A DNA stretch of 64,000 nucleotides from Anaerolineae bacterium. Its GTDB lineage: Bacteria > Chloroflexota > Anaerolineae > Aggregatilineales > Phototrophicaceae. The stretch covers positions 1 to 64,000 of the forward strand of contig JAJDXR010000051.1 in assembly GCA_022823165.1 (NCBI GenBank), written 5' to 3'. The position numbers and the translations under genes are program-made. Every line of letters starts with the position of its first letter. The first letter of the stretch is position 1. Below, piece after piece: positions 1 through 64,000 of the stretch. The notes beneath the pieces are model-generated. The model saw only the letters and a list, made by a program, of their open reading frames with translations. It had not been told where the DNA came from and did no database searches.

Positions 1-87
1 TTCCTTGCCCAGATAAACATTCGGCTCCTGAACCAGGAATTCCCGAATTTTCGTCCACTGTTTGTCAGATAGTCTTATGTATGTCAT
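1..87 (-). CDS. IS5-family transposase, N-terminal fragment (runs off the window)
   Basis: The first 29 codons of a transposase read leftwards from an ATG at 87 and leave the window still open. The translated start contains 'LSDKQWTKIREFL' and 'PNVYLGKE', which match the usual N-terminus of IS5-type DDE transposases (DUF4096 segment). The element therefore ends somewhere between this start codon and the Argonaute remnant on its right (first in-frame open codon at 111). A perfect 9-bp inverted repeat surrounds the start codon. The catalytic DDE residues would lie outside the window, so it cannot be judged whether the copy is active. Confidence 0.75.
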   Translation of the reverse strand, partial: MTYIRLSDKQWTKIREFLVQEPNVYLGKE

Positions 88-93
88 AAGACT
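71..93. repeat. perfect 9-bp inverted repeat around the transposase start codon
   Basis: AGTCTTATG and CATAAGACT are separated by 5 nt, and the transposase ATG (85-87) lies in one arm. In RNA this would fold into a hairpin hiding the start codon, which is a known way for insertion sequences to keep transposase translation low when read from outside. That role is inference. It may instead be part of the terminal region of the element. Confidence 0.6.
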
Positions 94-110
94 ATTTTAC
101 GCATTTATGA

Positions 111-1007
111 AATCCGCATGTCAAAATATCAACAGAACCTAAACATACTTGTCTTTCCAATGGTATACCTAGTCAGTTCGTCAGTATTCCGTTAATGCGC
201 AACAACAACAATTTTAAGTGGGCTGTTTCCAGCGTCGCACTCCAATTGTTTGCCAAAATGGGCGGAGTGCCTTGGACCGTACTACAGGCGGCAGAGAAGA
301 CGTTGATTGTTGGGATCAGCCAGGCACTAGACCGCAAAGAAGAAGAAATCAGAAAGTACTTTGCGTATTCTATCTTTACAGATTCTACCGGTCAATTTCG
401 GGAACTAAGAACATTAAGCCATACCGAGATTCTTGAAGAGCACATCTCAAATGTCAAGTTGAATCTCAATCGTGCTATCCGACCCTATCTGCAAGAATTC
501 GATTCTATTGTTGTACATACGACTTTTGCCATAAAGCGACAAGAATTGGATGCGATTACAGACGTAATCGAGTCGCTAGTAACTGATGAGTCTCCAAATA
601 AAAAATTTGTTGTCATGAAGTTTAATGACTCGAACAAGTTTTTCGGATATGCCAAAAATAACAACAGTATGATTCCATATGAGAGTACATTCGTATCCCT
701 GTCAGACAGAGAGTTCTTAATTTGGTATGCAGGACTCGATCATGGCTCATCGCGAATTCCGGCACGCATTGAAAGGCCGTTACATGTCAAATTCATTTAC
801 CCCAAGATTGGTTTCGGTGACGTACGTCCTCGCGAGTACTTGCAAGATGCCTTGAATATTTCAGGTGCCAATTGGCGGGGATTCAACGCTAAATCGTTGC
901 CGGTTTCGATTTTCTATGCAATTCTCGTCGCTCAACATTACAGGCAGTTCAAACGATTTGGGTTGGACGATCTCAATTACGATCTGGTCAATCCGTGGTT
1001 CTTGTGA
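111..1007 (+). pseudogene. prokaryotic Argonaute (long-B-like) remnant: end of MID plus an inactive PIWI domain
   Basis: The frame is open from 111, but the first ATG is at 195. Residues before that ATG ('NGIPSQFVS') look like the MID-PIWI junction of Argonautes, so the true gene began upstream and lost its N, PAZ and most of its MID region. The PIWI part shows 'KMGGVPW', a 'VVHTTFAIKRQE' strand, 'NWRGFNAKSLPVSIFYA' and a C-terminal 'PWFL'. The first catalytic Asp of PIWI, normally in a 'GiD' motif, is Ser in 'IVGIS', so slicing activity was probably absent, as in long-B Argonautes. The IS5-type transposase start lies only 24 bp upstream, which points to IS-caused truncation. The SIR2 gene follows after 9 bp. 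An intact short protein starting at 195 is possible but unlikely to bind guides. Confidence 0.68.
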
Positions 1008-1016
1008 GAATCAGAT

Positions 1017-2111
1017 ATGTCTGGTCTGAAAGACGATTCGATTCTTGTATTGCTGGGGGCTGGCGCGAGCGTGGAGTCAGGTATACCACATTCGTCCGAT
1101 ATGATCGGCAAGATTGAAAAGCGTATTCGAACTAATAAGGAAGGTTGGGCACGATACGAAAGCCTGTACAACTATATTCGCAGTGCAATCTTCTATTCGG
1201 AAGGCATTCATGGGCGCTTCAACTACGACGTAAACTACAACATCGAAAAGCTTGTCGATATTCTGAATGAAATTAGCGAAAGAAATCAGCATGCGCTTTA
1301 TCCATTCGTAGGGGCTTGGAATCCGGCACTTGTAGACGTTGCAGGAAAAGAGTTCCAATTGGTCAAAGAGTTTCACGACGACATTGTCCGGATTCTTACT
1401 ACGGAGTGGCTTGCGGTGAAGGATTACAGCAGTTCAGCAAGGTACTTTTCTGGTCTCCTGGCGCTTCGGCGTAGTCTGGACTTCCCGCTTCGAGTCTTTT
1501 CGTTGAACTATGATCTATGTGTCGAAAAGGCCGCTTCCTGCAGTGATGTAATTATCGAGAGAGGCTTTGACGAAAATAGAATGTGGGACTGGCGGCTCTT
1601 TGATCACAATCCAGATGATCCGAAGGACATTTACCTTTACAAGCTTCATGGATCAATGGATTGGACATATGAGAATGACCAGCTTACATTTCACGATGAT
1701 TGGAGTGGCATAACTGATGCTGCATTGATTTTTGGTACGTCGTACAAGCTAGAATACAGAGACCCTTTCCTCTTCCTTTCGTATGAATTTAGGCGATGGA
1801 CTTTGGAGTCTCGGATCATGGTGGTAATTGGATATGGATTCGGCGACGAACACATAAATACGTTTATCAGACAAGCGCTTCAATCAGACACAGAACGAAT
1901 CTTACTAGCGGTGGCTCCAGGGGATGATGCTCGGTCAGACGAACTTAGACAAGAGATAGCCAATTCACTTGAGTATAGAAACGTCAGCCAGATTGTAACT
2001 GCGCCGTACTTGGCATCTGAATTCATGACCAGTCACCTTACGACCAACAGCCTTCTCGGATACTTGCCCGCCGAAGATAACGATTTGTTTAGCGAACTCG
2101 CGAACAGTTGA
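1017..2111 (+). CDS. SIR2-domain NADase-like effector of an Argonaute pair
   Basis: A 364-aa protein of the SIR2_2 type. It has the NAD-binding 'LLGAGASVESGIP' near residue 12, 'SLNYD' near 165, 'YKLHGSMDW' near 210 and 'VVIGYGFGDEHIN' near 272, in the order seen in defence SIR2 proteins that degrade NAD+. It starts 9 bp after the Argonaute remnant and is surely co-transcribed with it. It lacks the long APAZ extension of the short-Argonaute SPARSA type, so the layout fits the long-B Argonaute plus SIR2 effector arrangement, in which guide-directed target sensing triggers NAD+ loss. Because the partner is truncated, this gene is probably orphaned. Base use is AT-rich compared with the downstream amidase. 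Confidence 0.8.
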   Translation: MSGLKDDSILVLLGAGASVESGIPHSSDMIGKIEKRIRTNKEGWARYESLYNYIRSAIFYSEGIHGRFNYDVNYNIEKLVDILNEISERNQHALYPFVGAWNPALVDVAGKEFQLVKEFHDDIVRILTTEWLAVKDYSSSARYFSGLLALRRSLDFPLRVFSLNYDLCVEKAASCSDVIIERGFDENRMWDWRLFDHNPDDPKDIYLYKLHGSMDWTYENDQLTFHDDWSGITDAALIFGTSYKLEYRDPFLFLSYEFRRWTLESRIMVVIGYGFGDEHINTFIRQALQSDTERILLAVAPGDDARSDELRQEIANSLEYRNVSQIVTAPYLASEFMTSHLTTNSLLGYLPAEDNDLFSELANS

Positions 2112-2464
2112 ATTCCGTATAGCAGATTATCCCAAGATTGCAGACTCACTACCGTAATTCCGAACGCTCCCACTATTTAAGTACTCTCGGTGGCAAAAGA
2201 AAAAATCTCTGTGTCTCTGTGGTGAATAAAAACAGAAACCCCAAACGCGACCATCCACTCACCCATACCCGCCCCACCCATGCTAACCTGTCCATGAACA
2301 CCCGCGCCTTACCAACCCCATAGTTCGCGCAGCGTCCGCCAGATTGCCAAACCGCCGAAAAAACTTTCCCCCGGCGGCAACTGCCGGCAATCCCTCTGTG
2401 CTCTCTGTGGTCTCTGTGGCCAAATAATCCTGTGCTACACTCGCCGTCAAAAAGGATCCGCCCC
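2112..2464. repeat. intergenic stretch with two arrays of CAC[A/C]GAG repeats
   Basis: No gene is seen here. On the minus strand there are two groups of short tandem units: 2184-2225 (CACAGAGA twice plus CACCGAGAG) and 2394-2420 (CACAGAGAC, CACAGAGAG, CACAGAGGG, period 9). The same nonamer family recurs at 18268, 18428, 28108, 57027, 63521 and 63615. Between them lies low-complexity, C-rich sequence. A Shine-Dalgarno-like AGGA precedes the amidase ATG. Confidence 0.7.
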
Positions 2465-4126
2465 ATGCCCCAATCCGAACCCGCCATCACCTCCGAGCAG
2501 ATCGCCGCCGCCGAAGCCCTGCTCGGCTTGAGCTTCACACCCGCCCAGCGCCAGCAGATGCTCGAGATCGTCACGGGCCGCCGCGCACAATACGGGGGCA
2601 TCCGCGCCGCCGACCTGGACAACAGCGTACCCATGGCCCTGCACTTCAAGGTCCACGCCGCCGACCCCGAGCCCGCGCCCGTCCCGCGCAGCACCCCCAT
2701 GAGCGCTCAGCCCTCCGTGACCCGCCCCGCCGATCTGGAAGAAGCCGCCTTCTACCCGGTCACGCAGTTGGCCGAGCTCATCCGCAGTCGCCAGGTCACC
2801 TCGCTCGAGCTGACCGAGATGTATCTGGCCCGCCTGCGCCGCTACGATCCGCTGCTGCAATGTGTGGCTACCTACACCGATGAGCTCGCCATCCGCCAAG
2901 CCAAACGCGCCGATGACGAGATCGCCCGCGGACGCTACCGCGGACCGCTGCACGGCATCCCCTGGGGCGCCAAAGACCTGCTGGCCACGCGCGGCTATCC
3001 CACGCAGTGGGGCGCGGCGCCCTACCGGGGCCAGCAGCTTGATGTCGACGCCACAGTCGTCCAGCGCCTGGAAGCCGCCGGCGCGGTGCTGATCGCCAAG
3101 CTGACCCTAGGCGCGCTGGCCAACGGCGATGTCTGGTATGGCGGCTTAACCAAGAACCCCTGGGATCCCTCCGAGGGCAGCAGCGGCTCATCGGCGGGCT
3201 CGGGCGCGGCGACGGCCGCCGGCCTGGTCGGCTTCGCCATCGGCAGCGAGACCATGGGCAGCATCGTCTCGCCCTCGTCTCGCTGCGGCGTCAGCGGCTT
3301 GCGCCCCAGCTTCGGCCGCGTCAGCCGTTATGGCGCTATGGCGCTCTGCTGGAGCCTGGACAAGATCGGCCCCATGTGCCGCTCGGTCGAGGATTGCGCC
3401 CTGGTTTTCAGCGCCATCTACGGGCCCGACGGCTTGGACATGTCGCTGACTCCCGAGCCATTTCACTGGGATCCGGCGCTCGACCCGCGCCAGTTGCGCA
3501 TCGGCTATGTCGCGGGGGCCTTCAAAGCGGCCAATGCCGGCGACACGGACGCCCATCATCGCCCCGCCGGCGAGGAGCTACAGCGCGTCAACGATGTCAA
3601 CAGCGCCGACGTGCTTGATGTCATGCGCGAGGCCGGCTTTCAGCTGACGCCGATTGAGCTGCCCGAGACGGATGTGTCCGGGCTCTGGGTGATTCTGGCC
3701 GCCGAAGCCGCCGCCGCCTTCGACCAGATCACCCGCGACGGCTCAGTCGACCAGTTGACGCGCCAGGACGATGACGCCTGGCCCAATATCTTCCGCGCCG
3801 CCCGCTTCATCCCGGCGGTTGAGTATATCAACGCCAACCGCATACGCAGCCAGCTTGTCGCCGACATGGCGCGCCTGATGCGAGAAGTAGATATCTTCAT
3901 CTCGCCCAGCTACGGCGGCCGCACCCTGAGCCTGACGAACCTGACCGGGCATCCGACCGTGGTCGTACCCAACGGCTTCACCCAAAAGCGCAGTCCCACC
4001 AGCATCACCTTCGTCGGCGGCCTGCACCGCGAAGCCGAGACCCTCGCCGTCGCCAAAGCCTACCAGGACGCCACTGACTGGCATCGACAGTATCCAGATT
4101 TGGACTCTGAGAAGGAGCAAGTCTAG
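2465..4126 (+). CDS. amidase (amidase-signature family)
   Basis: A 553-aa serine hydrolase of the amidase-signature family, which cleaves amide bonds through a Ser-cisSer-Lys triad. The Lys lies in 'GIPWGAKDLLATRG', and the Gly/Ser-rich core 'GSSGSSAGSGA' followed by 'GSETMGSI' carries the two serines. Glu-tRNA amidotransferase subunit A (GatA) shares this fold, but no gatB/gatC lies nearby and an N-terminal extension of about 100 residues precedes the domain, so a stand-alone amidase is more likely. The substrate cannot be read from the sequence. ATG 2465 was chosen over an in-frame GTG at 2432 because AGGA lies just upstream. Confidence 0.87.
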   Translation: MPQSEPAITSEQIAAAEALLGLSFTPAQRQQMLEIVTGRRAQYGGIRAADLDNSVPMALHFKVHAADPEPAPVPRSTPMSAQPSVTRPADLEEAAFYPVTQLAELIRSRQVTSLELTEMYLARLRRYDPLLQCVATYTDELAIRQAKRADDEIARGRYRGPLHGIPWGAKDLLATRGYPTQWGAAPYRGQQLDVDATVVQRLEAAGAVLIAKLTLGALANGDVWYGGLTKNPWDPSEGSSGSSAGSGAATAAGLVGFAIGSETMGSIVSPSSRCGVSGLRPSFGRVSRYGAMALCWSLDKIGPMCRSVEDCALVFSAIYGPDGLDMSLTPEPFHWDPALDPRQLRIGYVAGAFKAANAGDTDAHHRPAGEELQRVNDVNSADVLDVMREAGFQLTPIELPETDVSGLWVILAAEAAAAFDQITRDGSVDQLTRQDDDAWPNIFRAARFIPAVEYINANRIRSQLVADMARLMREVDIFISPSYGGRTLSLTNLTGHPTVVVPNGFTQKRSPTSITFVGGLHREAETLAVAKAYQDATDWHRQYPDLDSEKEQV

Positions 4127-4256
4127 GAGTATTGTGTTGCGCGCAATCGCGGGGCGGCGCAAATTTCTATTGTCATGAGTAGAGATTTTGCTTGTAATCT
4201 TGACCAAGGTGAGAAGCTGTGATATCGTCCCCGCGCGTCTTATTTAGCTATGCATA

Positions 4257-4296
4257 AAGGTGGTCTAATGTGTACTATGAATCCCCCCCCCCCCGC
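4257..4296 (+). promoter_or_regulatory. Shine-Dalgarno, start codons and C12 tract: probable phase-variable translation start
   Basis: AAGGTGG at 4257-4263 is the best ribosome site in front of the giant surface gene. It is placed for ATG 4268 (or the overlapping GTG at 4270). A run of 12 C (4283-4294) separates those starts from the in-frame ATG 4297. With 12 C the ATG-4268 frame ends at a TGA after 13 codons. With 10 or 13 C it would run straight into the surface protein. The GTG at 4270 is in frame now. A change of one C would therefore switch which start is productive. Slippage is inferred, not shown. Confidence 0.6.
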
Positions 4297-7200
4297 ATGC
4301 GTCAACTGAATTCTAAGCTATTATGCTTCGCAAGCCTGCTCATACTTGCGCTAGTTGTAGCGGCCGCGCCGGCCATGGCGGCGGGCAGCATCACCGTAGA
4401 CGCCTCGTGCAGCCTGGCGAGCGCCGTCAAAGCAGCCAATACCGATAGCGCAGTTGGCGGCTGCGCGGCGGGCAGCGGCACAGATACCATCACCATCACC
4501 AAGGCCGGCACCAATAACGGCGTCATCACCCTCGGCAGCCAGTTAAACATCCGCGACAACACTGTCATTGAAGGCGGCGGCTTCGTCATCAACGGCAGCT
4601 CATCCATCTTTGATGTCAGAGATGTCTCGTTGACAGTGAAGAACCTGACGTTAAACGGCGGCTATGCCCGGGATGGTGGCGCGATTACCAGCTACGAGGG
4701 CGATATCACCGTCATCGCCAGCAGCTTCAGCAATAATCGGGCGGTCAAGTATGGTGGCGCGATTTACACCAACGAGGGTGATATCACCGTCATCGCCAGC
4801 AGCTTCAGCAACAATGAAGCCGGGGGACGCGGCGGCTCGATTTACACCTATGAGGGTGACATCACCGTCAGCCACAGCAGCTTCAGCAATAACACCGCCA
4901 AGGCGACTTTCTCGTCTTTCGAATATGGCGCATCTGGCTATGGCGGCGCGATCTACACCTATGAGGGCACTGTCAACATCAGCAACAGCAGCTTCTCCGG
5001 CAATCGCGCGGCGCGGAAAGGCAGCGCGATTTACACCTATGACGGACCTATCACGGTGACGCATGTCACCATGAAGGGCGAGCTGTATACCTATGACGGC
5101 GTCTTGAACCTGCGCAACAGCATCATCGGCTCCGTGTTGAAGGGAGATTCCAGCGCCACGGTGAACCAGGCGGGCAGCTTGATCGGTGGCGCCCCCAAGC
5201 TGGGCGCGCTGACCGGCTCGCCAGCCTACCTCCCGCTTTTGCCCGGCAGCCCCGCCATCGACGCCTCCGACAACACATATTGCCTGAGCGTCGACCAGAG
5301 CTATGTGGCGCGCCCTCAAGGCAATGGCTGTGATATCGGCGCGTTTGAATCGTCGCTGACAGCGAGCCAAACCACAGCGACCGCCATCGCCCCCAGACCC
5401 ACCGCCGTGCCCAGCGCCACGCCAACAGCAAGCCCGACGCTCAACCCGTTGCCGGTCAGCTTGAATGGCACACGCTGCGATGAACTGGCTGAGGCCATCA
5501 AGGCCGCGAATACAGACGCCGTCAGTGGCAACTGCCCGGCCGGCAATGGCGCGGATACCATCACTTTCCATGGCAATATCGGCTTGCGCCAGAAACTGCC
5601 AACGATCAGCTCCGACATTACATTCGAAGGCGGCGGCTACACCCTCGACCGCGCCGTCGGCGGAGCGTCACGGCGATTTCGCCATTTCTCCATCGACAGC
5701 GGCGCCACCGTCGTCATCAACAATCTGACCTTGACAGGCGGCGAAGAAGTCAGCGGCGGCGGATCAATTAACAATAGTGGTAGCCTGACTATCAACAACA
5801 GCACCTTCCTCCAGAACGAAGTAAGCAATGGGGGCGGCGCGATTGACAACGATGGCGACCTGACCATCAACAGCAGCAATTTCATCAAGAATGAAACGAG
5901 TTGGAATGGCGGCGCGATTAATCATAACCCCAACTTCGCCTACCAATCTGACAATGGCTGGCTGTTCCGGACGAATCGACCGCTTGCCGCTGGTTCGCTG
6001 ACGATAAAGAACAGCAGCTTCCGCAATAACGAAACCACCAGCTTTGGCTCCGCGATACTGTATGTGGGCGACCTCGCCAAGCTAAGCATCAGCGGCAGCA
6101 GCTTTACAGGCAACACCGCCACTTGGGAAACAGGTTCTGTATACTGCGTCGCCACCAGCGGGGGCAGCCAGACAAACAGCGCCTGCGACATCTTGAGAAA
6201 GCAATACATTGCTCCCGACACAGCCACGCCAACCGCCAGCGTCGCGACGGAAACCAAACCCGCGGCCACGCAATTGCCTTCGTCAGTCAGTTTGAACGGG
6301 ACGCGCTGCGCCCTGGCGGACGCCATCAAGGCCGCGAATACAGACGCCGTCAGCGGCAACTGTCCGGCCGGCAATGGCGCGGACACCATCACTTTCAACG
6401 TCAATGCGCCCCTGAGCGCTAAACTACCGTCCATCACCTCCGACATCACATTCGAGGGCGGCGGGTATGAGCTCACCCTCGAAAAGACGCAGGGTTTGGC
6501 GCGTTTCCGCCTGTTGGAAATCACCAGCGGCACGGTTGTCATCAACAATCTGACGCTGTCGAGGGGCTTTGTTACTCGCTATGGTGGGGCGATTTACAAC
6601 AAGAACAAGGGTACGCTGACCATCAGCAACAGTACGCTTCGCGACAATGAAAGCAGCTACTATGGTGGGGCGATTTACAACGCGGGTACGCTGACCATCA
6701 GCAGCAGCAGCACGCTTCGCGACAATGAAAGCAGCTTCTATGGCGGGGCGATTTACAACAAGGGTACGCTGACCATCAGCAACAGCACGCTTCGCAACAA
6801 TGAAACCGCCCACTATGGCGGGGCGATCCACAACGTGGGTTCGCTGAGCATCAGCGGCGCAACCTTCAGCGAAAACGAAGCCAGCTTCAAAGGCGGGGCG
6901 ATTTACCATGGCTCTACAAATATCCAAGATCCAGAAGGTTATGGCGAATGGATCGGTGTCGACGGGGCCGGCTCACTGACGATAAAGAACAGCAGTTTCA
7001 CAGATAACAGCGTCTCTTTCACCGGCGGCGCGATACTGTATGCGGGCGACCTGGGGAAGCTGAGCATCAGTGGCAGCAGCTTCACCGGCAACACCGCCTC
7101 GTTTGACAACGGTCCGGTATGGTGCATCGCCGACAGCGCCGGCAGCCTGACAAACAGCGTCTGTGACGACATACAATATGAAAAAGGCGCCGCGACCTCG

Positions 7201-8688
7201 ACGCCAACCGCGACCAGCCCAGCGACACCGACCAGTACGCCAACAAGCACACCGACACCCACTAACACGCCCGATACAGGCAGCCAGCCAAAGCCACAAA
7301 AAGACGCGCAGCCGCAACTGCCCACCGATGGCGCGCTGGGCATGATCTTCCCCAAAGTCTCCAAAGACCACATCACGGTCCAGTGGAGCGACATGGGCAA
7401 GGTGCTGCTCTATTTCGTCGAGATCAGCGGCCTCGGCAGCTACTACGACTTTGTCACGCCTGGCGCTGGCACGACTTCGCATGATTTCGGCGGCTTGCAA
7501 GCGGATACGAGCTATACCATCAAAATCACCGTCTATCAGCAGGATGGGGTCAATCTCGTCGCCACGGACAGCGCCAAAACCGCGCCGGATGGTCCGTCGA
7601 CAGCGACGCCGATACCGACCGATACACCGATTCCCACAGACACGCCTGTTCCGACTGATACGCCCATCCCAACTGACACGCCTGTGCCGAGTTTGATACA
7701 GACTTTAATCGGCTATCGGGATGAGCAAGCATCAAACACTGACCATTACAAGCGCTGGGCGCGGGCATTGGCGGCGCTGGGGCATGGCAGCCACGCCAAT
7801 CCGCTGACGTTGGCGGAGGCGCAGCAGATGGCAGACACCTACAGCCGCAATCGCTGGCAGCCGGTGGTCGATGCGCTGACGCAAATGCAGCAGCAGTCCC
7901 AACAGCAGCAAGTGGTGGCTACGGCAACGCCCACGCCCACGGCTACTGCGACTGCCACAGCGACGCCAACGCCGACTGCGACGCCAACGAGCACGCCGAT
8001 ACCGCCGCCGACAAATACGCCGCAGCCACTGCCGACGAACACGCCTGCGCCCAGCGGACCCTACGCCGCATTGATTTCGACATTGATTGGCTATGCGCAG
8101 GAGGATCACGGCGTTGAGCATCAAACGCGCTGGAAGCGGGCTTTGGCTGCGCTGGGCTGGGACAGTGGCGAATCGCCGATGACGTTGCAAGAGGCGAAAA
8201 ACATGCGGGATACCTACAGCAGCAATCGCTGGCAGCCGGTCGTCGATGCGCTGACGCAGCTGCAGCCACCGACCAATACGCCCTTGCCAACGAATACACC
8301 TGTGCCGCCACCGACCAACACGCCTGTGCCGACAAACACGCCCGTACCGCCACCGACCAACACGCCTGTGCCGACAAACACACCCGTACCGCCACCGACC
8401 AACACGCCTGTGCTGACAAACACGCCCGTGCCGCCACCAACGAACACGCCCGTACAGCAGCAAGCCTATACTGTGCCGCAGAGCCTCATCAACACCTTGA
8501 TTGGCTACACAAAAGAGGATTATGGCGATGCGCATGTCAAGCGCTGGAAGCGGGCATTGGCGGCGCTGGGCTATGACAGCGGCGAAAGCGCAATGACACT
8601 GCAAGAGGCGAAAGATATGCGCGATGATTTCACCGCCAGCCGCTGGCAGCCGGTGGTGGACGCGCTGGAGAAACTGGCGGGGAATTAG
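4297..8688 (+). CDS. giant secreted beta-helix protein with FnIII domain, Thr-Pro linkers and three C-terminal modules
   Basis: A 1463-aa exported protein. Residues 1-29 form a signal peptide (hydrophobic core, 'AMA' cleavage). Three right-handed beta-helix blocks follow (about 30-355, 387-635 and 665-958), built from repeats such as 'SSFSNN..A..GGAIYT' like Chlamydia polymorphic membrane protein repeats. Each block starts with a 'C.LA.A(I/V)KAANTD' unit. The first ends with 'GSPAID...CDIGAFES', a choice-of-anchor-Q-like segment. A fibronectin-III-like domain spans about 1012-1097. Thr-Pro-rich linkers join the parts. Three copies of a ~67-aa module ('RALAALG', 'RWQPVVDAL') lie at about 1132-1198, 1258-1323 and 1396-1463. 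There is no LPXTG or transmembrane tail, so the C-terminal modules may hold it to the surface. Adhesion or binding of glycans is a guess. ATG 4297 is used here; upstream starts are discussed with the C12 tract. Confidence 0.85.
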   Translation: MRQLNSKLLCFASLLILALVVAAAPAMAAGSITVDASCSLASAVKAANTDSAVGGCAAGSGTDTITITKAGTNNGVITLGSQLNIRDNTVIEGGGFVINGSSSIFDVRDVSLTVKNLTLNGGYARDGGAITSYEGDITVIASSFSNNRAVKYGGAIYTNEGDITVIASSFSNNEAGGRGGSIYTYEGDITVSHSSFSNNTAKATFSSFEYGASGYGGAIYTYEGTVNISNSSFSGNRAARKGSAIYTYDGPITVTHVTMKGELYTYDGVLNLRNSIIGSVLKGDSSATVNQAGSLIGGAPKLGALTGSPAYLPLLPGSPAIDASDNTYCLSVDQSYVARPQGNGCDIGAFESSLTASQTTATAIAPRPTAVPSATPTASPTLNPLPVSLNGTRCDELAEAIKAANTDAVSGNCPAGNGADTITFHGNIGLRQKLPTISSDITFEGGGYTLDRAVGGASRRFRHFSIDSGATVVINNLTLTGGEEVSGGGSINNSGSLTINNSTFLQNEVSNGGGAIDNDGDLTINSSNFIKNETSWNGGAINHNPNFAYQSDNGWLFRTNRPLAAGSLTIKNSSFRNNETTSFGSAILYVGDLAKLSISGSSFTGNTATWETGSVYCVATSGGSQTNSACDILRKQYIAPDTATPTASVATETKPAATQLPSSVSLNGTRCALADAIKAANTDAVSGNCPAGNGADTITFNVNAPLSAKLPSITSDITFEGGGYELTLEKTQGLARFRLLEITSGTVVINNLTLSRGFVTRYGGAIYNKNKGTLTISNSTLRDNESSYYGGAIYNAGTLTISSSSTLRDNESSFYGGAIYNKGTLTISNSTLRNNETAHYGGAIHNVGSLSISGATFSENEASFKGGAIYHGSTNIQDPEGYGEWIGVDGAGSLTIKNSSFTDNSVSFTGGAILYAGDLGKLSISGSSFTGNTASFDNGPVWCIADSAGSLTNSVCDDIQYEKGAATSTPTATSPATPTSTPTSTPTPTNTPDTGSQPKPQKDAQPQLPTDGALGMIFPKVSKDHITVQWSDMGKVLLYFVEISGLGSYYDFVTPGAGTTSHDFGGLQADTSYTIKITVYQQDGVNLVATDSAKTAPDGPSTATPIPTDTPIPTDTPVPTDTPIPTDTPVPSLIQTLIGYRDEQASNTDHYKRWARALAALGHGSHANPLTLAEAQQMADTYSRNRWQPVVDALTQMQQQSQQQQVVATATPTPTATATATATPTPTATPTSTPIPPPTNTPQPLPTNTPAPSGPYAALISTLIGYAQEDHGVEHQTRWKRALAALGWDSGESPMTLQEAKNMRDTYSSNRWQPVVDALTQLQPPTNTPLPTNTPVPPPTNTPVPTNTPVPPPTNTPVPTNTPVPPPTNTPVLTNTPVPPPTNTPVQQQAYTVPQSLINTLIGYTKEDYGDAHVKRWKRALAALGYDSGESAMTLQEAKDMRDDFTASRWQPVVDALEKLAGN
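8266..8455 (+). repeat. 42-bp coding minisatellite (14-residue Thr-Pro unit)
   Basis: About four and a half copies of a 42-bp unit encode 'PTNTPVPTNTPVPP', with small changes (L or V at two places). It lies between the second and third C-terminal modules of the surface protein. Copy number could change by recombination or slippage without breaking the frame, giving linkers of different length. Confidence 0.85.
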
Positions 8689-8845
8689 GGCTCAGCCCGT
8701 CAGCCGCAGGGGCGACTCACAAAATCGCCCACATTTTGCCAGATTGCCTCCACCCAAAGTCCCTCCCGCATTTTGCGCCGCGCAGGTCGCGTAGACACTG
8801 ACCGCCGAAACTGGCGGTCGGGGAGAGGTTTGGGGTGGGGGTTGG

Positions 8846-9979
8846 CTACCCCAGCAGCGCCTCGACCTCGCCGCGCACCCGCGCGTCATCCTCGCGCCGA
8901 TGCAGATCGCTCAGCAATTTGCTGCTGTCGAGCGCCATCGTCCGCCACAGCGCCCATGCCGCATGACCGCGCACCAGCGCGCTGGCGTCGTAGAGCAGCT
9001 GAATCAGATGCGGAATCGCCTGCTCATTACGCCAGTTGCCCGCGGCGATGCAGGCATTGCGCACGATGCGCTCACGCCTCACGCGTTCCACCGGCGTCCG
9101 TCGGAACATGGCGCGGAAACTCGCCTCATTGGACATCAGGATATCGGTCAGCCTGGGCGCCACCCGGTCCAAATCAAGCGGCAGGAATGCCACCTCGTCG
9201 GTCTCCTCGGCGAAGCGCTGAAAGGGGCAGACATCCATGCAAATGTCGCAGCCGAAGATCCAGTTGCCGAAGTCGGGGCGCAGCTCGCGGTCGATCCAGC
9301 CCTGGTTCTCGATGGTGTGATAGCTGATGCAGCGCCGCGCGTCCAGCACGAAGGGCTCGGGGAAGGCATCGGTCGGGCAGGCCGCCAGGCAGCGCGTACA
9401 AGTCCCGCACATGCTCTCGCGATGCGGCGAATCATAGTCGTCAAACTCCAGCGACGTCAGGATCTCGCCGAGGAAGAAATAGCTGCCCTGGCGCGGATGG
9501 ATCAGCATGGTGTTCTTGCCGATGAAGCCCAGGCCCGCTTGCTGAGCGTGGCTGCGCTCCAGGATGGCGCCCGTGTCGACGTAGACCTTCTGCGCCGGCG
9601 CGCCTCCGCTTGTCTCCGCCAGCCATTCGGCGAAGGTTTCCAGCCGCAGCTTCAGCACACGGTGGTAGTCCAGCCCCCAGGCGTAGGCGGCGATGCGCCC
9701 GCGAGAGGGATCGTGCAGGGTTTCTTCAGCGGCGTAGCGCGCGTAATAATCCAGGCCGACCAGGATCAGCGTCTTGGCGCCGGGCATAATCTCGCGCAGA
9801 TCTTGCCGCCGCTTGACGCGATCGGGCCGCGCCATATAGCCCATCGCGCCCTGCATGCCGCGCTCAATCCAGCGCAGGTAGGCGGCGAGCGTCGGCGACG
9901 GCCGCGCCGGCGTTATCCCGCAGAGATTAAAGCCGAGGTCGCGGGCTTTCCGCTTGACGTCTGATAGTCGCAGCGCCAT
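8846..9979 (-). CDS. queG: epoxyqueuosine reductase
   Basis: A 377-aa protein that carries out the last step of queuosine tRNA modification, reducing epoxyqueuosine with cobalamin. The catalytic Asp lies in 'VDTGAILERS', followed by 'GLGFIGKNTMLI'. Two ferredoxin-type 4Fe-4S motifs are visible: 'CGTCTRCLAACP' and 'CDICMDVCP'. A HEAT-like C-terminal tail follows (about 310-377). The ATG at 9979 is preferred over an in-frame TTG at 9982. It stands alone, without other queuosine genes, between the surface protein and the small metal-binding gene. Confidence 0.93.
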   Translation of the reverse strand: MALRLSDVKRKARDLGFNLCGITPARPSPTLAAYLRWIERGMQGAMGYMARPDRVKRRQDLREIMPGAKTLILVGLDYYARYAAEETLHDPSRGRIAAYAWGLDYHRVLKLRLETFAEWLAETSGGAPAQKVYVDTGAILERSHAQQAGLGFIGKNTMLIHPRQGSYFFLGEILTSLEFDDYDSPHRESMCGTCTRCLAACPTDAFPEPFVLDARRCISYHTIENQGWIDRELRPDFGNWIFGCDICMDVCPFQRFAEETDEVAFLPLDLDRVAPRLTDILMSNEASFRAMFRRTPVERVRRERIVRNACIAAGNWRNEQAIPHLIQLLYDASALVRGHAAWALWRTMALDSSKLLSDLHRREDDARVRGEVEALLG

Positions 9980-10039
9980 CAAGTCAGCCTGCTATGCCCG
10001 GAATGACAAAGCGAAGTGTAGCGAAAAATGTCGCTGGCG

Positions 10040-10249
10040 CTATTTTGAAGCTGGCGGATAGTCGATTTGCTCAAGGGCCGCGACAATGCTGTCCTGGCTC
10101 GCTGGCGCGCTGAAATCGACCTGAATGCTGCGCGCCGCCACATCGCCGCTGACGCCGCTCACGCCTTCTAATTCACTCAATTCGTTCTTGATGGCTTGCA
10201 CACAGCCCGCGCAGCCGATACCGGGTATCTCAAGTTTTAAGCTGCTCAT
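10040..10249 (-). CDS. small CxxC heavy-metal-associated protein (CopZ-like)
   Basis: A 69-aa single-domain protein of the HMA fold. The metal site is 'GIGCAGCV' near residue 10, followed by the usual beta-alpha-beta pattern ending in 'IDYPP'. Such proteins carry Cu+ or similar ions to a P-type ATPase or regulator, but none is present nearby. The start at 10249 is set by a GGAGAG site 7-10 nt upstream; a longer reading from 10348 would add 33 residues with no domain sense. The metal cannot be told from sequence alone. Confidence 0.8.
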   Translation of the reverse strand: MSSLKLEIPGIGCAGCVQAIKNELSELEGVSGVSGDVAARSIQVDFSAPASQDSIVAALEQIDYPPASK

Positions 10250-10552
10250 GCGCTTTACTCTCCTCTCAGTTTCATTTTGTGCTTCAGTCTTGAAAACTCT
10301 CAGTAAAAACAAGTTTGTCATGCAAATTTGCAGCATCGGCTCAGCCAAGGCTGCCCCCTACAGGATTCGAAATATAGTCGAAAGTTCTAGGGGCGAGCCT
10401 TGGCTCGCCCAATTTGCGACGAATCCAACGGGCGACCCGCCGGGTCGCCCCTACCATGGAAACATGGTGCAATTGCGCCCCGCGGACAGTAGTATTCATT
10501 TTTGCAAGACTTACTCGCACTTACTTTTGATATCTACACTTACTTTTGATAT
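10250..10552. repeat. intergenic stretch with two GC-rich hairpins (GGGCGA.. family)
   Basis: No gene is seen here. GGGCGAGCC-TT-GGCTCGCCC at 10391-10410 and GGGCGACCC-GCC-GGGTCGCCC at 10430-10450 are two perfect 9-bp-arm hairpins; CTAC follows the second, and AGG precedes the first. A related sequence lies at 32915-32939. They sit downstream of gcdH and upstream of the metal-binding gene. They lack a T-run, so they look like a dispersed palindromic repeat rather than a standard terminator. Confidence 0.65.
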
Positions 10553-10556
10553 CTAC
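10519..10556. repeat. tandem duplication of a 19-bp unit at the gcdH stop codon
   Basis: ACTTACTTTTGATATCTAC occurs twice with no spacer (10519-10537, 10538-10556). The right copy includes the gcdH stop codon (TAG on the minus strand, 10553-10555). The left copy is therefore a repeat of the gene's last bases placed in the 3' untranslated region. Confidence 0.9.
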
Positions 10557-11740
10557 ATGAAGGCCTGTATGCCCGTTTGCGCGCGGCCCAAAATCAGCGC
10601 GTGGATATCGCTGGCGCCCTCGTAAGTATTAACCGCCTCCAGATTCATGACGTGGCGGATGATATGGAATTCGTCCGAGATGCCGTTACCGCCGTGCATG
10701 TCGCGCGCAATGCGGGCGATATCCAGGGCTTTGCCGCAGGAATTGCGCTTGACCAGCGAGATCATTTCCGGTGTGGCCGCATCCTGATCCAGCAGCCGCC
10801 CCACCCGCAAAGCGCCCTGCAAACCCAAAGCGATATCACTCATCATATTCGCCAGCTTAAATTGAATCAACTGATTCGCCGCCAGCGGACGCCCAAACTG
10901 CTGCCGGTCCAGCGTATAGCGACGGGCAGACTGCCAGCAGAATTCGGCCGCGCCCAGCGCGCCCCAGGCGATGCCGTAGCGCGCGCGATTCAAGCAGCCA
11001 AAGGGACCCTTCAAGCCGACAGCGCCGGGCAACAAGTTTTCATCAGGAACGAAGACCTCGTCCATCACGATCTCGCCGGTGCTGCTGGCGCGCAAGCTGA
11101 ACTTGCCTTCGATTGCGGGCGCCGTCAATCCCGTCATGCCCTTGTCCAGGATAAAGCCGCGTATCGCGCCTTCGCGCTCGCCGCCAAAAGTCTTAGCCCA
11201 GACGATAAACACGTGGGCGATCGGCGAATTGGTGATCCACATTTTGCTGCCCTGCAGGGTCCAGCCGCCGTCTACTTTCGTGGCCCGCGTTTCCATGCCG
11301 CCGGGATCGCTGCCGTGGTTGGGCTCGGTCAAGCCGAAGCAGCCGATCCATTCGCCGCTGACCAGTTTGGGCAAATAACGCTGGCGCTGCTCGTCGTTGC
11401 CGTAGGCAAAGATCGGATACACAACCAGCGAGCTTTGCACACTCATGGCGCTGCGATAGCTGCTGTCCACCCGCTCAATCTCGCGCGCGATCAAGCCATA
11501 GCAGACATAATTCAAGCCAGCGCCGCCATGCGCTTCCGGCAAGGTCGCGCCCAGAATGCCCAGCTCGGCCATTTCATAGTAGATGTCGCGATCAAAGACT
11601 TCATGGCGATTGGCCGCCAGGATGCGCGGCATGAGCCGATCCTGGCAATAGTCGCGCGCGGCATCGCGCACCATCCGCTCTTCTTCGCTGAGCTGCTCGT
11701 TGAGCAGGAAGGGGTCGTCCCACTGGAATTGCTTCGTCAT
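10553..11740 (-). CDS. gcdH: glutaryl-CoA dehydrogenase (acyl-CoA dehydrogenase family)
   Basis: A 395-aa FAD enzyme that oxidises and decarboxylates glutaryl-CoA to crotonyl-CoA in lysine/tryptophan breakdown. Family marks include '[13 protein letters not shown]' (FAD/substrate binding), 'MWITNSP', '[16 protein letters not shown]' and the C-terminal '[18 protein letters not shown]' with the catalytic Glu. These last two blocks favour GcdH over generic acyl-CoA dehydrogenases. ATG 11740 is preferred over a TTG at 11743. No partner electron-transfer flavoprotein is nearby. A 19-bp tandem repeat covers its stop codon. It is divergent from uvrA. Confidence 0.85.
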
Positions 11741-11850
11741 CAAGACCTCGTCTGGCTGCGCGCCGCTGATCCTAGTTTATCATACCGGTTTTGCCGCTCA
11801 TTTTGTACGCGGAAACGATAACGGCAAGGGCTCTCCTAGAACGGATTGTC

Positions 11851-11881
11851 TGTTCAAATACCAGCCCCCAGCGGTTATAAT
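11851..11881 (+). promoter_or_regulatory. possible uvrA promoter
   Basis: TATAAT at 11876-11881 is a perfect -10 box about 104 bp before the uvrA ATG. The best -35 match is TGTTCA at 11851-11856, with a long 19-bp spacer. No LexA-like box was recognised. Supported by motif and position only. Confidence 0.35.
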
Positions 11882-11984
11882 GCGCTGGCGCCGGCTGCTG
11901 TGTCAGGCGCAAATTCCAGCCCGTCAAGAGACAGCTAAGCTGGCTGACATTCACACGATATTACGCGAACGGACCCAGAGCTTC

Positions 11985-14882
11985 ATGCAAGACAAAATCA
12001 TCGTACGCGGCGCGCGCGAACACAATCTCAAGAACATTGACGTGGAAATCCCGCGCAATCAACTGGTGGTCATCACGGGTTTGTCCGGCTCGGGCAAGTC
12101 ATCGCTGGCTTTTGACACGATTTTCGCCGAGGGCCAGCGGCGCTATGTCGAGAGCTTGAGCAGCTACGCGCGGCAATTTCTGGGGCTGATGGAGAAGCCG
12201 GATGTCGATCAGATTGAGGGCTTAAGCCCGGCCGTCTCGATCGACCAGAAAAGCGTCAGCCACAATCCGCGCTCGACGGTCGGCACCGTGACCGAGATCT
12301 ACGATTATCTGCGACTGCTTTACGCCCGCGTCGGCATCCCGCATTGTCCCGTTTGCGGCGTCGAGGTGTCGGCGCAAAGCGCGCAGCAGATTGTGGATCA
12401 GGTCCTGGGCATGCCGGCCGACAGCCGGATTCAGGTGCTGGCGCCGGTGATCCACCGCAAAAAGGGCAATCATACCAAGGTGCTCGACGATATCGGCAAG
12501 CAGGGCTTCGCGCGCGTTCGCGTTGATGGCGAAGTGCGGGACCTGGACGAAGAAATTAAGCTGGATCGCTATGTCATCCACGATATCGAGATTGTGGTTG
12601 ACCGCTTGATCATCCGCCAATATGACGAGGGACAATACGAAGAGGCGACTGCTTTCGAGACACGCCTCACCGATGCCGTCGAAACGGCACTGGAATTGGG
12701 CGACGGGCGAATCATCATCCAGGATGTGACCGACCGCCATAATTCGATTGATCACCTGTACAGTGAAGACCTGGCTTGCCCCAACGGGCACGGCAGCGTG
12801 CCGCAGCCGGAGCCGCGGCTGTTCAGTTTCAACACGCCTAGCGGGGCTTGCCCAACTTGCCAGGGTTTGGGCTTTAGCCAGGAGATTGACCCGGACATGA
12901 TCGTGCCGGACAAGGAGATTTCCATCGCTGACGGCGCCATCCAAGCCAACGGTCATAGCGTGGAAGATAAGCGCGGCTGGAATTGGAATGTCTACACCAG
13001 CCTGGCGCGAGCTTATGGCTTCAGGCTTGATGCGCCCTGGAAGAAGCTGAGCAAGAAGCATCAGGAAGTGGTCTTGTATGGCTCGGGCGACAAACGCTTT
13101 GACGTCACCTACTATCACTCCAGCGGCCAGCAGCGCAGTTGGTCAACGCGGCACGAAGGCGTCATTCCCAATCTGCAGCGGCGCTACGGGCAGACTGAGT
13201 CGGAGTTTATTCGCGGCAAGATTCAGGAGTATATGCGCGAGATTCCTTGTCGCTCCTGCGGCGGCCGGCGGCTGCGCCCGGAAGCCCTGTCGGTCACCAT
13301 CGGCGGCAATACCATCCATGACATCACGCATTTGCCCATTGACGAGTTGAGCGTCTGGGTGGAATCGCTGCGAGGCCACGGCGCGATTTTGAGCGACCGC
13401 GAGCAGCAGATCGCGCATCAGATTCTGCGCGAGCTCACTTCAAGAGTTGGCTTCTTGAGCAATGTCGGGCTGAATTATTTGTCGCTATCGCGCAGCGCGG
13501 CCACCCTTAGCGGCGGCGAATCACAGCGGATTCGCCTGGCGACGCAGGTCGGCAGTCAACTGACCGGCGTCTTGTATGTGCTGGACGAGCCGTCCATCGG
13601 CTTGCATCAGCGCGATAACAAGCGCCTGATACGCACCTTGACCGGCTTGCGCGATATTGGCAACACCGTGCTGGTGGTCGAGCATGATGAGGACACCATG
13701 CGCTCCTCCGACTGGCTGATTGACCTGGGACCAGGAGCGGGCGAGCACGGCGGCGAAGTCATCGCGGCGGGCATACCGGCGGAAGTGGCGCGCTGCGCGG
13801 AAAGCCGCACCGGCGCCTTTTTATCCGGGCGTTTCCAGATTCCTTTGCCAGGCAGCCGCCGCGAGGGATCGGGTGAGGCGCTGACCATCAAAGGCGCGCG
13901 CGCCAACAACCTCAAAAGTATCGATGTAGATTTTCCGCTGCGGAAATTGATCTGCGTGACGGGCGTTAGCGGCAGCGGCAAGTCGTCTTTGGTGGTGGAG
14001 ACGCTTTATCGCCGCCTGGCGCAGTTGATTAACCGCAGCCGCGAACGAGCGGGACCGCACGACGAAATAATCGGCGCGGATAAAATCGACAAAATTATCA
14101 ATATTGATCAGAGCCCGATCGGGCGTACGCCGCGCAGCAATCCCGGCACCTATACCAAGATGTTCGACGATATCCGCAGCCTGTTCGCCGAATTGCCCGA
14201 GAGCAAGATTCGCGGCTACAAAGCGGGCCGTTTCAGCTTCAACGTCAAAGGCGGCCGCTGCGAGAATTGCGAGGGCCAAGGGCTGATCAAGATCGAAATG
14301 CAATTTTTGCCTGATGTCTACGTGCAGTGCGAAGTCTGCCGCGGCACACGCTACAACCGCGAAACGCTGCAAGTTCATTTCAAGGGCAAGTCAATCGCCG
14401 ATGCGCTCAGCATGACGGTCAGCGAGGGTCTGGCCTTCTTCGAGAATTTGCCGCGCATCCGCCGCAAACTGGAGACCCTGGACGCGGTGGGGCTGGGTTA
14501 TATCCGCATTGGGCAGCCGGCTACCACCTTGAGCGGCGGCGAGGCGCAGCGCATCAAGTTGAGCCGCGAGCTATCGAAGCGCGCTACCGGCCAGACGCTC
14601 TACATTTTGGATGAACCGTCGACTGGTCTGCACGCCTTCGATGTCGCCAAGCTGATCAACGTACTGCAGAAGCTGGCTGACAGCGGCAATACCATTGTCG
14701 TGATCGAGCACAATCTCGACATTGTAAAAGTCGCTGACCATATCATTGACCTCGGGCCGGAGGGCGGCGGCGGCGGCGGCGAAATCATCGCTCAGGGCAC
14801 CCCGGAAGCAGTAGCGGCCAACGAAGCCAGCTATACCGGGCAGTACCTGGCGCCCTACTTGAGAATTCCGGAGCCGGCCTGA
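11985..14882 (+). CDS. uvrA: excinuclease ABC subunit A
   Basis: A 965-aa DNA-damage recognition ATPase of nucleotide excision repair. Two ABC cassettes are present: Walker A 'GLSGSGKSSLAFDT' near residue 31 and 'GVSGSGKSSLVVET' near 660, with signature 'LSGGESQRIRLA' and 'LSGGEAQRIKLS'. Zinc-binding cysteines occur in 'CPVCG', 'ACPTCQG' and 'GRCENCEGQG..CEVCRGTRYN'. Length is normal for UvrA. ATG 11985 ('MQDKIIVRGAREHNL') is the usual family start; longer upstream readings are not supported. A glycine run from a GGC repeat (14762-14781) near the C-terminus is in frame and harmless. Confidence 0.97.
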   Translation: MQDKIIVRGAREHNLKNIDVEIPRNQLVVITGLSGSGKSSLAFDTIFAEGQRRYVESLSSYARQFLGLMEKPDVDQIEGLSPAVSIDQKSVSHNPRSTVGTVTEIYDYLRLLYARVGIPHCPVCGVEVSAQSAQQIVDQVLGMPADSRIQVLAPVIHRKKGNHTKVLDDIGKQGFARVRVDGEVRDLDEEIKLDRYVIHDIEIVVDRLIIRQYDEGQYEEATAFETRLTDAVETALELGDGRIIIQDVTDRHNSIDHLYSEDLACPNGHGSVPQPEPRLFSFNTPSGACPTCQGLGFSQEIDPDMIVPDKEISIADGAIQANGHSVEDKRGWNWNVYTSLARAYGFRLDAPWKKLSKKHQEVVLYGSGDKRFDVTYYHSSGQQRSWSTRHEGVIPNLQRRYGQTESEFIRGKIQEYMREIPCRSCGGRRLRPEALSVTIGGNTIHDITHLPIDELSVWVESLRGHGAILSDREQQIAHQILRELTSRVGFLSNVGLNYLSLSRSAATLSGGESQRIRLATQVGSQLTGVLYVLDEPSIGLHQRDNKRLIRTLTGLRDIGNTVLVVEHDEDTMRSSDWLIDLGPGAGEHGGEVIAAGIPAEVARCAESRTGAFLSGRFQIPLPGSRREGSGEALTIKGARANNLKSIDVDFPLRKLICVTGVSGSGKSSLVVETLYRRLAQLINRSRERAGPHDEIIGADKIDKIINIDQSPIGRTPRSNPGTYTKMFDDIRSLFAELPESKIRGYKAGRFSFNVKGGRCENCEGQGLIKIEMQFLPDVYVQCEVCRGTRYNRETLQVHFKGKSIADALSMTVSEGLAFFENLPRIRRKLETLDAVGLGYIRIGQPATTLSGGEAQRIKLSRELSKRATGQTLYILDEPSTGLHAFDVAKLINVLQKLADSGNTIVVIEHNLDIVKVADHIIDLGPEGGGGGGEIIAQGTPEAVAANEASYTGQYLAPYLRIPEPA

Positions 14883-14907
14883 TGTCCCCGGCGCTGGGCG
14901 CATAATT

Positions 14908-16146
14908 GTGGCGAGATTCTGGTTTATTTCGGCCCCGCTTTTCAGCCACACCGATTGGGGCGGCTTCTTCGAGACAGCGCAAGCGCTGCAGGCTCGCGGG
15001 CACGATCTGCTCTGGCTGAGCGAAGCGCCGCTGGCGCCGACGATAAATCAACGGGGCATCGCCTTCCGCGCTATCCGCAAGACCGGCTGGCTCTGGCCGC
15101 CGCCGCCGCCGCCCGATCTAAGCAGTCTTCCGCCACAAGAGGCGGTCATGCTGCGTTACAAGCGGGCGCTGGATACCTGGCTGAGCGAAGACCTGGTCGC
15201 TGAAGCCGTCGAGGCATTGCTGGATCTGGAAGATGAAATCGGCAGGCCCGACGCCATCGTCTCCGATCCCTTTCTCAGCGCGTCAGCCATCGCTGCCGAG
15301 CTGTTGGATGCGCCGCTGGTCATCTGCGGCTGGCCCGCGCAAGCGGCGCTGGACGCCAACGCCCTATTCCCGGTGCAGCGCGATCTGAGCAGCGACAGTC
15401 AGCGCCGGATTCAGCGGCTCTGCCAGCGCTTCGGCATCAGTGGACGCAACTTCTCAGGCGGATCGACGCCGTCGATCGTCAGCGAGGCGCTGCATATTTC
15501 TTATTTCACGCCGGGCTGGTATGGCGGGGAGCAGGCGACGATTTTGCCGCAGACGGAATTCCTTGGCGGCGCGCCCAAGCGACCGGCCAATCCCCCGCCG
15601 CAGTGGCTGACGGACATTCCGCCCGAGCGCCCGCTGGGTTTAGTCACCCTGGGCACGGTGTTCACCGGCGACCTGGGCTTTTACAGTTGGGCGGCTCAAG
15701 CCGTCGCGAGCGCGGGACTCATCCCCATCGTAACGCTGGGCTGGAATCCGATTTCGGCCGAGAAGAAAGCGGAACTGAAGCGAGCGCTGCCGGCCGGGAC
15801 GCGGCTTCTAAATTGGGCGCCTTACGAGCATGTGCTGCCGCGCTGCCAGCTGATGATTCATCATGGGGGCATGGGCACGACGCACGGCGCTGTCGTACAC
15901 GGCTTGCCGCAGATTGTGGTTCCGCACGCCGCCGATCAGCGGATTCAGGCGCGGCGGGTGGCCGAGGCGAAGGTGGGTTTGCATCTGACGGCGCACGATG
16001 TGCGGCAGGGTCAACTGCGCGAAGGGGCGCAGGCGCTGCTGGACGCGGACTGGGTGTTGGAGAAGGCGCGAATCCTGGCGCGGGAGATGGCGGCGCTGGG
16101 CGGGGTCGCGTGGGCGGCGGAGTTAGTTGAGGGGGTGGTGGGTTAG
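14908..16146 (+). CDS. UGT/MGT-type glycosyltransferase (GT1 fold)
   Basis: A 412-aa GT-B fold enzyme. The N-terminal half binds the acceptor; the C-terminal donor site has 'HHGGMGTTHGAVVHGLPQIV' followed by 'PHAADQ', the nucleotide-sugar motif of macrolide/flavonoid/sterol-type UDP-glycosyltransferases. A Pro-rich loop (six prolines near residue 64) interrupts the first domain. The start is GTG 14908, 25 bp after uvrA. The acceptor is unknown. It converges on the RloB gene, sharing 4 bp at the stop codons. Confidence 0.82.
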   Translation: MARFWFISAPLFSHTDWGGFFETAQALQARGHDLLWLSEAPLAPTINQRGIAFRAIRKTGWLWPPPPPPDLSSLPPQEAVMLRYKRALDTWLSEDLVAEAVEALLDLEDEIGRPDAIVSDPFLSASAIAAELLDAPLVICGWPAQAALDANALFPVQRDLSSDSQRRIQRLCQRFGISGRNFSGGSTPSIVSEALHISYFTPGWYGGEQATILPQTEFLGGAPKRPANPPPQWLTDIPPERPLGLVTLGTVFTGDLGFYSWAAQAVASAGLIPIVTLGWNPISAEKKAELKRALPAGTRLLNWAPYEHVLPRCQLMIHHGGMGTTHGAVVHGLPQIVVPHAADQRIQARRVAEAKVGLHLTAHDVRQGQLREGAQALLDADWVLEKARILAREMAALGGVAWAAELVEGVVG

Positions 16147-16769
16147 GTTGCGGAGTCGCGGATGGACTCAATCAGCTTGTAAACGCGAGTGCCAAAACCT
16201 CGTAGCGCACGGTTGGCGCTTGTATTGTCAAGATCTTTAGCTTTAGTAATCGCTTTAGTGGTCTGGTTTGTATTAAAGTAGCGCTTACTTGTCACTTTTC
16301 CTTTCTGGTAAGACGGATCTACTATTTTGAGAATGTCTGTTACAGGCTTGCATGAGCCACCCGATGCCTTGCCAGCAAGCCCGCGAAGCTCATTCGGTCG
16401 CTTAAAGTGCAACAAAAGCCAAAGTTCGAAACACGGATAGCTTTCAGCTAAGCAATAGCTATTCTGGCGTATTCGCTTTGCAGCGCGTTCAAGATCCCAC
16501 CGATCTTTGTCAATTACAGCCCAATATTCATCGTCGTCGTTTGGATCGAATTTCTGTGCGATTCTTTCTTTAGCTTTGTCAAGTGAGTTGATAACGCTGT
16601 CTGGATCAGAATTGTCACCAGTCTGCTTTGCAAATGAAACATTGCTGAATCTGTCCTTGCCGATAAATCTCTTAATGTAATTCCTTTCTGTTGCGCCTTC
16701 AGTAGCAACAACAATGCGCTTGTTAACTTCCCGGAAACCGGTACGACGCTTCTTCTGTTTTCTGGTCAT
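16143..16769 (-). CDS. RloB-family protein (TOPRIM-like nuclease partner, AbiL-type defence)
   Basis: A 208-aa protein with the RloB pattern: 'VVATEGATERNYIKRF' near residue 21 (acidic start of a TOPRIM-like fold), 'YWAVIDKDRW' near 87 with the acidic pair, and 'ESYPCFELWLLLHF' near 113. The gene starts 2 nt after the stop of an AAA ATPase, as in RloA/RloB and AbiLi/AbiLii abortive-infection pairs. The ATPase probably senses phage and this subunit cuts or blocks nucleic acid; this is family inference. Base use is AT-rich compared with the neighbouring glycosyltransferase and PLD genes. Confidence 0.8.
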   Translation of the reverse strand: MTRKQKKRRTGFREVNKRIVVATEGATERNYIKRFIGKDRFSNVSFAKQTGDNSDPDSVINSLDKAKERIAQKFDPNDDDEYWAVIDKDRWDLERAAKRIRQNSYCLAESYPCFELWLLLHFKRPNELRGLAGKASGGSCKPVTDILKIVDPSYQKGKVTSKRYFNTNQTTKAITKAKDLDNTSANRALRGFGTRVYKLIESIRDSAT

Positions 16770-16771
16770 GA

Positions 16772-18151
16772 TTATTCTGCAGTCTCATGTTCGTGCAGGA
16801 TGGATAGAATAGGAATGGCACCGAACCGTCCACCTAAGTAACCCTTTTGGATATTCATATTATCTGGGAGCTTGAATTCTTCCAGCGAAAACAAGAGCGA
16901 AGAATTATTGCGGTCCTTTTCGATGAACCAAACCACGTCACGTCTTAATAGATCAAAGTCCAGCAATCCTGTGTCATGAGTCGTAACTATCAATTGGCTA
17001 CGACCCTTAACACTGCTAGTGAGGAACTGGTCCAAGACGTTATAAGTTAAATGGGTATGCAAACTTCGATCAAGTTCGTCTATCACGAAAACGTGATCTG
17101 ACTGTCCGCTGTGCAGGCGAAACAGCGCAGGCAAGAGTGCAAGCAGACGCCTAGTACCGTCCGATTCCGCTTGTAGATCAAAGGGGACGGCTCCCCCATC
17201 TTTAGGAAGTTCATGAAGAGTTACTAGCTTATAGGCTGAAAAATTGCTTGCCGCGTCAACGGTTAGATACTGTTCATTGCCGTAACGTCCAAATATGGCT
17301 CTCTGATCGGTATCGTTGGGGATTTGCTTTACGACTTCATTTATATGCTGCGCGAAATCGTCCGAAAGGTCTCTGTCAGCGTTGAATTCGATCGGTTGCA
17401 GATCAAACCCATCTATCCCAAGATCGAAAACATCAATTAGCTCTTTTAGCCTGCGCTCCAAATCGTCATCTTTCATCATTCCGAGTCCAATTCCCTGAGT
17501 GGGAATCGAGTCTGGAAACACAGGCACCAGCGTAAGATCAAACCAATCGTAAATGTGTGCTAGAAAGGGAATTCTCTGTTCTTCAAGTTCAACTTCAAGC
17601 CGTTTGTATTGAGTCAGGAACAATTGACGCGGATTTCCAGCCTTGGGCAAGAAATCCACGGGATCATCTTCATTCGAGGCCAATACATAGATTTCGTCAA
17701 ATTCTATATCTGTCTTACCGTCCGCAGTTGTTTTGCGCTCAAACAACATCCTTGCGCCGTCGGGATGAATCTCATGCAAAGATTCTTCACGCACACGCTG
17801 ACGATCTACTGAAAAGTAGTATTGGAAGCACTGCCCGATACCACACTGAATTTCAAACAGGAATTCCGACGGCTTCGCAGCACTTTCACCGTCGAGCAAA
17901 AACGGAGTAAGCCCGAGATATTCGGTCTTGAGCGTTCCGCTAGTAATGAAGTTCTGGGCAAAGCTCATCGCCTTTATCAGATTGGTCTTTCCTGACGCGT
18001 TTGCCCCGAAGATCACACCCGTCTTTAGAATCCGCATATCGCGGACTTTATGAACATGATCGGGGTGCTCGTCAGATTCACCCGCGAGCATTGAGAACTC
18101 CACTTCATCTTTGAATGACAGGAAGTTTTCGACGACGAATCGAATCAACAT
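16772..18151 (-). CDS. AAA family (SMC/OLD-like) ATPase, partner of RloB
   Basis: A 459-aa ATPase. It begins 'MLIRFVVENFLSFKDEVEFSM' (20 residues or fewer are diagnostic: 'ENFLSFKD'), then has Walker A 'GVIFGANASGKTNLIKA' near residue 42 and the late block 'VFVIDELDRSLHTHL' (Walker B) and 'QLIVTTHDTGLLD' (switch His). This is the AAA_15/AAA_21 layout of RloA and AbiLi. The start at 18151 is fixed by a GGAGGTG site 8 nt upstream; an ATG-less extension to 18187 is not supported. It forms a two-gene operon with rloB. Confidence 0.85.
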   Translation of the reverse strand: MLIRFVVENFLSFKDEVEFSMLAGESDEHPDHVHKVRDMRILKTGVIFGANASGKTNLIKAMSFAQNFITSGTLKTEYLGLTPFLLDGESAAKPSEFLFEIQCGIGQCFQYYFSVDRQRVREESLHEIHPDGARMLFERKTTADGKTDIEFDEIYVLASNEDDPVDFLPKAGNPRQLFLTQYKRLEVELEEQRIPFLAHIYDWFDLTLVPVFPDSIPTQGIGLGMMKDDDLERRLKELIDVFDLGIDGFDLQPIEFNADRDLSDDFAQHINEVVKQIPNDTDQRAIFGRYGNEQYLTVDAASNFSAYKLVTLHELPKDGGAVPFDLQAESDGTRRLLALLPALFRLHSGQSDHVFVIDELDRSLHTHLTYNVLDQFLTSSVKGRSQLIVTTHDTGLLDFDLLRRDVVWFIEKDRNNSSLLFSLEEFKLPDNMNIQKGYLGGRFGAIPILSILHEHETAE

Positions 18152-18238
18152 GATTTGGCACCTCCTAGCTGAAAGTGTGAAAATCACGTATCAACATTGT
18201 CCGACAATACCGTCAGAAAAGCAATGGATGTAGGTTCG

Positions 18239-18514
18239 CAGGGCAATCGCTTCAAAATAATCTTTACCACCGAGTACACCGAGGACACGGAGTTTAGGTT
18301 CTTTTGACAACTTTTCTCCTAAATCCACTGCTTAAATTGAGCGGGCCTGCCGCAACTTTGCCGATATACTTCCTTCGCGTCAAAAAATTTTGCGACAAAA
18401 TGCCGCGAAATCTCTGATCAATCGCATTTCTCGGTGCTCTCGGTGTCCTCGGTGGTTAAATTTCAGTTTAGTTTTGCTCGTCGCAGGGGATGCCTGTTTT
18501 GAAGCGATTGCCCT
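18239..18514. mobile_element. 276-bp inverted-repeat (MITE-like) element holding two nonamer arrays
   Basis: The outer ends are a 19-bp perfect inverted repeat: CAGGGCAATCGCTTCAAAA (18239-18257) and its complement (18496-18514). Inside, a second inverted pair carries three CACCGAGNN-type nonamers each (18268-18294 on plus, 18428-18454 on minus). There is no coding region between them. It lies in the 442-bp gap between the ATPase operon and the PLD-like gene. No clear target duplication was found, so mobility is only suggested by the ends. Confidence 0.6.
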
Positions 18515-18593
18515 GGCTGAAGCGCGCGTGGCGCGAGCGCCATTCGACGAGTACAGTCTGACTCAGCGCAAATTCAAAGGCGACGGCGAAAAG

Positions 18594-19802
18594 ATGGATT
18601 ATCAACCCGAAGAATTGCTGGCCAAGCGACAGCGGCAGCAGGCACGCCGATTGCTGGCGGCTTGCGCTGTCTTACTGCTTCTCATCATCGCCTTCGCGCT
18701 GCGCGCATTTCACATCGGGCGGGCGCCAATCGAACCGGCGCCGGACAACGTCAGCGAGCCAGAGCCGACCCGCTACAGGCAAGTCGAGTTTGCCTTCGGG
18801 CGCGGCTATATTGGCGCGGGCTGGCAGGTTTACTTCAATCAGCCGGATGAGAGCGTCGACCGCGCCGATTACGCTGACGGGATGGACGTGGTTTTCGCCA
18901 AGGCGATTGAGGCCGCGTCAGAGACGCTCGACATCGCGATCTTCGAGTTGAACAGCGGTCCGATTCATGCAGCGCTAGCCGGCGCCGCCGAACGAGGCCT
19001 TAGCGTGAGGATCGTGGCCGATGATGATCACGGACTGCGGGACGAGCGCAACCCGCATATTCGCGACTTGGCTGAGCTAGGCATTGATGTGCGCGATGAC
19101 AGCCGCACCGGCTTGATGCACAACAAATTCGCCATCATTGACCGCGAGACTGTCTGGACCGGGTCGTGGAATTACACCGTCAACGGGACCTATCGCAATA
19201 ACAACAATATCCTGACGCTCAAGAGCGTCGACGCCGTCCATGCTTATCAGGCCGAATTCGACGAGATGTTTGAACGGGCTGAATTCGGCATCAGGTCGAC
19301 CGACGACGGCATCGCGCGCTTTGAGCACGCCGGCGGCGACGTCAGTATCATATTCGCGCCGGAGGCCGACGAGGTCAGCGCGCTTATCGCGGAGATTGAA
19401 GGCGCCGCCCGCTCAATACGTTTCATGACTTATGTCTTCTCGCTGGAGGAGTTGGCTGAGGCGATGCTCAGTCAAGCGGCGAGCCGCGATGTCACGGTGG
19501 CAGGCGTCTTCGAAAAGCGCAACAGCACCGCCAGCTGGAGCCAGTTGCCGGCTCTGCATTGCGCCGGCGCGGCCATGCGGCAAGACGGCAATCGTTACGT
19601 CTTGCATCACAAGGTCATCATCATTGACGAGCACACGGTGATCACCGGCTCGTTCAACTTCTCCCGCAGCGCCGAGAAGAATAATGACGAAAACATCGTC
19701 ATCGTCCGCCACGCCGCCATCGCCGATTTGTACCTGCGCGAGTGGCGGCGCATCTGGGACAGCGCCGAAGAGCTGGCGCCGGGCGAAGTCGTCTGCGACT
19801 AA
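18594..19802 (+). CDS. membrane-anchored phospholipase D-like protein with two HKD motifs
   Basis: A 402-aa protein. Residues about 17-38 form a single hydrophobic segment after a basic N-terminus (uncleaved anchor or signal). Two PLD domains follow: 'MHNKFAIIDRETVWTGSWNYT' is close to residue 176 (HxK...D) and 'LHHKVIIIDEHTVITGSFNFS' to residue 337. Bacterial proteins of this layout are secreted or surface nucleases or phosphodiesterases (Nuc-like), or cardiolipin-synthase relatives; the first is favoured by the 'SWNYT/SFNFS' endings. The start ATG 18594 places the anchor at the N-terminus. A frame open from 18390 runs through a repeat element and is not used. Confidence 0.83.
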   Translation: MDYQPEELLAKRQRQQARRLLAACAVLLLLIIAFALRAFHIGRAPIEPAPDNVSEPEPTRYRQVEFAFGRGYIGAGWQVYFNQPDESVDRADYADGMDVVFAKAIEAASETLDIAIFELNSGPIHAALAGAAERGLSVRIVADDDHGLRDERNPHIRDLAELGIDVRDDSRTGLMHNKFAIIDRETVWTGSWNYTVNGTYRNNNNILTLKSVDAVHAYQAEFDEMFERAEFGIRSTDDGIARFEHAGGDVSIIFAPEADEVSALIAEIEGAARSIRFMTYVFSLEELAEAMLSQAASRDVTVAGVFEKRNSTASWSQLPALHCAGAAMRQDGNRYVLHHKVIIIDEHTVITGSFNFSRSAEKNNDENIVIVRHAAIADLYLREWRRIWDSAEELAPGEVVCD

Positions 19803-20116
19803 GCCACGGATGAGCCGGACTTTCGCAAGCGCAAGGGCGACTTCCTGGGCTGGCGCTGAATCTCGCCCCGCGCTTCCAGGTCCAGCTGCACCGCTTTGCA
19901 ATACCAGCGGACGGAGCCAGGCTTGGGAAAGAGCTTCTGCGGTACTTGCTGGTCCCTCAGCCGGGCGCGGACCCCGTCTTCAAGATCGGTGAAGGACATC
20001 CAGCCGCCCTCGGGCAAGACCGCCAGGATAGCCTCGCGAATGATGTTGTATTTCGCGGCTTTAAGGTTTTCGCGATGTTCGGGATGATTCACATTGCGCG
20101 CTTGAATGCTGCTCAC
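19799..20116 (-). CDS. DUF6958-like small protein
   Basis: A 105-aa basic protein. Its pattern 'AILAVLPEGGWMSFTDLEDGV', '(G)SVRWYCKAVQLDLEARG', 'I.R' resembles DUF6958, a winged-helix-like family of unknown role. The GTG start at 20116 is chosen because GGAGGGAG lies just upstream. It shares 4 bp with the stop of the PLD-like gene (convergent) and follows pfkB by 46 bp on the same strand, so it may be the second gene of that operon. Function unknown. Confidence 0.65.
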   Translation of the reverse strand: MSSIQARNVNHPEHRENLKAAKYNIIREAILAVLPEGGWMSFTDLEDGVRARLRDQQVPQKLFPKPGSVRWYCKAVQLDLEARGEIQRQPRKSPLRLRKSGSSVA

Positions 20117-20162
20117 GCTGATTTCTCCCTCCGTTCGGATTACTGTTCCGCCAACCGTTGGC

Positions 20163-21092
20163 TCAAGCAGTGGCGGCAATAGCTTCATAGAGCCGAAAGG
20201 CGTCGGCTTTGCGGCAGAGGCGGGTGCCCGTGGTCATGACGGCGGCGCTGCCCGCGGCCACGCCCAGGCGAACGGCATCAGCCAGCTCCCAGCCTTGCGC
20301 CAAGCCCATGACAATGCCGGCGACCATGCTGTCGCCCGCGCCGACTTTGCTGGCGATCGGCGCCAGCGGCGCATGGATGTGCAGGGCGTCGGCGCTGGTG
20401 ACCATAACAGCGCCCGCCGCCCCCATCGAGACGACCAGGACTTCGGCCAGGCCTTCGGCAATCAAGCGCTGGCCAGCTTCACGAACATGCGCCTCGCCCC
20501 GGATTTTCTCACCGGCGAACATTTCCAGCTCGCGCAGGTTGGGCTTGAGCAGATAGACGTCATTGCCCGCCATGTGGTTGAGCGCGTCGCCGGCTGTGTC
20601 CACGATGACGCGGATGCCGTATTCGCGGGCGTAGCGCGTGATTTCGCCGTAGAATTCCTGCGGTACGCCACGCGGCAAGCTGCCGCTGGCGACGATGTAG
20701 GCGGGATTAAGATTGAAGAGCGCTTCCAGACAGGCGATCCACTCGTCCGCGGCCAATTCGGGGCCGGGCATGGTGAATCGGTACTGCAGCGAGGTGCTGT
20801 CTTCGTAGACCAGCAGATTCTCGCGGGTGATGCCGGCGATCGCCACCGGATGATGCTTGATGCCTTCCGCATCCAGCAGCTGCGAGAGCATCATGCCGTT
20901 GTGGCCGCCAGCAGTGTAAACCGCGCTCGATTCGCCGCCCAGGAAACGGATGGCGCGCGATACGTTGATGCCGCCGCCGCCCGGGTGAAAGCGCGGCGCG
21001 GCGCAGCGCAGCTTTATCTCAGGCGCGACCGAATGGATGTCCGTATCGACATCGAGGGCCGGGTTCATCGTCAGGGTTACAATAGTTTGCAT
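20163..21092 (-). CDS. pfkB: 6-phosphofructokinase, PfkB type (ribokinase family)
   Basis: A 309-aa sugar-phosphate kinase. It closely follows the PfkB/tagatose-6-phosphate/fructose-1-phosphate kinase pattern: 'TLTMNPALD', 'KLRC..P.F.PGGGGINV.RAI', 'LVVSMGAAGA' and the ATP-site 'KVGAGDSMVAGIVMGLA', with the catalytic Asp in GAGD. 'KLRC' and the C-terminal 'GTRLC' match E. coli PfkB in particular. ATG 21092 is the family start; a longer reading to 21206 is unlikely. Phosphorylation of fructose-6-phosphate is the best guess, but fructose-1-phosphate or tagatose-6-phosphate cannot be excluded. Confidence 0.85.
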   Translation of the reverse strand: MQTIVTLTMNPALDVDTDIHSVAPEIKLRCAAPRFHPGGGGINVSRAIRFLGGESSAVYTAGGHNGMMLSQLLDAEGIKHHPVAIAGITRENLLVYEDSTSLQYRFTMPGPELAADEWIACLEALFNLNPAYIVASGSLPRGVPQEFYGEITRYAREYGIRVIVDTAGDALNHMAGNDVYLLKPNLRELEMFAGEKIRGEAHVREAGQRLIAEGLAEVLVVSMGAAGAVMVTSADALHIHAPLAPIASKVGAGDSMVAGIVMGLAQGWELADAVRLGVAAGSAAVMTTGTRLCRKADAFRLYEAIAATA

Positions 21093-21255
21093 GGTTGGCG
21101 CTCTTCGTCTCTTGCGGCGACAGCGACAAGTGTAGCGAGCGCGGCAGCCTGTGACCAGCCTGTAAGGCCTCAGCGTTGGCGGCCATTTCGTTAAACGCCC
21201 GCTCAAACGACAACAGCGCCGCGCCGACTAGCAGGATTTGCGCGCCAGCCTTGGG

Positions 21256-21283
21256 TTACTTTCAACAGAGTTTGACTTATAAT
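21256..21283 (+). promoter_or_regulatory. possible promoter of the phosphatase/SDR genes
   Basis: TTACTT (21256-21261), a 16-bp spacer and a perfect TATAAT (21278-21283) lie 42 bp before the ATG at 21325. The divergent pfkB gene starts at 21092. Motif and position only. Confidence 0.4.
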
Positions 21284-21324
21284 CGCCAGCAGCAGGCTAC
21301 CGAAGTTGGGCAGAGGTCATATTC

Positions 21325-22020
21325 ATGCAAGCCTATCTAATCCGTCACGCGCAATCCGAGAATAATGTATTGTCATCCGATAATCTTCACCGGCGCAAGG
21401 TTGACCCCGACCTGACCGAGCTGGGCTATCGACAGCGCGAGGCATTGGCGGACTTCCTGGCCAATGAAGCCAAACTCGCCGACCGCTCCTTCGCCATCAG
21501 CCACCTGTATACCAGCGCCATGTACCGCTCGCTCTTGACAACTCAGCCGGTCAGCGCGGCGCTGAACATGCGGCCGGAGGTTTGGCTGGATTTGCACGAA
21601 AAAGGCGGCATGTTCCAGCGGCAGAACGGTCGCGTCAGCGGCTTCGGCGGCATGTCGCGCTCGGCGATAAAGGGGCAGTTTCCTGATTATCGCCTGCCGG
21701 CAGCGGTGTCTGACAGTGGCTGGTACGATGCCGCGCTGGGTTACGAGCCCGAGACGCATAGCGCCTTTCGCGCCATCAAAGTCGCCAATGAACTCAGCGA
21801 ACGGGGCCGTTCCGATGAGGTCATCGCGCTGGTCTCGCACGCCGGCTTCCTCGATACGCTGCTGAAAGCGATCTTCGGCCAGTTGCCGTCTCGCGCCTAT
21901 GCCATGCGCTATTATCACAACAATACCGCCATTACCCGGGTCGACTATGATGGCAGGCGCCCGGCGCTGCATTACCTGAACCGCGTCGACCATCTGCCGC
22001 CAGCCATGCGCAGCTTCTAG
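21325..22020 (+). CDS. histidine phosphatase family protein
   Basis: A 231-aa member of the phosphoglycerate mutase/phosphatase superfamily. The catalytic 'LIRHAQSENN' lies at residues 5-14, an Arg in 'YTSAMYRSLLTTQPV' binds phosphate, and 'ALVSHAGFLDTLL' carries the second catalytic His. The sequence is not clearly a mutase or a named phosphatase (CobC, SixA). It is followed 25 bp later by an SDR gene, probably in one transcript. Confidence 0.85.
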   Translation: MQAYLIRHAQSENNVLSSDNLHRRKVDPDLTELGYRQREALADFLANEAKLADRSFAISHLYTSAMYRSLLTTQPVSAALNMRPEVWLDLHEKGGMFQRQNGRVSGFGGMSRSAIKGQFPDYRLPAAVSDSGWYDAALGYEPETHSAFRAIKVANELSERGRSDEVIALVSHAGFLDTLLKAIFGQLPSRAYAMRYYHNNTAITRVDYDGRRPALHYLNRVDHLPPAMRSF

Positions 22021-22045
22021 CGGCGAGCGGCGAAGGAAGCGCCTG

Positions 22046-22789
22046 ATGTCAAATTTACAGGGCAAAGTAGCGCTGGTTACGGGCGGCGGCGGCGGCATCG
22101 GCAGCGCCATCTGCCGGCGACTGGCCACGGCCGGCGCGCAACTTGTGATCACATACAATAGTAACCAGGACAATGCCCGCGCCACCGCCAACTCGCTGGA
22201 AGGCGGCAACCATCTGGCGCTGCGCTGCCCGGTGGATGACAGCGCCGCGCAGGCTAACCTGGCGGAGGCCATAGGCGAGAAATACGGCCGCCTGGACATC
22301 CTGGTGAACAACGCCGGCATCAGCAAAGGGGTGGCTCATGATGATCTGGACGGCTTGGACGACGAGCTGATCGATCGCATCTTCCGCGTCAACTGGCGCG
22401 GCGCCTTCGCGTCGATTCGGGCGCTGGCGCCGTTGATGTACGCTGAGGGCGGCGTCATCATCAACATTTCGTCTATAGCCGGGCGCACCGGCGTCGGCAG
22501 CAATGTCGCTTATTGCGCCAGCAAGGCGGCGATGGACAGCATGACGCGGTCGCTGGCGCGAGCGCTGGCGCCGCGAATACGTGTGCTGTCGGTGTCTCCC
22601 GGCTGGGTCAACGGCGATTATGCCCGCAGCATGCCGCGCGCGCTGATCGCCGAGCAGGAGGAGAAGACGCCGCTGGGCCGCATCGCCGAAGCTGAGGATG
22701 TGGCGGAAGCGGTCTACGCGGCCGTCGCGCAGTTGCGCTTCAGCACGGGCGATATCATCGCTGTTGATGGCGGGCGGCCGCTGGGCTAG
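22046..22789 (+). CDS. SDR-family oxidoreductase (FabG-like)
   Basis: A 247-aa classical short-chain dehydrogenase. The NAD(P) site is 'VTGGGGGIGSAICRRL', 'NNAGIS' lies near residue 91, and the active site is a Ser in 'NISSIAG' with 'YCASK' (Tyr and Lys). The C-terminal 'TGDIIAVDGGRPLG' is usual for 3-oxoacyl reductase-like enzymes. A GAAGGAAG site precedes the ATG. The substrate is unknown; single copies outside a fatty-acid cluster often act on sugars or alcohols. Confidence 0.87.
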   Translation: MSNLQGKVALVTGGGGGIGSAICRRLATAGAQLVITYNSNQDNARATANSLEGGNHLALRCPVDDSAAQANLAEAIGEKYGRLDILVNNAGISKGVAHDDLDGLDDELIDRIFRVNWRGAFASIRALAPLMYAEGGVIINISSIAGRTGVGSNVAYCASKAAMDSMTRSLARALAPRIRVLSVSPGWVNGDYARSMPRALIAEQEEKTPLGRIAEAEDVAEAVYAAVAQLRFSTGDIIAVDGGRPLG

Positions 22790-22820
22790 CGACGATGGTC
22801 GCAGTTTCGGGAGTATGGTG

Positions 22821-24245
22821 ATGAGATATCTAACACTATGTATTGTTCTGATAATCAGCGGACTTGCCGTTCTGGCGCACGGTGACGAAGAGCACGATGA
22901 AGACGAGACAAAGGCGGCAGCAATCAGCGACGTGGCTGTGCCGGAGAACCCCAGCTATCACGCGCAGGTCCGCCCCATCATAGAAGCCAGTTGCATCTCT
23001 TGCCACAGCGTCGGGCAAGTCGCCGCTTACGCGCCCTTTGAAAATCCCGACGATGTCGTATGGGCGGCCGACGACATTCGCTTTCATGTGGTGAACGGCA
23101 TCATGCCGCCCTGGAAGCCCTCGCGCCAGAACTTGCCGCTCAAGCGCGACCGCAGCCTCTCCGATACTGAAATCGCCACCATCGCCGCCTGGGCGGACGC
23201 CGGCGCGCCCTTGGGCGATCCAGCCGATTACAAGCCCACGCCAACAGACAGCTTCGATTTCGTCGAGATCCGCGCCGACCTCACTTTGCAGCTCGACCAG
23301 CCTTATGTCCCGGCCGAGGATGCGCTGGACGATTATCGCTGCTTCGCCTTCCCGTTGGACATCGACGCGCCGCAATTCATCACCGGCTACGAATTCATCC
23401 CTGATGTGGTCGAGATGGCGCATCACAATATCCTGTATTTGTTTGATGAAGAGGCTGATGGCCTTATTCAAAGGCGAAATTATGCCGATGGGCGTCCGGG
23501 CTGGTCCTGTTATGGGGGACCTGGCTTATCGATCGGCGGCGAGGGGATTGGCGGCTGGGCGCCGGGCGCGTCGCCGGTCTTGTTCCCGCAAGGCGCCGGC
23601 TTCCTCATCAGACCTGGTCAGCAACTTGTGGTGGAAATGCACTACAATCTCTGGACAGTCCGACAGCCGGATCAAAGCCGAATCATCTTGCAATTGGAAT
23701 CCGCCGAAAGCGAGCTCGCCGAACTCATGAATATCTCATTGGCGGCTCCAGTGGAAATCCCTTGTCCGGCCGGTCTTGAAGGACCGCAATGCAAGCGGGA
23801 GTCCGCCATTGAACGCGTCGCCGAACTGTACGGCGAAGATGCGCGCTATACCCCCGATTATCTATTGTACGAGTGCGGTCAAAGTCTGGCGGACTATGCC
23901 AACAATAGCGGCGAGCAAGCCATCGGTCATTGCGATTTTCCAGTCACAAGGTCTATCACGCTCTACAGTGTTTCTGGCCACATGCACGAATTGGGGCGCA
24001 GCTTTCGCATGGAACTGAATCCCGACAGCGATGAATCGGCGCTGCTGCTGGATATCCCGCGTTGGGATTTCCATTGGCAAGGCGAGTATTTCTTTGAGGA
24101 GCCGCTGCGGGTAGCGCGCGGAGATATCCTGCACATGACTTGTACCTGGGACAATACGCTGTCGGACGAGCCGCGCTATGTGGTCTGGGGCGAGGGTACG
24201 TCCGATGAGATGTGCTTTGGCTCGGTCCTGGCGCTGAAGCCTTAG
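22821..24245 (+). CDS. exported copper type II monooxygenase-like protein with an N-terminal CxxCH heme motif
   Basis: A 474-aa protein. A signal peptide (1-22) is followed by 'PIIEASCISCHSVGQ', a c-type heme-binding CxxCH, in a short cytochrome-like domain to about residue 130. The rest matches the ascorbate-dependent copper type II monooxygenase (PHM/DBH-like) pattern: 'VEMAHHNILYLF', 'VVEMHYN', and 'SGHMHELGRSF', supplying His ligands for two copper sites. An electron-feeding heme fused to a copper hydroxylase is inferred. ATG 22821 is chosen since GGGAG sits 8 nt upstream; ATG 22815 is too close to it. Substrate unknown. Confidence 0.75.
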   Translation: MRYLTLCIVLIISGLAVLAHGDEEHDEDETKAAAISDVAVPENPSYHAQVRPIIEASCISCHSVGQVAAYAPFENPDDVVWAADDIRFHVVNGIMPPWKPSRQNLPLKRDRSLSDTEIATIAAWADAGAPLGDPADYKPTPTDSFDFVEIRADLTLQLDQPYVPAEDALDDYRCFAFPLDIDAPQFITGYEFIPDVVEMAHHNILYLFDEEADGLIQRRNYADGRPGWSCYGGPGLSIGGEGIGGWAPGASPVLFPQGAGFLIRPGQQLVVEMHYNLWTVRQPDQSRIILQLESAESELAELMNISLAAPVEIPCPAGLEGPQCKRESAIERVAELYGEDARYTPDYLLYECGQSLADYANNSGEQAIGHCDFPVTRSITLYSVSGHMHELGRSFRMELNPDSDESALLLDIPRWDFHWQGEYFFEEPLRVARGDILHMTCTWDNTLSDEPRYVVWGEGTSDEMCFGSVLALKP

Positions 24246-24266
24246 AGGTTGCGTCGACTTCGGAGT

Positions 24267-25496
24267 TTAGTCTACCGCATCTAGTAACTCTTTGTTGTAA
24301 GTCAGCATAACGCTCTGTTTATCTGGTGAGTATAGAAGGTTAACCTTGTTTTTCAGATATATCTCACCATCATTATAGTCACTCAACAATAAATCTTCCT
24401 CGTTCGCTGTCATTACTACGTTTCGATTTCTATTCTGCGTTATTTTCGCGTGGCTATAGCCGTCAATGTAAACCATGTTTTGCCAATTATCTAAGAGTTT
24501 AAATTGCTCCTCACTTTCGGACCAGCCAAGCGGCACTACATGATGCAGTTCGAATCCGGGAGTTCGACTGACACGGTGATTCTGAAAATAACGCATCTTC
24601 TGACTAAAGGACCTGACTCTTCCTTGCCGAAGAAAGAGTAGCTTTTCACGTCCTCTTTTGCGCATTTCAAAGTAAACCGTTTGATCTAGAAGGTGATAAA
24701 TCTGTGCCGCTTTGTTGTGCCAATTATCATAGTGACGTTTCGCAGTCTTATCGCCCGGGAATTTGTCCGGCTGCAGTTCAACACGTAGTGTTTCGATGAC
24801 CGAACGCCGCTGGGTTGGCGCAAGATTCCTGTATGATCGAATCAGCTCCACGCACCTTTCAAACCCAACATTGAACGATGTTGGAGAATTAACGGCAGAA
24901 GCAAAAAACATGAATTCATGAATTTCTATATGTTTTAGCTTGAAATCAGGATCGCGTAGGAGCCGGAGCAATGTAGCAATGAACCCGCCCAATAGAATAT
25001 CCACGGCTCTCGAAAATATATAGAATTGCTCATCTATTGTTTCTGCCTGAACAAGTCTAAGGCCTTGATCGCTAAGCGATGCGAATCTGTTTTCCACTCC
25101 ACTGCCAGCATACGGATCGTTTGGCAGATTTGGATGACTATACCTAACTATCAGGCCCATCCTGTGAAAATCAACGAATAAGTTCTTGCGCATTGCATCT
25201 TGAGTTCCCTTGCCAATTCTCGCCTTTACCTCGGCACAGAATCGCGCATATGTCTCTTCTTCTGGGAAATTCTCTGGTCTATCTGATAAATCCGTAGTCC
25301 TTATGGGCATCAAGGATTGATTGGGAGCGTATTTGTCGAGCAACCTTAGAATCGTGACCATTTCGTTTCTGGTGTATCGGTTGTGCTGTGATGACACATC
25401 ACCGCGATATTTGTCATCTTTGAGTCGAAAATCTATAAACTCCAGCGCATTGTTACCTCGGTTGATATTAGATACAAAGTTCTTGTACATTGCCAT
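24267..25496 (-). CDS. HNH-type restriction endonuclease of a two-methyltransferase R-M system
   Basis: A 409-aa protein, third gene of the operon. The C-terminal part has 'FELHHVVPLGW', then 'NWQNMVYIDGYSHAKIT', giving the His-His...Asn...His order of HNH (beta-beta-alpha metal) nucleases. The first ~300 residues show no motif I recognise and probably read the DNA site. The gene follows the adenine methyltransferase by 3 bp. Together with two methyltransferases this makes a complete type II system, perhaps with an asymmetric site needing one enzyme per strand. AT-rich base use suggests transfer. It converges on the monooxygenase gene. Confidence 0.75.
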   Translation of the reverse strand: MAMYKNFVSNINRGNNALEFIDFRLKDDKYRGDVSSQHNRYTRNEMVTILRLLDKYAPNQSLMPIRTTDLSDRPENFPEEETYARFCAEVKARIGKGTQDAMRKNLFVDFHRMGLIVRYSHPNLPNDPYAGSGVENRFASLSDQGLRLVQAETIDEQFYIFSRAVDILLGGFIATLLRLLRDPDFKLKHIEIHEFMFFASAVNSPTSFNVGFERCVELIRSYRNLAPTQRRSVIETLRVELQPDKFPGDKTAKRHYDNWHNKAAQIYHLLDQTVYFEMRKRGREKLLFLRQGRVRSFSQKMRYFQNHRVSRTPGFELHHVVPLGWSESEEQFKLLDNWQNMVYIDGYSHAKITQNRNRNVVMTANEEDLLLSDYNDGEIYLKNKVNLLYSPDKQSVMLTYNKELLDAVD

Positions 25497-25499
25497 TTC

Positions 25500-26285
25500 T
25501 CAGGTGTACTCCGCCAATCTACCACGAGCCAATGTTACATAATCGGCATTGCTATCTGTACAAATAAAATGCCTACCCAATTTTTTTGCAGCCAATGCTG
25601 TCGTTCCTGTGCCTACAAAGCAGTCAAGCACAAGGTCTCCACAATTCGAACTCGCCTTAATTATTCTCTCCACTAAATCAAGCGGTTTTGGAGTTGCATG
25701 CCCCATTTTATGAACTCTTCCGTTGACCTTGTTCTTGTGCCTGGCACTTGAAAAGTGCCAAACTTCGCCACAGAGCCGGCCGTTTGGATTAGGAAACCAT
25801 CGCTTTCCATTCTTGAGGATTCCCTTAGTTTTTGCGTGTTCGATTCTTTGAGCTGACTCGTATGGGACCCGAACTTCGTCGTAGTTGAATGTGTGACGTC
25901 TGCCTTTTGTGAAGAATAGTATTGTCTCTTGACCATTGCTGAACCGCCGGCGCGCACCGCCCATCCCATCACGCTTGTCCCATGTGATCCAATTCTGAAA
26001 AATCAGACCTCTAGAAACGAGGTGCTGTAAAATGAATGCGCTATTGTAAGGTGTGTTGAAAATATAGAGGCTGCCGTTTGGTTTGAGTTTTGGAATCAGC
26101 AAATCGATCCAAGAGTAGGTGAACGCAAAGAACGCTGCATCTGACTCGAATGTATCCCACTCAGCCTTCTTCATATTGTATGGTGGATCAATTACTGCCA
26201 AGTCGACAATCTCATCTTCGACCTTGGCCAAAAACTCAAAGCAATCCAATTCAAATATTCGATTAATCGAGAGTTCAGTTTTCAT
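25500..26285 (-). CDS. site-specific DNA methyltransferase (DPPY type, likely N6-adenine)
   Basis: A 261-aa beta-class enzyme with motif IV 'VIDPPYNMKKAEW' near residue 32 and motif I 'DLVLDCFVGTGTTALAAKKLG' (AdoMet site) near 217, so the catalytic motif comes first. 'DPPYN' favours N6-adenine methylation. The ATG at 26285 overlaps the end of the upstream methyltransferase by 11 bp, and the HNH gene follows after 3 bp. The three genes form one operon reading leftwards. Confidence 0.88.
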   Translation of the reverse strand: MKTELSINRIFELDCFEFLAKVEDEIVDLAVIDPPYNMKKAEWDTFESDAAFFAFTYSWIDLLIPKLKPNGSLYIFNTPYNSAFILQHLVSRGLIFQNWITWDKRDGMGGARRRFSNGQETILFFTKGRRHTFNYDEVRVPYESAQRIEHAKTKGILKNGKRWFPNPNGRLCGEVWHFSSARHKNKVNGRVHKMGHATPKPLDLVERIIKASSNCGDLVLDCFVGTGTTALAAKKLGRHFICTDSNADYVTLARGRLAEYT

Positions 26286-27156
26286 ACTCGAAATCCATTC
26301 GCATTTGAAACGCCGCATCAAGTTTTCGCTCGATTACTTCTCTGTAATTCGACATTATTTCGTAACCGATGAAATGCCGTCGATTTTGCTTTGCGACCTT
26401 GAGTGTCGTGCCGCTGCCAGCAAAAGGATCTAGCACCACATCACCTTCAAATGTAAAGAGCCGCACACAGCGATAGACTATTTCCTCTGGCATGATGGCG
26501 CTGTGATCGCCATAGGCTAAGTCGTCTTTACCTGGAATCGGTATCCGCCAAACCTGCTTTGTAAATTCTACCCACTCGTCTTGCGTAAGCCGGCTCGCCT
26601 CCTTCGCATTGCGCGGCGCGTTATTTTCAGGTTTTCCATCCTTTACATACACGGTAATAAATTCGCTTGTATTCTGTGCGTAAAAGTTGCGCGGAAACGG
26701 ATAACTACCAAACATTAATCTCTTGCTCGGATTTGTCCGGTCCCAAATAAATACATCATATAGAAACATAGACGTATCATTTTGGTATAGAATCGAGTGT
26801 TGAATATCCGCGTTCAAATCAAAAATGTGGCGATTGTAATGTGTTCTGTAGTCAGCGCGCTTCATCGGTACTAGCGGTGAGTTGATCACCAATTTCCCAT
26901 TCGGCTTTAGAACTCGTTCGCATTCTTGCCAAACCTTGAGTAGTTCGCCGATGAATTCCGAATAGTCCTGCAGATCTCCGATTTGCGCACCGTTCTTCGC
27001 GCTGTGATTTTCAACCTGGTATCCATCGAGTGAGTAATCCTTAATGTTAAAATATGGTGGCGATGTGACGATGAGATCAACTACGCCATCTGGAACCTCG
27101 TTCATAAATTGTGAGTTTTTGTAGAATACGCGATTCAGATACTGTGATCGGCTCAT
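26275..27156 (-). CDS. site-specific DNA methyltransferase (TSPPY type)
   Basis: A 293-aa beta-class enzyme, first gene of the three-gene R-M operon. Motif IV is 'DLIVTSPPYFNIKDY' near residue 28; motif I 'VVLDPFAGSGTTLKVAK' lies near 256. 'TSPPY' is most often seen in N4-cytosine and some N6-adenine enzymes, so the base cannot be fixed from sequence. Its pairing with a DPPY-type enzyme suggests that the two strands of an asymmetric site are modified separately. ATG 27156 is used; a reading from 27204 would add 16 residues with no homology sense. Confidence 0.88.
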   Translation of the reverse strand: MSRSQYLNRVFYKNSQFMNEVPDGVVDLIVTSPPYFNIKDYSLDGYQVENHSAKNGAQIGDLQDYSEFIGELLKVWQECERVLKPNGKLVINSPLVPMKRADYRTHYNRHIFDLNADIQHSILYQNDTSMFLYDVFIWDRTNPSKRLMFGSYPFPRNFYAQNTSEFITVYVKDGKPENNAPRNAKEASRLTQDEWVEFTKQVWRIPIPGKDDLAYGDHSAIMPEEIVYRCVRLFTFEGDVVLDPFAGSGTTLKVAKQNRRHFIGYEIMSNYREVIERKLDAAFQMRMDFEYEN

Positions 27157-27305
27157 TTGTTCGCTACTTGGTTGGATTATCACATCGCAGAGAAATAAAC
27201 ACATTTGTTCGGTAGGATGTAGATAGTCTAGCGCGTTAATCGAATTCTAGCAAGGAATCCCTCAATCAATACTTCACATATAAGATACTACCGTGCAGAA
27301 ACGCC

Positions 27306-27959
27306 TCAATTCCCGAACAGGTTCATCATATAATCGGTCGAGATGCCCTGCGACTCGAGGTGGGCCTTGAGCTTGCGGCGGGCGTCATGGATGAGTTTAT
27401 ATAAGGCGTTGCGATTGCTGCCCATGCGTTCGGCCAGCACATCCATGGGGATGCCCTTCAGCGCCACCGCCACCAGCGCTTGATACTGACGCTCGGTCAG
27501 CGCCTCTTGCAGCGCCGCTTCAATCCGCTCCAGCACGTCATCGCGCTCGGCCACCTTCTCGGGCGTTGGCGAACTCGGGCCCGCCAGCCGCGTCGCCGCC
27601 GGCAGCAAGTCGCCGTCAGCGCTCAATTCGTCCAGGCTGAAATCACGGTAACGGGCGCGCCGCAAGTCGCTGATGGTCAGGCGAATGGCGATCTTGTTAG
27701 CCCAGGTGATGAAGCGGCTCTCGCCGCGGAAGTTGGCCAGATTTGCCATGACGCGCAGGGTGGCGTCTTGCGCCAGGTCTTCGGCCATCTGCGCCAGTTC
27801 TTGCGCCGCCAATCCGCGCAGGTCGCTGCGATCCTGGCTGAGGTAGAAATAGACGCTGCGCTGCAGCCGCCGGCGCAAATCCGCCAGCGCCTGGGCTTGC
27901 GCCGGCTGACCCTCTGCTTGCAGTGCGACAATCCATTCTTCGTTGCTGCGGTCGCTCAT
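27306..27959 (-). CDS. sigma-70 family (ECF-like) RNA polymerase sigma factor
   Basis: A 217-aa protein with sigma region 2 around 'DATLRVMANLANFRGESRFITWANKIA' (shortened here: 'FRGESRFITWANKIA' is the diagnostic piece) and region 4 with 'LTERQYQALVAVALKGIP' and 'LAERMGSNRNALYKLIHDARRKL', a helix-turn-helix. No anti-sigma gene lies next to it. The start ATG 27959 fits the domain; the frame remains open to 28040. It lies between the R-M operon and ftsH and is transcribed away from ftsH. Confidence 0.85.
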   Translation of the reverse strand: MSDRSNEEWIVALQAEGQPAQAQALADLRRRLQRSVYFYLSQDRSDLRGLAAQELAQMAEDLAQDATLRVMANLANFRGESRFITWANKIAIRLTISDLRRARYRDFSLDELSADGDLLPAATRLAGPSSPTPEKVAERDDVLERIEAALQEALTERQYQALVAVALKGIPMDVLAERMGSNRNALYKLIHDARRKLKAHLESQGISTDYMMNLFGN

Positions 27960-28040
27960 TGGCGCGTCATCGGTCCCGTTGTGGAATCGGCGAAGTCTAC
28001 ATTTAATGATACAGGAAGCAGTGAGAATATTCAGCGACAA

Positions 28041-28188
28041 GCTGATTAGGGAGTGCCTATCTTAGTGGATATTTCCTTAATGCCGAGCATGGGACAGGTT
28101 AATTCACCACAGAGACACAGAGGGGCAGAGTTTTTTCTGTGGTTCGAAGGGAAACCGCATCCACTACAAAAGACACTCCCGCTGATTA
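28041..28188. mobile_element. 132-bp MITE-like element with 8-bp target duplication
   Basis: GCTGATTA occurs at 28041-28048 and again at 28181-28188 as a direct repeat. Between them, 28049-28180 begins GGGAGTGCC and ends GGACACTCCC-like (actual end GACACTCCC), and the first and last ~30 bp are imperfect inverted repeats sharing GGGAGTG, AGTGGAT and TTTCC. No coding region is inside; it does carry a CACAGAG array at 28108-28130. An 8-bp duplication is typical of several IS families (for example IS1595, IS66, IS256). It lies in the 453-bp gap before ftsH, the rest of which shows no other feature. Confidence 0.75.
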
Positions 28189-28412
28189 AGTTCCGCGCAA
28201 GCGCTCGCTAGTCGCGACTTTGCGCACCGGTGGCTCGTCCGCCGCACAAAGGTTTTTCACGGGATTGCTGGCGCCGCAGTCGACAATTAGCGTATGAGCC
28301 GATCAGTTCGCAGCAATTTATCACCTTTTGCTGGCGGCCTGGGTCATTAGTATTAAAGCGGGCTGTCGATTTGCGTCATCTCGCTGCCTGACAAACGAAC
28401 GGAGCTTGTTTG

Positions 28413-30335
<1,923 letters not shown>

Positions 30336-30434
30336 TCCCAATTCACGCCGAAGGGAACACATCCAATATCTGGCACGATTTGACCAACAAGGTACAATAG
30401 CCAGACAAATGGCAATTGTGGATAGGGGGAGACT

Positions 30435-31502
30435 ATGCTACAGCAACAGCTTCCATTGGAGAAAATGTCATCGCTGCAAGCAGATATCCCCGTCGAGAAA
30501 AAACTGAAAATCAGAGCGTCGGCCAATGCATGGATTTCCAAAAACTTTCCGACCCACCGAAAATATCTGTCGCACAGCAAGCCCGAATTCAGCGCGGCGG
30601 ACGGTGCTTGGCTAACCTCTATTTCAACAAAGAATCTGAACGGCCATTCTGTAATTGTTGGTCGCCTTCTAATTGACGATGACGCAGGTATTTTGAAGGC
30701 AGCGGAGCCGGCTTCCGTATACCAGCAGTTGGAAAGACTATTAGAGAGCAACGAATCTCCCATCGAATTAAAGAGGGAGCTTATTGGACTCGATTACGAG
30801 TTTCGCTTGGGTGACGGTATAGAAGAAGCAGCTCTCATACCAGACAAGTCAATTGACTTGGTGCTGACCGATCCTCCTTATGGAATCAGCAAAGCATATA
30901 TCTGCGAAAGTCAAGTGTCACGAAGACTTCGCAAGGATGGTACCGACTTCATTATGCCAAGAGGCAATTTCGGAGATTGGGATAGTGAAGTATCACCTGC
31001 ATCGTGGACGCAAGTGATACTGCCAAAGGTACGTGGGTGGTTCGTTACTTTTTGTGCCCAGGCACAGATCGGCGAATACTGCGAAATTCTTTTGCAACAT
31101 AAATTCGTAGCAGTGGGTACATTGGTTTGGCAGAAAACAAATCCTGTGCCATTTAATCACAAGTATAAGCCGATAAACGCGTGGGAAGCCCTGGTGATAG
31201 GCAAGAGGCCAGGTACCAAATTCAACGGTCGAGTTGTTCACAATGTCTTTCTATGTAAGTCCCCATCACCACAGCAGCGAGTCCACCCTACTCAGAAGCC
31301 ACTAAGTCTGATGGAACGATTTGTCGATCTGTTTAGCAGTGAGGGGGATTCTGTTTACGATCCGTTTGCTGGGAGTGCTACCACAGTAATTGCGGCCGTG
31401 CAAAAGGGCAGGAAAGCGCTGGCCTTCGAGAAAGATCCCGAGATTTATCAAGCAGCTTATGGGCGATTGGAGTCATTGTTGGGAGACACTGTGGATGCCT
31501 GA
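30435..31502 (+). CDS. site-specific DNA methyltransferase (TDPPYG, N6-adenine type)
   Basis: A 355-aa enzyme. Residues 1-130 are a poorly recognised N-terminal region. Motif IV is 'DLVLTDPPYGISKAY' near 144, and the AdoMet motif I 'DSVYDPFAGSATTVIAA' lies near 311, the beta-class order. A strong GGGGGAG site precedes the ATG. The stop codon overlaps the start of the next gene by 8 bp, so both are translated together; this suggests methylase-first control of an R-M pair. It is AT-rich compared with ftsH. Confidence 0.86.
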   Translation: MLQQQLPLEKMSSLQADIPVEKKLKIRASANAWISKNFPTHRKYLSHSKPEFSAADGAWLTSISTKNLNGHSVIVGRLLIDDDAGILKAAEPASVYQQLERLLESNESPIELKRELIGLDYEFRLGDGIEEAALIPDKSIDLVLTDPPYGISKAYICESQVSRRLRKDGTDFIMPRGNFGDWDSEVSPASWTQVILPKVRGWFVTFCAQAQIGEYCEILLQHKFVAVGTLVWQKTNPVPFNHKYKPINAWEALVIGKRPGTKFNGRVVHNVFLCKSPSPQQRVHPTQKPLSLMERFVDLFSSEGDSVYDPFAGSATTVIAAVQKGRKALAFEKDPEIYQAAYGRLESLLGDTVDA

Positions 31503-32211
31503 ATCATTAGAGGACTTTGAGGGGAAGTTTAGGGCCGGGACCATTCAAAAGCAGGTTTTTGAAGTTCTCAGGGACAAGCAGTGGCACTGCAGAGACTGCG
31601 ATTATGACCATGTAAGCACCGCCCAATTTGCAGGCGGAGGCGGCATACAGGGATTGGAGAGAGGAAATCGTACAAGACCCGGCATTGAAATTGAAAGCGC
31701 CAATCGTTACTGCTATATATGCGAAAGAAGAACACGCCAAGACAGGTGGACGGGCGAGTTCGTTTCGTCGGTAAATCTGCGCGCGATGCCAAGAGCATTC
31801 ATCAACAGGACAATGTGCGTGTTTGATGGGCGCGATGTAGTAGAGTCAACAAAGAGACCTCCGAATCAACTCACAATTGATCATAAGTTGCCTATGATCA
31901 GGTGGAACGTTGAGTCGAACGAACGCCTTGTAGATTACGACAACATGGACGAAAACGACATTCGGGAACACTTCCAACTGTTAAAGAAATCCAATGGAAA
32001 AGCGAGTCACAACTTGCTAAAGAGCAGGGCTTGCGAGCATTGCTTCGAAACTGGTGAAAGAGGAAAGCCCTTTGGCATAGATTTCTTTTACAGCGGAGGT
32101 CCTATGTGGTTACCGGCCGATAAGCTTGACCCTAATGGTTGCAAAGGTTGCGGATGGTATGATTTTGCGGTTTGGCGGAAACACCTTAATCAAGTTCTCA
32201 CAGAGATTTAG
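31495..32211 (+). CDS. probable zinc-rich HNH restriction endonuclease
   Basis: A 238-aa protein starting inside the methyltransferase stop region. It has four Cys pairs ('CRDC', 'CYIC', 'CEHC', 'CKGC'), suggesting two zinc ribbons, and the pattern 'LTIDHKLPMIRW ... SHNLLKSRACEH', which fits Asp-His, Asn and His of a beta-beta-alpha metal nuclease. Its place next to a methyltransferase makes a restriction enzyme the best reading. ATG 31495 is chosen for the 8-bp overlap (ATGCCTGA), a usual translational-coupling layout. The recognition site cannot be read. Confidence 0.7.
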   Translation: MPESLEDFEGKFRAGTIQKQVFEVLRDKQWHCRDCDYDHVSTAQFAGGGGIQGLERGNRTRPGIEIESANRYCYICERRTRQDRWTGEFVSSVNLRAMPRAFINRTMCVFDGRDVVESTKRPPNQLTIDHKLPMIRWNVESNERLVDYDNMDENDIREHFQLLKKSNGKASHNLLKSRACEHCFETGERGKPFGIDFFYSGGPMWLPADKLDPNGCKGCGWYDFAVWRKHLNQVLTEI

Positions 32212-32267
32212 CTACATTTATCAAGCTATTCATAAAAAATACCTAATACCTACCTCGTTGCATAAAT

Positions 32268-32843
32268 CTACCCGTAAAAACTTGTAGTGAGAGCGTTCGC
32301 AATCGCAGGATCCAGAGCAGGCGGAGGATAAAGTTTAAGTAGGTCTTCAGGTAATACTGCACTGAACTGACCTACCTCCCGTCGGATACGTCTTGCAGAT
32401 TCAAGAGCGCCGCTTGGCAATTCGTTGACCCAACGAAGGGCAATGAAATATTGGAGTTCGCCCTGTTTGTCTGGTGAAGGACTCTGAACTTTCACTCCAA
32501 AACGTTCTTGAGCATATATGGAAAAAGCGACAGCCACGCCTTCTTCAAGATAATTTATTTCGCTTTTCTTAACAGGATCAAGAAGATGTACAGTCTCATG
32601 GGCCATTTCGTACACAACGGTAGGCCAACAAGATTTTCCGTTGCAGCTGAGAAAAACCTGCACCTCACAAGAAATAATGCTGGGAATAGTGATCGGCTGT
32701 CCACCATCGCTTAGCTTTGTCTCACATATTTTGTACGACTGGTCTCTTGCACCTAACATTTCTGTAGCCATTGCCAAGAGTTCCGATTGTAATTTCCCAA
32801 TGCTTGCCGGGTCATTTATAGGTTCAGAGTTTGGAAGCTTCAC
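32268..32843 (-). CDS. hypothetical protein with HExxH metallopeptidase-like motif
   Basis: A 191-aa protein with 'VVYEMAHETVHLLDP' near residue 85 and 'YLEEGVAVAFSIYAQERFG' about 20 residues later. His-Glu-x-x-His followed by a downstream Glu is the zinc-protease (gluzincin-like) arrangement; no family is recognised. The GTG start at 32843 is set by GGAGGAGC 7 nt upstream. A longer reading to a TTG at 32951 crosses a repeat and is rejected. There is no signal peptide. Role unknown; it lies between an R-M pair and oppF. Confidence 0.6.
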   Translation of the reverse strand: MKLPNSEPINDPASIGKLQSELLAMATEMLGARDQSYKICETKLSDGGQPITIPSIISCEVQVFLSCNGKSCWPTVVYEMAHETVHLLDPVKKSEINYLEEGVAVAFSIYAQERFGVKVQSPSPDKQGELQYFIALRWVNELPSGALESARRIRREVGQFSAVLPEDLLKLYPPPALDPAIANALTTSFYG

Positions 32844-32914
32844 GATGGATGCTCCTCCAATACATAAACGGTCAAACTGATAGTATGTATGTGAACACTC
32901 CACAAAATAAGAAT

Positions 32915-32939
32915 GGGCGGCCGGCTTGGTCGCCCCTAC
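32915..32939. repeat. GC-rich palindromic repeat (GGGCGRCC..GGTCGCCCCTAC)
   Basis: GGGCGGCC, a short loop and GGTCGCCC form an imperfect hairpin followed by CTAC. It matches the second hairpin at 10430-10453. It lies between oppF and the HExxH protein gene. A dispersed palindromic repeat, perhaps also acting as an RNA 3' end. Confidence 0.55.
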
Positions 32940-32980
32940 GTTTTCTGTCAAGAAATTAAACTAGCTCCTAGAGCCACGCG

Positions 32981-34009
32981 CTAAGTCACCCGATGGCAGC
33001 TCACGTAGTGATCCGGGCGCACTTCAATCAGCGGCGGATCGGGCTCTTGATAGCAGAGGTCGAAGACCACCGGGCAGCGCGTATTAAAGTTGCAGCCGGT
33101 GGGCGGATTGGACGGGTTTGGCAGGTCGCCGGCGATGATGATGCGCTGCCGGTCATCCTCAACCACCGGATCCGGCACTGGCACCGCGGATAGCAGCGCC
33201 TGCGTGTAGGGATGCTGCGGGTTATCGTAGACTTCGTCGACCGGCCCCAGCTCGACAATTTTGCCCAGATACATCACGGCGACGCGGTCGCAGATATGAC
33301 GCACCATGCTGAGGTCATGCGCGATGAAGAGGTAAGTCAAGCCGAGCTCTTCTTGCAACTCTTCCATCAAGTTCACTACCTGCGCCTGAATCGACACATC
33401 AAGCGCCGAAATCGGCTCGTCGGCCACGATAAAGCTGGGCTGCAGAGCCAGCGCGCGGGCGATGCCGATGCGCTGCCGCTGGCCGCCGGAGAATTCGTGC
33501 GGGTATCGATTGATGAAATAGGGATTGAGACCGACTCGCTCCATCAACTGCTCGACATACTGCTGCCGTTCTTGTTTGTTGTTGTACATTTTGTGGATTT
33601 GCAGCGGCTCGCTGACGATGCTGCCGACAGTCATGCGCGGGTTCAAGGAAGCGAAGGGGTCTTGAAAGATGATTTGCATGCGGCGGCGCATCTGGCGGAG
33701 ATCGCTGCCGGCCATGGTCGACAATTCCTGACCCTCAAACTTGACGCTGCCTTCCGTCGGCCGGTAGAGCTGCAAAATCGTGCGGCCGGTGGTGCTCTTG
33801 CCGCAGCCGGATTCGCCCACCAGCCCGAGGGTTTCACCGCGGATCACATTGAAGCTGATCCCGTCCACGGCGCGCACCGCCCCAACTTGGCGCTGGAAAA
33901 CAATGCCGGATGAGATCGGGAAGTGTTTCTTCAGGTTGGTGACTTCGAGGATGTAATCGTCCCCGTCATGTGTTTTGCGCTGGTCGGCGACCATGGCTGG
34001 ACTAGACAT
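32981..34009 (-). CDS. oppF: oligopeptide/dipeptide ABC transporter ATP-binding protein (OppF/DppF)
   Basis: A 342-aa ATPase with Walker A '[18 protein letters not shown]' near residue 62, signature '[19 protein letters not shown]', Walker B '[14 protein letters not shown]' and the C-terminal oligopeptide-transporter tail with Cys residues ('GCNFNTRCP'), which may bind an Fe-S cluster. It overlaps oppD by 8 bp. It would energise peptide import together with OppD and a permease pair not present in this window. Confidence 0.9.
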
Positions 34010-35021
34010 TTTCTGCTACCCCCTCGCGGATATCGGACCAACAGGACATGATGTGCGCTTCTGCTCCACTGGCATCGGGGACCGTCTCCAGCGGCGGCCG
34101 CTCCTCCCAGCATTTCTCCAGCTGCAATTGCTCGCGTACATCGCAGCGCGGCGCAAACGGGCAGCCTACCGGCTCGTTGCGCATGTCCGGCGGCGAGCCT
34201 TCAATTTGCGTCAGCTTTTCTTCGCCGCTGGAATCCAGCCGTGGCAATGAACCCAGCAAACCCACCGTATAAGGATGGCGACTATCGCGGAATACCTCGT
34301 GAGATGAACCGGACTCCATGATGCGGCCGCCGTACATCACCTGAATTCGATCGGCGATGCCCGCCACCACGCCCAAGTCGTGCGTGATCCAGATCATCGC
34401 CATATTAAATTCGTCCTTGAGCTGTTTGACCAACTCGATGATCTGCGCCTGAATCGTCACATCAAGCGCGGTCGTGGGCTCATCAGCGATCAGCAGCTTG
34501 GGATTGCAGGACAGGCCCATCGCGATCATGACGCGCTGGCGCATACCGCCGGAGAATTGATGTGGATAATCGTCCAGGCGCCGGTAAGCGTCGGGTATGC
34601 CGACCAAATCCAGCAGGTCCGCCGCCCGCTTGCGCGATTGCGTGGTATTCATGCCTTCGTGCAATTTCAGCGACTCGGTGATCTGTGTGCCGATGGTCAG
34701 CACTGGATTCAGCGAGGTCATCGGATCCTGGAAAATCATGGCGATTTCTTTGCCGCGGATGAGCCGCATCTGGTCGGGCTTGAGGGTTAGCAGGTCGCGC
34801 CCTTCAAAGACCACCGTGCCCGACTCAACCTTGCCGGGCGGGCTGGGTATCAAGCCCATCAGCGCCAGGCAACTGACGCTCTTGCCGCTGCCGCTTTCGC
34901 CCACGATGCCAAGCGTCTCGCCTTCTTCGAGGTCAAAAGACACGCCGTTCACGGCATAAACAGTACCTTCTTGTGTATAAAACCTGACTACCAGGTCTTT
35001 GACCTCAAGTAAAGCGCTCAA
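34002..35021 (-). CDS. oppD: oligopeptide/dipeptide ABC transporter ATP-binding protein (OppD/DppD)
   Basis: A 339-aa ATPase with Walker A '[19 protein letters not shown]' (near residue 42), signature '[19 protein letters not shown]', Walker B '[14 protein letters not shown]' and the C-terminal '[12 protein letters not shown]'. The TTG at 35021 is favoured as start because GAGGAGGG lies 7 nt before it and the protein then begins '[11 protein letters not shown]', as in relatives; a GTG at 35045 is the alternative. Upstream is a restriction-modification remnant rather than the usual permease and binding-protein genes. Confidence 0.88.
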
Positions 35022-35075
35022 GGTGTTACCCTCCTCGTCCGGCACACATTTGCATACACAATGACTGATACCGTA

Positions 35076-35469
35076 TCACGTATGAATGAATGCAGGTTTA
35101 CCGTACTTCGAAAAGTAATAATATACACTCGCTTCGGCAATCTGCGACGCAATGTCGAACATTTCGTCTTACTGCCACTGCTCAACTTTGAAGTAAAATG
35201 AGCCGCGGTTGAACAGACCGCTCTCTACATGAACATATGTCTTGTTGAGTTCGCCGAACATCGCGATAGTTACAACTCGATCAATAATACTCGAGTCGTC
35301 CGCAAAATCACAACCATCGCCAAAGCACACAAATGGAAAAATGTTCTCCCTCAACATCGCAGTTCTAAATCCAATCACTTTTTTGCCCAAGCGCTTTGTC
35401 TTGAAACTTGGACCTGGCATTTATCACAGTGCCTTCTCTGAGTTTCCTGAGTTGGGCATTGCCTGCCAT
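35076..35469 (-). pseudogene. decayed type II restriction endonuclease gene (frameshift and stop)
   Basis: Starting at an ATG that overlaps the methyltransferase stop (TAATG), the frame reads 'MAGNAQLRKLREGTV...' for 34 residues and stops at TAG 35365-35367. A second frame across that point continues 'FRTAMLRENIFPFVCFGDG', 'DSSIIDRVV' and 'FNRGSFYF', meets TAA at 35169-35171, and then continues in the same frame with 'EASVYYYFSKYG' to a TGA at 35076. The three pieces look like one protein broken by a frameshift and a nonsense change. Its place after the methyltransferase makes a restriction enzyme likely. Even joined it is only ~130 aa, so internal loss is also possible. Confidence 0.62.
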
Positions 35470-36611
35470 TAGTTTTTCTCCAGCAAGAAGAGATATTCCT
35501 TGACATGCTTAGAACGAGAAGAAAGATTTCGACTGGCGCGGTAGGTATTGTAAGCGGTCTCAAAATATGTCAGGCTTCCCCGCCTTTCAAGCTCCCGAAT
35601 AAAGCGCTCTTTCCTCAAAAATCCCTCGCTATTGTATGAAATTAAAACAAATGCCGCATCAATATCATCTAATGTTTTGAAGAACGCTTCACCACATTGT
35701 TGAGGTTTATTGAAAGGACTTCGCTTCCACCCAGTTGGAATGCCGCTCACTGCACTAATTGACTCCGGGCGTAGGTAAGTCAAAATCAAGTTCAGCATAA
35801 AATAATTTGATCCGTAGGGGTGCTGGTTGTATGGAGGGTCCATATATACGACATCGAAATACCCTCCGATTTGCGAGGCGAAACGTGTAGCGTCACACTT
35901 GGTCACTCTTACATCACACTCGTCTTCAGATAATATCGGCTCCGGAACATCTATCTTTCCCTTTATGCGTTTGAGCGCGTACCTGCCCTCGCCACCGAAT
36001 GCGCCGATTCCATTTCTGTTTTTGTAAAAGCCTTTGAACACTCCACCTGTATTGTTGTGTATTGATGAGCGCACAATAAGAGGGGCAAGAAAAAAAATTT
36101 TCAAAGACTCGTCAATATCGTCAATGTGTTGGCGAGCCGTATCAATGAACTCAGCGTTTCTCCGAGTATAAAACACACGTTCGCTTGGCAAAATATTGTC
36201 ATCATCCAGAGGCGCGTAATTCTCCGCAATGAAACCACGCCGCCAATCATTTCTAATTTTGTTTAGCAGTTCCGCCCTTGCGATATCGTAGTTGCATTTA
36301 TCAAAAGCGGAGCGGTTTGTGAGGTAACAGCAATTTACTGCCGCCGCATAATCTTCAAAATCGTTGCTCACAAGATAAGCCGCATGTGACTTCATTAGGC
36401 GAGAAACTACTCCACTTCCTGCGAACAGATCCAAGCAGGACAGCCGAGCCGCGCCTAGACGAGACTTAACTTGCTTTAGACCCAATTCAATGAATCGCAG
36501 TAGGCTACGCTTGTTGCCAATATACGTCAGCAGATCGTCCGCCAGGTAATCCTTAGAATCTGACCTTGACTCTTGAATGATTGGCAACGCAAACTGCTTA
36601 ACGGTGACCAT
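35469..36611 (-). CDS. DNA adenine methyltransferase, D12 class (alpha type)
   Basis: A 380-aa enzyme with motif I 'CLDLFAGSGVVSRLMKSHA' near residue 60 and motif IV 'VVYMDPPYNQHPYGSNY' near 250, the order of D12/FokI-like N6-adenine methylases. 'LADDLLTYIGNKRSLL' near the N-terminus is the usual AdoMet-region start. The gene is intact while its presumed nuclease partner, which overlaps it at TAATG, is broken; it now probably acts as a solitary methyltransferase. It is AT-rich relative to fcl and oppD on either side. Confidence 0.88.
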   Translation of the reverse strand: MVTVKQFALPIIQESRSDSKDYLADDLLTYIGNKRSLLRFIELGLKQVKSRLGAARLSCLDLFAGSGVVSRLMKSHAAYLVSNDFEDYAAAVNCCYLTNRSAFDKCNYDIARAELLNKIRNDWRRGFIAENYAPLDDDNILPSERVFYTRRNAEFIDTARQHIDDIDESLKIFFLAPLIVRSSIHNNTGGVFKGFYKNRNGIGAFGGEGRYALKRIKGKIDVPEPILSEDECDVRVTKCDATRFASQIGGYFDVVYMDPPYNQHPYGSNYFMLNLILTYLRPESISAVSGIPTGWKRSPFNKPQQCGEAFFKTLDDIDAAFVLISYNSEGFLRKERFIRELERRGSLTYFETAYNTYRASRNLSSRSKHVKEYLFLLEKN

Positions 36612-36723
36612 GCTTTTTCGCCAATTCGACAGGTGTGTCAGAACCTTGAACTAAAGCAATGCATTTCAAAATCTGCGACGATTGACACAATGTTACCAGA
36701 GATGATCCCAGTTTACCAACTAA

Positions 36724-37686
36724 TCAAGCGATCGACACCGGGTTGCGCTCCGCGCGGTACCAGCGTATGGTCTCGCGCAAGCCGGCGCGAAAGTCGGTCT
36801 GCGAGACGAAGCCGAATTCGCGTTGCGCGCGGGAGACATCCAGCTTGCGCCGGGGCTGCCCGTTCGGTTTGCTGCTGTCCCAACGCAAATCGCCGGTGAA
36901 TCCAACCTCGTCGGCGATGATTTCGATCAAGTCGCGGATGCTGATTTCAAAGGCGCTGCCCAGATTGACCGGTTCCGCGCCGTCATAGCGCTCGGCCGCC
37001 AGCACGATGCCTTCGGCGGCGTCGCGCACGAATAGAAATTCGCGCGTGGGGGAGCCATCGCCGAACAGCGTCACGGCGCCGGCGCCGCTTGCTTGCGCAT
37101 CCACCATCTTGCGGATGACAGCCGGGATGACGTGCGACGACTTCAGATCGAACTTGTCATGCGGGCCGTACAAGTTAACCGGCAGCAGATGGATGGCGTT
37201 GTAGCCGTATTCCTGCCGATAGGCCTGGCTCTGCACCAGCAGCATCTTTTTCGCCAGGCCATACGGGGCGTTGGTCTCCTCCGGATAGCCCGACCAGAGG
37301 TCGTCTTCGCTGAAGGGGACGGGCGCGAATTTGGGGTAGCTGCAGACGGTGCCAATGCCGACGAATTTGGCCAGGCCCGCCCGCCGGGCATACTCCAGCA
37401 TCAAGACGCCCATCATAAGATTCTCGTAGAAGAACAGGCCCGGATGCTCGCGGTTGATGCCGATGCCGCCAACATTAGCCGCCAGATGAATGACCATAGT
37501 CGCATCGGGATGGTCGGCGTAGAGGCGCGCTACTGCTGCTTGTTCGCGCAGATCGTAGACCGCGCGGCGCGGTACGATGATGCGTCCCGCCCCTTCCGCG
37601 CGCAGCTTGTCCACCACGTGCCGACCCAGGAAACCCGCGCCACCGGTCACGATTACCGACTGACCTTGCCAGAAAGCCGAAGCCAT
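36724..37686 (-). CDS. fcl: GDP-L-fucose synthase (GDP-4-keto-6-deoxymannose epimerase/reductase)
   Basis: A 320-aa extended-SDR enzyme. '[16 protein letters not shown]' binds NADPH, '[16 protein letters not shown]' matches the Fcl pattern, '[18 protein letters not shown]' holds the catalytic Ser and Cys, and '[12 protein letters not shown]' carries the Tyr-x-x-x-Lys pair. It makes GDP-L-fucose for surface glycans. The expected partner GDP-mannose dehydratase is not in the window. It is divergent from ndk; the two share a 170-bp promoter region. Confidence 0.9.
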
Positions 37687-37856
37687 GTCCGTCCCTCTCC
37701 TAAACGCCGCCTGTATGATAGCAGAATTCAGCCGCTTGCATTATGCCAGTACACAGGCGGGCCGGCTGAGCCTCAACGCTGCGCATACACTTTTGCTGCG
37801 CAGGCCTGTATGATACCCGCTACTGCTGTTTGTGACTCAACGAGAAAGGCAATCTC

Positions 37857-38309
37857 TTGGAACGGACACTGATCATCATCAAGCCCGATGCGGTTCAACG
37901 CGGTTTGACCGGCGACATCATCAAGCGGTTCGAGCAGCGCGGCCTCAAGATCATCGGTATGAAGCTGCTGCAAGTAAGCCGCGAATTGGCGGAGGCGCAT
38001 TACGATGCGCACCACGAGCGCCCGTTTTTTGCCGGGCTGGTCGAGTACATCATCTCGGCGCCGGTTGTGGTGATGGCGCTCGAGGGCAGCGACGCCATCG
38101 CGGCCGCCCGCGCTAGCATCGGCGCGACCAAGCCCTCCGAGGCGGCGGCTGGCACCATCCGCGGCGACTACGGCCTGGAGATCGGGCGCAACCTGGTGCA
38201 TGGCTCGGACAGCGTGGAGAACGGCGAGATTGAGATCGCCAACTTTTTCAGCGAGGCCGAGCTCTGCGGCGGCTGGCAGCGGGATGTGGATGGCTGGGTG
38301 TTTGAGTAG
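37857..38309 (+). CDS. ndk: nucleoside diphosphate kinase
   Basis: A 150-aa enzyme that balances nucleoside triphosphates by phosphate transfer from ATP. The N-terminal 'TLIIIKPDAVQRGL' and the active site 'GRNLVHGSDSVE' with the phospho-histidine are standard, as is the length. The start is TTG 37857 with GAGAAAGG upstream; no ATG gives the family N-terminus. Confidence 0.96.
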   Translation: MERTLIIIKPDAVQRGLTGDIIKRFEQRGLKIIGMKLLQVSRELAEAHYDAHHERPFFAGLVEYIISAPVVVMALEGSDAIAAARASIGATKPSEAAAGTIRGDYGLEIGRNLVHGSDSVENGEIEIANFFSEAELCGGWQRDVDGWVFE

Positions 38310-38402
38310 TACTTCGGGACAAACACCACCGGTTGCCAGCTCGCTTGACAGTCTATAAAGGCAGGGTTAGAGTGTACGCAGATACAAGTTGGATTTGTGG
38401 TA

Positions 38403-39554
38403 ATGGCTACTGAACGGATGCCCATTACGAAGGAAGTCTTAACAGCCGCGCGGGAGAGATTGGGATACACGCTTACAGCGCTCGCAATGAAGCGCCCCGA
38501 GTTCAGAAAGATCGCCGAATGGGAGAGTGGCGATTCTAACCCTACCTACCGGCAGCTCGAGTTGCTGGCCAAGGATTTGTGGGTGCCTGTGGCGATATTC
38601 TTCTTTCCCGAACCCCCTGATTTTCCCGAGATTGAGAAGACATTTCGGACAGTAGGATCTGAGCAGTTCGCTGAGATCCCACCCAAAATTCGACTGCTGC
38701 TCCACAAGGCTCGCGCCTTTCAGATTGGGCTTGCCGAACTGAATGACGATCGAAACCCAGCGCGCCAGATGATAACCAAAGAACTGGCATTCGGTATTGA
38801 CGACGATATCACCGACATGGCTGCGCAGGCACGCGCCATTCTTGGTATCAGCCTACTCGATCAATTCGATTGGCGAGACGATAACACCGCACTGAAATCT
38901 TGGCGCAAGGCATTCTATGAAGTTGGCGTAACCGTATTCAAGGACGCGTTCCGTGAGGAACGTTACTGCGGGTTTAGCCTCTATGATGATGAGTTTCCAA
39001 TCATCTATGTAAACAATTCCAACACCAAGACACGTCAGATTTTCACGCTCTTTCACGAGTTGGCGCATCTGCTATTTGGAACCAGCGGCATTGATAGCGA
39101 GGTCGAATTCGAGAATCCCTTGCCGGCCAATCGACGGCGTATCGAGACAAAATGCAATCGTTTGGCTGCTGACATCTTGGTCCCAGAGGAAGCTTTAACC
39201 AAGGAAATTGGCTACAAAATGGCAACGAAATCGTTGGCGGAAACTCTTGCCGGTAGATTCTGCGTCAGCCGGGAAGTGATATTCCGCAAATTCCTGGACA
39301 GAGGACTGGTTTCAGAGGCGGCCTATGAAGCGGCAAAGCAAGAGTGGGACAGTCAGGTCACACGAAGACGCGGCAACGGCGGTGGAAACTTCTACCGCAC
39401 GAGAATCGCATACCTGGGCGAAGACTACATTTCGTTGGCATTCAAGCGTTACTATCAGGATCGAATCGACGAAGAGGAACTGGCAGATTATCTGGCAATC
39501 AAACCAAAGCATCTTGACCAATTGGAAGACACGCTCTTTGAGGCGTCAATGTGA
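38403..39554 (+). CDS. XRE-type HTH plus ImmA/IrrE metallopeptidase (antitoxin-like)
   Basis: A 383-aa protein. Residues 1-60 form a helix-turn-helix ('RERLGYTLTALAMK', 'IAEWESGDSNPTYRQLELLA'). The ImmA/IrrE (DUF955) part carries 'FTLFHELAHLLFGT' near residue 222, a zinc-binding HExxH, and 'CNRLAADILVPEEAL'. Such proteins act as antitoxins or as proteases that remove a repressor. The stop overlaps the start of a PIN-domain gene by 4 bp (ATGTGA-like), the usual order of a type II toxin-antitoxin pair. ATG 38403 is used; a GTG at 38397 is also in frame. Confidence 0.85.
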   Translation: MATERMPITKEVLTAARERLGYTLTALAMKRPEFRKIAEWESGDSNPTYRQLELLAKDLWVPVAIFFFPEPPDFPEIEKTFRTVGSEQFAEIPPKIRLLLHKARAFQIGLAELNDDRNPARQMITKELAFGIDDDITDMAAQARAILGISLLDQFDWRDDNTALKSWRKAFYEVGVTVFKDAFREERYCGFSLYDDEFPIIYVNNSNTKTRQIFTLFHELAHLLFGTSGIDSEVEFENPLPANRRRIETKCNRLAADILVPEEALTKEIGYKMATKSLAETLAGRFCVSREVIFRKFLDRGLVSEAAYEAAKQEWDSQVTRRRGNGGGNFYRTRIAYLGEDYISLAFKRYYQDRIDEEELADYLAIKPKHLDQLEDTLFEASM

Positions 39555-40021
39555 AATACGTCTTTGACACGAGCAGCATTCAGCAACTGTTCGGCTGCTA
39601 CAAACGCGCGCGTTTTCCGTCTCTTTGGAAAAAGTTTGATGAATTGGTTGCCAGCGGCGCAATCACATCGATACGACACGTCATGAGAGAGATTAGCCAT
39701 AGAGACAAAGGAAATGGTGAACTCGAATGGGCGAAAGCACACTCCGATCTGTTTCCGAGTTTTGCAGAGAATGAATCCCTGTTTCTTCGTGAAATATTTG
39801 AAGTACCGCGTTTTCGACATGTCATTCCCACCAACCTTAGAGATACGGAGGCGGCGGCCGATCCCTATCTTATTGCACGAGCCAATGTAATTGATGGAAT
39901 GATCATTACGCAAGAACGAGAGCGCGGCAACAGAGTGCGCATACCGAGTATATGCAATCACTTTGACATCAACTGTGGAACGCTAGACGATTTAATGGCG
40001 CTAGAAGGCTGGTCATTTTGA
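39551..40021 (+). CDS. PIN-domain (DUF4411) ribonuclease toxin-like protein
   Basis: A 156-aa protein beginning 'MKYVFDTSSIQQLF', with the first acidic PIN residue, 'REISHRDKG' and 'ADPYLIARANVIDGMIITQE' with further acidic positions, as in the DUF4411 branch of PIN nucleases. Its ATG lies within the stop of the ImmA/IrrE gene, so translation is coupled. The likely role is an RNA-cutting toxin held off by the upstream protein. The base composition of this pair is between that of host genes and the AT-rich R-M genes. Confidence 0.8.
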   Translation: MKYVFDTSSIQQLFGCYKRARFPSLWKKFDELVASGAITSIRHVMREISHRDKGNGELEWAKAHSDLFPSFAENESLFLREIFEVPRFRHVIPTNLRDTEAAADPYLIARANVIDGMIITQERERGNRVRIPSICNHFDINCGTLDDLMALEGWSF

Positions 40022-40047
40022 ATCAATGCGTACGCATGTGAAATGTT

Positions 40048-40680
40048 ATGCAAGGTCAGACTGAAGAATTTGGCGCAGACACAGCTACTGCACTGAAAGA
40101 AAATTGGCGCCCCCCCCCCGCCGCGCTGATCCTGCTCATTATCCCGCTCTTCGGCGTGTTCGCCGCGCTGATGATGCTCGTCCTGGACAAGCGCCAGCCG
40201 CAATCTACCGCGTCCGCATTCACGCCGGCGCCGCCGCGCAGCGTGGTAAACTTCGCCGCGCCCGACTTCGAATTGCCGCTGCTTGATGGCGTCACCCTGG
40301 TATCGCCCTCGGATTACGCCGGGCGCCCGCTTTTCCTCAACTTCTGGGCGACCTGGTGCGCGCCTTGCGTACGCGAATTGCCGGCGCTGGAGGAGTTCGT
40401 CGCGCGGCAAGCCGAGTACCCTGATGGACCGGCCCTGCTCACCATCAATCTGGGCGAGCCCGCCGCCGTGATCAGCAGCTTTCTCGACGGCATCGGCATC
40501 TCGAATCTGCCGGTCGCCATGGACATCAACGAGGTCGTCAAGCGCGACTACGGCGTACAAAACCTGCCGACCACCTACATCATTGACGGCCAGGGCGAGA
40601 TTCGTTATATGAAGCTGGGAGAGATGACCAGCGAGGATATGGCGGCTTACCTCGACGCCTTGACGCAGCCTGATCCATAA
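40048..40680 (+). CDS. membrane-anchored TlpA/DsbE-like thiol-disulfide oxidoreductase
   Basis: A 210-aa protein. After a short cytosolic start, residues about 26-48 form a membrane anchor, followed by a thioredoxin-like domain with 'FLNFWATWCAPCVRELP' (redox CxxC near residue 107) and the cis-Pro in 'NLPTTYIID'. It reduces or moves disulfides outside the membrane, as in cytochrome c maturation. The first 24 residues include three prolines encoded by a C10 tract (40110-40119), which is in frame at its present length. ATG 40048 is used. Confidence 0.88.
   Translation: MQGQTEEFGADTATALKENWRPPPAALILLIIPLFGVFAALMMLVLDKRQPQSTASAFTPAPPRSVVNFAAPDFELPLLDGVTLVSPSDYAGRPLFLNFWATWCAPCVRELPALEEFVARQAEYPDGPALLTINLGEPAAVISSFLDGIGISNLPVAMDINEVVKRDYGVQNLPTTYIIDGQGEIRYMKLGEMTSEDMAAYLDALTQPDP
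40110..40119 (+). repeat. C10 homopolymer inside the TlpA-like gene
   Basis: Ten C in a row encode part of Arg and three Pro, 21 codons after the start and just before the membrane segment. The present length keeps the frame open. A gain or loss of one C would stop the protein before its thioredoxin domain. It is one of three runs of 10 or more C/G seen in this window. Confidence 0.9.
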
Positions 40681-40697
40681 TCACTGGGAGCGCTGGT

Positions 40698-41450
40698 ATG
40701 CAAGTAGATTTGAAAGGCAAAGTCGCCCTGGTGACGGGATCGGCGCGCCGCGTCGGCAAAGTAATCGCGCTGGAGTTGGCCAAGCAGGGCGTAAACATTC
40801 TGGTGCACTACCACCGCGCCGAGCCGGCCGAAGCGCGCGACGCCTTGCAGGAGATAAAGTCGCTCGGCGTTGACGCGCGCGGCGTATCGGCGGATATCAG
40901 CCAGGCTGAGGGCGTTGATTTGCTTTTTGACGCGCTTCAGGAGCGCTTCGAAGGGCTGGACATTGTCGTGAACAGCGCTTCGGTCTTTCCGCGGGCTGAC
41001 CTGCTTGACGTGACTCTCGAAGACTGGGATTTGACCATGGCGGTGAATTTGCGCGCGCCCTTTCTAATCACGCAGCGAGCGGCGCGTCTCATGGCGCGGA
41101 ACCCGCTGCCAGGCGGCGTCATCATCAATATCTGCGATCAGGGCGCTGACGGACCGTGGGAAGCGCGCCCGCATCACGGCATCAGCAAGTCCGCGCTGTG
41201 GATGTTGACGCAGGTCAGCGCGCTGTCGCTGGGACCGGCCATCCGCGTCAACGCCATCGTGCCGGGTCCGGTAATGAAACCGGCCGGGCGCGAGACCTCT
41301 GACGACGCCTGGGCGCGCAAAGGCAAGCGCAGCGCCCTGCAACGAACCGGCCAGCCGGAAGATGTGGCCCGCGCCGTGGCCTTCTTGTGCCGCGAAGATT
41401 ACATCACCGGCGAGCTGCTGCACGTCAACGCGGGCGAGCATCTGCCCTAG
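40698..41450 (+). CDS. SDR-family oxidoreductase with His in place of the catalytic Tyr
   Basis: A 250-aa protein resembling pteridine-reductase/FolM-like SDRs: 'VTGSARRVGKVIALEL' (Arg after the Gly motif suggests NADPH), 'NSASVFPRADLL', and a C-terminal 'TGELLHVNAGEHLP'. At the active site the usual Tyr-x-x-x-Lys reads 'HGISK' (within 'PHHGISKSAL'), so the proton-donating Tyr is His. The enzyme may be altered in chemistry or may use another donor. It lies 17 bp after the TlpA-like gene, in the same direction. Confidence 0.82.
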   Translation: MQVDLKGKVALVTGSARRVGKVIALELAKQGVNILVHYHRAEPAEARDALQEIKSLGVDARGVSADISQAEGVDLLFDALQERFEGLDIVVNSASVFPRADLLDVTLEDWDLTMAVNLRAPFLITQRAARLMARNPLPGGVIINICDQGADGPWEARPHHGISKSALWMLTQVSALSLGPAIRVNAIVPGPVMKPAGRETSDDAWARKGKRSALQRTGQPEDVARAVAFLCREDYITGELLHVNAGEHLP

Positions 41451-41451
41451 C

Positions 41452-42324
41452 TCACATCCGCAGGCCCCTCACACGGCGGAATCCAGCGCCGTAAGCCGCG
41501 TGTCCCATGCCAATCACTACAAAGGCGTTGGGGTCGACCTGCGAGACTTCTTCCTTTAGATCACGCACTTGCGAGCGAGCGACGGTAACGTAGAGCATCG
41601 TCCGTTCCAGACCGGTATATTCACCTTTGATCGTCCAACTGGTGGCGCCGCGCTGTAAATTGGCGAAGATGCGCTGGGAAATCTCAGTCGGCTTGTCGGT
41701 GATGATCATGGCTGTGCGAATGACGCTGGGGCCTTCCAGCACGTAGTCGGTGGCCAGGCCGGCCGTGAACAGCGCCACCGCCGCGTAGAGCGCCCCCTCC
41801 CAGCCATAGACCAAGCCGGCAGCGATGATGATGAGCGTGTCTGTGCATAGAAAAGTTGTGCTCATGGGAAAACCGAAGCGCCGCTGCAAGATGAGCGCCA
41901 GCGTCGAGGTGCCGCCGAAGGTCGCGCCGGCGCGATACACCAGGCCGACGCCGATGCCGCCGGTGATGCCGCCGAAGAGCGCATTCAGCATTCGCTCGTC
42001 GCTGATGCCGCCGGCCGGCGCCATGGGTCCCAGATTGTCAATGACGACCGAAAAGATCAAAATGATTACGACGCTGCGCCCAATAACGCGGGCGCCATTG
42101 GGCAGCATCCAATAGCCCAGCAGTTGAATTGGTATATTGAGCAGGAAGATCGTCAGCCCAATCGGCGTGTCGAAGAGTTCATTCAGCAGCGTAGACGCCC
42201 CGGCCACACCGGCCGGCGCAATATCAAGCGGCTGCAAAAAGACAATCAGCGACAGGGCGCCAATGACGATGCCCAAGGCGACAAGACTGTAGCGAAATAA
42301 CGTATCGCGGAATTGTTGCAACAT
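41452..42324 (-). CDS. YitT-family membrane protein (DUF161/DUF2179)
   Basis: A 290-aa integral membrane protein with about five to six hydrophobic segments in the first ~200 residues ('LVALGIVIGALSLIVFLQP', 'FGGITGGIGVGLVYRAGATFGGTSTLAL' in part) and a soluble C-terminal domain ('YTGLERTMLYVTVARSQ', 'DPNAFVVIGMGHAAYG'), the DUF2179 end that probably binds a ligand. Transport role unknown. ATG 42324 has GGGAG upstream and removes eight unlikely residues. It converges on the SDR and is divergent from metA. Confidence 0.87.
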   Translation of the reverse strand: MLQQFRDTLFRYSLVALGIVIGALSLIVFLQPLDIAPAGVAGASTLLNELFDTPIGLTIFLLNIPIQLLGYWMLPNGARVIGRSVVIILIFSVVIDNLGPMAPAGGISDERMLNALFGGITGGIGVGLVYRAGATFGGTSTLALILQRRFGFPMSTTFLCTDTLIIIAAGLVYGWEGALYAAVALFTAGLATDYVLEGPSVIRTAMIITDKPTEISQRIFANLQRGATSWTIKGEYTGLERTMLYVTVARSQVRDLKEEVSQVDPNAFVVIGMGHAAYGAGFRRVRGLRM

Positions 42325-42418
42325 TTGCCATCTCCCGTCTAAACCCACTTTCAGCCAGGGCGCGTCCCTAGGCTCATTATAGGCGAAGCATTCGCCGACG
42401 CGCGCGGGAGCATTAGCA

Positions 42419-42446
42419 TTGCCCGCCAGCTACAGAATGATATACT
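42419..42446 (+). promoter_or_regulatory. possible metA promoter
   Basis: TTGCCC (42419-42424), a 16-bp spacer and TATACT (42441-42446) lie about 50 bp before the metA start. No SAM-riboswitch-like structure was recognised in the 173-bp gap. On the other strand, TATAAT-like ATTATA at 42376-42381 could serve the divergent YitT gene. Confidence 0.4.
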
Positions 42447-42497
42447 GATGTGCTTGAATCAACCCTGCTCATTCAATCATGACGGAGCCAATTGGCT

Positions 42498-43562
42498 ATG
42501 CCATTAGTTGCCCATACGCCCTTGCCGAGCTTCGACCGTTTGCGGCAGCGGGGCCAGGAAGTGCTGACGCTATCGCGCGCGCTATCGCAGGATATCCGCG
42601 AATTGCATATCGGCTTGCTAAACATGATGCCGGATGCGGCGCTGGAAATCACCGAGCGGCAATTCATGCGGCTGGTCGGCAACAGCAACCAGATCGCCCA
42701 ATTTTATGTGCATGTCTTTTCGGTGCCCGGGCTGGAGCGCAGCGAAGCGACGCGGGCTTATATCGACCAGTACTACACGAGTTTCGAGCAGGTGAAAGCG
42801 GAGGGCTTGGACGCGCTGATAATCACGGGCGCCAATGTCGCCAATCCCAGCCTGGATCAAGAAGATTTCTGGCAGCCATTAACCGAGGTCATTGATTGGG
42901 CGCGCCAGCACGTTACTTCGACCATTTGCTCTTGTCTATCGACCCACGCGCTGATGAAGTACTTCTATCAGATTAACCGCGTGAAGCGCGACACGAAGAA
43001 ATGGGGCGTTTATGAACACCGCGTTACGCAGCCGAATCACCCGCTGCTGCGCGAGATCAATACGCGCTTTGACGTGCCGCACTCGCGCTGGAATTCCATA
43101 ACGCGCCAGCAGATTGAAGCCGCCGGCCTGACGGTGCTCATCCAGAGTTTCGACGGCGAGATTCACATGGCCGTCAGCCCGGATCAACTGCGCATGGTTT
43201 ACTTCCAGGGGCACCCGGAATACGATATCAACAGCTTGCTCAAAGAATACAAGCGCGATCTGCTGGGCTATTTTCAGGGTCGGAACGCCCAGCCGCCCTA
43301 CCCGGAGAATTACTTTCCGATTGACGCGCGCGACATTGCCGAGCGCTATATCCGCCAGGCGCAAGCAGCGCTGGAAAACGGCCGTGAACTGCCCGAGTTC
43401 CCCGAAGACGAATTCCTGCCCTGGCTGGATAATACCTGGGGTGATACCGCCAAAGCCATCTTTAACAATTGGCTCGGCTCGGTCTATCAAGTGACCAACG
43501 TCATTCGCCACATTCCCTTTGACGACGCCGTCGATCCCGATAATCCTCTGGGAGTCCTCTAG
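42498..43562 (+). CDS. metA: homoserine O-acyltransferase (MetA family)
   Basis: A 354-aa enzyme activating homoserine for methionine synthesis. 'LNMMPDAALEITERQFMRLVG' is cut here to its key part 'NMMPDAA...TERQF'; the acyl-enzyme Cys lies in 'SCLSTHALMKYF' near residue 141, and the His-Glu pair in 'YFQGHPEYD' near 235. Whether it uses succinyl-CoA or acetyl-CoA cannot be decided from reading alone. The C-terminus has an extra ~45 residues compared with E. coli MetA. ATG 42498 is used; TTG 42492 is also in frame. Confidence 0.9.
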   Translation: MPLVAHTPLPSFDRLRQRGQEVLTLSRALSQDIRELHIGLLNMMPDAALEITERQFMRLVGNSNQIAQFYVHVFSVPGLERSEATRAYIDQYYTSFEQVKAEGLDALIITGANVANPSLDQEDFWQPLTEVIDWARQHVTSTICSCLSTHALMKYFYQINRVKRDTKKWGVYEHRVTQPNHPLLREINTRFDVPHSRWNSITRQQIEAAGLTVLIQSFDGEIHMAVSPDQLRMVYFQGHPEYDINSLLKEYKRDLLGYFQGRNAQPPYPENYFPIDARDIAERYIRQAQAALENGRELPEFPEDEFLPWLDNTWGDTAKAIFNNWLGSVYQVTNVIRHIPFDDAVDPDNPLGVL

Positions 43563-43603
43563 CGCGGACCGCCGCCTGGCAAGCAAGCTGGAAAAGTGAC
43601 CAA

Positions 43604-44431
43604 ATGCCGCCGCTGCTAACTGCTGAAGACTATTTACGATTCCCGCGGATTGAAGCGGATTTCCGCTATGCTTACGGACCTGATTCGCAGCAATTCGGCG
43701 AGTTGAGCCTGCCGCGCGCCGAGCCGCCGCACCCGGTCGTCGTCCTGGTCCATGGCGGCGGCTACCGCGAACTGTACGACCTAAGCCCGCTGGGAAGCGT
43801 GGCTGCCTCGCTGACAGAAGCGGGTTTCGCCGTCTGGAACATCGAATACCGCCGACATGGCAACGGGGGCGAGTACCCGCAGATGTTCCTCGATGTGGCG
43901 GCGGCGGTCGACCATCTGCGGCATATCGCTGATGAGCACAGCCTGAATCTGAGTCAAGTCATCAGCATGGGTCACTCGGCGGGGGGCCATCTGGCTTTGT
44001 GGTTGGCGGCGCGCCACCGCATCAAAGACTCCAGCCCGCTCTTTAGCGATTCGCCGCTGGCTGTCCGCGCGGTCTTGGCGCTGGCGCCATTTGCCGATAT
44101 TGCCCTGCTGGCGTCCGCTGAATCCTCCAGCGACGCGCTATTGGCTGTCATGGGCGGTCGTCCGGATGATGCGCCCAACAACTACGCCAGCGGCTCGCCG
44201 CGTGAGCTGCTGCCGCTCGCCAAACCGCAAGCGATCATAGTCGGCAACGAAGATACCGCCATCCTGGAAAACGCTCGCGCTTACGCCGGCGCGGCAAAGG
44301 CGCTGGGCGATGAAGCGAGTCTCACCGTCCTGCCTGATGCGGGCCACTTTGAAATCGTGTCGGTTCAGTCCCCGGCCTGGCGCCAGGTCCAGCGCAGCCT
44401 GTTAGATCTGCGCGAGCAAGTTGCGACATAA
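43604..44431 (+). CDS. alpha/beta hydrolase (esterase or kynurenine-formamidase-like)
   Basis: A 275-aa hydrolase with the oxyanion motif 'LVHGGGYRELYD' near residue 48, nucleophile 'SMGHSAGGHLALWLA' near 125, and the late 'LPDAGHFEIVS' with the catalytic His. 'HGGGYR' and 'GHSAGGHLA' resemble kynurenine formamidases and BD-FAE-type esterases. No tryptophan-breakdown genes lie beside it. The gene follows metA by 41 bp on the same strand. Confidence 0.83.
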   Translation: MPPLLTAEDYLRFPRIEADFRYAYGPDSQQFGELSLPRAEPPHPVVVLVHGGGYRELYDLSPLGSVAASLTEAGFAVWNIEYRRHGNGGEYPQMFLDVAAAVDHLRHIADEHSLNLSQVISMGHSAGGHLALWLAARHRIKDSSPLFSDSPLAVRAVLALAPFADIALLASAESSSDALLAVMGGRPDDAPNNYASGSPRELLPLAKPQAIIVGNEDTAILENARAYAGAAKALGDEASLTVLPDAGHFEIVSVQSPAWRQVQRSLLDLREQVAT

Positions 44432-44495
44432 GCCAAGTTACGATACGATAATTCGTGTTAATAATATATTCGCCGCAATTGGAAAGTCGGTAGCC

Positions 44496-44906
44496 ATGTT
44501 CAAGCGCTTGGCGCATGTCTGCATAGGTGCCGTTGATTTGGACGCGGCCGAGGATTTTTACGTCGATGCCCTGGGTATGGATCTTGCCTTTGAGTTTTAC
44601 CGCGCGGGCCAGCGCATCGGCTTCTACATCAATGTGGGCGAGACGACCTTCCTGGAAGTATTTGCGATAGACGAGGCCCCCAAGAATGGCAGCGCTTTGA
44701 TAAAACATTTCTGTCTCGAAGTGGAAGACCTGGACGCCGTAATCGGTAAATTGAGCGACCGCGGCCTTGAGGTGTCTGCCAAGAAAATGGGCGCCGACAA
44801 TGCCTGGCAAGCCTGGATTACAGACCCAAGCGGCGTCCGCATCGAACTCATGCAGTACAGCGATTCCAGTACCCAATTTACTGGCCGTCCCGTAATGCTG
44901 GACTAG
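44496..44906 (+). CDS. VOC/glyoxalase-family metalloprotein
   Basis: A 136-aa protein with two beta-alpha-beta-beta-beta units. 'HVCIGAVDLDAAEDFYVDALGM' reduces to the marks 'HVCI..DLD....FY.DALG'; 'HFCLEVEDLDAVI' and 'DPSGVRIELMQYS' supply the metal ligands (His and Glu). Glyoxalase I, dioxygenase and resistance proteins share this fold, so the substrate is open. The start ATG 44496 is set by GGAAAG upstream. Confidence 0.85.
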   Translation: MFKRLAHVCIGAVDLDAAEDFYVDALGMDLAFEFYRAGQRIGFYINVGETTFLEVFAIDEAPKNGSALIKHFCLEVEDLDAVIGKLSDRGLEVSAKKMGADNAWQAWITDPSGVRIELMQYSDSSTQFTGRPVMLD

Positions 44907-44993
44907 CCGAGACATCAGGCCAAGCCAGTCGGCGCGTAATATGTAGACAGCAACAATAATTGTCTTTTAGATCCATATGTAAAAGCATTTACC

Positions 44994-47063
44994 GTGAAGC
45001 TGAACATTTCCCAGACCGTCGAGCCCGAGGCCTTCTCACCGCACGACGAGTATTACGCGCGGACTGTGGTCGTGCCCATGGGCAGGCCCGACACAGCCGC
45101 CGAAATGCTGCGCATCGCCGGTGAAATGGTGCATCCCGCGCATGGCCTGGTAATCGCCCTGGTCATTTCGCTGGGCGACGCCGAACAAGCCAACCGGGTA
45201 AGCGATCAAGTCGAGCAGGTCGTTGAAGATTTCCGCAATACTGACGCCGGGCATCGTGTGGAGTTGCTGACCGAGATTTCAGTCAGCATTTCGCGGGGCA
45301 TCCTGGATGTGGCGCGCGAACGTAACGCGGATGTCATCCTGCTGGGCGTTCAGCGGCCGACACAGGGCAGCGTGAAGTTGGGCACGGTGGTGGAAAATGT
45401 CATCGCCGCGGCCCCCTGCGGCGTACTGATTTACCGCAGCTCGGTCTCGCCCTATTTTGATCGCGTTGTCGTGCCGATCGACGGCGGCTTGCCCTCGGTC
45501 ATCGCCATGAAACTGGGCGTCAGCTTCGCCTTGCAGCATAGCATTCCCCTGCGCCAGATGAGCGTGCAGTTCGATTATCACTATGACCCTGAGCACGAGG
45601 CGGCTATCAAACGTTATGAAGGACATCTGCCGCGCAATAAGGACTTGAAGCCCAAAGCAATCATCGGGCGCAATCCGGCGCCGGAAATCGTCCGCGGCCT
45701 GACCTCGGACGACCTGCTGGTCATGGGCTTCTCACAGCAGACCGATTTCGAACGCCACATCATCAACGACCTGAGCAATCAACTGCTTAATACCGCGCCC
45801 GGCCCGGTCATCATGATTTCGCAGATCGAATGGCATCGAGGCATCCGCGGCGCGTTCGAGCACGGGATCGCGCGGCTGAACCCGCAGCTGACCCTGGTCG
45901 AGCAGAACGAGCTTATCTGGAGCGCGCAAAAGAACGCCAGCAGCAACCTGGACTATATTGTTATGATCGTGCTGTCGGCGGCGCTCGCTACGCTCGGCTT
46001 GCTGACCAACAGCGCCGCGGTGATCATCGGCGCCATGCTGGTCGCGCCGTTGATGTCGCCGCTTTCCAGCTTTTCAACTGGCATGGCGACCGGCATCTTG
46101 CATCTGACCCGCCGCGCCAGCGTGACGCTCTTCGCCGGCGTGACCTTGGCCTTGCTCATCTCGATCGTGATGGGCGTCGTCCTGCCTATCGATACGCCAA
46201 CTGATGAAATGCTGGCGCGGGGCAGCCCCAATCTGCTGGATGCCGCCATCGCGCTGGTCTCCGGCTGGGTAGCCGCCTACGCCACAGCGCGCAAGGGCAT
46301 CCCCGCCGCGTTGGCCGGCGTGGCCATCGCCGCCGCCCTGATGCCGCCGCTTTGCACCATCGGCTTGGGCATAGCGCTGCGCGACATCAACCTGGCCTTC
46401 GGCGCGAATCTGCTCTTCCTGGCAAATATAGCCTTCATCATAGCGGCGCAATATATCACCTTCTTGTGGATGGGCATGCGCCCCAGCGAAGATCGCGAAG
46501 GCGCTTCCCTTAATCAATCTCGAGCCTGGTGGTTTGTGCTCTTCAGCATAACGGTCATCATGCTGCTGGTATTCGCCAGATTGGGTTCACGCGCGGTCGA
46601 TGAAGCGCATATTCGCGAAGTGCTGGAGTTGGAGATCTTTGATGGCGCCATGGTGTCGGAATACCATGTGATCGCTTCGGTGCCGCTCGCCGTAACCTTG
46701 GTCGTACAATCCGATCACGATCTCACGCCGGAACAGATCGAGGCGGCGCATGCGCTCATCCATGAAACCTACCAGCGAGAGGTGGAGGTGACAGTCGTCT
46801 TGCACCAAATCGTGCCGCATTCGGAGGAACTGGGCATAGAGGCGAGTTCCATATTGCGGGGAGTATTTCCCGCCGCCGCCGTTAGCAATGTCATTGCCGA
46901 TGACGGCTCCGACGGCAAGATCCTGCTTCGAGCAACCTTGACCGACAGCCACCCGCCTTCTCAACTCGCTTTGAACCGGGCAAGGCGCCGAATCAACGCG
47001 CTGTCCGAAAGCGATGTGCGGCTGCAGATCCTGTTCCAGCAGATATTCGAAGCCGGCGGTTGA
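44994..47063 (+). CDS. universal-stress-protein domain fused to a DUF389 membrane protein
   Basis: A 689-aa protein. Residues about 1-280 resemble two USP-like halves ('TVVVPMGRP', 'ADVILLGVQRP', 'DRVVVPIDGG'). Residues about 320-520 are the DUF389 membrane core with several hydrophobic segments ('VIIGAMLVAPLMSPL', 'GIPAALAGVAIAAALMPPLCTIG'). The rest is a soluble tail. DUF389 proteins have no firm role; the fusion suggests that a nucleotide-binding sensor controls a channel or transporter. The start is GTG 44994. Confidence 0.85.
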   Translation: MKLNISQTVEPEAFSPHDEYYARTVVVPMGRPDTAAEMLRIAGEMVHPAHGLVIALVISLGDAEQANRVSDQVEQVVEDFRNTDAGHRVELLTEISVSISRGILDVARERNADVILLGVQRPTQGSVKLGTVVENVIAAAPCGVLIYRSSVSPYFDRVVVPIDGGLPSVIAMKLGVSFALQHSIPLRQMSVQFDYHYDPEHEAAIKRYEGHLPRNKDLKPKAIIGRNPAPEIVRGLTSDDLLVMGFSQQTDFERHIINDLSNQLLNTAPGPVIMISQIEWHRGIRGAFEHGIARLNPQLTLVEQNELIWSAQKNASSNLDYIVMIVLSAALATLGLLTNSAAVIIGAMLVAPLMSPLSSFSTGMATGILHLTRRASVTLFAGVTLALLISIVMGVVLPIDTPTDEMLARGSPNLLDAAIALVSGWVAAYATARKGIPAALAGVAIAAALMPPLCTIGLGIALRDINLAFGANLLFLANIAFIIAAQYITFLWMGMRPSEDREGASLNQSRAWWFVLFSITVIMLLVFARLGSRAVDEAHIREVLELEIFDGAMVSEYHVIASVPLAVTLVVQSDHDLTPEQIEAAHALIHETYQREVEVTVVLHQIVPHSEELGIEASSILRGVFPAAAVSNVIADDGSDGKILLRATLTDSHPPSQLALNRARRRINALSESDVRLQILFQQIFEAGG

Positions 47064-47096
47064 GCCCTGCGGGCATGATGGCGCTGCGCAGCGCAG

Positions 47097-48632
47097 CTAC
47101 GAGTCGGGTTCAAGCGCGGCGCGCAGACAGGCATCAATTTCGTCGTCGCCCGTGGGCAGCCACTCGGCGCGTAACTCGGAACCGGCCTCCACCAGCAGCT
47201 TTATGCTCGCCGGGAAGTCGCCATCGTCGCGCCAACTGTGCTGACGCCCATAGAGGCAGGTAGTCAAAGGCGTACCGCCGTAGCCGTTGAGCCAAGCCAG
47301 CGGCGGGTCCTCATCGGCGTCCAGCAGCACACGAATCACATCGCTGAAGCCATGAAAGGCGGCGGCGTGCAGCGGCGTCATCTTATCGTCATCAACAATA
47401 TGCAGATCAAATCCAAGCGCCGCCATTACGCTGACGGAATCGACCTTGTTGGTCCAGGCTGAATGGATGAGCTGCCGTCTGCCGCCGTCTGTCAATTGCG
47501 CCACGATATCGGGCTGTGCCGCCACGATTCGCCGGGCCGATCCAGCATCGGCTGCCGCGCAATGCGCCAGCAACTTGAGGTCGGGCGAGCTACGCTCAAG
47601 CAAGCAGGCGAAGATATCAGCGCGCCCGAATTCGAGCGCCGCCTGGTGCGGCGACAAGCCGGCGGCGTTAAAAGTATAGACGTATTGATGCGAGCCGTCA
47701 GCCGGCGGAGCCAGGTCATAACCGCTTTGGTTCACCCGCGCGCGTATCGCGTCCGGATAGGCATTTAGGGCATTCGTTACCAGGTCCATTTCACCCAGAA
47801 TGACGGCGGCGAATATGTCGACGATCGCGCCCCGCTTTGCCAGTTGGCGGGCGGCGTCAACATTCTGCTCGCCCAGCATCCACTGCAGCGGGGTCGAGGC
47901 ATGGTCGAGATCGCGCGCTTCCAGATCCGCGCCCCGTTCCAGCAGCCAGTCCATAACTTGTGGGTCCCGGGCGTAGTGCAAGGGCGTCTTGCCGTCGCCC
48001 CCGCGCTGATTGATGATCGACTGGTCGCGCTCATAGGCGGCATCCAGCCAATCCAGCCAGCCCTGCTCGGCCGCCGAATGCGCCGTGATTTCGGCGCCGC
48101 GGTCAATGAGCTGCCGCGCCGCTTGGGCGGATGCGCCCTCAAGCAGGTGGAAGTCGCCCGCCCACCACTGCGATGTCGCCTTGATATCAGCGCCGTGCTT
48201 GAGCAGCAGGTCTACCACATCCGTACGCTCTTTGGCGATGATCAGCGCGGTGGAGCCGAACCAAAAATGCGGATCGTCCAGCGTTTGCCGCAGCCTGGGA
48301 TGCGCCGTCAAGAGTTGGTCAAGCGCCTCGCCATCCTGCGCGTAGACGAGCTGTTTGAATTGCTCCAGCTCGTCGCCAAATCGCAGCTCGCTGAGCTTCT
48401 CCCGCAAGCGCAGCTCGCCCCAGCTCTGCGCGCCCTGCTCGCGCGCGATGACGGTCTGCGCGTCGCGGAGCGTCAGCGGAAAAGCCGCCGCCAGGTCGCG
48501 AGCGCCGTACTTGACCTGCGGCAAGTGTTGATGGACGCGGTCAATGGCGGCGTCCTGGCCGGCTTGGAAAGCCTCAATTAGCGCGGTTGCAGCAAACTCG
48601 CTGCTATGACTATTTGCCTGAGTATCTGCCAT
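47097..48632 (-). CDS. ankyrin-repeat protein
   Basis: A 511-aa protein without a signal peptide. Ankyrin-type units recur, such as 'TALIIAKERTDVVDLLLKHGAD' (key piece 'VVDLLLKHGAD'), 'TPLHYARD..VMDWLLERGAD', 'TPLQWMLGEQNVDAARQLAKRG' and 'TPLHAAAFHGFSDVIRVLLDAD'. The first ~100 residues are helical and lack repeats. Ankyrin repeats bind other proteins; no partner is evident. It is followed by the HepT/MntA-type pair in the upstream direction of the strand. Confidence 0.87.
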   Translation of the reverse strand: MADTQANSHSSEFAATALIEAFQAGQDAAIDRVHQHLPQVKYGARDLAAAFPLTLRDAQTVIAREQGAQSWGELRLREKLSELRFGDELEQFKQLVYAQDGEALDQLLTAHPRLRQTLDDPHFWFGSTALIIAKERTDVVDLLLKHGADIKATSQWWAGDFHLLEGASAQAARQLIDRGAEITAHSAAEQGWLDWLDAAYERDQSIINQRGGDGKTPLHYARDPQVMDWLLERGADLEARDLDHASTPLQWMLGEQNVDAARQLAKRGAIVDIFAAVILGEMDLVTNALNAYPDAIRARVNQSGYDLAPPADGSHQYVYTFNAAGLSPHQAALEFGRADIFACLLERSSPDLKLLAHCAAADAGSARRIVAAQPDIVAQLTDGGRRQLIHSAWTNKVDSVSVMAALGFDLHIVDDDKMTPLHAAAFHGFSDVIRVLLDADEDPPLAWLNGYGGTPLTTCLYGRQHSWRDDGDFPASIKLLVEAGSELRAEWLPTGDDEIDACLRAALEPDS

Positions 48633-48676
48633 GAATTATCCGTTTCAGTAGGCTCTGCCAACTGGAGCGTTGCTTG

Positions 48677-49030
48677 TCACGACTCGTCAGAATTCAGGAT
48701 GTCGCGCAACGCGGCAACGAGCGGCGGCATTTCTTCATGAATCGCACTCCAAAGCACATCCATGTCCACTTCAAAATAGGCATGAACTAGCCGATGGCGC
48801 ATGCCAACAATCTTCGCCCAGGGAATATCAGAGTATTTGGCTTTGAACTCGTCAGTTATGTTGTTGGCAGCTTCACCGACTATTTCCACAGCACGCACGA
48901 GCGCGTATTGCCGCACTTCATCGTATTCCGGATCTGTGGGATTCATGCCAACTGAAAACACTTCCGCCTTTTGCGCAGCATCCAACATATGCTTCAAACG
49001 TACAAGGTCGTTCGCGCTAGTCTTTTTCAT
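48677..49030 (-). CDS. hepT: HepT-like ribonuclease toxin (DUF86)
   Basis: A 117-aa helical HEPN protein. The toxin active site R-x4-H-x-Y reads 'RHRLVHAY' near residue 77, and 'VGEAANNI' is the usual helix before it. It overlaps the upstream nucleotidyltransferase gene by 14 bp. In the known HepT/MntA systems the partner adds AMP units near this Tyr and silences the RNase. Confidence 0.87.
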   Translation of the reverse strand: MKKTSANDLVRLKHMLDAAQKAEVFSVGMNPTDPEYDEVRQYALVRAVEIVGEAANNITDEFKAKYSDIPWAKIVGMRHRLVHAYFEVDMDVLWSAIHEEMPPLVAALRDILNSDES

Positions 49031-49325
49031 AAATCATCCGAGCGCTATCGACGACTTCCTGACGAAAATAGCGACTTAGCTCATTGGCAGTACGCAGATC
49101 GACGCGTTTGCCCACGATTTCGCTTAACTCAATTTCCTGCCCGGCCATCGTCAGCAAGCCAACCGGGGCGCCTGGCACATATTCCACCAGCAAGTCGACA
49201 TCGCTTTCGACATGGGCGTCGCCATGCAAGAAGGAGCCAAACAAAGACAAACGCTTGATTGGCTGCCCAGCGCAGTACTTGCGGATTGCCTTCAGCGGCA
49301 GGTCAAATACAATGGCGTCGCTCAT
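49017..49325 (-). CDS. mntA: MntA-like nucleotidyltransferase antitoxin
   Basis: A 102-aa minimal nucleotidyltransferase with 'LSLFGSFLHGDAHVESDVDLLVEY', i.e. GSF followed by DxD (catalytic acidic pair), and 'GKRVDLRT' with the third acidic residue. It probably AMPylates the HepT-like toxin encoded directly after it. ATG 49325 is favoured over an extension to 49370. The antitoxin-first order with a 14-bp overlap is usual. Confidence 0.86.
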   Translation of the reverse strand: MSDAIVFDLPLKAIRKYCAGQPIKRLSLFGSFLHGDAHVESDVDLLVEYVPGAPVGLLTMAGQEIELSEIVGKRVDLRTANELSRYFRQEVVDSARMIYEKD

Positions 49326-49366
49326 AAGTCTCCCTCGCTTGCCTACATTGTAATCAAGCGCCAGGC

Positions 49367-50302
49367 TCAAGACAACACTCCCCGCAGCACCGCCAGATCG
49401 ACATTGCCGCCGCTGACCACCAACGCCGTCGCCCGGCCATCCGCCGGCACAACTTCGTGCAGCAGCGCCGCCACAGCGACCGCGCCGCCGCCCTCCACCA
49501 CCCAGCCAGCCACTTCCAGCATGAAGCGCATCGCCGCCGCAATCTCGGCCTCAGAGACCAGCACGATTTTGTCCACGTAGCGCTGGCTGATCGGTAACGT
49601 AATTGAGCCGGCTTCAATATCGCCCGAGAGCGCGTCCGCCAGCGTATCCCAGACCTGCGGGCGCGCCGCCTCGTAGAAGACGTTGTACATGGCCGGCGCC
49701 GATTGCGCATTGACGCCGATGACTTCGATAGCGGGGTTGATTTGCTTGACCGCCGCCGCGATTCCGGCGATCAGCCCGCCGCCGCTGACCGGCACGACGA
49801 CTCGCTCGACCTGCGGCAGCTGCTCCAGGATTTCCAGCCCGATCGTGCCCGCGCCGGCGATGACGCTGGCATCGTTGTAGGGCGACACCCAGGTCCTGCC
49901 CTGAGCCACCCGCCGCAGCGCTTCAGCCTCGGCTAGGTCATAGTTGTCGCCGAACAAGACCGCCTCGGCGCCATAACGCTGCACGTTTTTGACCTTCTTT
50001 TGCGGCGTTGTCCTGGGCATTACGATTTGCGCCGATGCGCCGGTCAGTTGCGCGGCGTAGGCGACTGCGGCCGCGTGATTGCCCGATGAGGCGGCGATAA
50101 TGCCCCGGCCGCGCTCGTCAGCGGATAGCGAGAGGATGGCGTTTAACGCGCCTCGTATCTTAAATGAATGCGTTTGATTGCAGTTTTCCAGCTTGAGCCA
50201 GACATTTGAGCCCAATTCCGGCTCTGCCTCAAGCGCGGTGGCTTGCAGAAGCGGTCGCAGCCGATGCTGCGCGCGGACGATGTCTCCCAGCGGCAGGTTC
50301 AT
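49367..50302 (-). CDS. PLP-dependent threonine/serine dehydratase-like enzyme
   Basis: A 311-aa fold-type II PLP enzyme. The PLP Lys lies in 'NQTHSFKIRGALNA' near residue 49, 'SSGNHAAAVAYAA' binds the substrate carboxylate, and the Gly-rich 'VPVSGGGLIAGIA' binds phosphate. There is no C-terminal regulatory (ACT-like) domain, so it matches catabolic threonine dehydratases or serine racemases rather than biosynthetic IlvA. The TIM-barrel gene ends upstream at 50312 on the same strand with a 9-bp gap. Confidence 0.85.
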   Translation of the reverse strand: MNLPLGDIVRAQHRLRPLLQATALEAEPELGSNVWLKLENCNQTHSFKIRGALNAILSLSADERGRGIIAASSGNHAAAVAYAAQLTGASAQIVMPRTTPQKKVKNVQRYGAEAVLFGDNYDLAEAEALRRVAQGRTWVSPYNDASVIAGAGTIGLEILEQLPQVERVVVPVSGGGLIAGIAAAVKQINPAIEVIGVNAQSAPAMYNVFYEAARPQVWDTLADALSGDIEAGSITLPISQRYVDKIVLVSEAEIAAAMRFMLEVAGWVVEGGGAVAVAALLHEVVPADGRATALVVSGGNVDLAVLRGVLS

Positions 50303-50311
50303 CAGCGCCGC

Positions 50312-51208
50312 TTACAAGCCGATGCCGCGCAGGTAATCACGGTTGCGCCGCGCCGATTCGCGCGGGCTGCCCATACCGGGCAAGACGTCTTGCTCGACCA
50401 CGATCCAACTGTCGTAGCCGATCTTCTCCAACTCGCTCAGCACGCCGGGGAAATCGACATCGCCCTGGCCCAGCTCGGGGAAAATGCCTTGGCCTACCGA
50501 TGTCGGCCCGTCCCATTGCTGAATGCGCGACTGCTCATGCACGGCTGGATCGCGGTCTTTGAAGTGGACGTACCAGATGCGATCGGCGAATTGCCGAATG
50601 CCGGTTACGGGATCGCCGCCGCCAAAGGCCCAGTGGCCCGTATCAAAGACCAAACCGACGACCGCTTCATCGGTCATGTCCATCAGCCGCTCGGTCTCGG
50701 CTGGCGTCTCGATCCAGGTACCGGTGTGATGATGCAAGACGCAGCGCAAGCCGGTTTCGTCCATGACGCGGCGCGCGGCATGGTCGGCGCCTTGCGCGAA
50801 CAGACGCCAGCCGTCTTCGTCCAGGCTCATCTCGGGCGTAATCCGACCCGAATTCAAACTGCGCATGGGATTGGTGTAGGGGTCTGGACCCAGAACCACC
50901 AGGGCTTCGGGACCGCCAACCGCGGCCAAGAGCTTGGCCGTGCGTACGCATTCATCGGCGCTTTCTTGGCGCCGGCCTTTGTCCTGGAAATTGACATTGA
51001 CCCAGGATCCGAGCATTTTCAAGCCGCGCTGATCCAGCTCGGCGCGCAGCACATCGGGGTCGGTCGGCATAAAGCCCCAGTCGCCCAATTCGGCGCCGGC
51101 ATAGCCGGTTGCGGCGATCTCATCCAGGACGCGCGCGTAGTCGTAGCGTTCGCCTTCGATATTCTCGATGATGCCCCAGGAGCAGGGCGCATTCGCCACT
51201 TGTAACAT
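50312..51208 (-). CDS. sugar-phosphate isomerase/epimerase family (IolE-like TIM barrel)
   Basis: A 298-aa xylose-isomerase-like barrel. '[10 protein letters not shown]' at the N-terminus and '[18 protein letters not shown]' near residue 150 match inosose dehydratases (IolE), which act in inositol breakdown; metal ligands would be Glu, Asp ('VFDTGHW'), His and Glu. No other iol genes are near, so the substrate is uncertain. It probably forms an operon with the PLP dehydratase gene that follows. Confidence 0.8.
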
Positions 51209-51380
51209 GTTGCCTCCGCCGCCGCTTCCAGCCTCGCCCTCAATCGCGAGACCGGTGAAATAGTGCGCCCGAGTATAGCAGTTTTCCAGCGCGCGGCAAG
51301 CAACTCAAGCGTACATCCATCATCGTGGATGTGACTTATAGTCCGTAGAAAAATACCTGTAAGTCATTACTCTATCATCT

Positions 51381-52217
51381 ATGGGAAACTCAAACAGCAT
51401 AAAAGAGCAATTTGGTTATAGAGTTCGAAGACTACGTCTAGCCAAGGGACTATCACAAGAAAAACTTGGCGAGTTATGTGGTCTCGACAGAACCTACATT
51501 AGTAGCATTGAGCGCGGTCATAGAAACGTAAGTCTAGAAAATATCTCCGCAATCGCTCTATCTCTAGATGTCAACCTAACTCAGCTATTCAGAGGATTAA
51601 AGACGGACGAAAATAAGGATATTTTAGAAAAGTGGCAACTTACAGAAACGGAACTCACGCGTATAGTTTTGGAAAATCCGAGCCTGCGTGGATTCATGTT
51701 AGGCTACATCGCTGAGTTCAAGGTTCGGGATTTTCTTAGTCGGCAACTCCATATGACTGGATTACACAAACCCGACGACCATAATCGAAGGGGAGGAAGC
51801 AAGAATGATTTGATAGTAAAGTATAAGGGGCGTGAATTCTCTTTTGAGGTGAAATCGCTACAGACAAACTCAATAAAACATGATCTTGAGACCAGAGTAT
51901 ATGAAGGACGAGCACAAGTTGACGCAAGCGATAGCCGCCAAGTAACTTTTCCTGACGGCACACAGCTACAGACGACCTGCCTCTTAGCAGGCCGGTTTGA
52001 CATTCTTGCGCTAAACTTATTTCAATTCAGGGAGCAGTGGGACTTTGCGTTTATTCTCAATAGCGACCTGCCAAGATCCAATTATCGGAAATACACACCG
52101 TATCAGAAACAACATTTGCTGGCAACAACCGTAAAAGTAACATTTCCGATTCGTTCGCCGTATACTTCAGACCCGGTAGAATTATTGGAGAAACTTATCA
52201 AGGAAAATTCTATTTAG
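51381..52217 (+). CDS. XRE-type helix-turn-helix fused to a PD-(D/E)xK restriction-like nuclease
   Basis: A 278-aa protein. Residues 10-68 are a classical HTH ('[20 protein letters not shown]', '[18 protein letters not shown]'). The C-terminal part holds '[22 protein letters not shown]', where Asp and the Glu-Val-Lys form a PD-(D/E)xK nuclease core near residues 137-156. It faces a DNA methyltransferase with stop codons overlapping by 8 bp. A controller-like HTH fused to the nuclease suggests that the enzyme could regulate its own operon or that HTH reads the target site. AT-rich; probably acquired. Confidence 0.78.
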
Positions 52218-52899
52218 TTTTGACGAATACAAGAAAATACGAATGGTTCTTTCGTGCATGAATCTGTTTCTTTATTCTGCTAACGCCAGGCTTGTTTTTA
52301 CGAACCACCACGAATAAATCTTTTGCGTAAAATCCTAGCTTTGCATATTCCAAAGTGATTTCAATATGTGTTAGCCACTGTTTGTTTGCGCTCACTTCAT
52401 CTTGACATTTAACGATAAGAACGCCGTGCTTGCGAAGGACGCGGAAGGCTTCAATCCCAGCATCAACGTATAACTCAAGCACAGCGGCATGCCACTTTGC
52501 TTTAGTTGGCTTTGTCGGGATTTTCGCTTTCCCATTATCAGAGTATGCCTCACGAAACGAAACGTGGGTACCTGCCCCACTACGATGGTTGTTATTCTCT
52601 CGCAAGAGACCTTCCATATAGGGCGGATCAAGTACCACACAATCTATACTTGCCTTTTCATAAGGTAAGTCCCTGCAATCAACACCTGTCTTTAAATCGC
52701 TGGCCAAAACATTGTAGTCGCCATCAGGAACATTCCGCCAGAAAACACCTTTACCGTACGTTACATCTGCCACCGTCGAAAACAGCGGCACATGCAATTT
52801 CAGCACCTTGGGAAACACCTCAGAATTTGTTTCCTGATACGCGGAGAAAATGAGGTCAGAGGTAGTCATTCCGGATTGAGTTCTTCTTTTCAGACTCAT
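52210..52899 (-). CDS. DNA methyltransferase (DPPY type), partner of the HTH-nuclease
   Basis: A 229-aa protein with '[13 protein letters not shown]' near residue 38, a weak AdoMet motif I, and '[15 protein letters not shown]' near 77 as motif IV. '[11 protein letters not shown]' and 'FLVFVK' are late strands of the Rossmann-like fold. The target base is likely N6-adenine or N4-cytosine. The gene is convergent with the HTH-nuclease gene. ATG 52899 has AAGAGG upstream; an internal ATG ten codons later is possible. Confidence 0.8.
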
Positions 52900-53097
52900 A
52901 GCAATAACCTCTTGTTGACAATAAGTAACAGTATAACATTTGTTCCATGAATTGCAACGATGAAAACCGCCAGATTTCCGGTTCTGTTGACGTTTCAGGG
53001 TTGTCTGCTGTTTCGCCCTGTGCGCGGCATGGTCGCGGGGCTACAATCCGCCTGCTTGCAGCCACTGGATTCGATACAGGAGTAGGACCTTAGCTCA

Positions 53098-54192
53098 ATG
53101 AGCCATACTGACCATACCAAACTCTTCCTGCCCGGTCCCGTTGAAGTCCGCCGCGAGATCCTCGAGGCGCAGACGCAATGGATGATCGGCCATCGCACAG
53201 GCGACTTCGCCGATTTGTTCGCGCGCTTGCAAAATAAACTGAAGCGCGCCTTCTTCACCGACAGCCGCGTCTATATCAGCGGCTCCTCCGGCAGCGGCTT
53301 GTGGGAAGGCGCGATACGCTGCGGGGTGCGCGACCAGAGCCGCGCGCTGCACTTGACCGGCGGAGCCTTCAGCGAGCGCTGGGCGCAGATCAGCCGCGCC
53401 AACGGCAAGCAGGTCGATTGCATTCAAGTCGACTGGGGTCGGGCGCATAGTCCGGACATGGTCGCCGACGCGCTATCCAGGCAGCGTTACGACGCCGTCT
53501 GCGCCGTGCACAACGAAACCAGCACCGGCGTCACCAACCCGATACAAGCCATCGGCGAAGTCGTCAATCAGCACGACGATACGCTCTTCTTCGTCGATAC
53601 CGTCAGCGGTTTCCTGGGCATGGAGCTGCGCGTCGACGACTGGGGCATTGACATCGCCTTGACTTCGAGCCAAAAGGCTTTCGCGCTGCCGCCCGGCATC
53701 GCCTTCGCCGCCGTCAGCGACCGCCTGCTGGAGCGCGCGGAAGGCATCGTCAATCGCGGCTACTACTTTGATTTTCTGACGCTGGAGAAGTCGCTGCTCA
53801 AAAACAATACGCCATCGACGCCGCCCATCGCCCTGATGTTCGCCGCCGACGCCCAGATGGACGCCATCCTGGCCGAAGGCATCGAAGCGCGCTGGGCGCG
53901 TCACCGCGACATGCGCGACGCGACGCATGAGTGGGCGCTGGCGCGGGGCTTCGGCATGTACGCGCAAGCAGGCTATCGCAGCGACACGGTGACCACGGTG
54001 GACAATACGCGCGGCATAGACGTGAACGCCATGGGCGCCTACATGGAGCGCGAGGTCGGCTACGCCATGGACAAAGGATACGGCGCTATAAAAGGCAAGA
54101 CCTTCCGCTTGCCGCACATGGGCGACGTGTCGATGGACATGCTGCATGAAGTTCTCAGCGGCATCGACGCCTTCTTGACCCAACAGAACTGA
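53098..54192 (+). CDS. class V aminotransferase (serine-glyoxylate/phosphoserine type)
   Basis: A 364-aa PLP enzyme. 'LFLPGPVEVRREIL' at the start, 'SGSSGSGLWEGAI' for phosphate binding, 'FFVDTVSGFLGMEL' with the PLP-contacting Asp, and 'SSQKAFALPPG' with the PLP Lys near residue 200 are family marks. A serA-like gene follows by 13 bp, so a role in serine synthesis from phosphohydroxypyruvate is the best guess; alanine- or serine-glyoxylate transfer is the alternative. Confidence 0.87.
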   Translation: MSHTDHTKLFLPGPVEVRREILEAQTQWMIGHRTGDFADLFARLQNKLKRAFFTDSRVYISGSSGSGLWEGAIRCGVRDQSRALHLTGGAFSERWAQISRANGKQVDCIQVDWGRAHSPDMVADALSRQRYDAVCAVHNETSTGVTNPIQAIGEVVNQHDDTLFFVDTVSGFLGMELRVDDWGIDIALTSSQKAFALPPGIAFAAVSDRLLERAEGIVNRGYYFDFLTLEKSLLKNNTPSTPPIALMFAADAQMDAILAEGIEARWARHRDMRDATHEWALARGFGMYAQAGYRSDTVTTVDNTRGIDVNAMGAYMEREVGYAMDKGYGAIKGKTFRLPHMGDVSMDMLHEVLSGIDAFLTQQN

Positions 54193-54205
54193 GCAGGCGA
54201 AGCCA

Positions 54206-55171
54206 ATGATCTTTCATATACTCGTACCCGACAACGTCCATCAAGAGGCGATCGACATCTTGCAGACAAACGCCGACATTCGTGTGTCCGCGCCCGGCAA
54301 GCTGGAACGCGCCGCCTTGCTGGAAGCGGTCGTCGACGCCGACGCGATGATCATCCGCAGTGGCGTTACCGCTGACGCCGAGCTCATCAACAGCGCGCCT
54401 CAGCTCAAAGCCATCGCCCGCGCTGGCGTCGGCGTGGACAATGTCGACCTGGCCGCCGCCACCGCGCAAGGCGTGGTCGTTATGAATACGCCCGGCGGTA
54501 ATACCATCTCCACCGCCGAGCACAGCATCGGCTTGATGCTGGCGCTCTCACGACATATTCCGCAGGGCCATCAGTCGCTGGCGGAAGGGCGCTGGGAGCG
54601 CAAAGCCTTCACAGGCGTCGAGCTGAAGGGCAAGACGCTGGGCATCATCGGCTTGGGGCGCATCGGGCAGGCTATCGCCGCGCGCGCCCAGGTTTTTGAA
54701 ATGAACGTCATCGCCCACGACCCTTACTTGCCGCCTGAGGTCGCCGCCGCCATGAACGCGCCCCTGCTCGCCCTGAACGAGGTCTACGCGAGTTCGGACT
54801 ACCTCTCGCTGCACGCCCTGGTCACTGACGAGACGCGCGGCATGATCAACGCCGAGTCAATCGGCAGGATGAAGCGCGGCATTCGCATCATCAACGCCGC
54901 CCGCGGCGCGCTGATTAACGCGGCTGATTTGGCGGCGGCGCTGCAAAGCGGGCAGGTCGCCGGCGCGGCGCTGGATGTCTATGAGCAGGAACCGCCGCCC
55001 GCGGACCATCCGCTGATTGGCTTGCCCAATGTGGTGCATACGCCTCATCTGGCGGCCAGCACCTCGGACGCGCAAGTCACGGTCGCGGTAGAAGCGGCGC
55101 AGTTAGTGATTGATTTCTTGCTCCACGGGAAGGCGGAGAATGTATGCAATCCGGCGGAAAATTCGAGCTAA
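54206..55171 (+). CDS. serA: D-3-phosphoglycerate dehydrogenase-like 2-hydroxyacid dehydrogenase
   Basis: A 321-aa NAD enzyme with 'IARAGVGVDNVDLAAA', the nucleotide site 'LGIIGLGRIGQAIAARA' near residue 143, catalytic Arg in 'INAARGALIN', Glu in 'DVYEQEP' and His in 'VHTPHLAAST'. It ends right after the catalytic domain, lacking the C-terminal ACT domain for serine feedback that long SerA proteins carry. Its place behind the aminotransferase supports serine synthesis. Confidence 0.86.
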   Translation: MIFHILVPDNVHQEAIDILQTNADIRVSAPGKLERAALLEAVVDADAMIIRSGVTADAELINSAPQLKAIARAGVGVDNVDLAAATAQGVVVMNTPGGNTISTAEHSIGLMLALSRHIPQGHQSLAEGRWERKAFTGVELKGKTLGIIGLGRIGQAIAARAQVFEMNVIAHDPYLPPEVAAAMNAPLLALNEVYASSDYLSLHALVTDETRGMINAESIGRMKRGIRIINAARGALINAADLAAALQSGQVAGAALDVYEQEPPPADHPLIGLPNVVHTPHLAASTSDAQVTVAVEAAQLVIDFLLHGKAENVCNPAENSS

Positions 55172-55740
55172 GTCTCCTCGAAATCGATGCCGAGATACAC
55201 TTGGTCGAGCGGCAATTCACAGTCTAGCATCGCCAGCGATATCACATTCTTCATCTCGGTGTACACCTGACTCTGCCAGCCGGCATCGCCGCGCGTGCGC
55301 AATTCCGCGCAAACGCGATGCTGATCAACAATGAGATAGGCTTCGATTGAAGGCACATCGTAGTAGTGCCCAAGTTTTTCCAGTCGGTCACGATCTTCGC
55401 TGGTAGGCGATGTCACTTCGATGACGAAGACCGGATTCATCAAGTTGTACTCGCCGGGGTCGGCAAAGTCGGATGCGCCTCGCACAAATGTAAGGTCGGG
55501 ATAAACATAGCGCGTTGGGCTCACTTGCAGACGAAGTTCGGAGGTGTGCATGGTGTAGCGGGATCGGTCAAGCGCAGCGACGAAGAGATAAATCAGGTTT
55601 GTCGTGATTAGACTGTGCTTATTGCTTACTCCAGGCATCTCGATGACGACTCCGTCAATGTATTCGTGTTTACGCTCCTGATTCAATTCCCATTCGAAAT
55701 AGTCTTCGACGGTCATGACGGGAGACCGATTGATTACCAT
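55168..55740 (-). CDS. Uma2-family endonuclease-like protein
   Basis: A 190-aa protein of the Uma2 (DUF820) family with a PD-(D/E)xK fold: 'EYIDGVVIEMPG', 'RYVYPDLTFVRG' with the Asp, 'VFVIEVTSPTSEDRDRLEKLGHY' (Glu-x-x-Ser-Pro core 'EVTSPTSEDRD') and 'YLIVDQ'. Such genes are common in cyanobacteria and Chloroflexota, often in many copies, and their role is unknown. The stop overlaps serA by 4 bp. ATG 55740 is used. Confidence 0.88.
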   Translation of the reverse strand: MVINRSPVMTVEDYFEWELNQERKHEYIDGVVIEMPGVSNKHSLITTNLIYLFVAALDRSRYTMHTSELRLQVSPTRYVYPDLTFVRGASDFADPGEYNLMNPVFVIEVTSPTSEDRDRLEKLGHYYDVPSIEAYLIVDQHRVCAELRTRGDAGWQSQVYTEMKNVISLAMLDCELPLDQVYLGIDFEET

Positions 55741-55805
55741 GTCCAAGCTCCTCGCTCATACAAGGCCATTATAGTCCGCGACATGCGAATTGTCATCCGT
55801 TTAGC

Positions 55806-57011
55806 TCAGGGCCGCGCCGGGCTGCCATCGGGCAAGCGCGTCTGCGTCCAGTCCTCGACGATGTCCCGGCAGGGATACTTCGCCGCCAATTCCTCGTTGA
55901 TATCGATGCCCAGCCCCGGCTGATCGTTGGGATAGAGATAGCCATCCTCCACGACCGGCATACCGGGGAAGATCTCGTAGATCAAATCTGAGGGGCTGCG
56001 CCATTCCTGGACGCCGAAGTTGGGATGCCAGAGATCCAGCTGCAAGTTGGCGGCGTGCCCCACCGGCGAGGTGTCGCCGGGCCCATGCCAGGCCGTGCGC
56101 GCCCCGTACATATCGGCGAAAATAGCGACATTGCGCGCCGGCGTTATCCCGCCCATCTGGCTGATGTGCATGCGAATGAAGTCGATCAGGCGTTCCTGAA
56201 TCAGCAGCTGCCATTCCTGCGGATTATTGAAGAGTTCGCCCATGGCCAGCGGCGTGGCGCACTGCGCGCGGATCGCGCGGAACCAGTGGATGTCCTCCGG
56301 CGCCAGCGCGTCCTCGAGGAAAAAGAGCTTGAATTGCTCGACGTCTTTGGCGAATTCGACGGCGTGAATCGGCGCGAGGCGCTCGTGAATATCGTGCAGC
56401 AACTCAATCTCGGCGCCGACTTGCTCGCGCACATACGCGATCATATCCAGCATTCGGCGGCAATAATCGCGCGGATTGTAGTAGGCGCCGGTCGGGGCCT
56501 TCTTCGGCTTCACCATCGGGCTGCCTTGGCCGCCGTAACCGCCCATCTGCACGCGAACGTAGCGGTAGCCCTGCTCTATAAAGGAGCGCGCGCTGTCGGC
56601 GACTTCCTGCTTGTCGCGTCCGTCCGCATGCTCGTATACGTGAGCCGCCTCGCGCGACTTCCCGCCCAGTAAATCGCAGACGCTCATGCCGGCGCGTTTG
56701 CCCTTGATATCCCATAGCGCCTGGTCGACGCCGGAAATGGCGTTATTGAGCACGGGACCGTTGCGCCAGTAGCCGTGCACCATCGACATATTCCAGATCT
56801 CTTCGATGCGGTCGACATCGCGACCGAGCAAGAAGGGCTTCAGATGGCGCTCAATGGCTGCGGCGACGGCGAAGATGCGCTGCGTAAACGTGGCGCAGCC
56901 AACGCCATGCAGCCCGGGCTCGGAGGTGATCACCTTGACGATGACCAGCCGCGAGTTTTCCGGCTGCGTCAAGATGACTCGGACGTCTTTTATAGTGACC
57001 GGGTTTGACAT
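55806..57011 (-). CDS. enolase-superfamily (mandelate racemase/ManD/RspA-like) dehydratase
   Basis: A 401-aa protein close to the D-mannonate dehydratase (ManD)/RspA branch. 'NAISGVDQALWDIKGKRAGM' (core 'DQALWDIKGK'), 'LLHDIHERLAP' with the first metal ligand and His, 'FLEDALAPEDI' with the second, 'GELFNNPQEW' with the third, and 'HGPGDTSPVGHAAN' with the late His agree with that subgroup. The likely reaction is loss of water from a sugar acid. A nonamer array and a G9 tract lie just upstream of its start. Confidence 0.85.
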   Translation of the reverse strand: MSNPVTIKDVRVILTQPENSRLVIVKVITSEPGLHGVGCATFTQRIFAVAAAIERHLKPFLLGRDVDRIEEIWNMSMVHGYWRNGPVLNNAISGVDQALWDIKGKRAGMSVCDLLGGKSREAAHVYEHADGRDKQEVADSARSFIEQGYRYVRVQMGGYGGQGSPMVKPKKAPTGAYYNPRDYCRRMLDMIAYVREQVGAEIELLHDIHERLAPIHAVEFAKDVEQFKLFFLEDALAPEDIHWFRAIRAQCATPLAMGELFNNPQEWQLLIQERLIDFIRMHISQMGGITPARNVAIFADMYGARTAWHGPGDTSPVGHAANLQLDLWHPNFGVQEWRSPSDLIYEIFPGMPVVEDGYLYPNDQPGLGIDINEELAAKYPCRDIVEDWTQTRLPDGSPARP

Positions 57012-57020
57012 GGCCTTGGA

Positions 57021-57068
57021 TTTAACCACAGAGGGCACAGAGAGCACAGAGGAAATAATGGGGGGGGG
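57021..57068. repeat. three CACAGAGNN nonamers followed by a G9 run
   Basis: CACAGAGGG, CACAGAGAG and CACAGAGG repeat with period 9 at 57027-57052. A run of nine G follows at 57060-57068. The stretch lies in the short gap between the methyltransferase-nuclease gene and the start of the ManD/RspA-like gene, so it falls in that gene's leader. Confidence 0.85.
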
Positions 57069-57079
57069 AGAGCCGTGTC

Positions 57080-58560
57080 TTACAATCCCAGCATGGCGCC
57101 GCGGCGCTTGTAGCCGTAGAGCGGCAAGTCCAGCTGTTCGTCGCCGAGCAAGCTCTCGACGCTGAAGCCCTGAATCACCGGGTAGCTGCCCCAGGCGTCG
57201 CTGAAGGTCGCCTTGACACGCTGATTCTCGACCGTGCCCAGCTGGTCCGAGAAGCAGACCATCACGCCGGCAGTCGCTTCGTAGCGGCGCACGGTTTCAT
57301 GCAGCGCCTTCACCGCGTCGGGGCTGACATTGCCGCCCTTGACCTGCACGATAGCGTATTCCGGTTTGACCTTTTTGCCCTCGCGCACGGGGAAGAACTT
57401 GAGTACGCCGTCGACGCCGCCGTCCGCGCCGCGCTCGCCCGGTTCGCGGAACATGCCCTCCGCGCCGATGTAACCGCAGACCCACTTCTCGAACTCGAAG
57501 GGGTCGCTGCGCGCCAGGCTGCGGGCTTCACCGACTGAATCGGGCGTGCCGCGCAGGTCGATGTCATCGCCGTTGAGGTACTTGAAATTGTGCAGGATGC
57601 GGTCGCGGATGAGGCCGGTCGAGAACTTGGAAATGTCGATGCCGATCCACTGGCGGCTCAGCGATTCGGCGGCGTGCACGGTGGTGCCGCAGCCGCAGAA
57701 GGGGTCGAGTACTGTGTCGCCTTCGTTGGACGAGGCTTTGATGATGCGATTCATCAGCGCGAGCGGTTTCTGCGTGGGGTAGCCGAGACGTTCTTTACTT
57801 GTAGAGCCAAGATGATTGATCAGCCAGACATCATTAAGCTTTACGCCTCTATTTTCGTCCTCAAGGACTACCTTGTATCTTCGGCCTTTAACAGTGTGCC
57901 AGCGCCACCTTTTCCCGGTCTCCTTGTCAACGTACCCGTAATCTTTCTTTATCCAGTCTCCATAAGGTTCATATTGCAAATTAAACATAAACTTATCAGA
58001 ACGTGTGTATCTTAGAAGTATGTCGTGCATCCGCTGAAAGTGCTTTGTACCTGCTGTCCAACGTCGATAGTGCCATACAATCTCATTTCGGAAATTCTTG
58101 CGCCCATAGAGCGCGTCCATCAGCAGCTTGAGGTAGTGGCTCGCCGTCGGGTCGCAGTGCAGGTAAATTGAGCCGGTCGGTTTGAGCGTACGCCGCATGG
58201 CGCGCAGGCGCAGCGCCATATTCAACAGGTAGGACGCTAAGCTCGACCCCTTTCTCGCCCCCCCCCCCCGCTCATTTGTTCTACAGACTGCGCGAACTTG
58301 ATGATGGTGGCCAGCGGACGCGTGCGCGGGTCGCGCTGCAGGTCGTCCAGCGTCTCGGCGTCCTGGTCGCTCCATTTCCAGATGTCGACGAAGGCTTCGA
58401 CCGGCTTGTGGGTCTTGTCTTTGCCTTTGAAAGGCAGGTTGTATTTCGAGTTGGAATTAAAGGGCGGGTCGAGGTAGATGAGGTCGATCGAAGCGTCGGC
58501 GATAGCGTCGCTGTCGTTCAGCACTTCCAGACAGTCGGCGGCAAACAGTGTTCGGTTCAT
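57080..58560 (-). CDS. DNA methyltransferase-nuclease fusion, interrupted by a G12 tract (out of frame as read)
   Basis: Two overlapping frames make up one protein. The first part (from ATG 58560) has motif IV 'LIYLDPPFNSNSKYN' near residue 27 and runs into a G12 run (58258-58269); there it leaves frame and stops at 58237. The next frame continues with 'SLASYLLNMALRLRAM', 'LKPTGSIYLHCDPTASHYLK', and the AdoMet motif 'TVLDPFCGCGTTVHAAE'. The C-terminal ~160 residues are an Mrr-like PD-(D/E)xK nuclease ('GADGGVDGVLKF', 'YAIVQVKGGN'). With 10 or 13 G the frame would be whole (492 or 493 aa). Thus it looks like a phase-variable, single-chain restriction-modification enzyme in the off state, unless the tract length is a sequencing error. 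Base use resembles the host, apart from an AT-rich stretch at about 57780-58080. Confidence 0.8.
58258..58269. repeat. 12-bp C/G homopolymer in the methyltransferase-nuclease gene
   Basis: Twelve C on the plus strand (G on the coding strand) lie at codon ~98 of the fused gene, in a loop between motif IV and the next conserved helix. A loop of several glycines there would be tolerated, which fits a contingency tract. The coding frames on its two sides differ by one base at the present length. Confidence 0.92.
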
Positions 58561-58587
58561 GCAATTATCGCTGAGATTCCAGGTTCG

Positions 58588-58812
58588 CTAGCCAATGGAT
58601 GAAATCCAGTTGCCCATAACAGCGAGCATCAAGCCAACTACGGCTATCTGCGTCCCAATCATCCACATCACAATCAGCCGCGTTTGCCGTTCCAGGTCCG
58701 CTTTGGTGGCAAAGTGCTGCAATATGCTTTCTACCTGAGTTTCCACCTTGGTTAACCGTTCCCTGATTGCCGGCTCATTGCCCAGCGTACCCTGTTGACT
58801 CGCCATGGTCAT
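58588..58812 (-). CDS. small protein with coiled coil and C-terminal membrane segment
   Basis: A 74-aa protein. Residues about 12-42 are charged and heptad-like ('ERLTKVETQVESILQHFATK'), and residues about 46-68 are hydrophobic ('LIVMWMIGTQIAVVGLMLAV'). The layout resembles XhlA- or DUF1640-like small membrane proteins. AAGGGAAA precedes the ATG. It lies 27 bp before the methyltransferase-nuclease gene on the same strand and might be co-transcribed. Function unknown. Confidence 0.68.
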   Translation of the reverse strand: MTMASQQGTLGNEPAIRERLTKVETQVESILQHFATKADLERQTRLIVMWMIGTQIAVVGLMLAVMGNWISSIG

Positions 58813-58838
58813 TTTCCCTTCGCATGATTACAGCATCA

Positions 58839-59651
58839 TTATAACACCCGGCAGCTATTGGTCAACTTGCCGATGCCTTCGATCTTGATGCTGACGACGC
58901 TGCCCACGCCCAGGAATTCGGGCGGATTCATGGCTTTGCCCACGCCGCTGGGCGTACCGGTCAAGATGATGTCGCCCGGGTTGAGCGTGAAAGCCCGCGA
59001 CAGATGCGCGATCAAGAAGCTGACCGAGAATATCATGTCAGCGGTCGAGCCATTCTGCTTTTCGACGCCATCGACGGCCGTCACGATGCGCAGATTCTGC
59101 GGGTCGGGGATCTCGTCCGCGGTGACGACAACGGGACCCAGCGGACAGAAAGTGTCGAGCCCCTTGGCGCGCGTCCACTGTTTGTCCCGCGTCTGCAGGT
59201 CGCGCGCGGAGACATCGTTGGCGATGGTGTAGCCGAAGACATAATCCAGGGCGTCCGCCTGCGAAACTCGGCGCGCGGTTTTGCCGATGATGACCGCCAG
59301 CTCGCCTTCCCAATCGACCTGCTGGGTCAGTTCGCTTTCCCATTCGATGACAGCGCCGGCGCCGATGACCGCGCTGGGCATGACGGCGAAGACCAGCGGC
59401 TCGGCCGGCACTTCGTTGTCCAGCTCGCGGGCATGCTCGGCGTAATTGCGGCCGATAGCCAGAATTTTGCTCGGCTGCAGGGGCGGCAAAACGCGAGCTT
59501 CGGCCAAGTCATCAAGCAGGCCCGTCTCGGCAAAAGCCGCGTCGCCCGCCATCAGCTCGGTCATATCGCCGAGGCCCAGGCGCAGGATCTCGCCGCCGTT
59601 TAAGATGCCAATGTGTACCGTGTCGTCCAATGCGTATCGCAAGAGTTTCAT
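58839..59651 (-). CDS. fumarylacetoacetate hydrolase-family protein
   Basis: A 270-aa enzyme of the FAH superfamily. 'ILAIGRNYAEHARE', 'VDWEGELAVIIGK' (metal-binding Glu residues), 'GYTIANDVSARDLQ' and 'LNPGDIILTGTPSGVG' are standard. Members cleave C-C bonds or decarboxylate/hydrate diketo acids in aromatic breakdown. No neighbouring aromatic pathway helps to decide the substrate. Confidence 0.92.
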   Translation of the reverse strand: MKLLRYALDDTVHIGILNGGEILRLGLGDMTELMAGDAAFAETGLLDDLAEARVLPPLQPSKILAIGRNYAEHARELDNEVPAEPLVFAVMPSAVIGAGAVIEWESELTQQVDWEGELAVIIGKTARRVSQADALDYVFGYTIANDVSARDLQTRDKQWTRAKGLDTFCPLGPVVVTADEIPDPQNLRIVTAVDGVEKQNGSTADMIFSVSFLIAHLSRAFTLNPGDIILTGTPSGVGKAMNPPEFLGVGSVVSIKIEGIGKLTNSCRVL

Positions 59652-59793
59652 TGTGCCATGGTTCCCGGTTCAATTGATTTCCGGCTATTCTATTCAATAT
59701 GCTGAACATTAGCCACGCGCCGCGCCGAAATTGGTGAAAGAAAACAGCCCCGCCGGCTGACGAGGCTGATGAATCTGAGGCGGCGCGGCCAGC

Positions 59794-60135
59794 TCAGACT
59801 TTGCAGGTCCTGGTTAGGAAGAGCGCGCCCGGGGAGCCAAAGACTCTGATGTGGACCGTGTTGCGCCCTTTGTGGACGCTGCCGAAATATCCGGCTGCCA
59901 AATCGTAGCTGACATGCATGATTGAGGCGACCACATTCTCCTTCGCCACGACATCCCAATAATAGAGGAAGGTGGCGCTGACTTTGCCGATACCACTGGC
60001 TTCAGCGACGCAATGCCCGATGCTGTAAAACTGATAGAATATCGGCTCCTCATCTAAACGCTCCGCAGCCAGAGACGGCAGCGCTAGCGCCGCGAACATG
60101 ACGGCAATCAAACACAGGCGAGCGACTTGCTTCAT
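59794..60135 (-). CDS. small exported protein of unknown function
   Basis: A 113-aa protein with a clear signal peptide (residues 1-23, 'LIAVMFAALALPSLAA'). The mature part has two Cys ('GHCVAEA' and 'LTRTCKV') that could form a disulfide. Nothing in it is recognised. It is divergent from the lipoprotein gene; the 221-bp gap between them holds no other feature that I can support. Confidence 0.6.
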   Translation of the reverse strand: MKQVARLCLIAVMFAALALPSLAAERLDEEPIFYQFYSIGHCVAEASGIGKVSATFLYYWDVVAKENVVASIMHVSYDLAAGYFGSVHKGRNTVHIRVFGSPGALFLTRTCKV

Positions 60136-60356
60136 GCTGAACCTCCGTGTCGCTTACTTGGCGGTGACAAATATACGTTGAGCGCTGAATACATCCGCAA
60201 GGATTCTGCGAGATGTCAACGGACTCTAATCCAGCTATCATTTGCGTTTGGAGTCGGTCTTTTTCAATCAGCAATCAGTCGTCCGACCCGAATGGCAAAC
60301 TCTGATAGAATGGTACGGAAAGTGACTGTCAAATGACTGGCGGAGATGCCTTGGGC

Positions 60357-60920
60357 ATGAGACTGGCTTGCCTGTTACTGATGATTCTGTGGCTGAGCGC
60401 CTGCGGCGATACCGGCAATGAGGCCAACGACGCCAATTCCGCCCAGCGGCTGCTGCCGAACCTGGCTGACTATTCGGCCACGGATGTCGACACGACGATC
60501 GACGGCGCCTTCGCGGCTTTTGGCGGCGCTTCCTTGCTGAGCGGGCAAGTGGGCATTACCGCTGTCCTGGCCAAAGCGGAGCAGATCTTGCAATGCTTCC
60601 AGGATCGCGGCGCGCTGGCCGCCAAGTTCTACCGGCAGGTAGAGTCGACCGTGACCGCGCCCAAGATCGGCGGGGCGCTGGTGCTGAATCAATCGCGCAT
60701 TAACCAGGAAGTCATCAACTGCGTCCTGGGCGGGCAAGAAGGCAATGCCAGCGCGCAGGCTTTCGAGGTCGAACCTTGCGCCAGCGCGGGCAGCCTGGTT
60801 TATGATGGCGACAACATCAGTTATGTCTATGTCGGCTCGCATCCGGATGTCTGCGAAGTATTTCAGCTGCATTTTGACAATCTCGCCAGCGCGACGGTAG
60901 CGGCCACACCGGACGCGTAA
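60357..60920 (+). CDS. putative lipoprotein of unknown function
   Basis: A 187-aa protein. The N-terminus 'MRLACLLLMILWLSACGD' has a hydrophobic stretch and a lipobox (LSAC), so the Cys at about 16 is probably lipidated. Four further Cys residues lie in the mature part. No domain is recognised. ATG 60357 gives the best signal peptide; ATG 60333 adds eight residues. It precedes the DUF2961 gene by 24 bp and is probably in the same transcript. Confidence 0.68.
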   Translation: MRLACLLLMILWLSACGDTGNEANDANSAQRLLPNLADYSATDVDTTIDGAFAAFGGASLLSGQVGITAVLAKAEQILQCFQDRGALAAKFYRQVESTVTAPKIGGALVLNQSRINQEVINCVLGGQEGNASAQAFEVEPCASAGSLVYDGDNISYVYVGSHPDVCEVFQLHFDNLASATVAATPDA

Positions 60921-60944
60921 TCGGCAGGAAACGGGAGCTTGCAA

Positions 60945-62030
60945 ATGACTGGATTCAATGGCTTGGGTTTGCATCTGGGCAATTTGTCGCGGCTGTCATC
61001 GGCCAAGTCGCGCTCGCTAAGCGCGGAAAATTTCGACGGCGCCAAAGGGCGCGGTGGCATGGCCGACGAAGGCGCCGGCAGCCGCGCCGCCCGCGATCTG
61101 GGCCGGGGCTGGAAGGTCTCGCCCTCGGTGCGCATCGCGGCGGGTGACACCTTCACCATGGCCGATATCGCGGGACCCGGCGCCATCCAGCAAATCTGGC
61201 TGACGCCCACAGGCAACTGGCGCTTTTGCATCCTGCGCATCTATTGGGACGACAGCGAGCAGCCCTCGGTCGAATGCCCCATCGGCGATTTCTTCGCGGT
61301 CGGCTGGGGCGAATACGCTCAGGTCACATCGCTGCCGGTCTGCGTCAACCCGGGCAGCGCCTTCAATTGCTATTGGGAAATGCCCTTCCGCAAACGCTGC
61401 CGCATGACCATCAGCAATATCGCCGAAGAAGAAATGACGCTCTATTATCAGGTGAATTATACGCTGACGGATGTGCCCGAAGACGCCGCCTATTTCCACG
61501 CCCAATTCCGCCGCGTCAACCCGCTGCCTTACAAAGATGTCTACACCATCGTCGACGGCATCCGCGGGCGCGGGCATTATGTAGGCACGTATATGGCCTG
61601 GGGCAGCAATAATAACGGCTGGTGGGGTGAAGGCGAAATCAAGTTCTATATGGACGGCGACGATTACCCTACAATTTGCGGCACGGGCACCGAAGACTAC
61701 TTCTGCGGCTCCTACAATTTTGACCCCAGCCCACGGCATAATGAAGGCTATGTCACCTACACCACGCCCTACGCCGGTTTCCACCAGGTGATTCGACCGG
61801 ACGGCGGCTACCGGTCACAGCATCGTATGGGCATGTACCGCTGGCATATTATGGACCCCATCCGCTTTGAAACCGACCTGCGCGTGACCATGCAGGCTCT
61901 GGGCTGGGGCTATAATCGGCGCTATCTGCCGCTGCAAGACGATATCGCCTCGGTGGCTTACTGGTATCAAACCCTGCCGCAGGCGCCCTTCCCGGCTTTG
62001 CCCGCGCGCGATCAGCTGCAGATCATCTAG
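60945..62030 (+). CDS. DUF2961 protein (GH172-like glycosidase family)
   Basis: A 361-aa protein of the DUF2961 family, to which GH172 difructose-anhydride and arabinofuranosidase enzymes belong. 'IAGPGAIQQIWLT' near the start, 'CPIGDFFAVGWG', 'EMPFRKRC' and 'GTGTEDYFCGSYNF', with the acidic pair in 'GTEDY', are typical. No signal peptide is seen. It likely cleaves a furanosyl sugar link, but the substrate is unknown. ATG 60945 has GGGAG upstream. The stop overlaps the convergent glycosyltransferase by 8 bp. Confidence 0.83.
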   Translation: MTGFNGLGLHLGNLSRLSSAKSRSLSAENFDGAKGRGGMADEGAGSRAARDLGRGWKVSPSVRIAAGDTFTMADIAGPGAIQQIWLTPTGNWRFCILRIYWDDSEQPSVECPIGDFFAVGWGEYAQVTSLPVCVNPGSAFNCYWEMPFRKRCRMTISNIAEEEMTLYYQVNYTLTDVPEDAAYFHAQFRRVNPLPYKDVYTIVDGIRGRGHYVGTYMAWGSNNNGWWGEGEIKFYMDGDDYPTICGTGTEDYFCGSYNFDPSPRHNEGYVTYTTPYAGFHQVIRPDGGYRSQHRMGMYRWHIMDPIRFETDLRVTMQALGWGYNRRYLPLQDDIASVAYWYQTLPQAPFPALPARDQLQII

Positions 62031-63216
62031 CGCGACAGATCTCGTCGTAAAGCCGCTCATAGCTGGCAGCAGTCTGCTCCCAGCTGTACTGCGCTTCGAT
62101 TAGCGCGCGCCCACCTTGCGACAGACGCTGGTGTAAAGCCGAGTCTCCCAGCAGTTTAATCGCCGCCACCGCGATGTCGTCGATGTCAGCGACCAGCGCC
62201 GATTCGCCGTCGCGCGCAGCGATGCCGTCCAGGCTGAGCGGCGTGGCCGCGACCGGGATGCCCATCGCCAGGGCTTCCAGCACCTTGTTCTTCAAGCCGG
62301 CGCCGAAGCGCAGCGGACAGACGAAGACGGTCGCGCGCGCCAGATAGGGCGCTACCTCCGGCACGGTCCCAGTGACTTCAATTTGGTTGCCCAGTCCGCC
62401 GTCCAGCTCGCGCAGCCAGCCCGGCGGATTGGCGCCAACCAACTGGAGACGTGCGTCTGGCAGCGCCTGCCGGACCCGCGGCAGCACCTGCTCCAGCAAA
62501 ATACGCGCAGCGTCTTGATTGGGCGCGTACTCGTAGTTGCCCACGAAGAGCAGCGTACAAGCATCGCGCTCGACGGCCTGCGGTCGAAAACGCGCCAGTT
62601 CAATGCCATTGGGGATGACCGCGATGTTCAGCGCCGGATTTATGTCGAGCAGCAGCGCGCGATCGGCCTCCGAGATGACCACCGTCCGGTCGAAGGGCGC
62701 GAACATAAAGCGCTCGTAGCGCCGCGCCAGCGGCAGGCGCAGCCGGGCGCCCCAATTGCCTTGCGCCGCGGCCGATTTCAGATACAAGGTATGCGATTCG
62801 TAGGGCGTGATGATGTTGGGTCGGTCGGCGAAGAGCGGAAAAAACTCGTAGACGCTGACCGAGCCGAAGCAGTGAATCAGGTCATATTCATGGCGGCTCA
62901 GATAATCGGCGATGGCGCGCCAAAGCGGCGGGCTGAAGCTGCGCTCGGCTGACGCGGCAAAGCGAGCCGGGCGATGGATCAGACGGCGCAGGTAAGCGCC
63001 GGATGCGCGCGGTGGCTCGCGAAATAGTTCAATGTGCCGGAAGTACGCCCGATACCGGTCCACTTGCTCCGGGTCATCGTCGCGGTCATAAAGCGCCAGC
63101 AAATCAATGACGTAGCCGCGCCGCGACAGCTCCCGCGCCAAATGCCAGATGATCAGCCGGTCGCCGAGATGAAGTGGATAGGGCGGGCAGCGTGAAATGA
63201 GCAGGATAGTCTTCAC
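62023..63216 (-). CDS. GT4-type glycosyltransferase
   Basis: A 397-aa GT-B enzyme. 'SRCPPYPLHLGDRLIIWHLA' opens the acceptor domain; the donor domain has 'IPNGIELARFRP', 'LLFVGNYEYAPNQDA' and 'CPLRFGAGLKNKVLEALAMGIPV' (key part 'GAGLKNKVLEALA', the Glu-x7-Glu-like donor site). It resembles the sugar transferases of the stp1/WaaG-like group. GTG 63216 gives 'MKTILLISRCPP'; a GTG at 63231 is also in frame. Product unknown. Confidence 0.85.
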   Translation of the reverse strand: MKTILLISRCPPYPLHLGDRLIIWHLARELSRRGYVIDLLALYDRDDDPEQVDRYRAYFRHIELFREPPRASGAYLRRLIHRPARFAASAERSFSPPLWRAIADYLSRHEYDLIHCFGSVSVYEFFPLFADRPNIITPYESHTLYLKSAAAQGNWGARLRLPLARRYERFMFAPFDRTVVISEADRALLLDINPALNIAVIPNGIELARFRPQAVERDACTLLFVGNYEYAPNQDAARILLEQVLPRVRQALPDARLQLVGANPPGWLRELDGGLGNQIEVTGTVPEVAPYLARATVFVCPLRFGAGLKNKVLEALAMGIPVAATPLSLDGIAARDGESALVADIDDIAVAAIKLLGDSALHQRLSQGGRALIEAQYSWEQTAASYERLYDEICRAR

Positions 63217-63300
63217 AAGCTCGCCGCCCACGTTGGACTAAGCATACACACTCGCGCTGATCCAATGCCCTCAGCTTATGCCCATATTACAGGCCAAACG

Positions 63301-63329
63301 CAAAATACTCGCCCAGTGGACGAGTATTT
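63301..63329 (-). terminator. hairpin terminator behind the tRNA-Phe gene
   Basis: AAATACTCG (63321-63329 read on minus) and CGAGTATTT (63303-63311) pair perfectly over 9 bp with a 9-nt loop, starting 5 bases after the tRNA 3' end. The following T content is modest (TGCGTTT), so strength is uncertain. Confidence 0.55.
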
Positions 63330-63333
63330 CTTG

Positions 63334-63406
63334 TGCCGAGACCCAGACTTGAACTGGGGACACCCGCATTTTCAGTGCGATGCTCTACCAACTGAGCTAT
63401 CTCGGC
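63334..63406 (-). tRNA. tRNA-Phe (anticodon GAA)
   Basis: 73 nt on the minus strand. The acceptor stem GCCGAGA pairs with TCTCGGC, the D loop contains AGTTGGTAGA, the anticodon loop reads CTGAAAA with GAA, and the T arm has GTTCAAGTC. The discriminator is A. CCA is not encoded. Confidence 0.95.
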
Positions 63407-63728
63407 AGCCAAGGCCTTATTTGACGCAAGCAGTGTAGAGCGGCAACCGGCGAATGTCAAGGTTAGAGGAGTGTTGAATATCGTGGATATAATTCCGCGC
63501 GCGCGGCACAGTCTTTTTGCCACCGAGTACACCGAGTGATTTTGAGGGCGCAGAGGCTATTATCATAGCCATTGCTGCCGCCATTTGCGCCGCGAAAGCG
63601 CATTTTGACTGATTTACTCGGTGTACTCAGTGGCTAATTTGTCATGACTTTCTTGGTCATACTAAGCACGCAGATTCTGCTTTTTCACTTGACAGGCTTA
63701 TCAAGTCATCGGAATTTATCACTCTCGG
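63407..63728. repeat. intergenic stretch with an inverted pair of CACCGAGTA nonamer arrays
   Basis: CACCGAGTA and CACCGAGTG at 63521-63538 face CACTGAGTA and CACCGAGTA on the minus strand at 63615-63632, about 76 bp apart. The arms share GCCAC.GAGTACACCGAGT and could fold together. Nothing coding lies between them. The rest of the gap shows no other feature. Confidence 0.75.
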
Positions 63729-64000
63729 TTAGAGTGAGGCGCGCAGCCAATCGTTGATGATACGCGCGGTCTTCAGCGGCGCCGCCTGCGGGAAGAGATG
63801 CCCCTGCCCTCTCAGCTCGTGAAAGGACGCGGCCGGCGCCAGCGCCTGCGCCCGGGCGAAGGACGCCGGGGGAAAGGTATCGCTGCGCCCGGCGCGTATA
63901 ATCAGAGTCGGCGCCAAGCCGGTAACCTTGGGCAAATCTTGCCAGACGCCCTGGTAAACCGTGGCGAAATAATAGGCCTCCCACTCCGGGCTCCAGGTCA
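63729..64000 (-). CDS. alpha/beta hydrolase, C-terminal part (runs off the window)
   Basis: The last ~90 residues of a hydrolase: 'LAPTLIIRAGRSDTFPP' with the catalytic Asp, and 'LRGQGHLFPQAAP' with the catalytic His, then the stop at 63729. The frame is open to the right edge ('SPEWEAYYFATVYQG'). Nucleophile and substrate region lie outside the window. Confidence 0.78.
   Translation of the reverse strand, partial: TWSPEWEAYYFATVYQGVWQDLPKVTGLAPTLIIRAGRSDTFPPASFARAQALAPAASFHELRGQGHLFPQAAPLKTARIINDWLRASL

Follow-up and report, generated by a model that had tools for sequence, protein, structure and literature searches.

A C12 tract in the start region of a PMP-repeat surface protein gene as a probable slippage switch in a genus of Anaerolineae

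Anatomy of the C12 locus and its relatives

Does a run of twelve C's, lying between a Shine-Dalgarno-like motif and the signal peptide of a surface protein, decide by its length whether this protein is made? We asked this of a locus in the window, by which we mean the whole stretch of 64,000 nucleotides analysed here. Our answer is that the C12 tract is probably (at about 0.8) the hypermutable element of a contingency, that is phase-variable, locus, which would act through slipped-strand mispairing and at the level of translation.

A sequence-only reading had described around this tract the motif AAGGTGG, the ATG at 4268, the GTG at 4270 and the ATG at 4297, and direct reading of the letters found this anatomy exact at base level (Table 1). 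It had also held that the frame of ATG 4268 ends after 13 codons at C12 and joins the surface protein at C10 or C13. Indeed, this frame reads MCTMNPPPPACVN and then stops, and as 29 nt separate 4268 from 4297, the surface ORF is joined at those two lengths. Likewise GTG 4270, which overlaps ATG 4268, is in the surface-protein frame at the present length, and the ORF counted from it has 1472 aa. Two more start candidates, the ATGs at 4250 and 4277, were absent from that reading; both are in phase with ATG 4268, and all three are out of frame at C12. The 16S-tail pattern used as an anti-SD check gave no match.

The surface protein carries PMP repeats of the Pfam family PF02415 (E 5e-19). It does not belong to the classical Pmp autotransporters, because no C-terminal autotransporter beta-barrel was matched in it by Pfam.

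Table 1. Features of the C12 locus and other C/G tracts in the window
Feature	Position	Strand	Remarks
Promoter-like site TTGACC-17-TATCGT	4200-4228	+	Upstream of the tract, which lies outside it; the region can also be made out in G007 and in L102, a paralogue there
Leader ATG (ATGCAT)	4250-4252	+	Conserved in the sister; at C12 not in frame
Shine-Dalgarno-like AAGGTGG	4257-4263	+	Direct reading; AGGTGG kept in the sister species
Leader ATG	4268-4270	+	4 nt past the SD; at C12 its frame has 13 codons before a stop
GTG	4270-4272	+	Surface-protein frame at C12; no conservation in the sister species
Surface protein ORF	4270-8688	+	Signal peptide, Chlamydia-type PMP repeats, weak fn3 match
Third leader ATG	4277-4279	+	Same phase as 4268; GTG in the sister species
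C12 tract	4283-4294	+	C15 in G007, C18 in G015
Post-tract ATG at the signal peptide	4297-4299	+	Without SD; in G000 and G007, not in the G015 homologue
C10 close to the 5' end of the gene (40048-40680) for a TlpA/AhpC-like thioredoxin	40110-40119	+	Before a membrane segment, in frame
G9 tract	57060-57068		Between the stop of the methyltransferase and the gene that comes next on the minus strand
G12 (C12 on +) in an N6/N4 DNA methyltransferase gene (about 58560 to 57080)	58258-58269	-	Gene split into two frames

The same gene was found in a sister species (G007, the MAG Anaerolineae bacterium isolate jk18x9bins.15), where the surface protein is 93% identical and a C15 stands at the same place. 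The leader codons are ATG CAT AAA GGT GGT CTA ATG TGT ACT ATG AAT in the window and ATG CAT ACA GGT GGT CGG TTG TTT CCT GTG AAA T in the sister. When they are aligned by codon, ATG 4250 is kept, while 4268 and 4277 correspond to TTG and GTG, and the leader frame enters the surface protein in the sister but not in the window. A third species (G015) has a PMP homologue with C18 and no ATG directly past the tract, which lies 29 bases from a contig end. Only these two close homologues carry the tract.

A fixed length in relatives had been named beforehand as the result that would speak against switching, and what we found is three lengths at one site, C12, C15 and C18; the tract of a D12 methyltransferase (see below) likewise has different lengths at one site in related genomes. 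All the sequences are draft consensus assemblies, in which the length of a tract may be wrong by one or two bases, and the ON/OFF states of single genomes are not to be trusted. By sequence arithmetic and by this comparison, a change of tract length alters the frame read from the start that we infer to be the functional one.

Tract excess and methyltransferase genes

The C12 tract is not a product of chance. The C/G runs of the window fall steeply in number to one run of 6, there are none of 7 or 8, and then runs of 9, 10, 12 and 12 follow, a bimodal distribution. Runs of at least 9 gave 11 overlapping matches, a number reached in none of 100 dinucleotide shuffles, whose mean was 0.2. The window's genome (G000) has 18 C/G tracts of at least 9 and 11 of at least 11, the longest being 17, whereas about 1.25 tracts of at least 11 were expected by extrapolation from shorter runs. 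The C12 therefore lies far beyond chance length within the start region of a gene.

This excess is mostly a trait of the genus. The median number of tracts of at least 11 per genome was 12 in the genus (34 genomes) versus 1 in the other genera of the order (27 genomes), with a Mann-Whitney P of 9e-8 that is uncorrected for relatedness; among the order's other genomes, G047 and G060 were exceptions. Loss of mismatch repair as the source of the long tracts was considered and rejected. A MutS1-family match was present in all 61 genomes (above the cut-off in 58), and 58 genomes, that of the window among them, had a MutL domain; thus no general repair defect would explain an instability of the tracts, which would stem from tract length alone.

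Tracts also disrupt DNA methyltransferase genes. On the minus strand of the window, an N6/N4 methyltransferase is divided by the G12 into a DPPF half and a second half in another frame, and relatives have G9 to G14 at this site, or no tract. For a D12 class adenine methyltransferase, about 25 species have a G-tract at one and the same codon; the lengths range from G9 to G15, and about 8 of the tracts are in frame. The window's genome has a further methyltransferase split at a G10, and a C14 upstream of yet another one. As in the phasevarions described before (PMC7394358, PMC4889913), where a methyltransferase gene is switched at random by a repeat, the homopolymer here would act by shifting the frame. 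Unlike the known phasevarions, these putative ones belong to the D12 and N6/N4 families and to Chloroflexota. Genes of the N6/N4 type are very numerous in the window's genome: the methyltransferase of the window has 26 matches there, and up to 54 in G015.

A module before signal peptides and how the tract may act

In order to know whether the arrangement of the C12 locus recurs, we took 123 tracts of at least 11 from ten genomes, which were nearly all of the window's genome and nine further members of the genus. The module was defined as an SD and an ATG at most 36 bases before the tract, with the hydrophobic core of a signal peptide soon after it. It was found at 11 of the 123 tracts versus 0.49% of random positions, and at 0 of 123 on the opposite strand, in the G orientation. 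The binomial P was 4e-11; at least 8 of the cases look unrelated, and with only 8 counted as independent P is still about 2e-7. Five further tracts lay just past a signal-peptide core, a weaker excess (P 0.002). The gene model used was a periodic Markov model, which replaced a codon-usage model that was too weak.

Several genes of the module encode PMP, fn3, PKD or other surface-type domains, and the members inspected include both in-frame and out-of-frame cases. In one pair of orthologues, L204 in the window's genome (C11) and L114 in G023 (C13), the frame is kept by a compensating base upstream. In 10 of the 15 members inspected there is no start codon between the tract and the hydrophobic core, therefore the start lies before the tract and the tract is coding there. 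The C12 tract itself is best read as coding.

We suggest the following mechanism, in which slippage as the cause, the start in use and the expression states are inferred. Translation would start in the leader before the tract, with the AAGGTGG motif and at ATG 4268 or one of its in-phase neighbours; the ribosome would translate the C's into a few prolines before going on into the signal peptide and the PMP-repeat surface protein. Slipped-strand mispairing would insert or delete C's, so that the leader ATGs would meet the surface protein at one length in three (ON, here C10 and C13), and at the remaining lengths the leader frames would end early (OFF). The C12 allele of the window would be OFF for all three leader ATGs, with some residual expression possible from GTG 4270 or ATG 4297.

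The sequence-only reading had gone further and had proposed that a one-base change swaps an efficient ATG start and a weak GTG start. Its core, a C-tract switch in the start region of the surface protein, is well supported by the in-frame C15 of the sister, by the recurrence of the module ahead of further signal peptides and by the genus-wide excess of C/G tracts, including those in methyltransferases. The swap is not supported, and we rejected the idea that GTG 4270 is a second start by design: it is GTT in the sister, without conservation, while start-type codons (TTG and GTG) are kept there, in the other frame, where the window has ATG 4268 and ATG 4277. A plain ON/OFF switch with leakage is therefore simpler.

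Regarding the other explanations, the one that survives best, although we regard it as improbable, is that the C12 belongs to a 5' untranslated leader, with translation starting only at ATG 4297 and the tract length mattering little. This ATG lies past the tract, hence a tract-independent start is possible at this locus; the signal peptide that it opens is ideal, the sister has this ATG too, and the predicted folding of the C-rich leader was no better than that of shuffles. Nevertheless, no SD precedes it, a well-placed SD and ATG stand ahead of the tract, the G015 homologue has no ATG at this place, and 10 of the 15 comparable loci offer no start between tract and core. The folding result also led us to reject a leader RNA hairpin controlling the ribosome site.

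We give still less credit to a neutral, drifting low-complexity insert at a tolerant end of the protein, without selected switching. A polyproline directly ahead of the signal peptide would be tolerated, and the other PMP homologues of the genus with a readable start carry no tract. However, neutral drift predicts no preference for sites between an SD-ATG and a signal peptide, and it predicts neither the tract kept at one codon of the D12 methyltransferase nor the many genes that are frameshifted yet conserved.

It is very improbable that the tract tunes transcription, by promoter spacing or a leader effect, instead of the reading frame. In the genus 86 of 139 tracts are intergenic, and therefore effects on promoters may exist elsewhere, but the promoter-like site of this locus lies wholly upstream of the C12, and a role as promoter spacer was rejected. 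An assembly or sequencing artefact deserves almost no weight: contig breaks are frequent at tracts, and L186, L188 and L191 of G015 (C48-C51 beside N stretches) are probably products of scaffolding or gap filling, but species assembled independently of one another share the tract at one site, and such tracts occur in most of the genus but in few other genomes of the order.

Likeness to known systems and further tracts

Slippage as the agent of the C12 locus would make it a case of slipped-strand phase variation of the kind known from Chlamydia pmp and Haemophilus genes, here in a genus of Chloroflexota. In Chlamydia, pmpG undergoes poly-G phase variation (PMC6740158), and both systems have PMP-repeat surface proteins, a C/G homopolymer of varying length that in some cases is near the gene start, and frameshifted and intact copies side by side. 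Unlike pmpG, our locus is in a MAG of Anaerolineae (Chloroflexota), with the C's on the coding strand and the tract directly before the signal peptide, and unlike the Chlamydia Pmp proteins its product has no autotransporter domain in Pfam. With Haemophilus lic1 (licA), where the repeat number determines which start is in frame (PMC2992063), it shares several starts immediately 5' of the variable repeat. However, the repeat of lic1 is the tetranucleotide CAAT and not a homopolymer, and the three leader ATGs of the C12 locus are in one frame, with only the unconserved GTG in another. A survey of 5' homopolymer tracts (PMC2831843) covers Listeria inlA, a surface protein gene whose tract also lies towards the 5' end and in which a frameshift gives a truncated peptide. 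The survey found an excess of poly(A)/poly(T), whereas here the excess is of C/G. In the limited collection of literature that we searched, we found no report of phase variation in Chloroflexi, Chloroflexota or Anaerolineae.

A putative tract switch of this type recurs across the genomes of this little-studied genus, in other exported proteins and in DNA-marking enzymes. We consider it rather probable, with less confidence than for the locus itself, that these form a genus-wide contingency system, in which a reusable module would switch many exported surface proteins and conserved G-tracts would switch at least two methyltransferase families, so that coat and epigenome would vary together at random. 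Slippage-driven phase variation has been described mostly in host-adapted pathogens. Genus-wide tracts in PMP-type and methyltransferase genes of uncultured Anaerolineae suggest random switching outside the known pathogens and, if the joint system is real, random variation of surface and epigenome together in bacteria not known as pathogens. Such switching may be of use against phage, or in host association.

Finally, among the other tracts of the genus we noticed two intergenic families:

i) C11 to C22 followed directly by a 21-bp palindrome, GTATACATACTGTATCTATAC (GTATANATACNGTATNTATAC), often with GGGGGTA before the tract. We saw it at L134, L140, L147, L163, L169, L171, L182 and many more loci, with dozens of copies in G032, G013, G009 and G025; adjoining the tracts of the window's genome and of the sister it was not seen.

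ii) TTTA or TTA, then a C-tract (C11 to C17 depending on the place), then GAATATCTGTTCTAATTCTC or close variants. This family was found at L008 and L014 in the window's genome, L093 in the sister and L113 in G023.

Two more cases are within genes. The orthologues L207 (contig C35 of the window's genome) and L153 (contig C28 of G013) have G14 and G13 just past a short hydrophobic leader; in neither gene does the tract appear to be in frame, and the L207 protein has Excalibur and GmrSD_C domains. At L210 (about 2090-2098 on contig C63 of the window's genome), a G9 lies in frame in an apparent family 2 glycosyltransferase gene.
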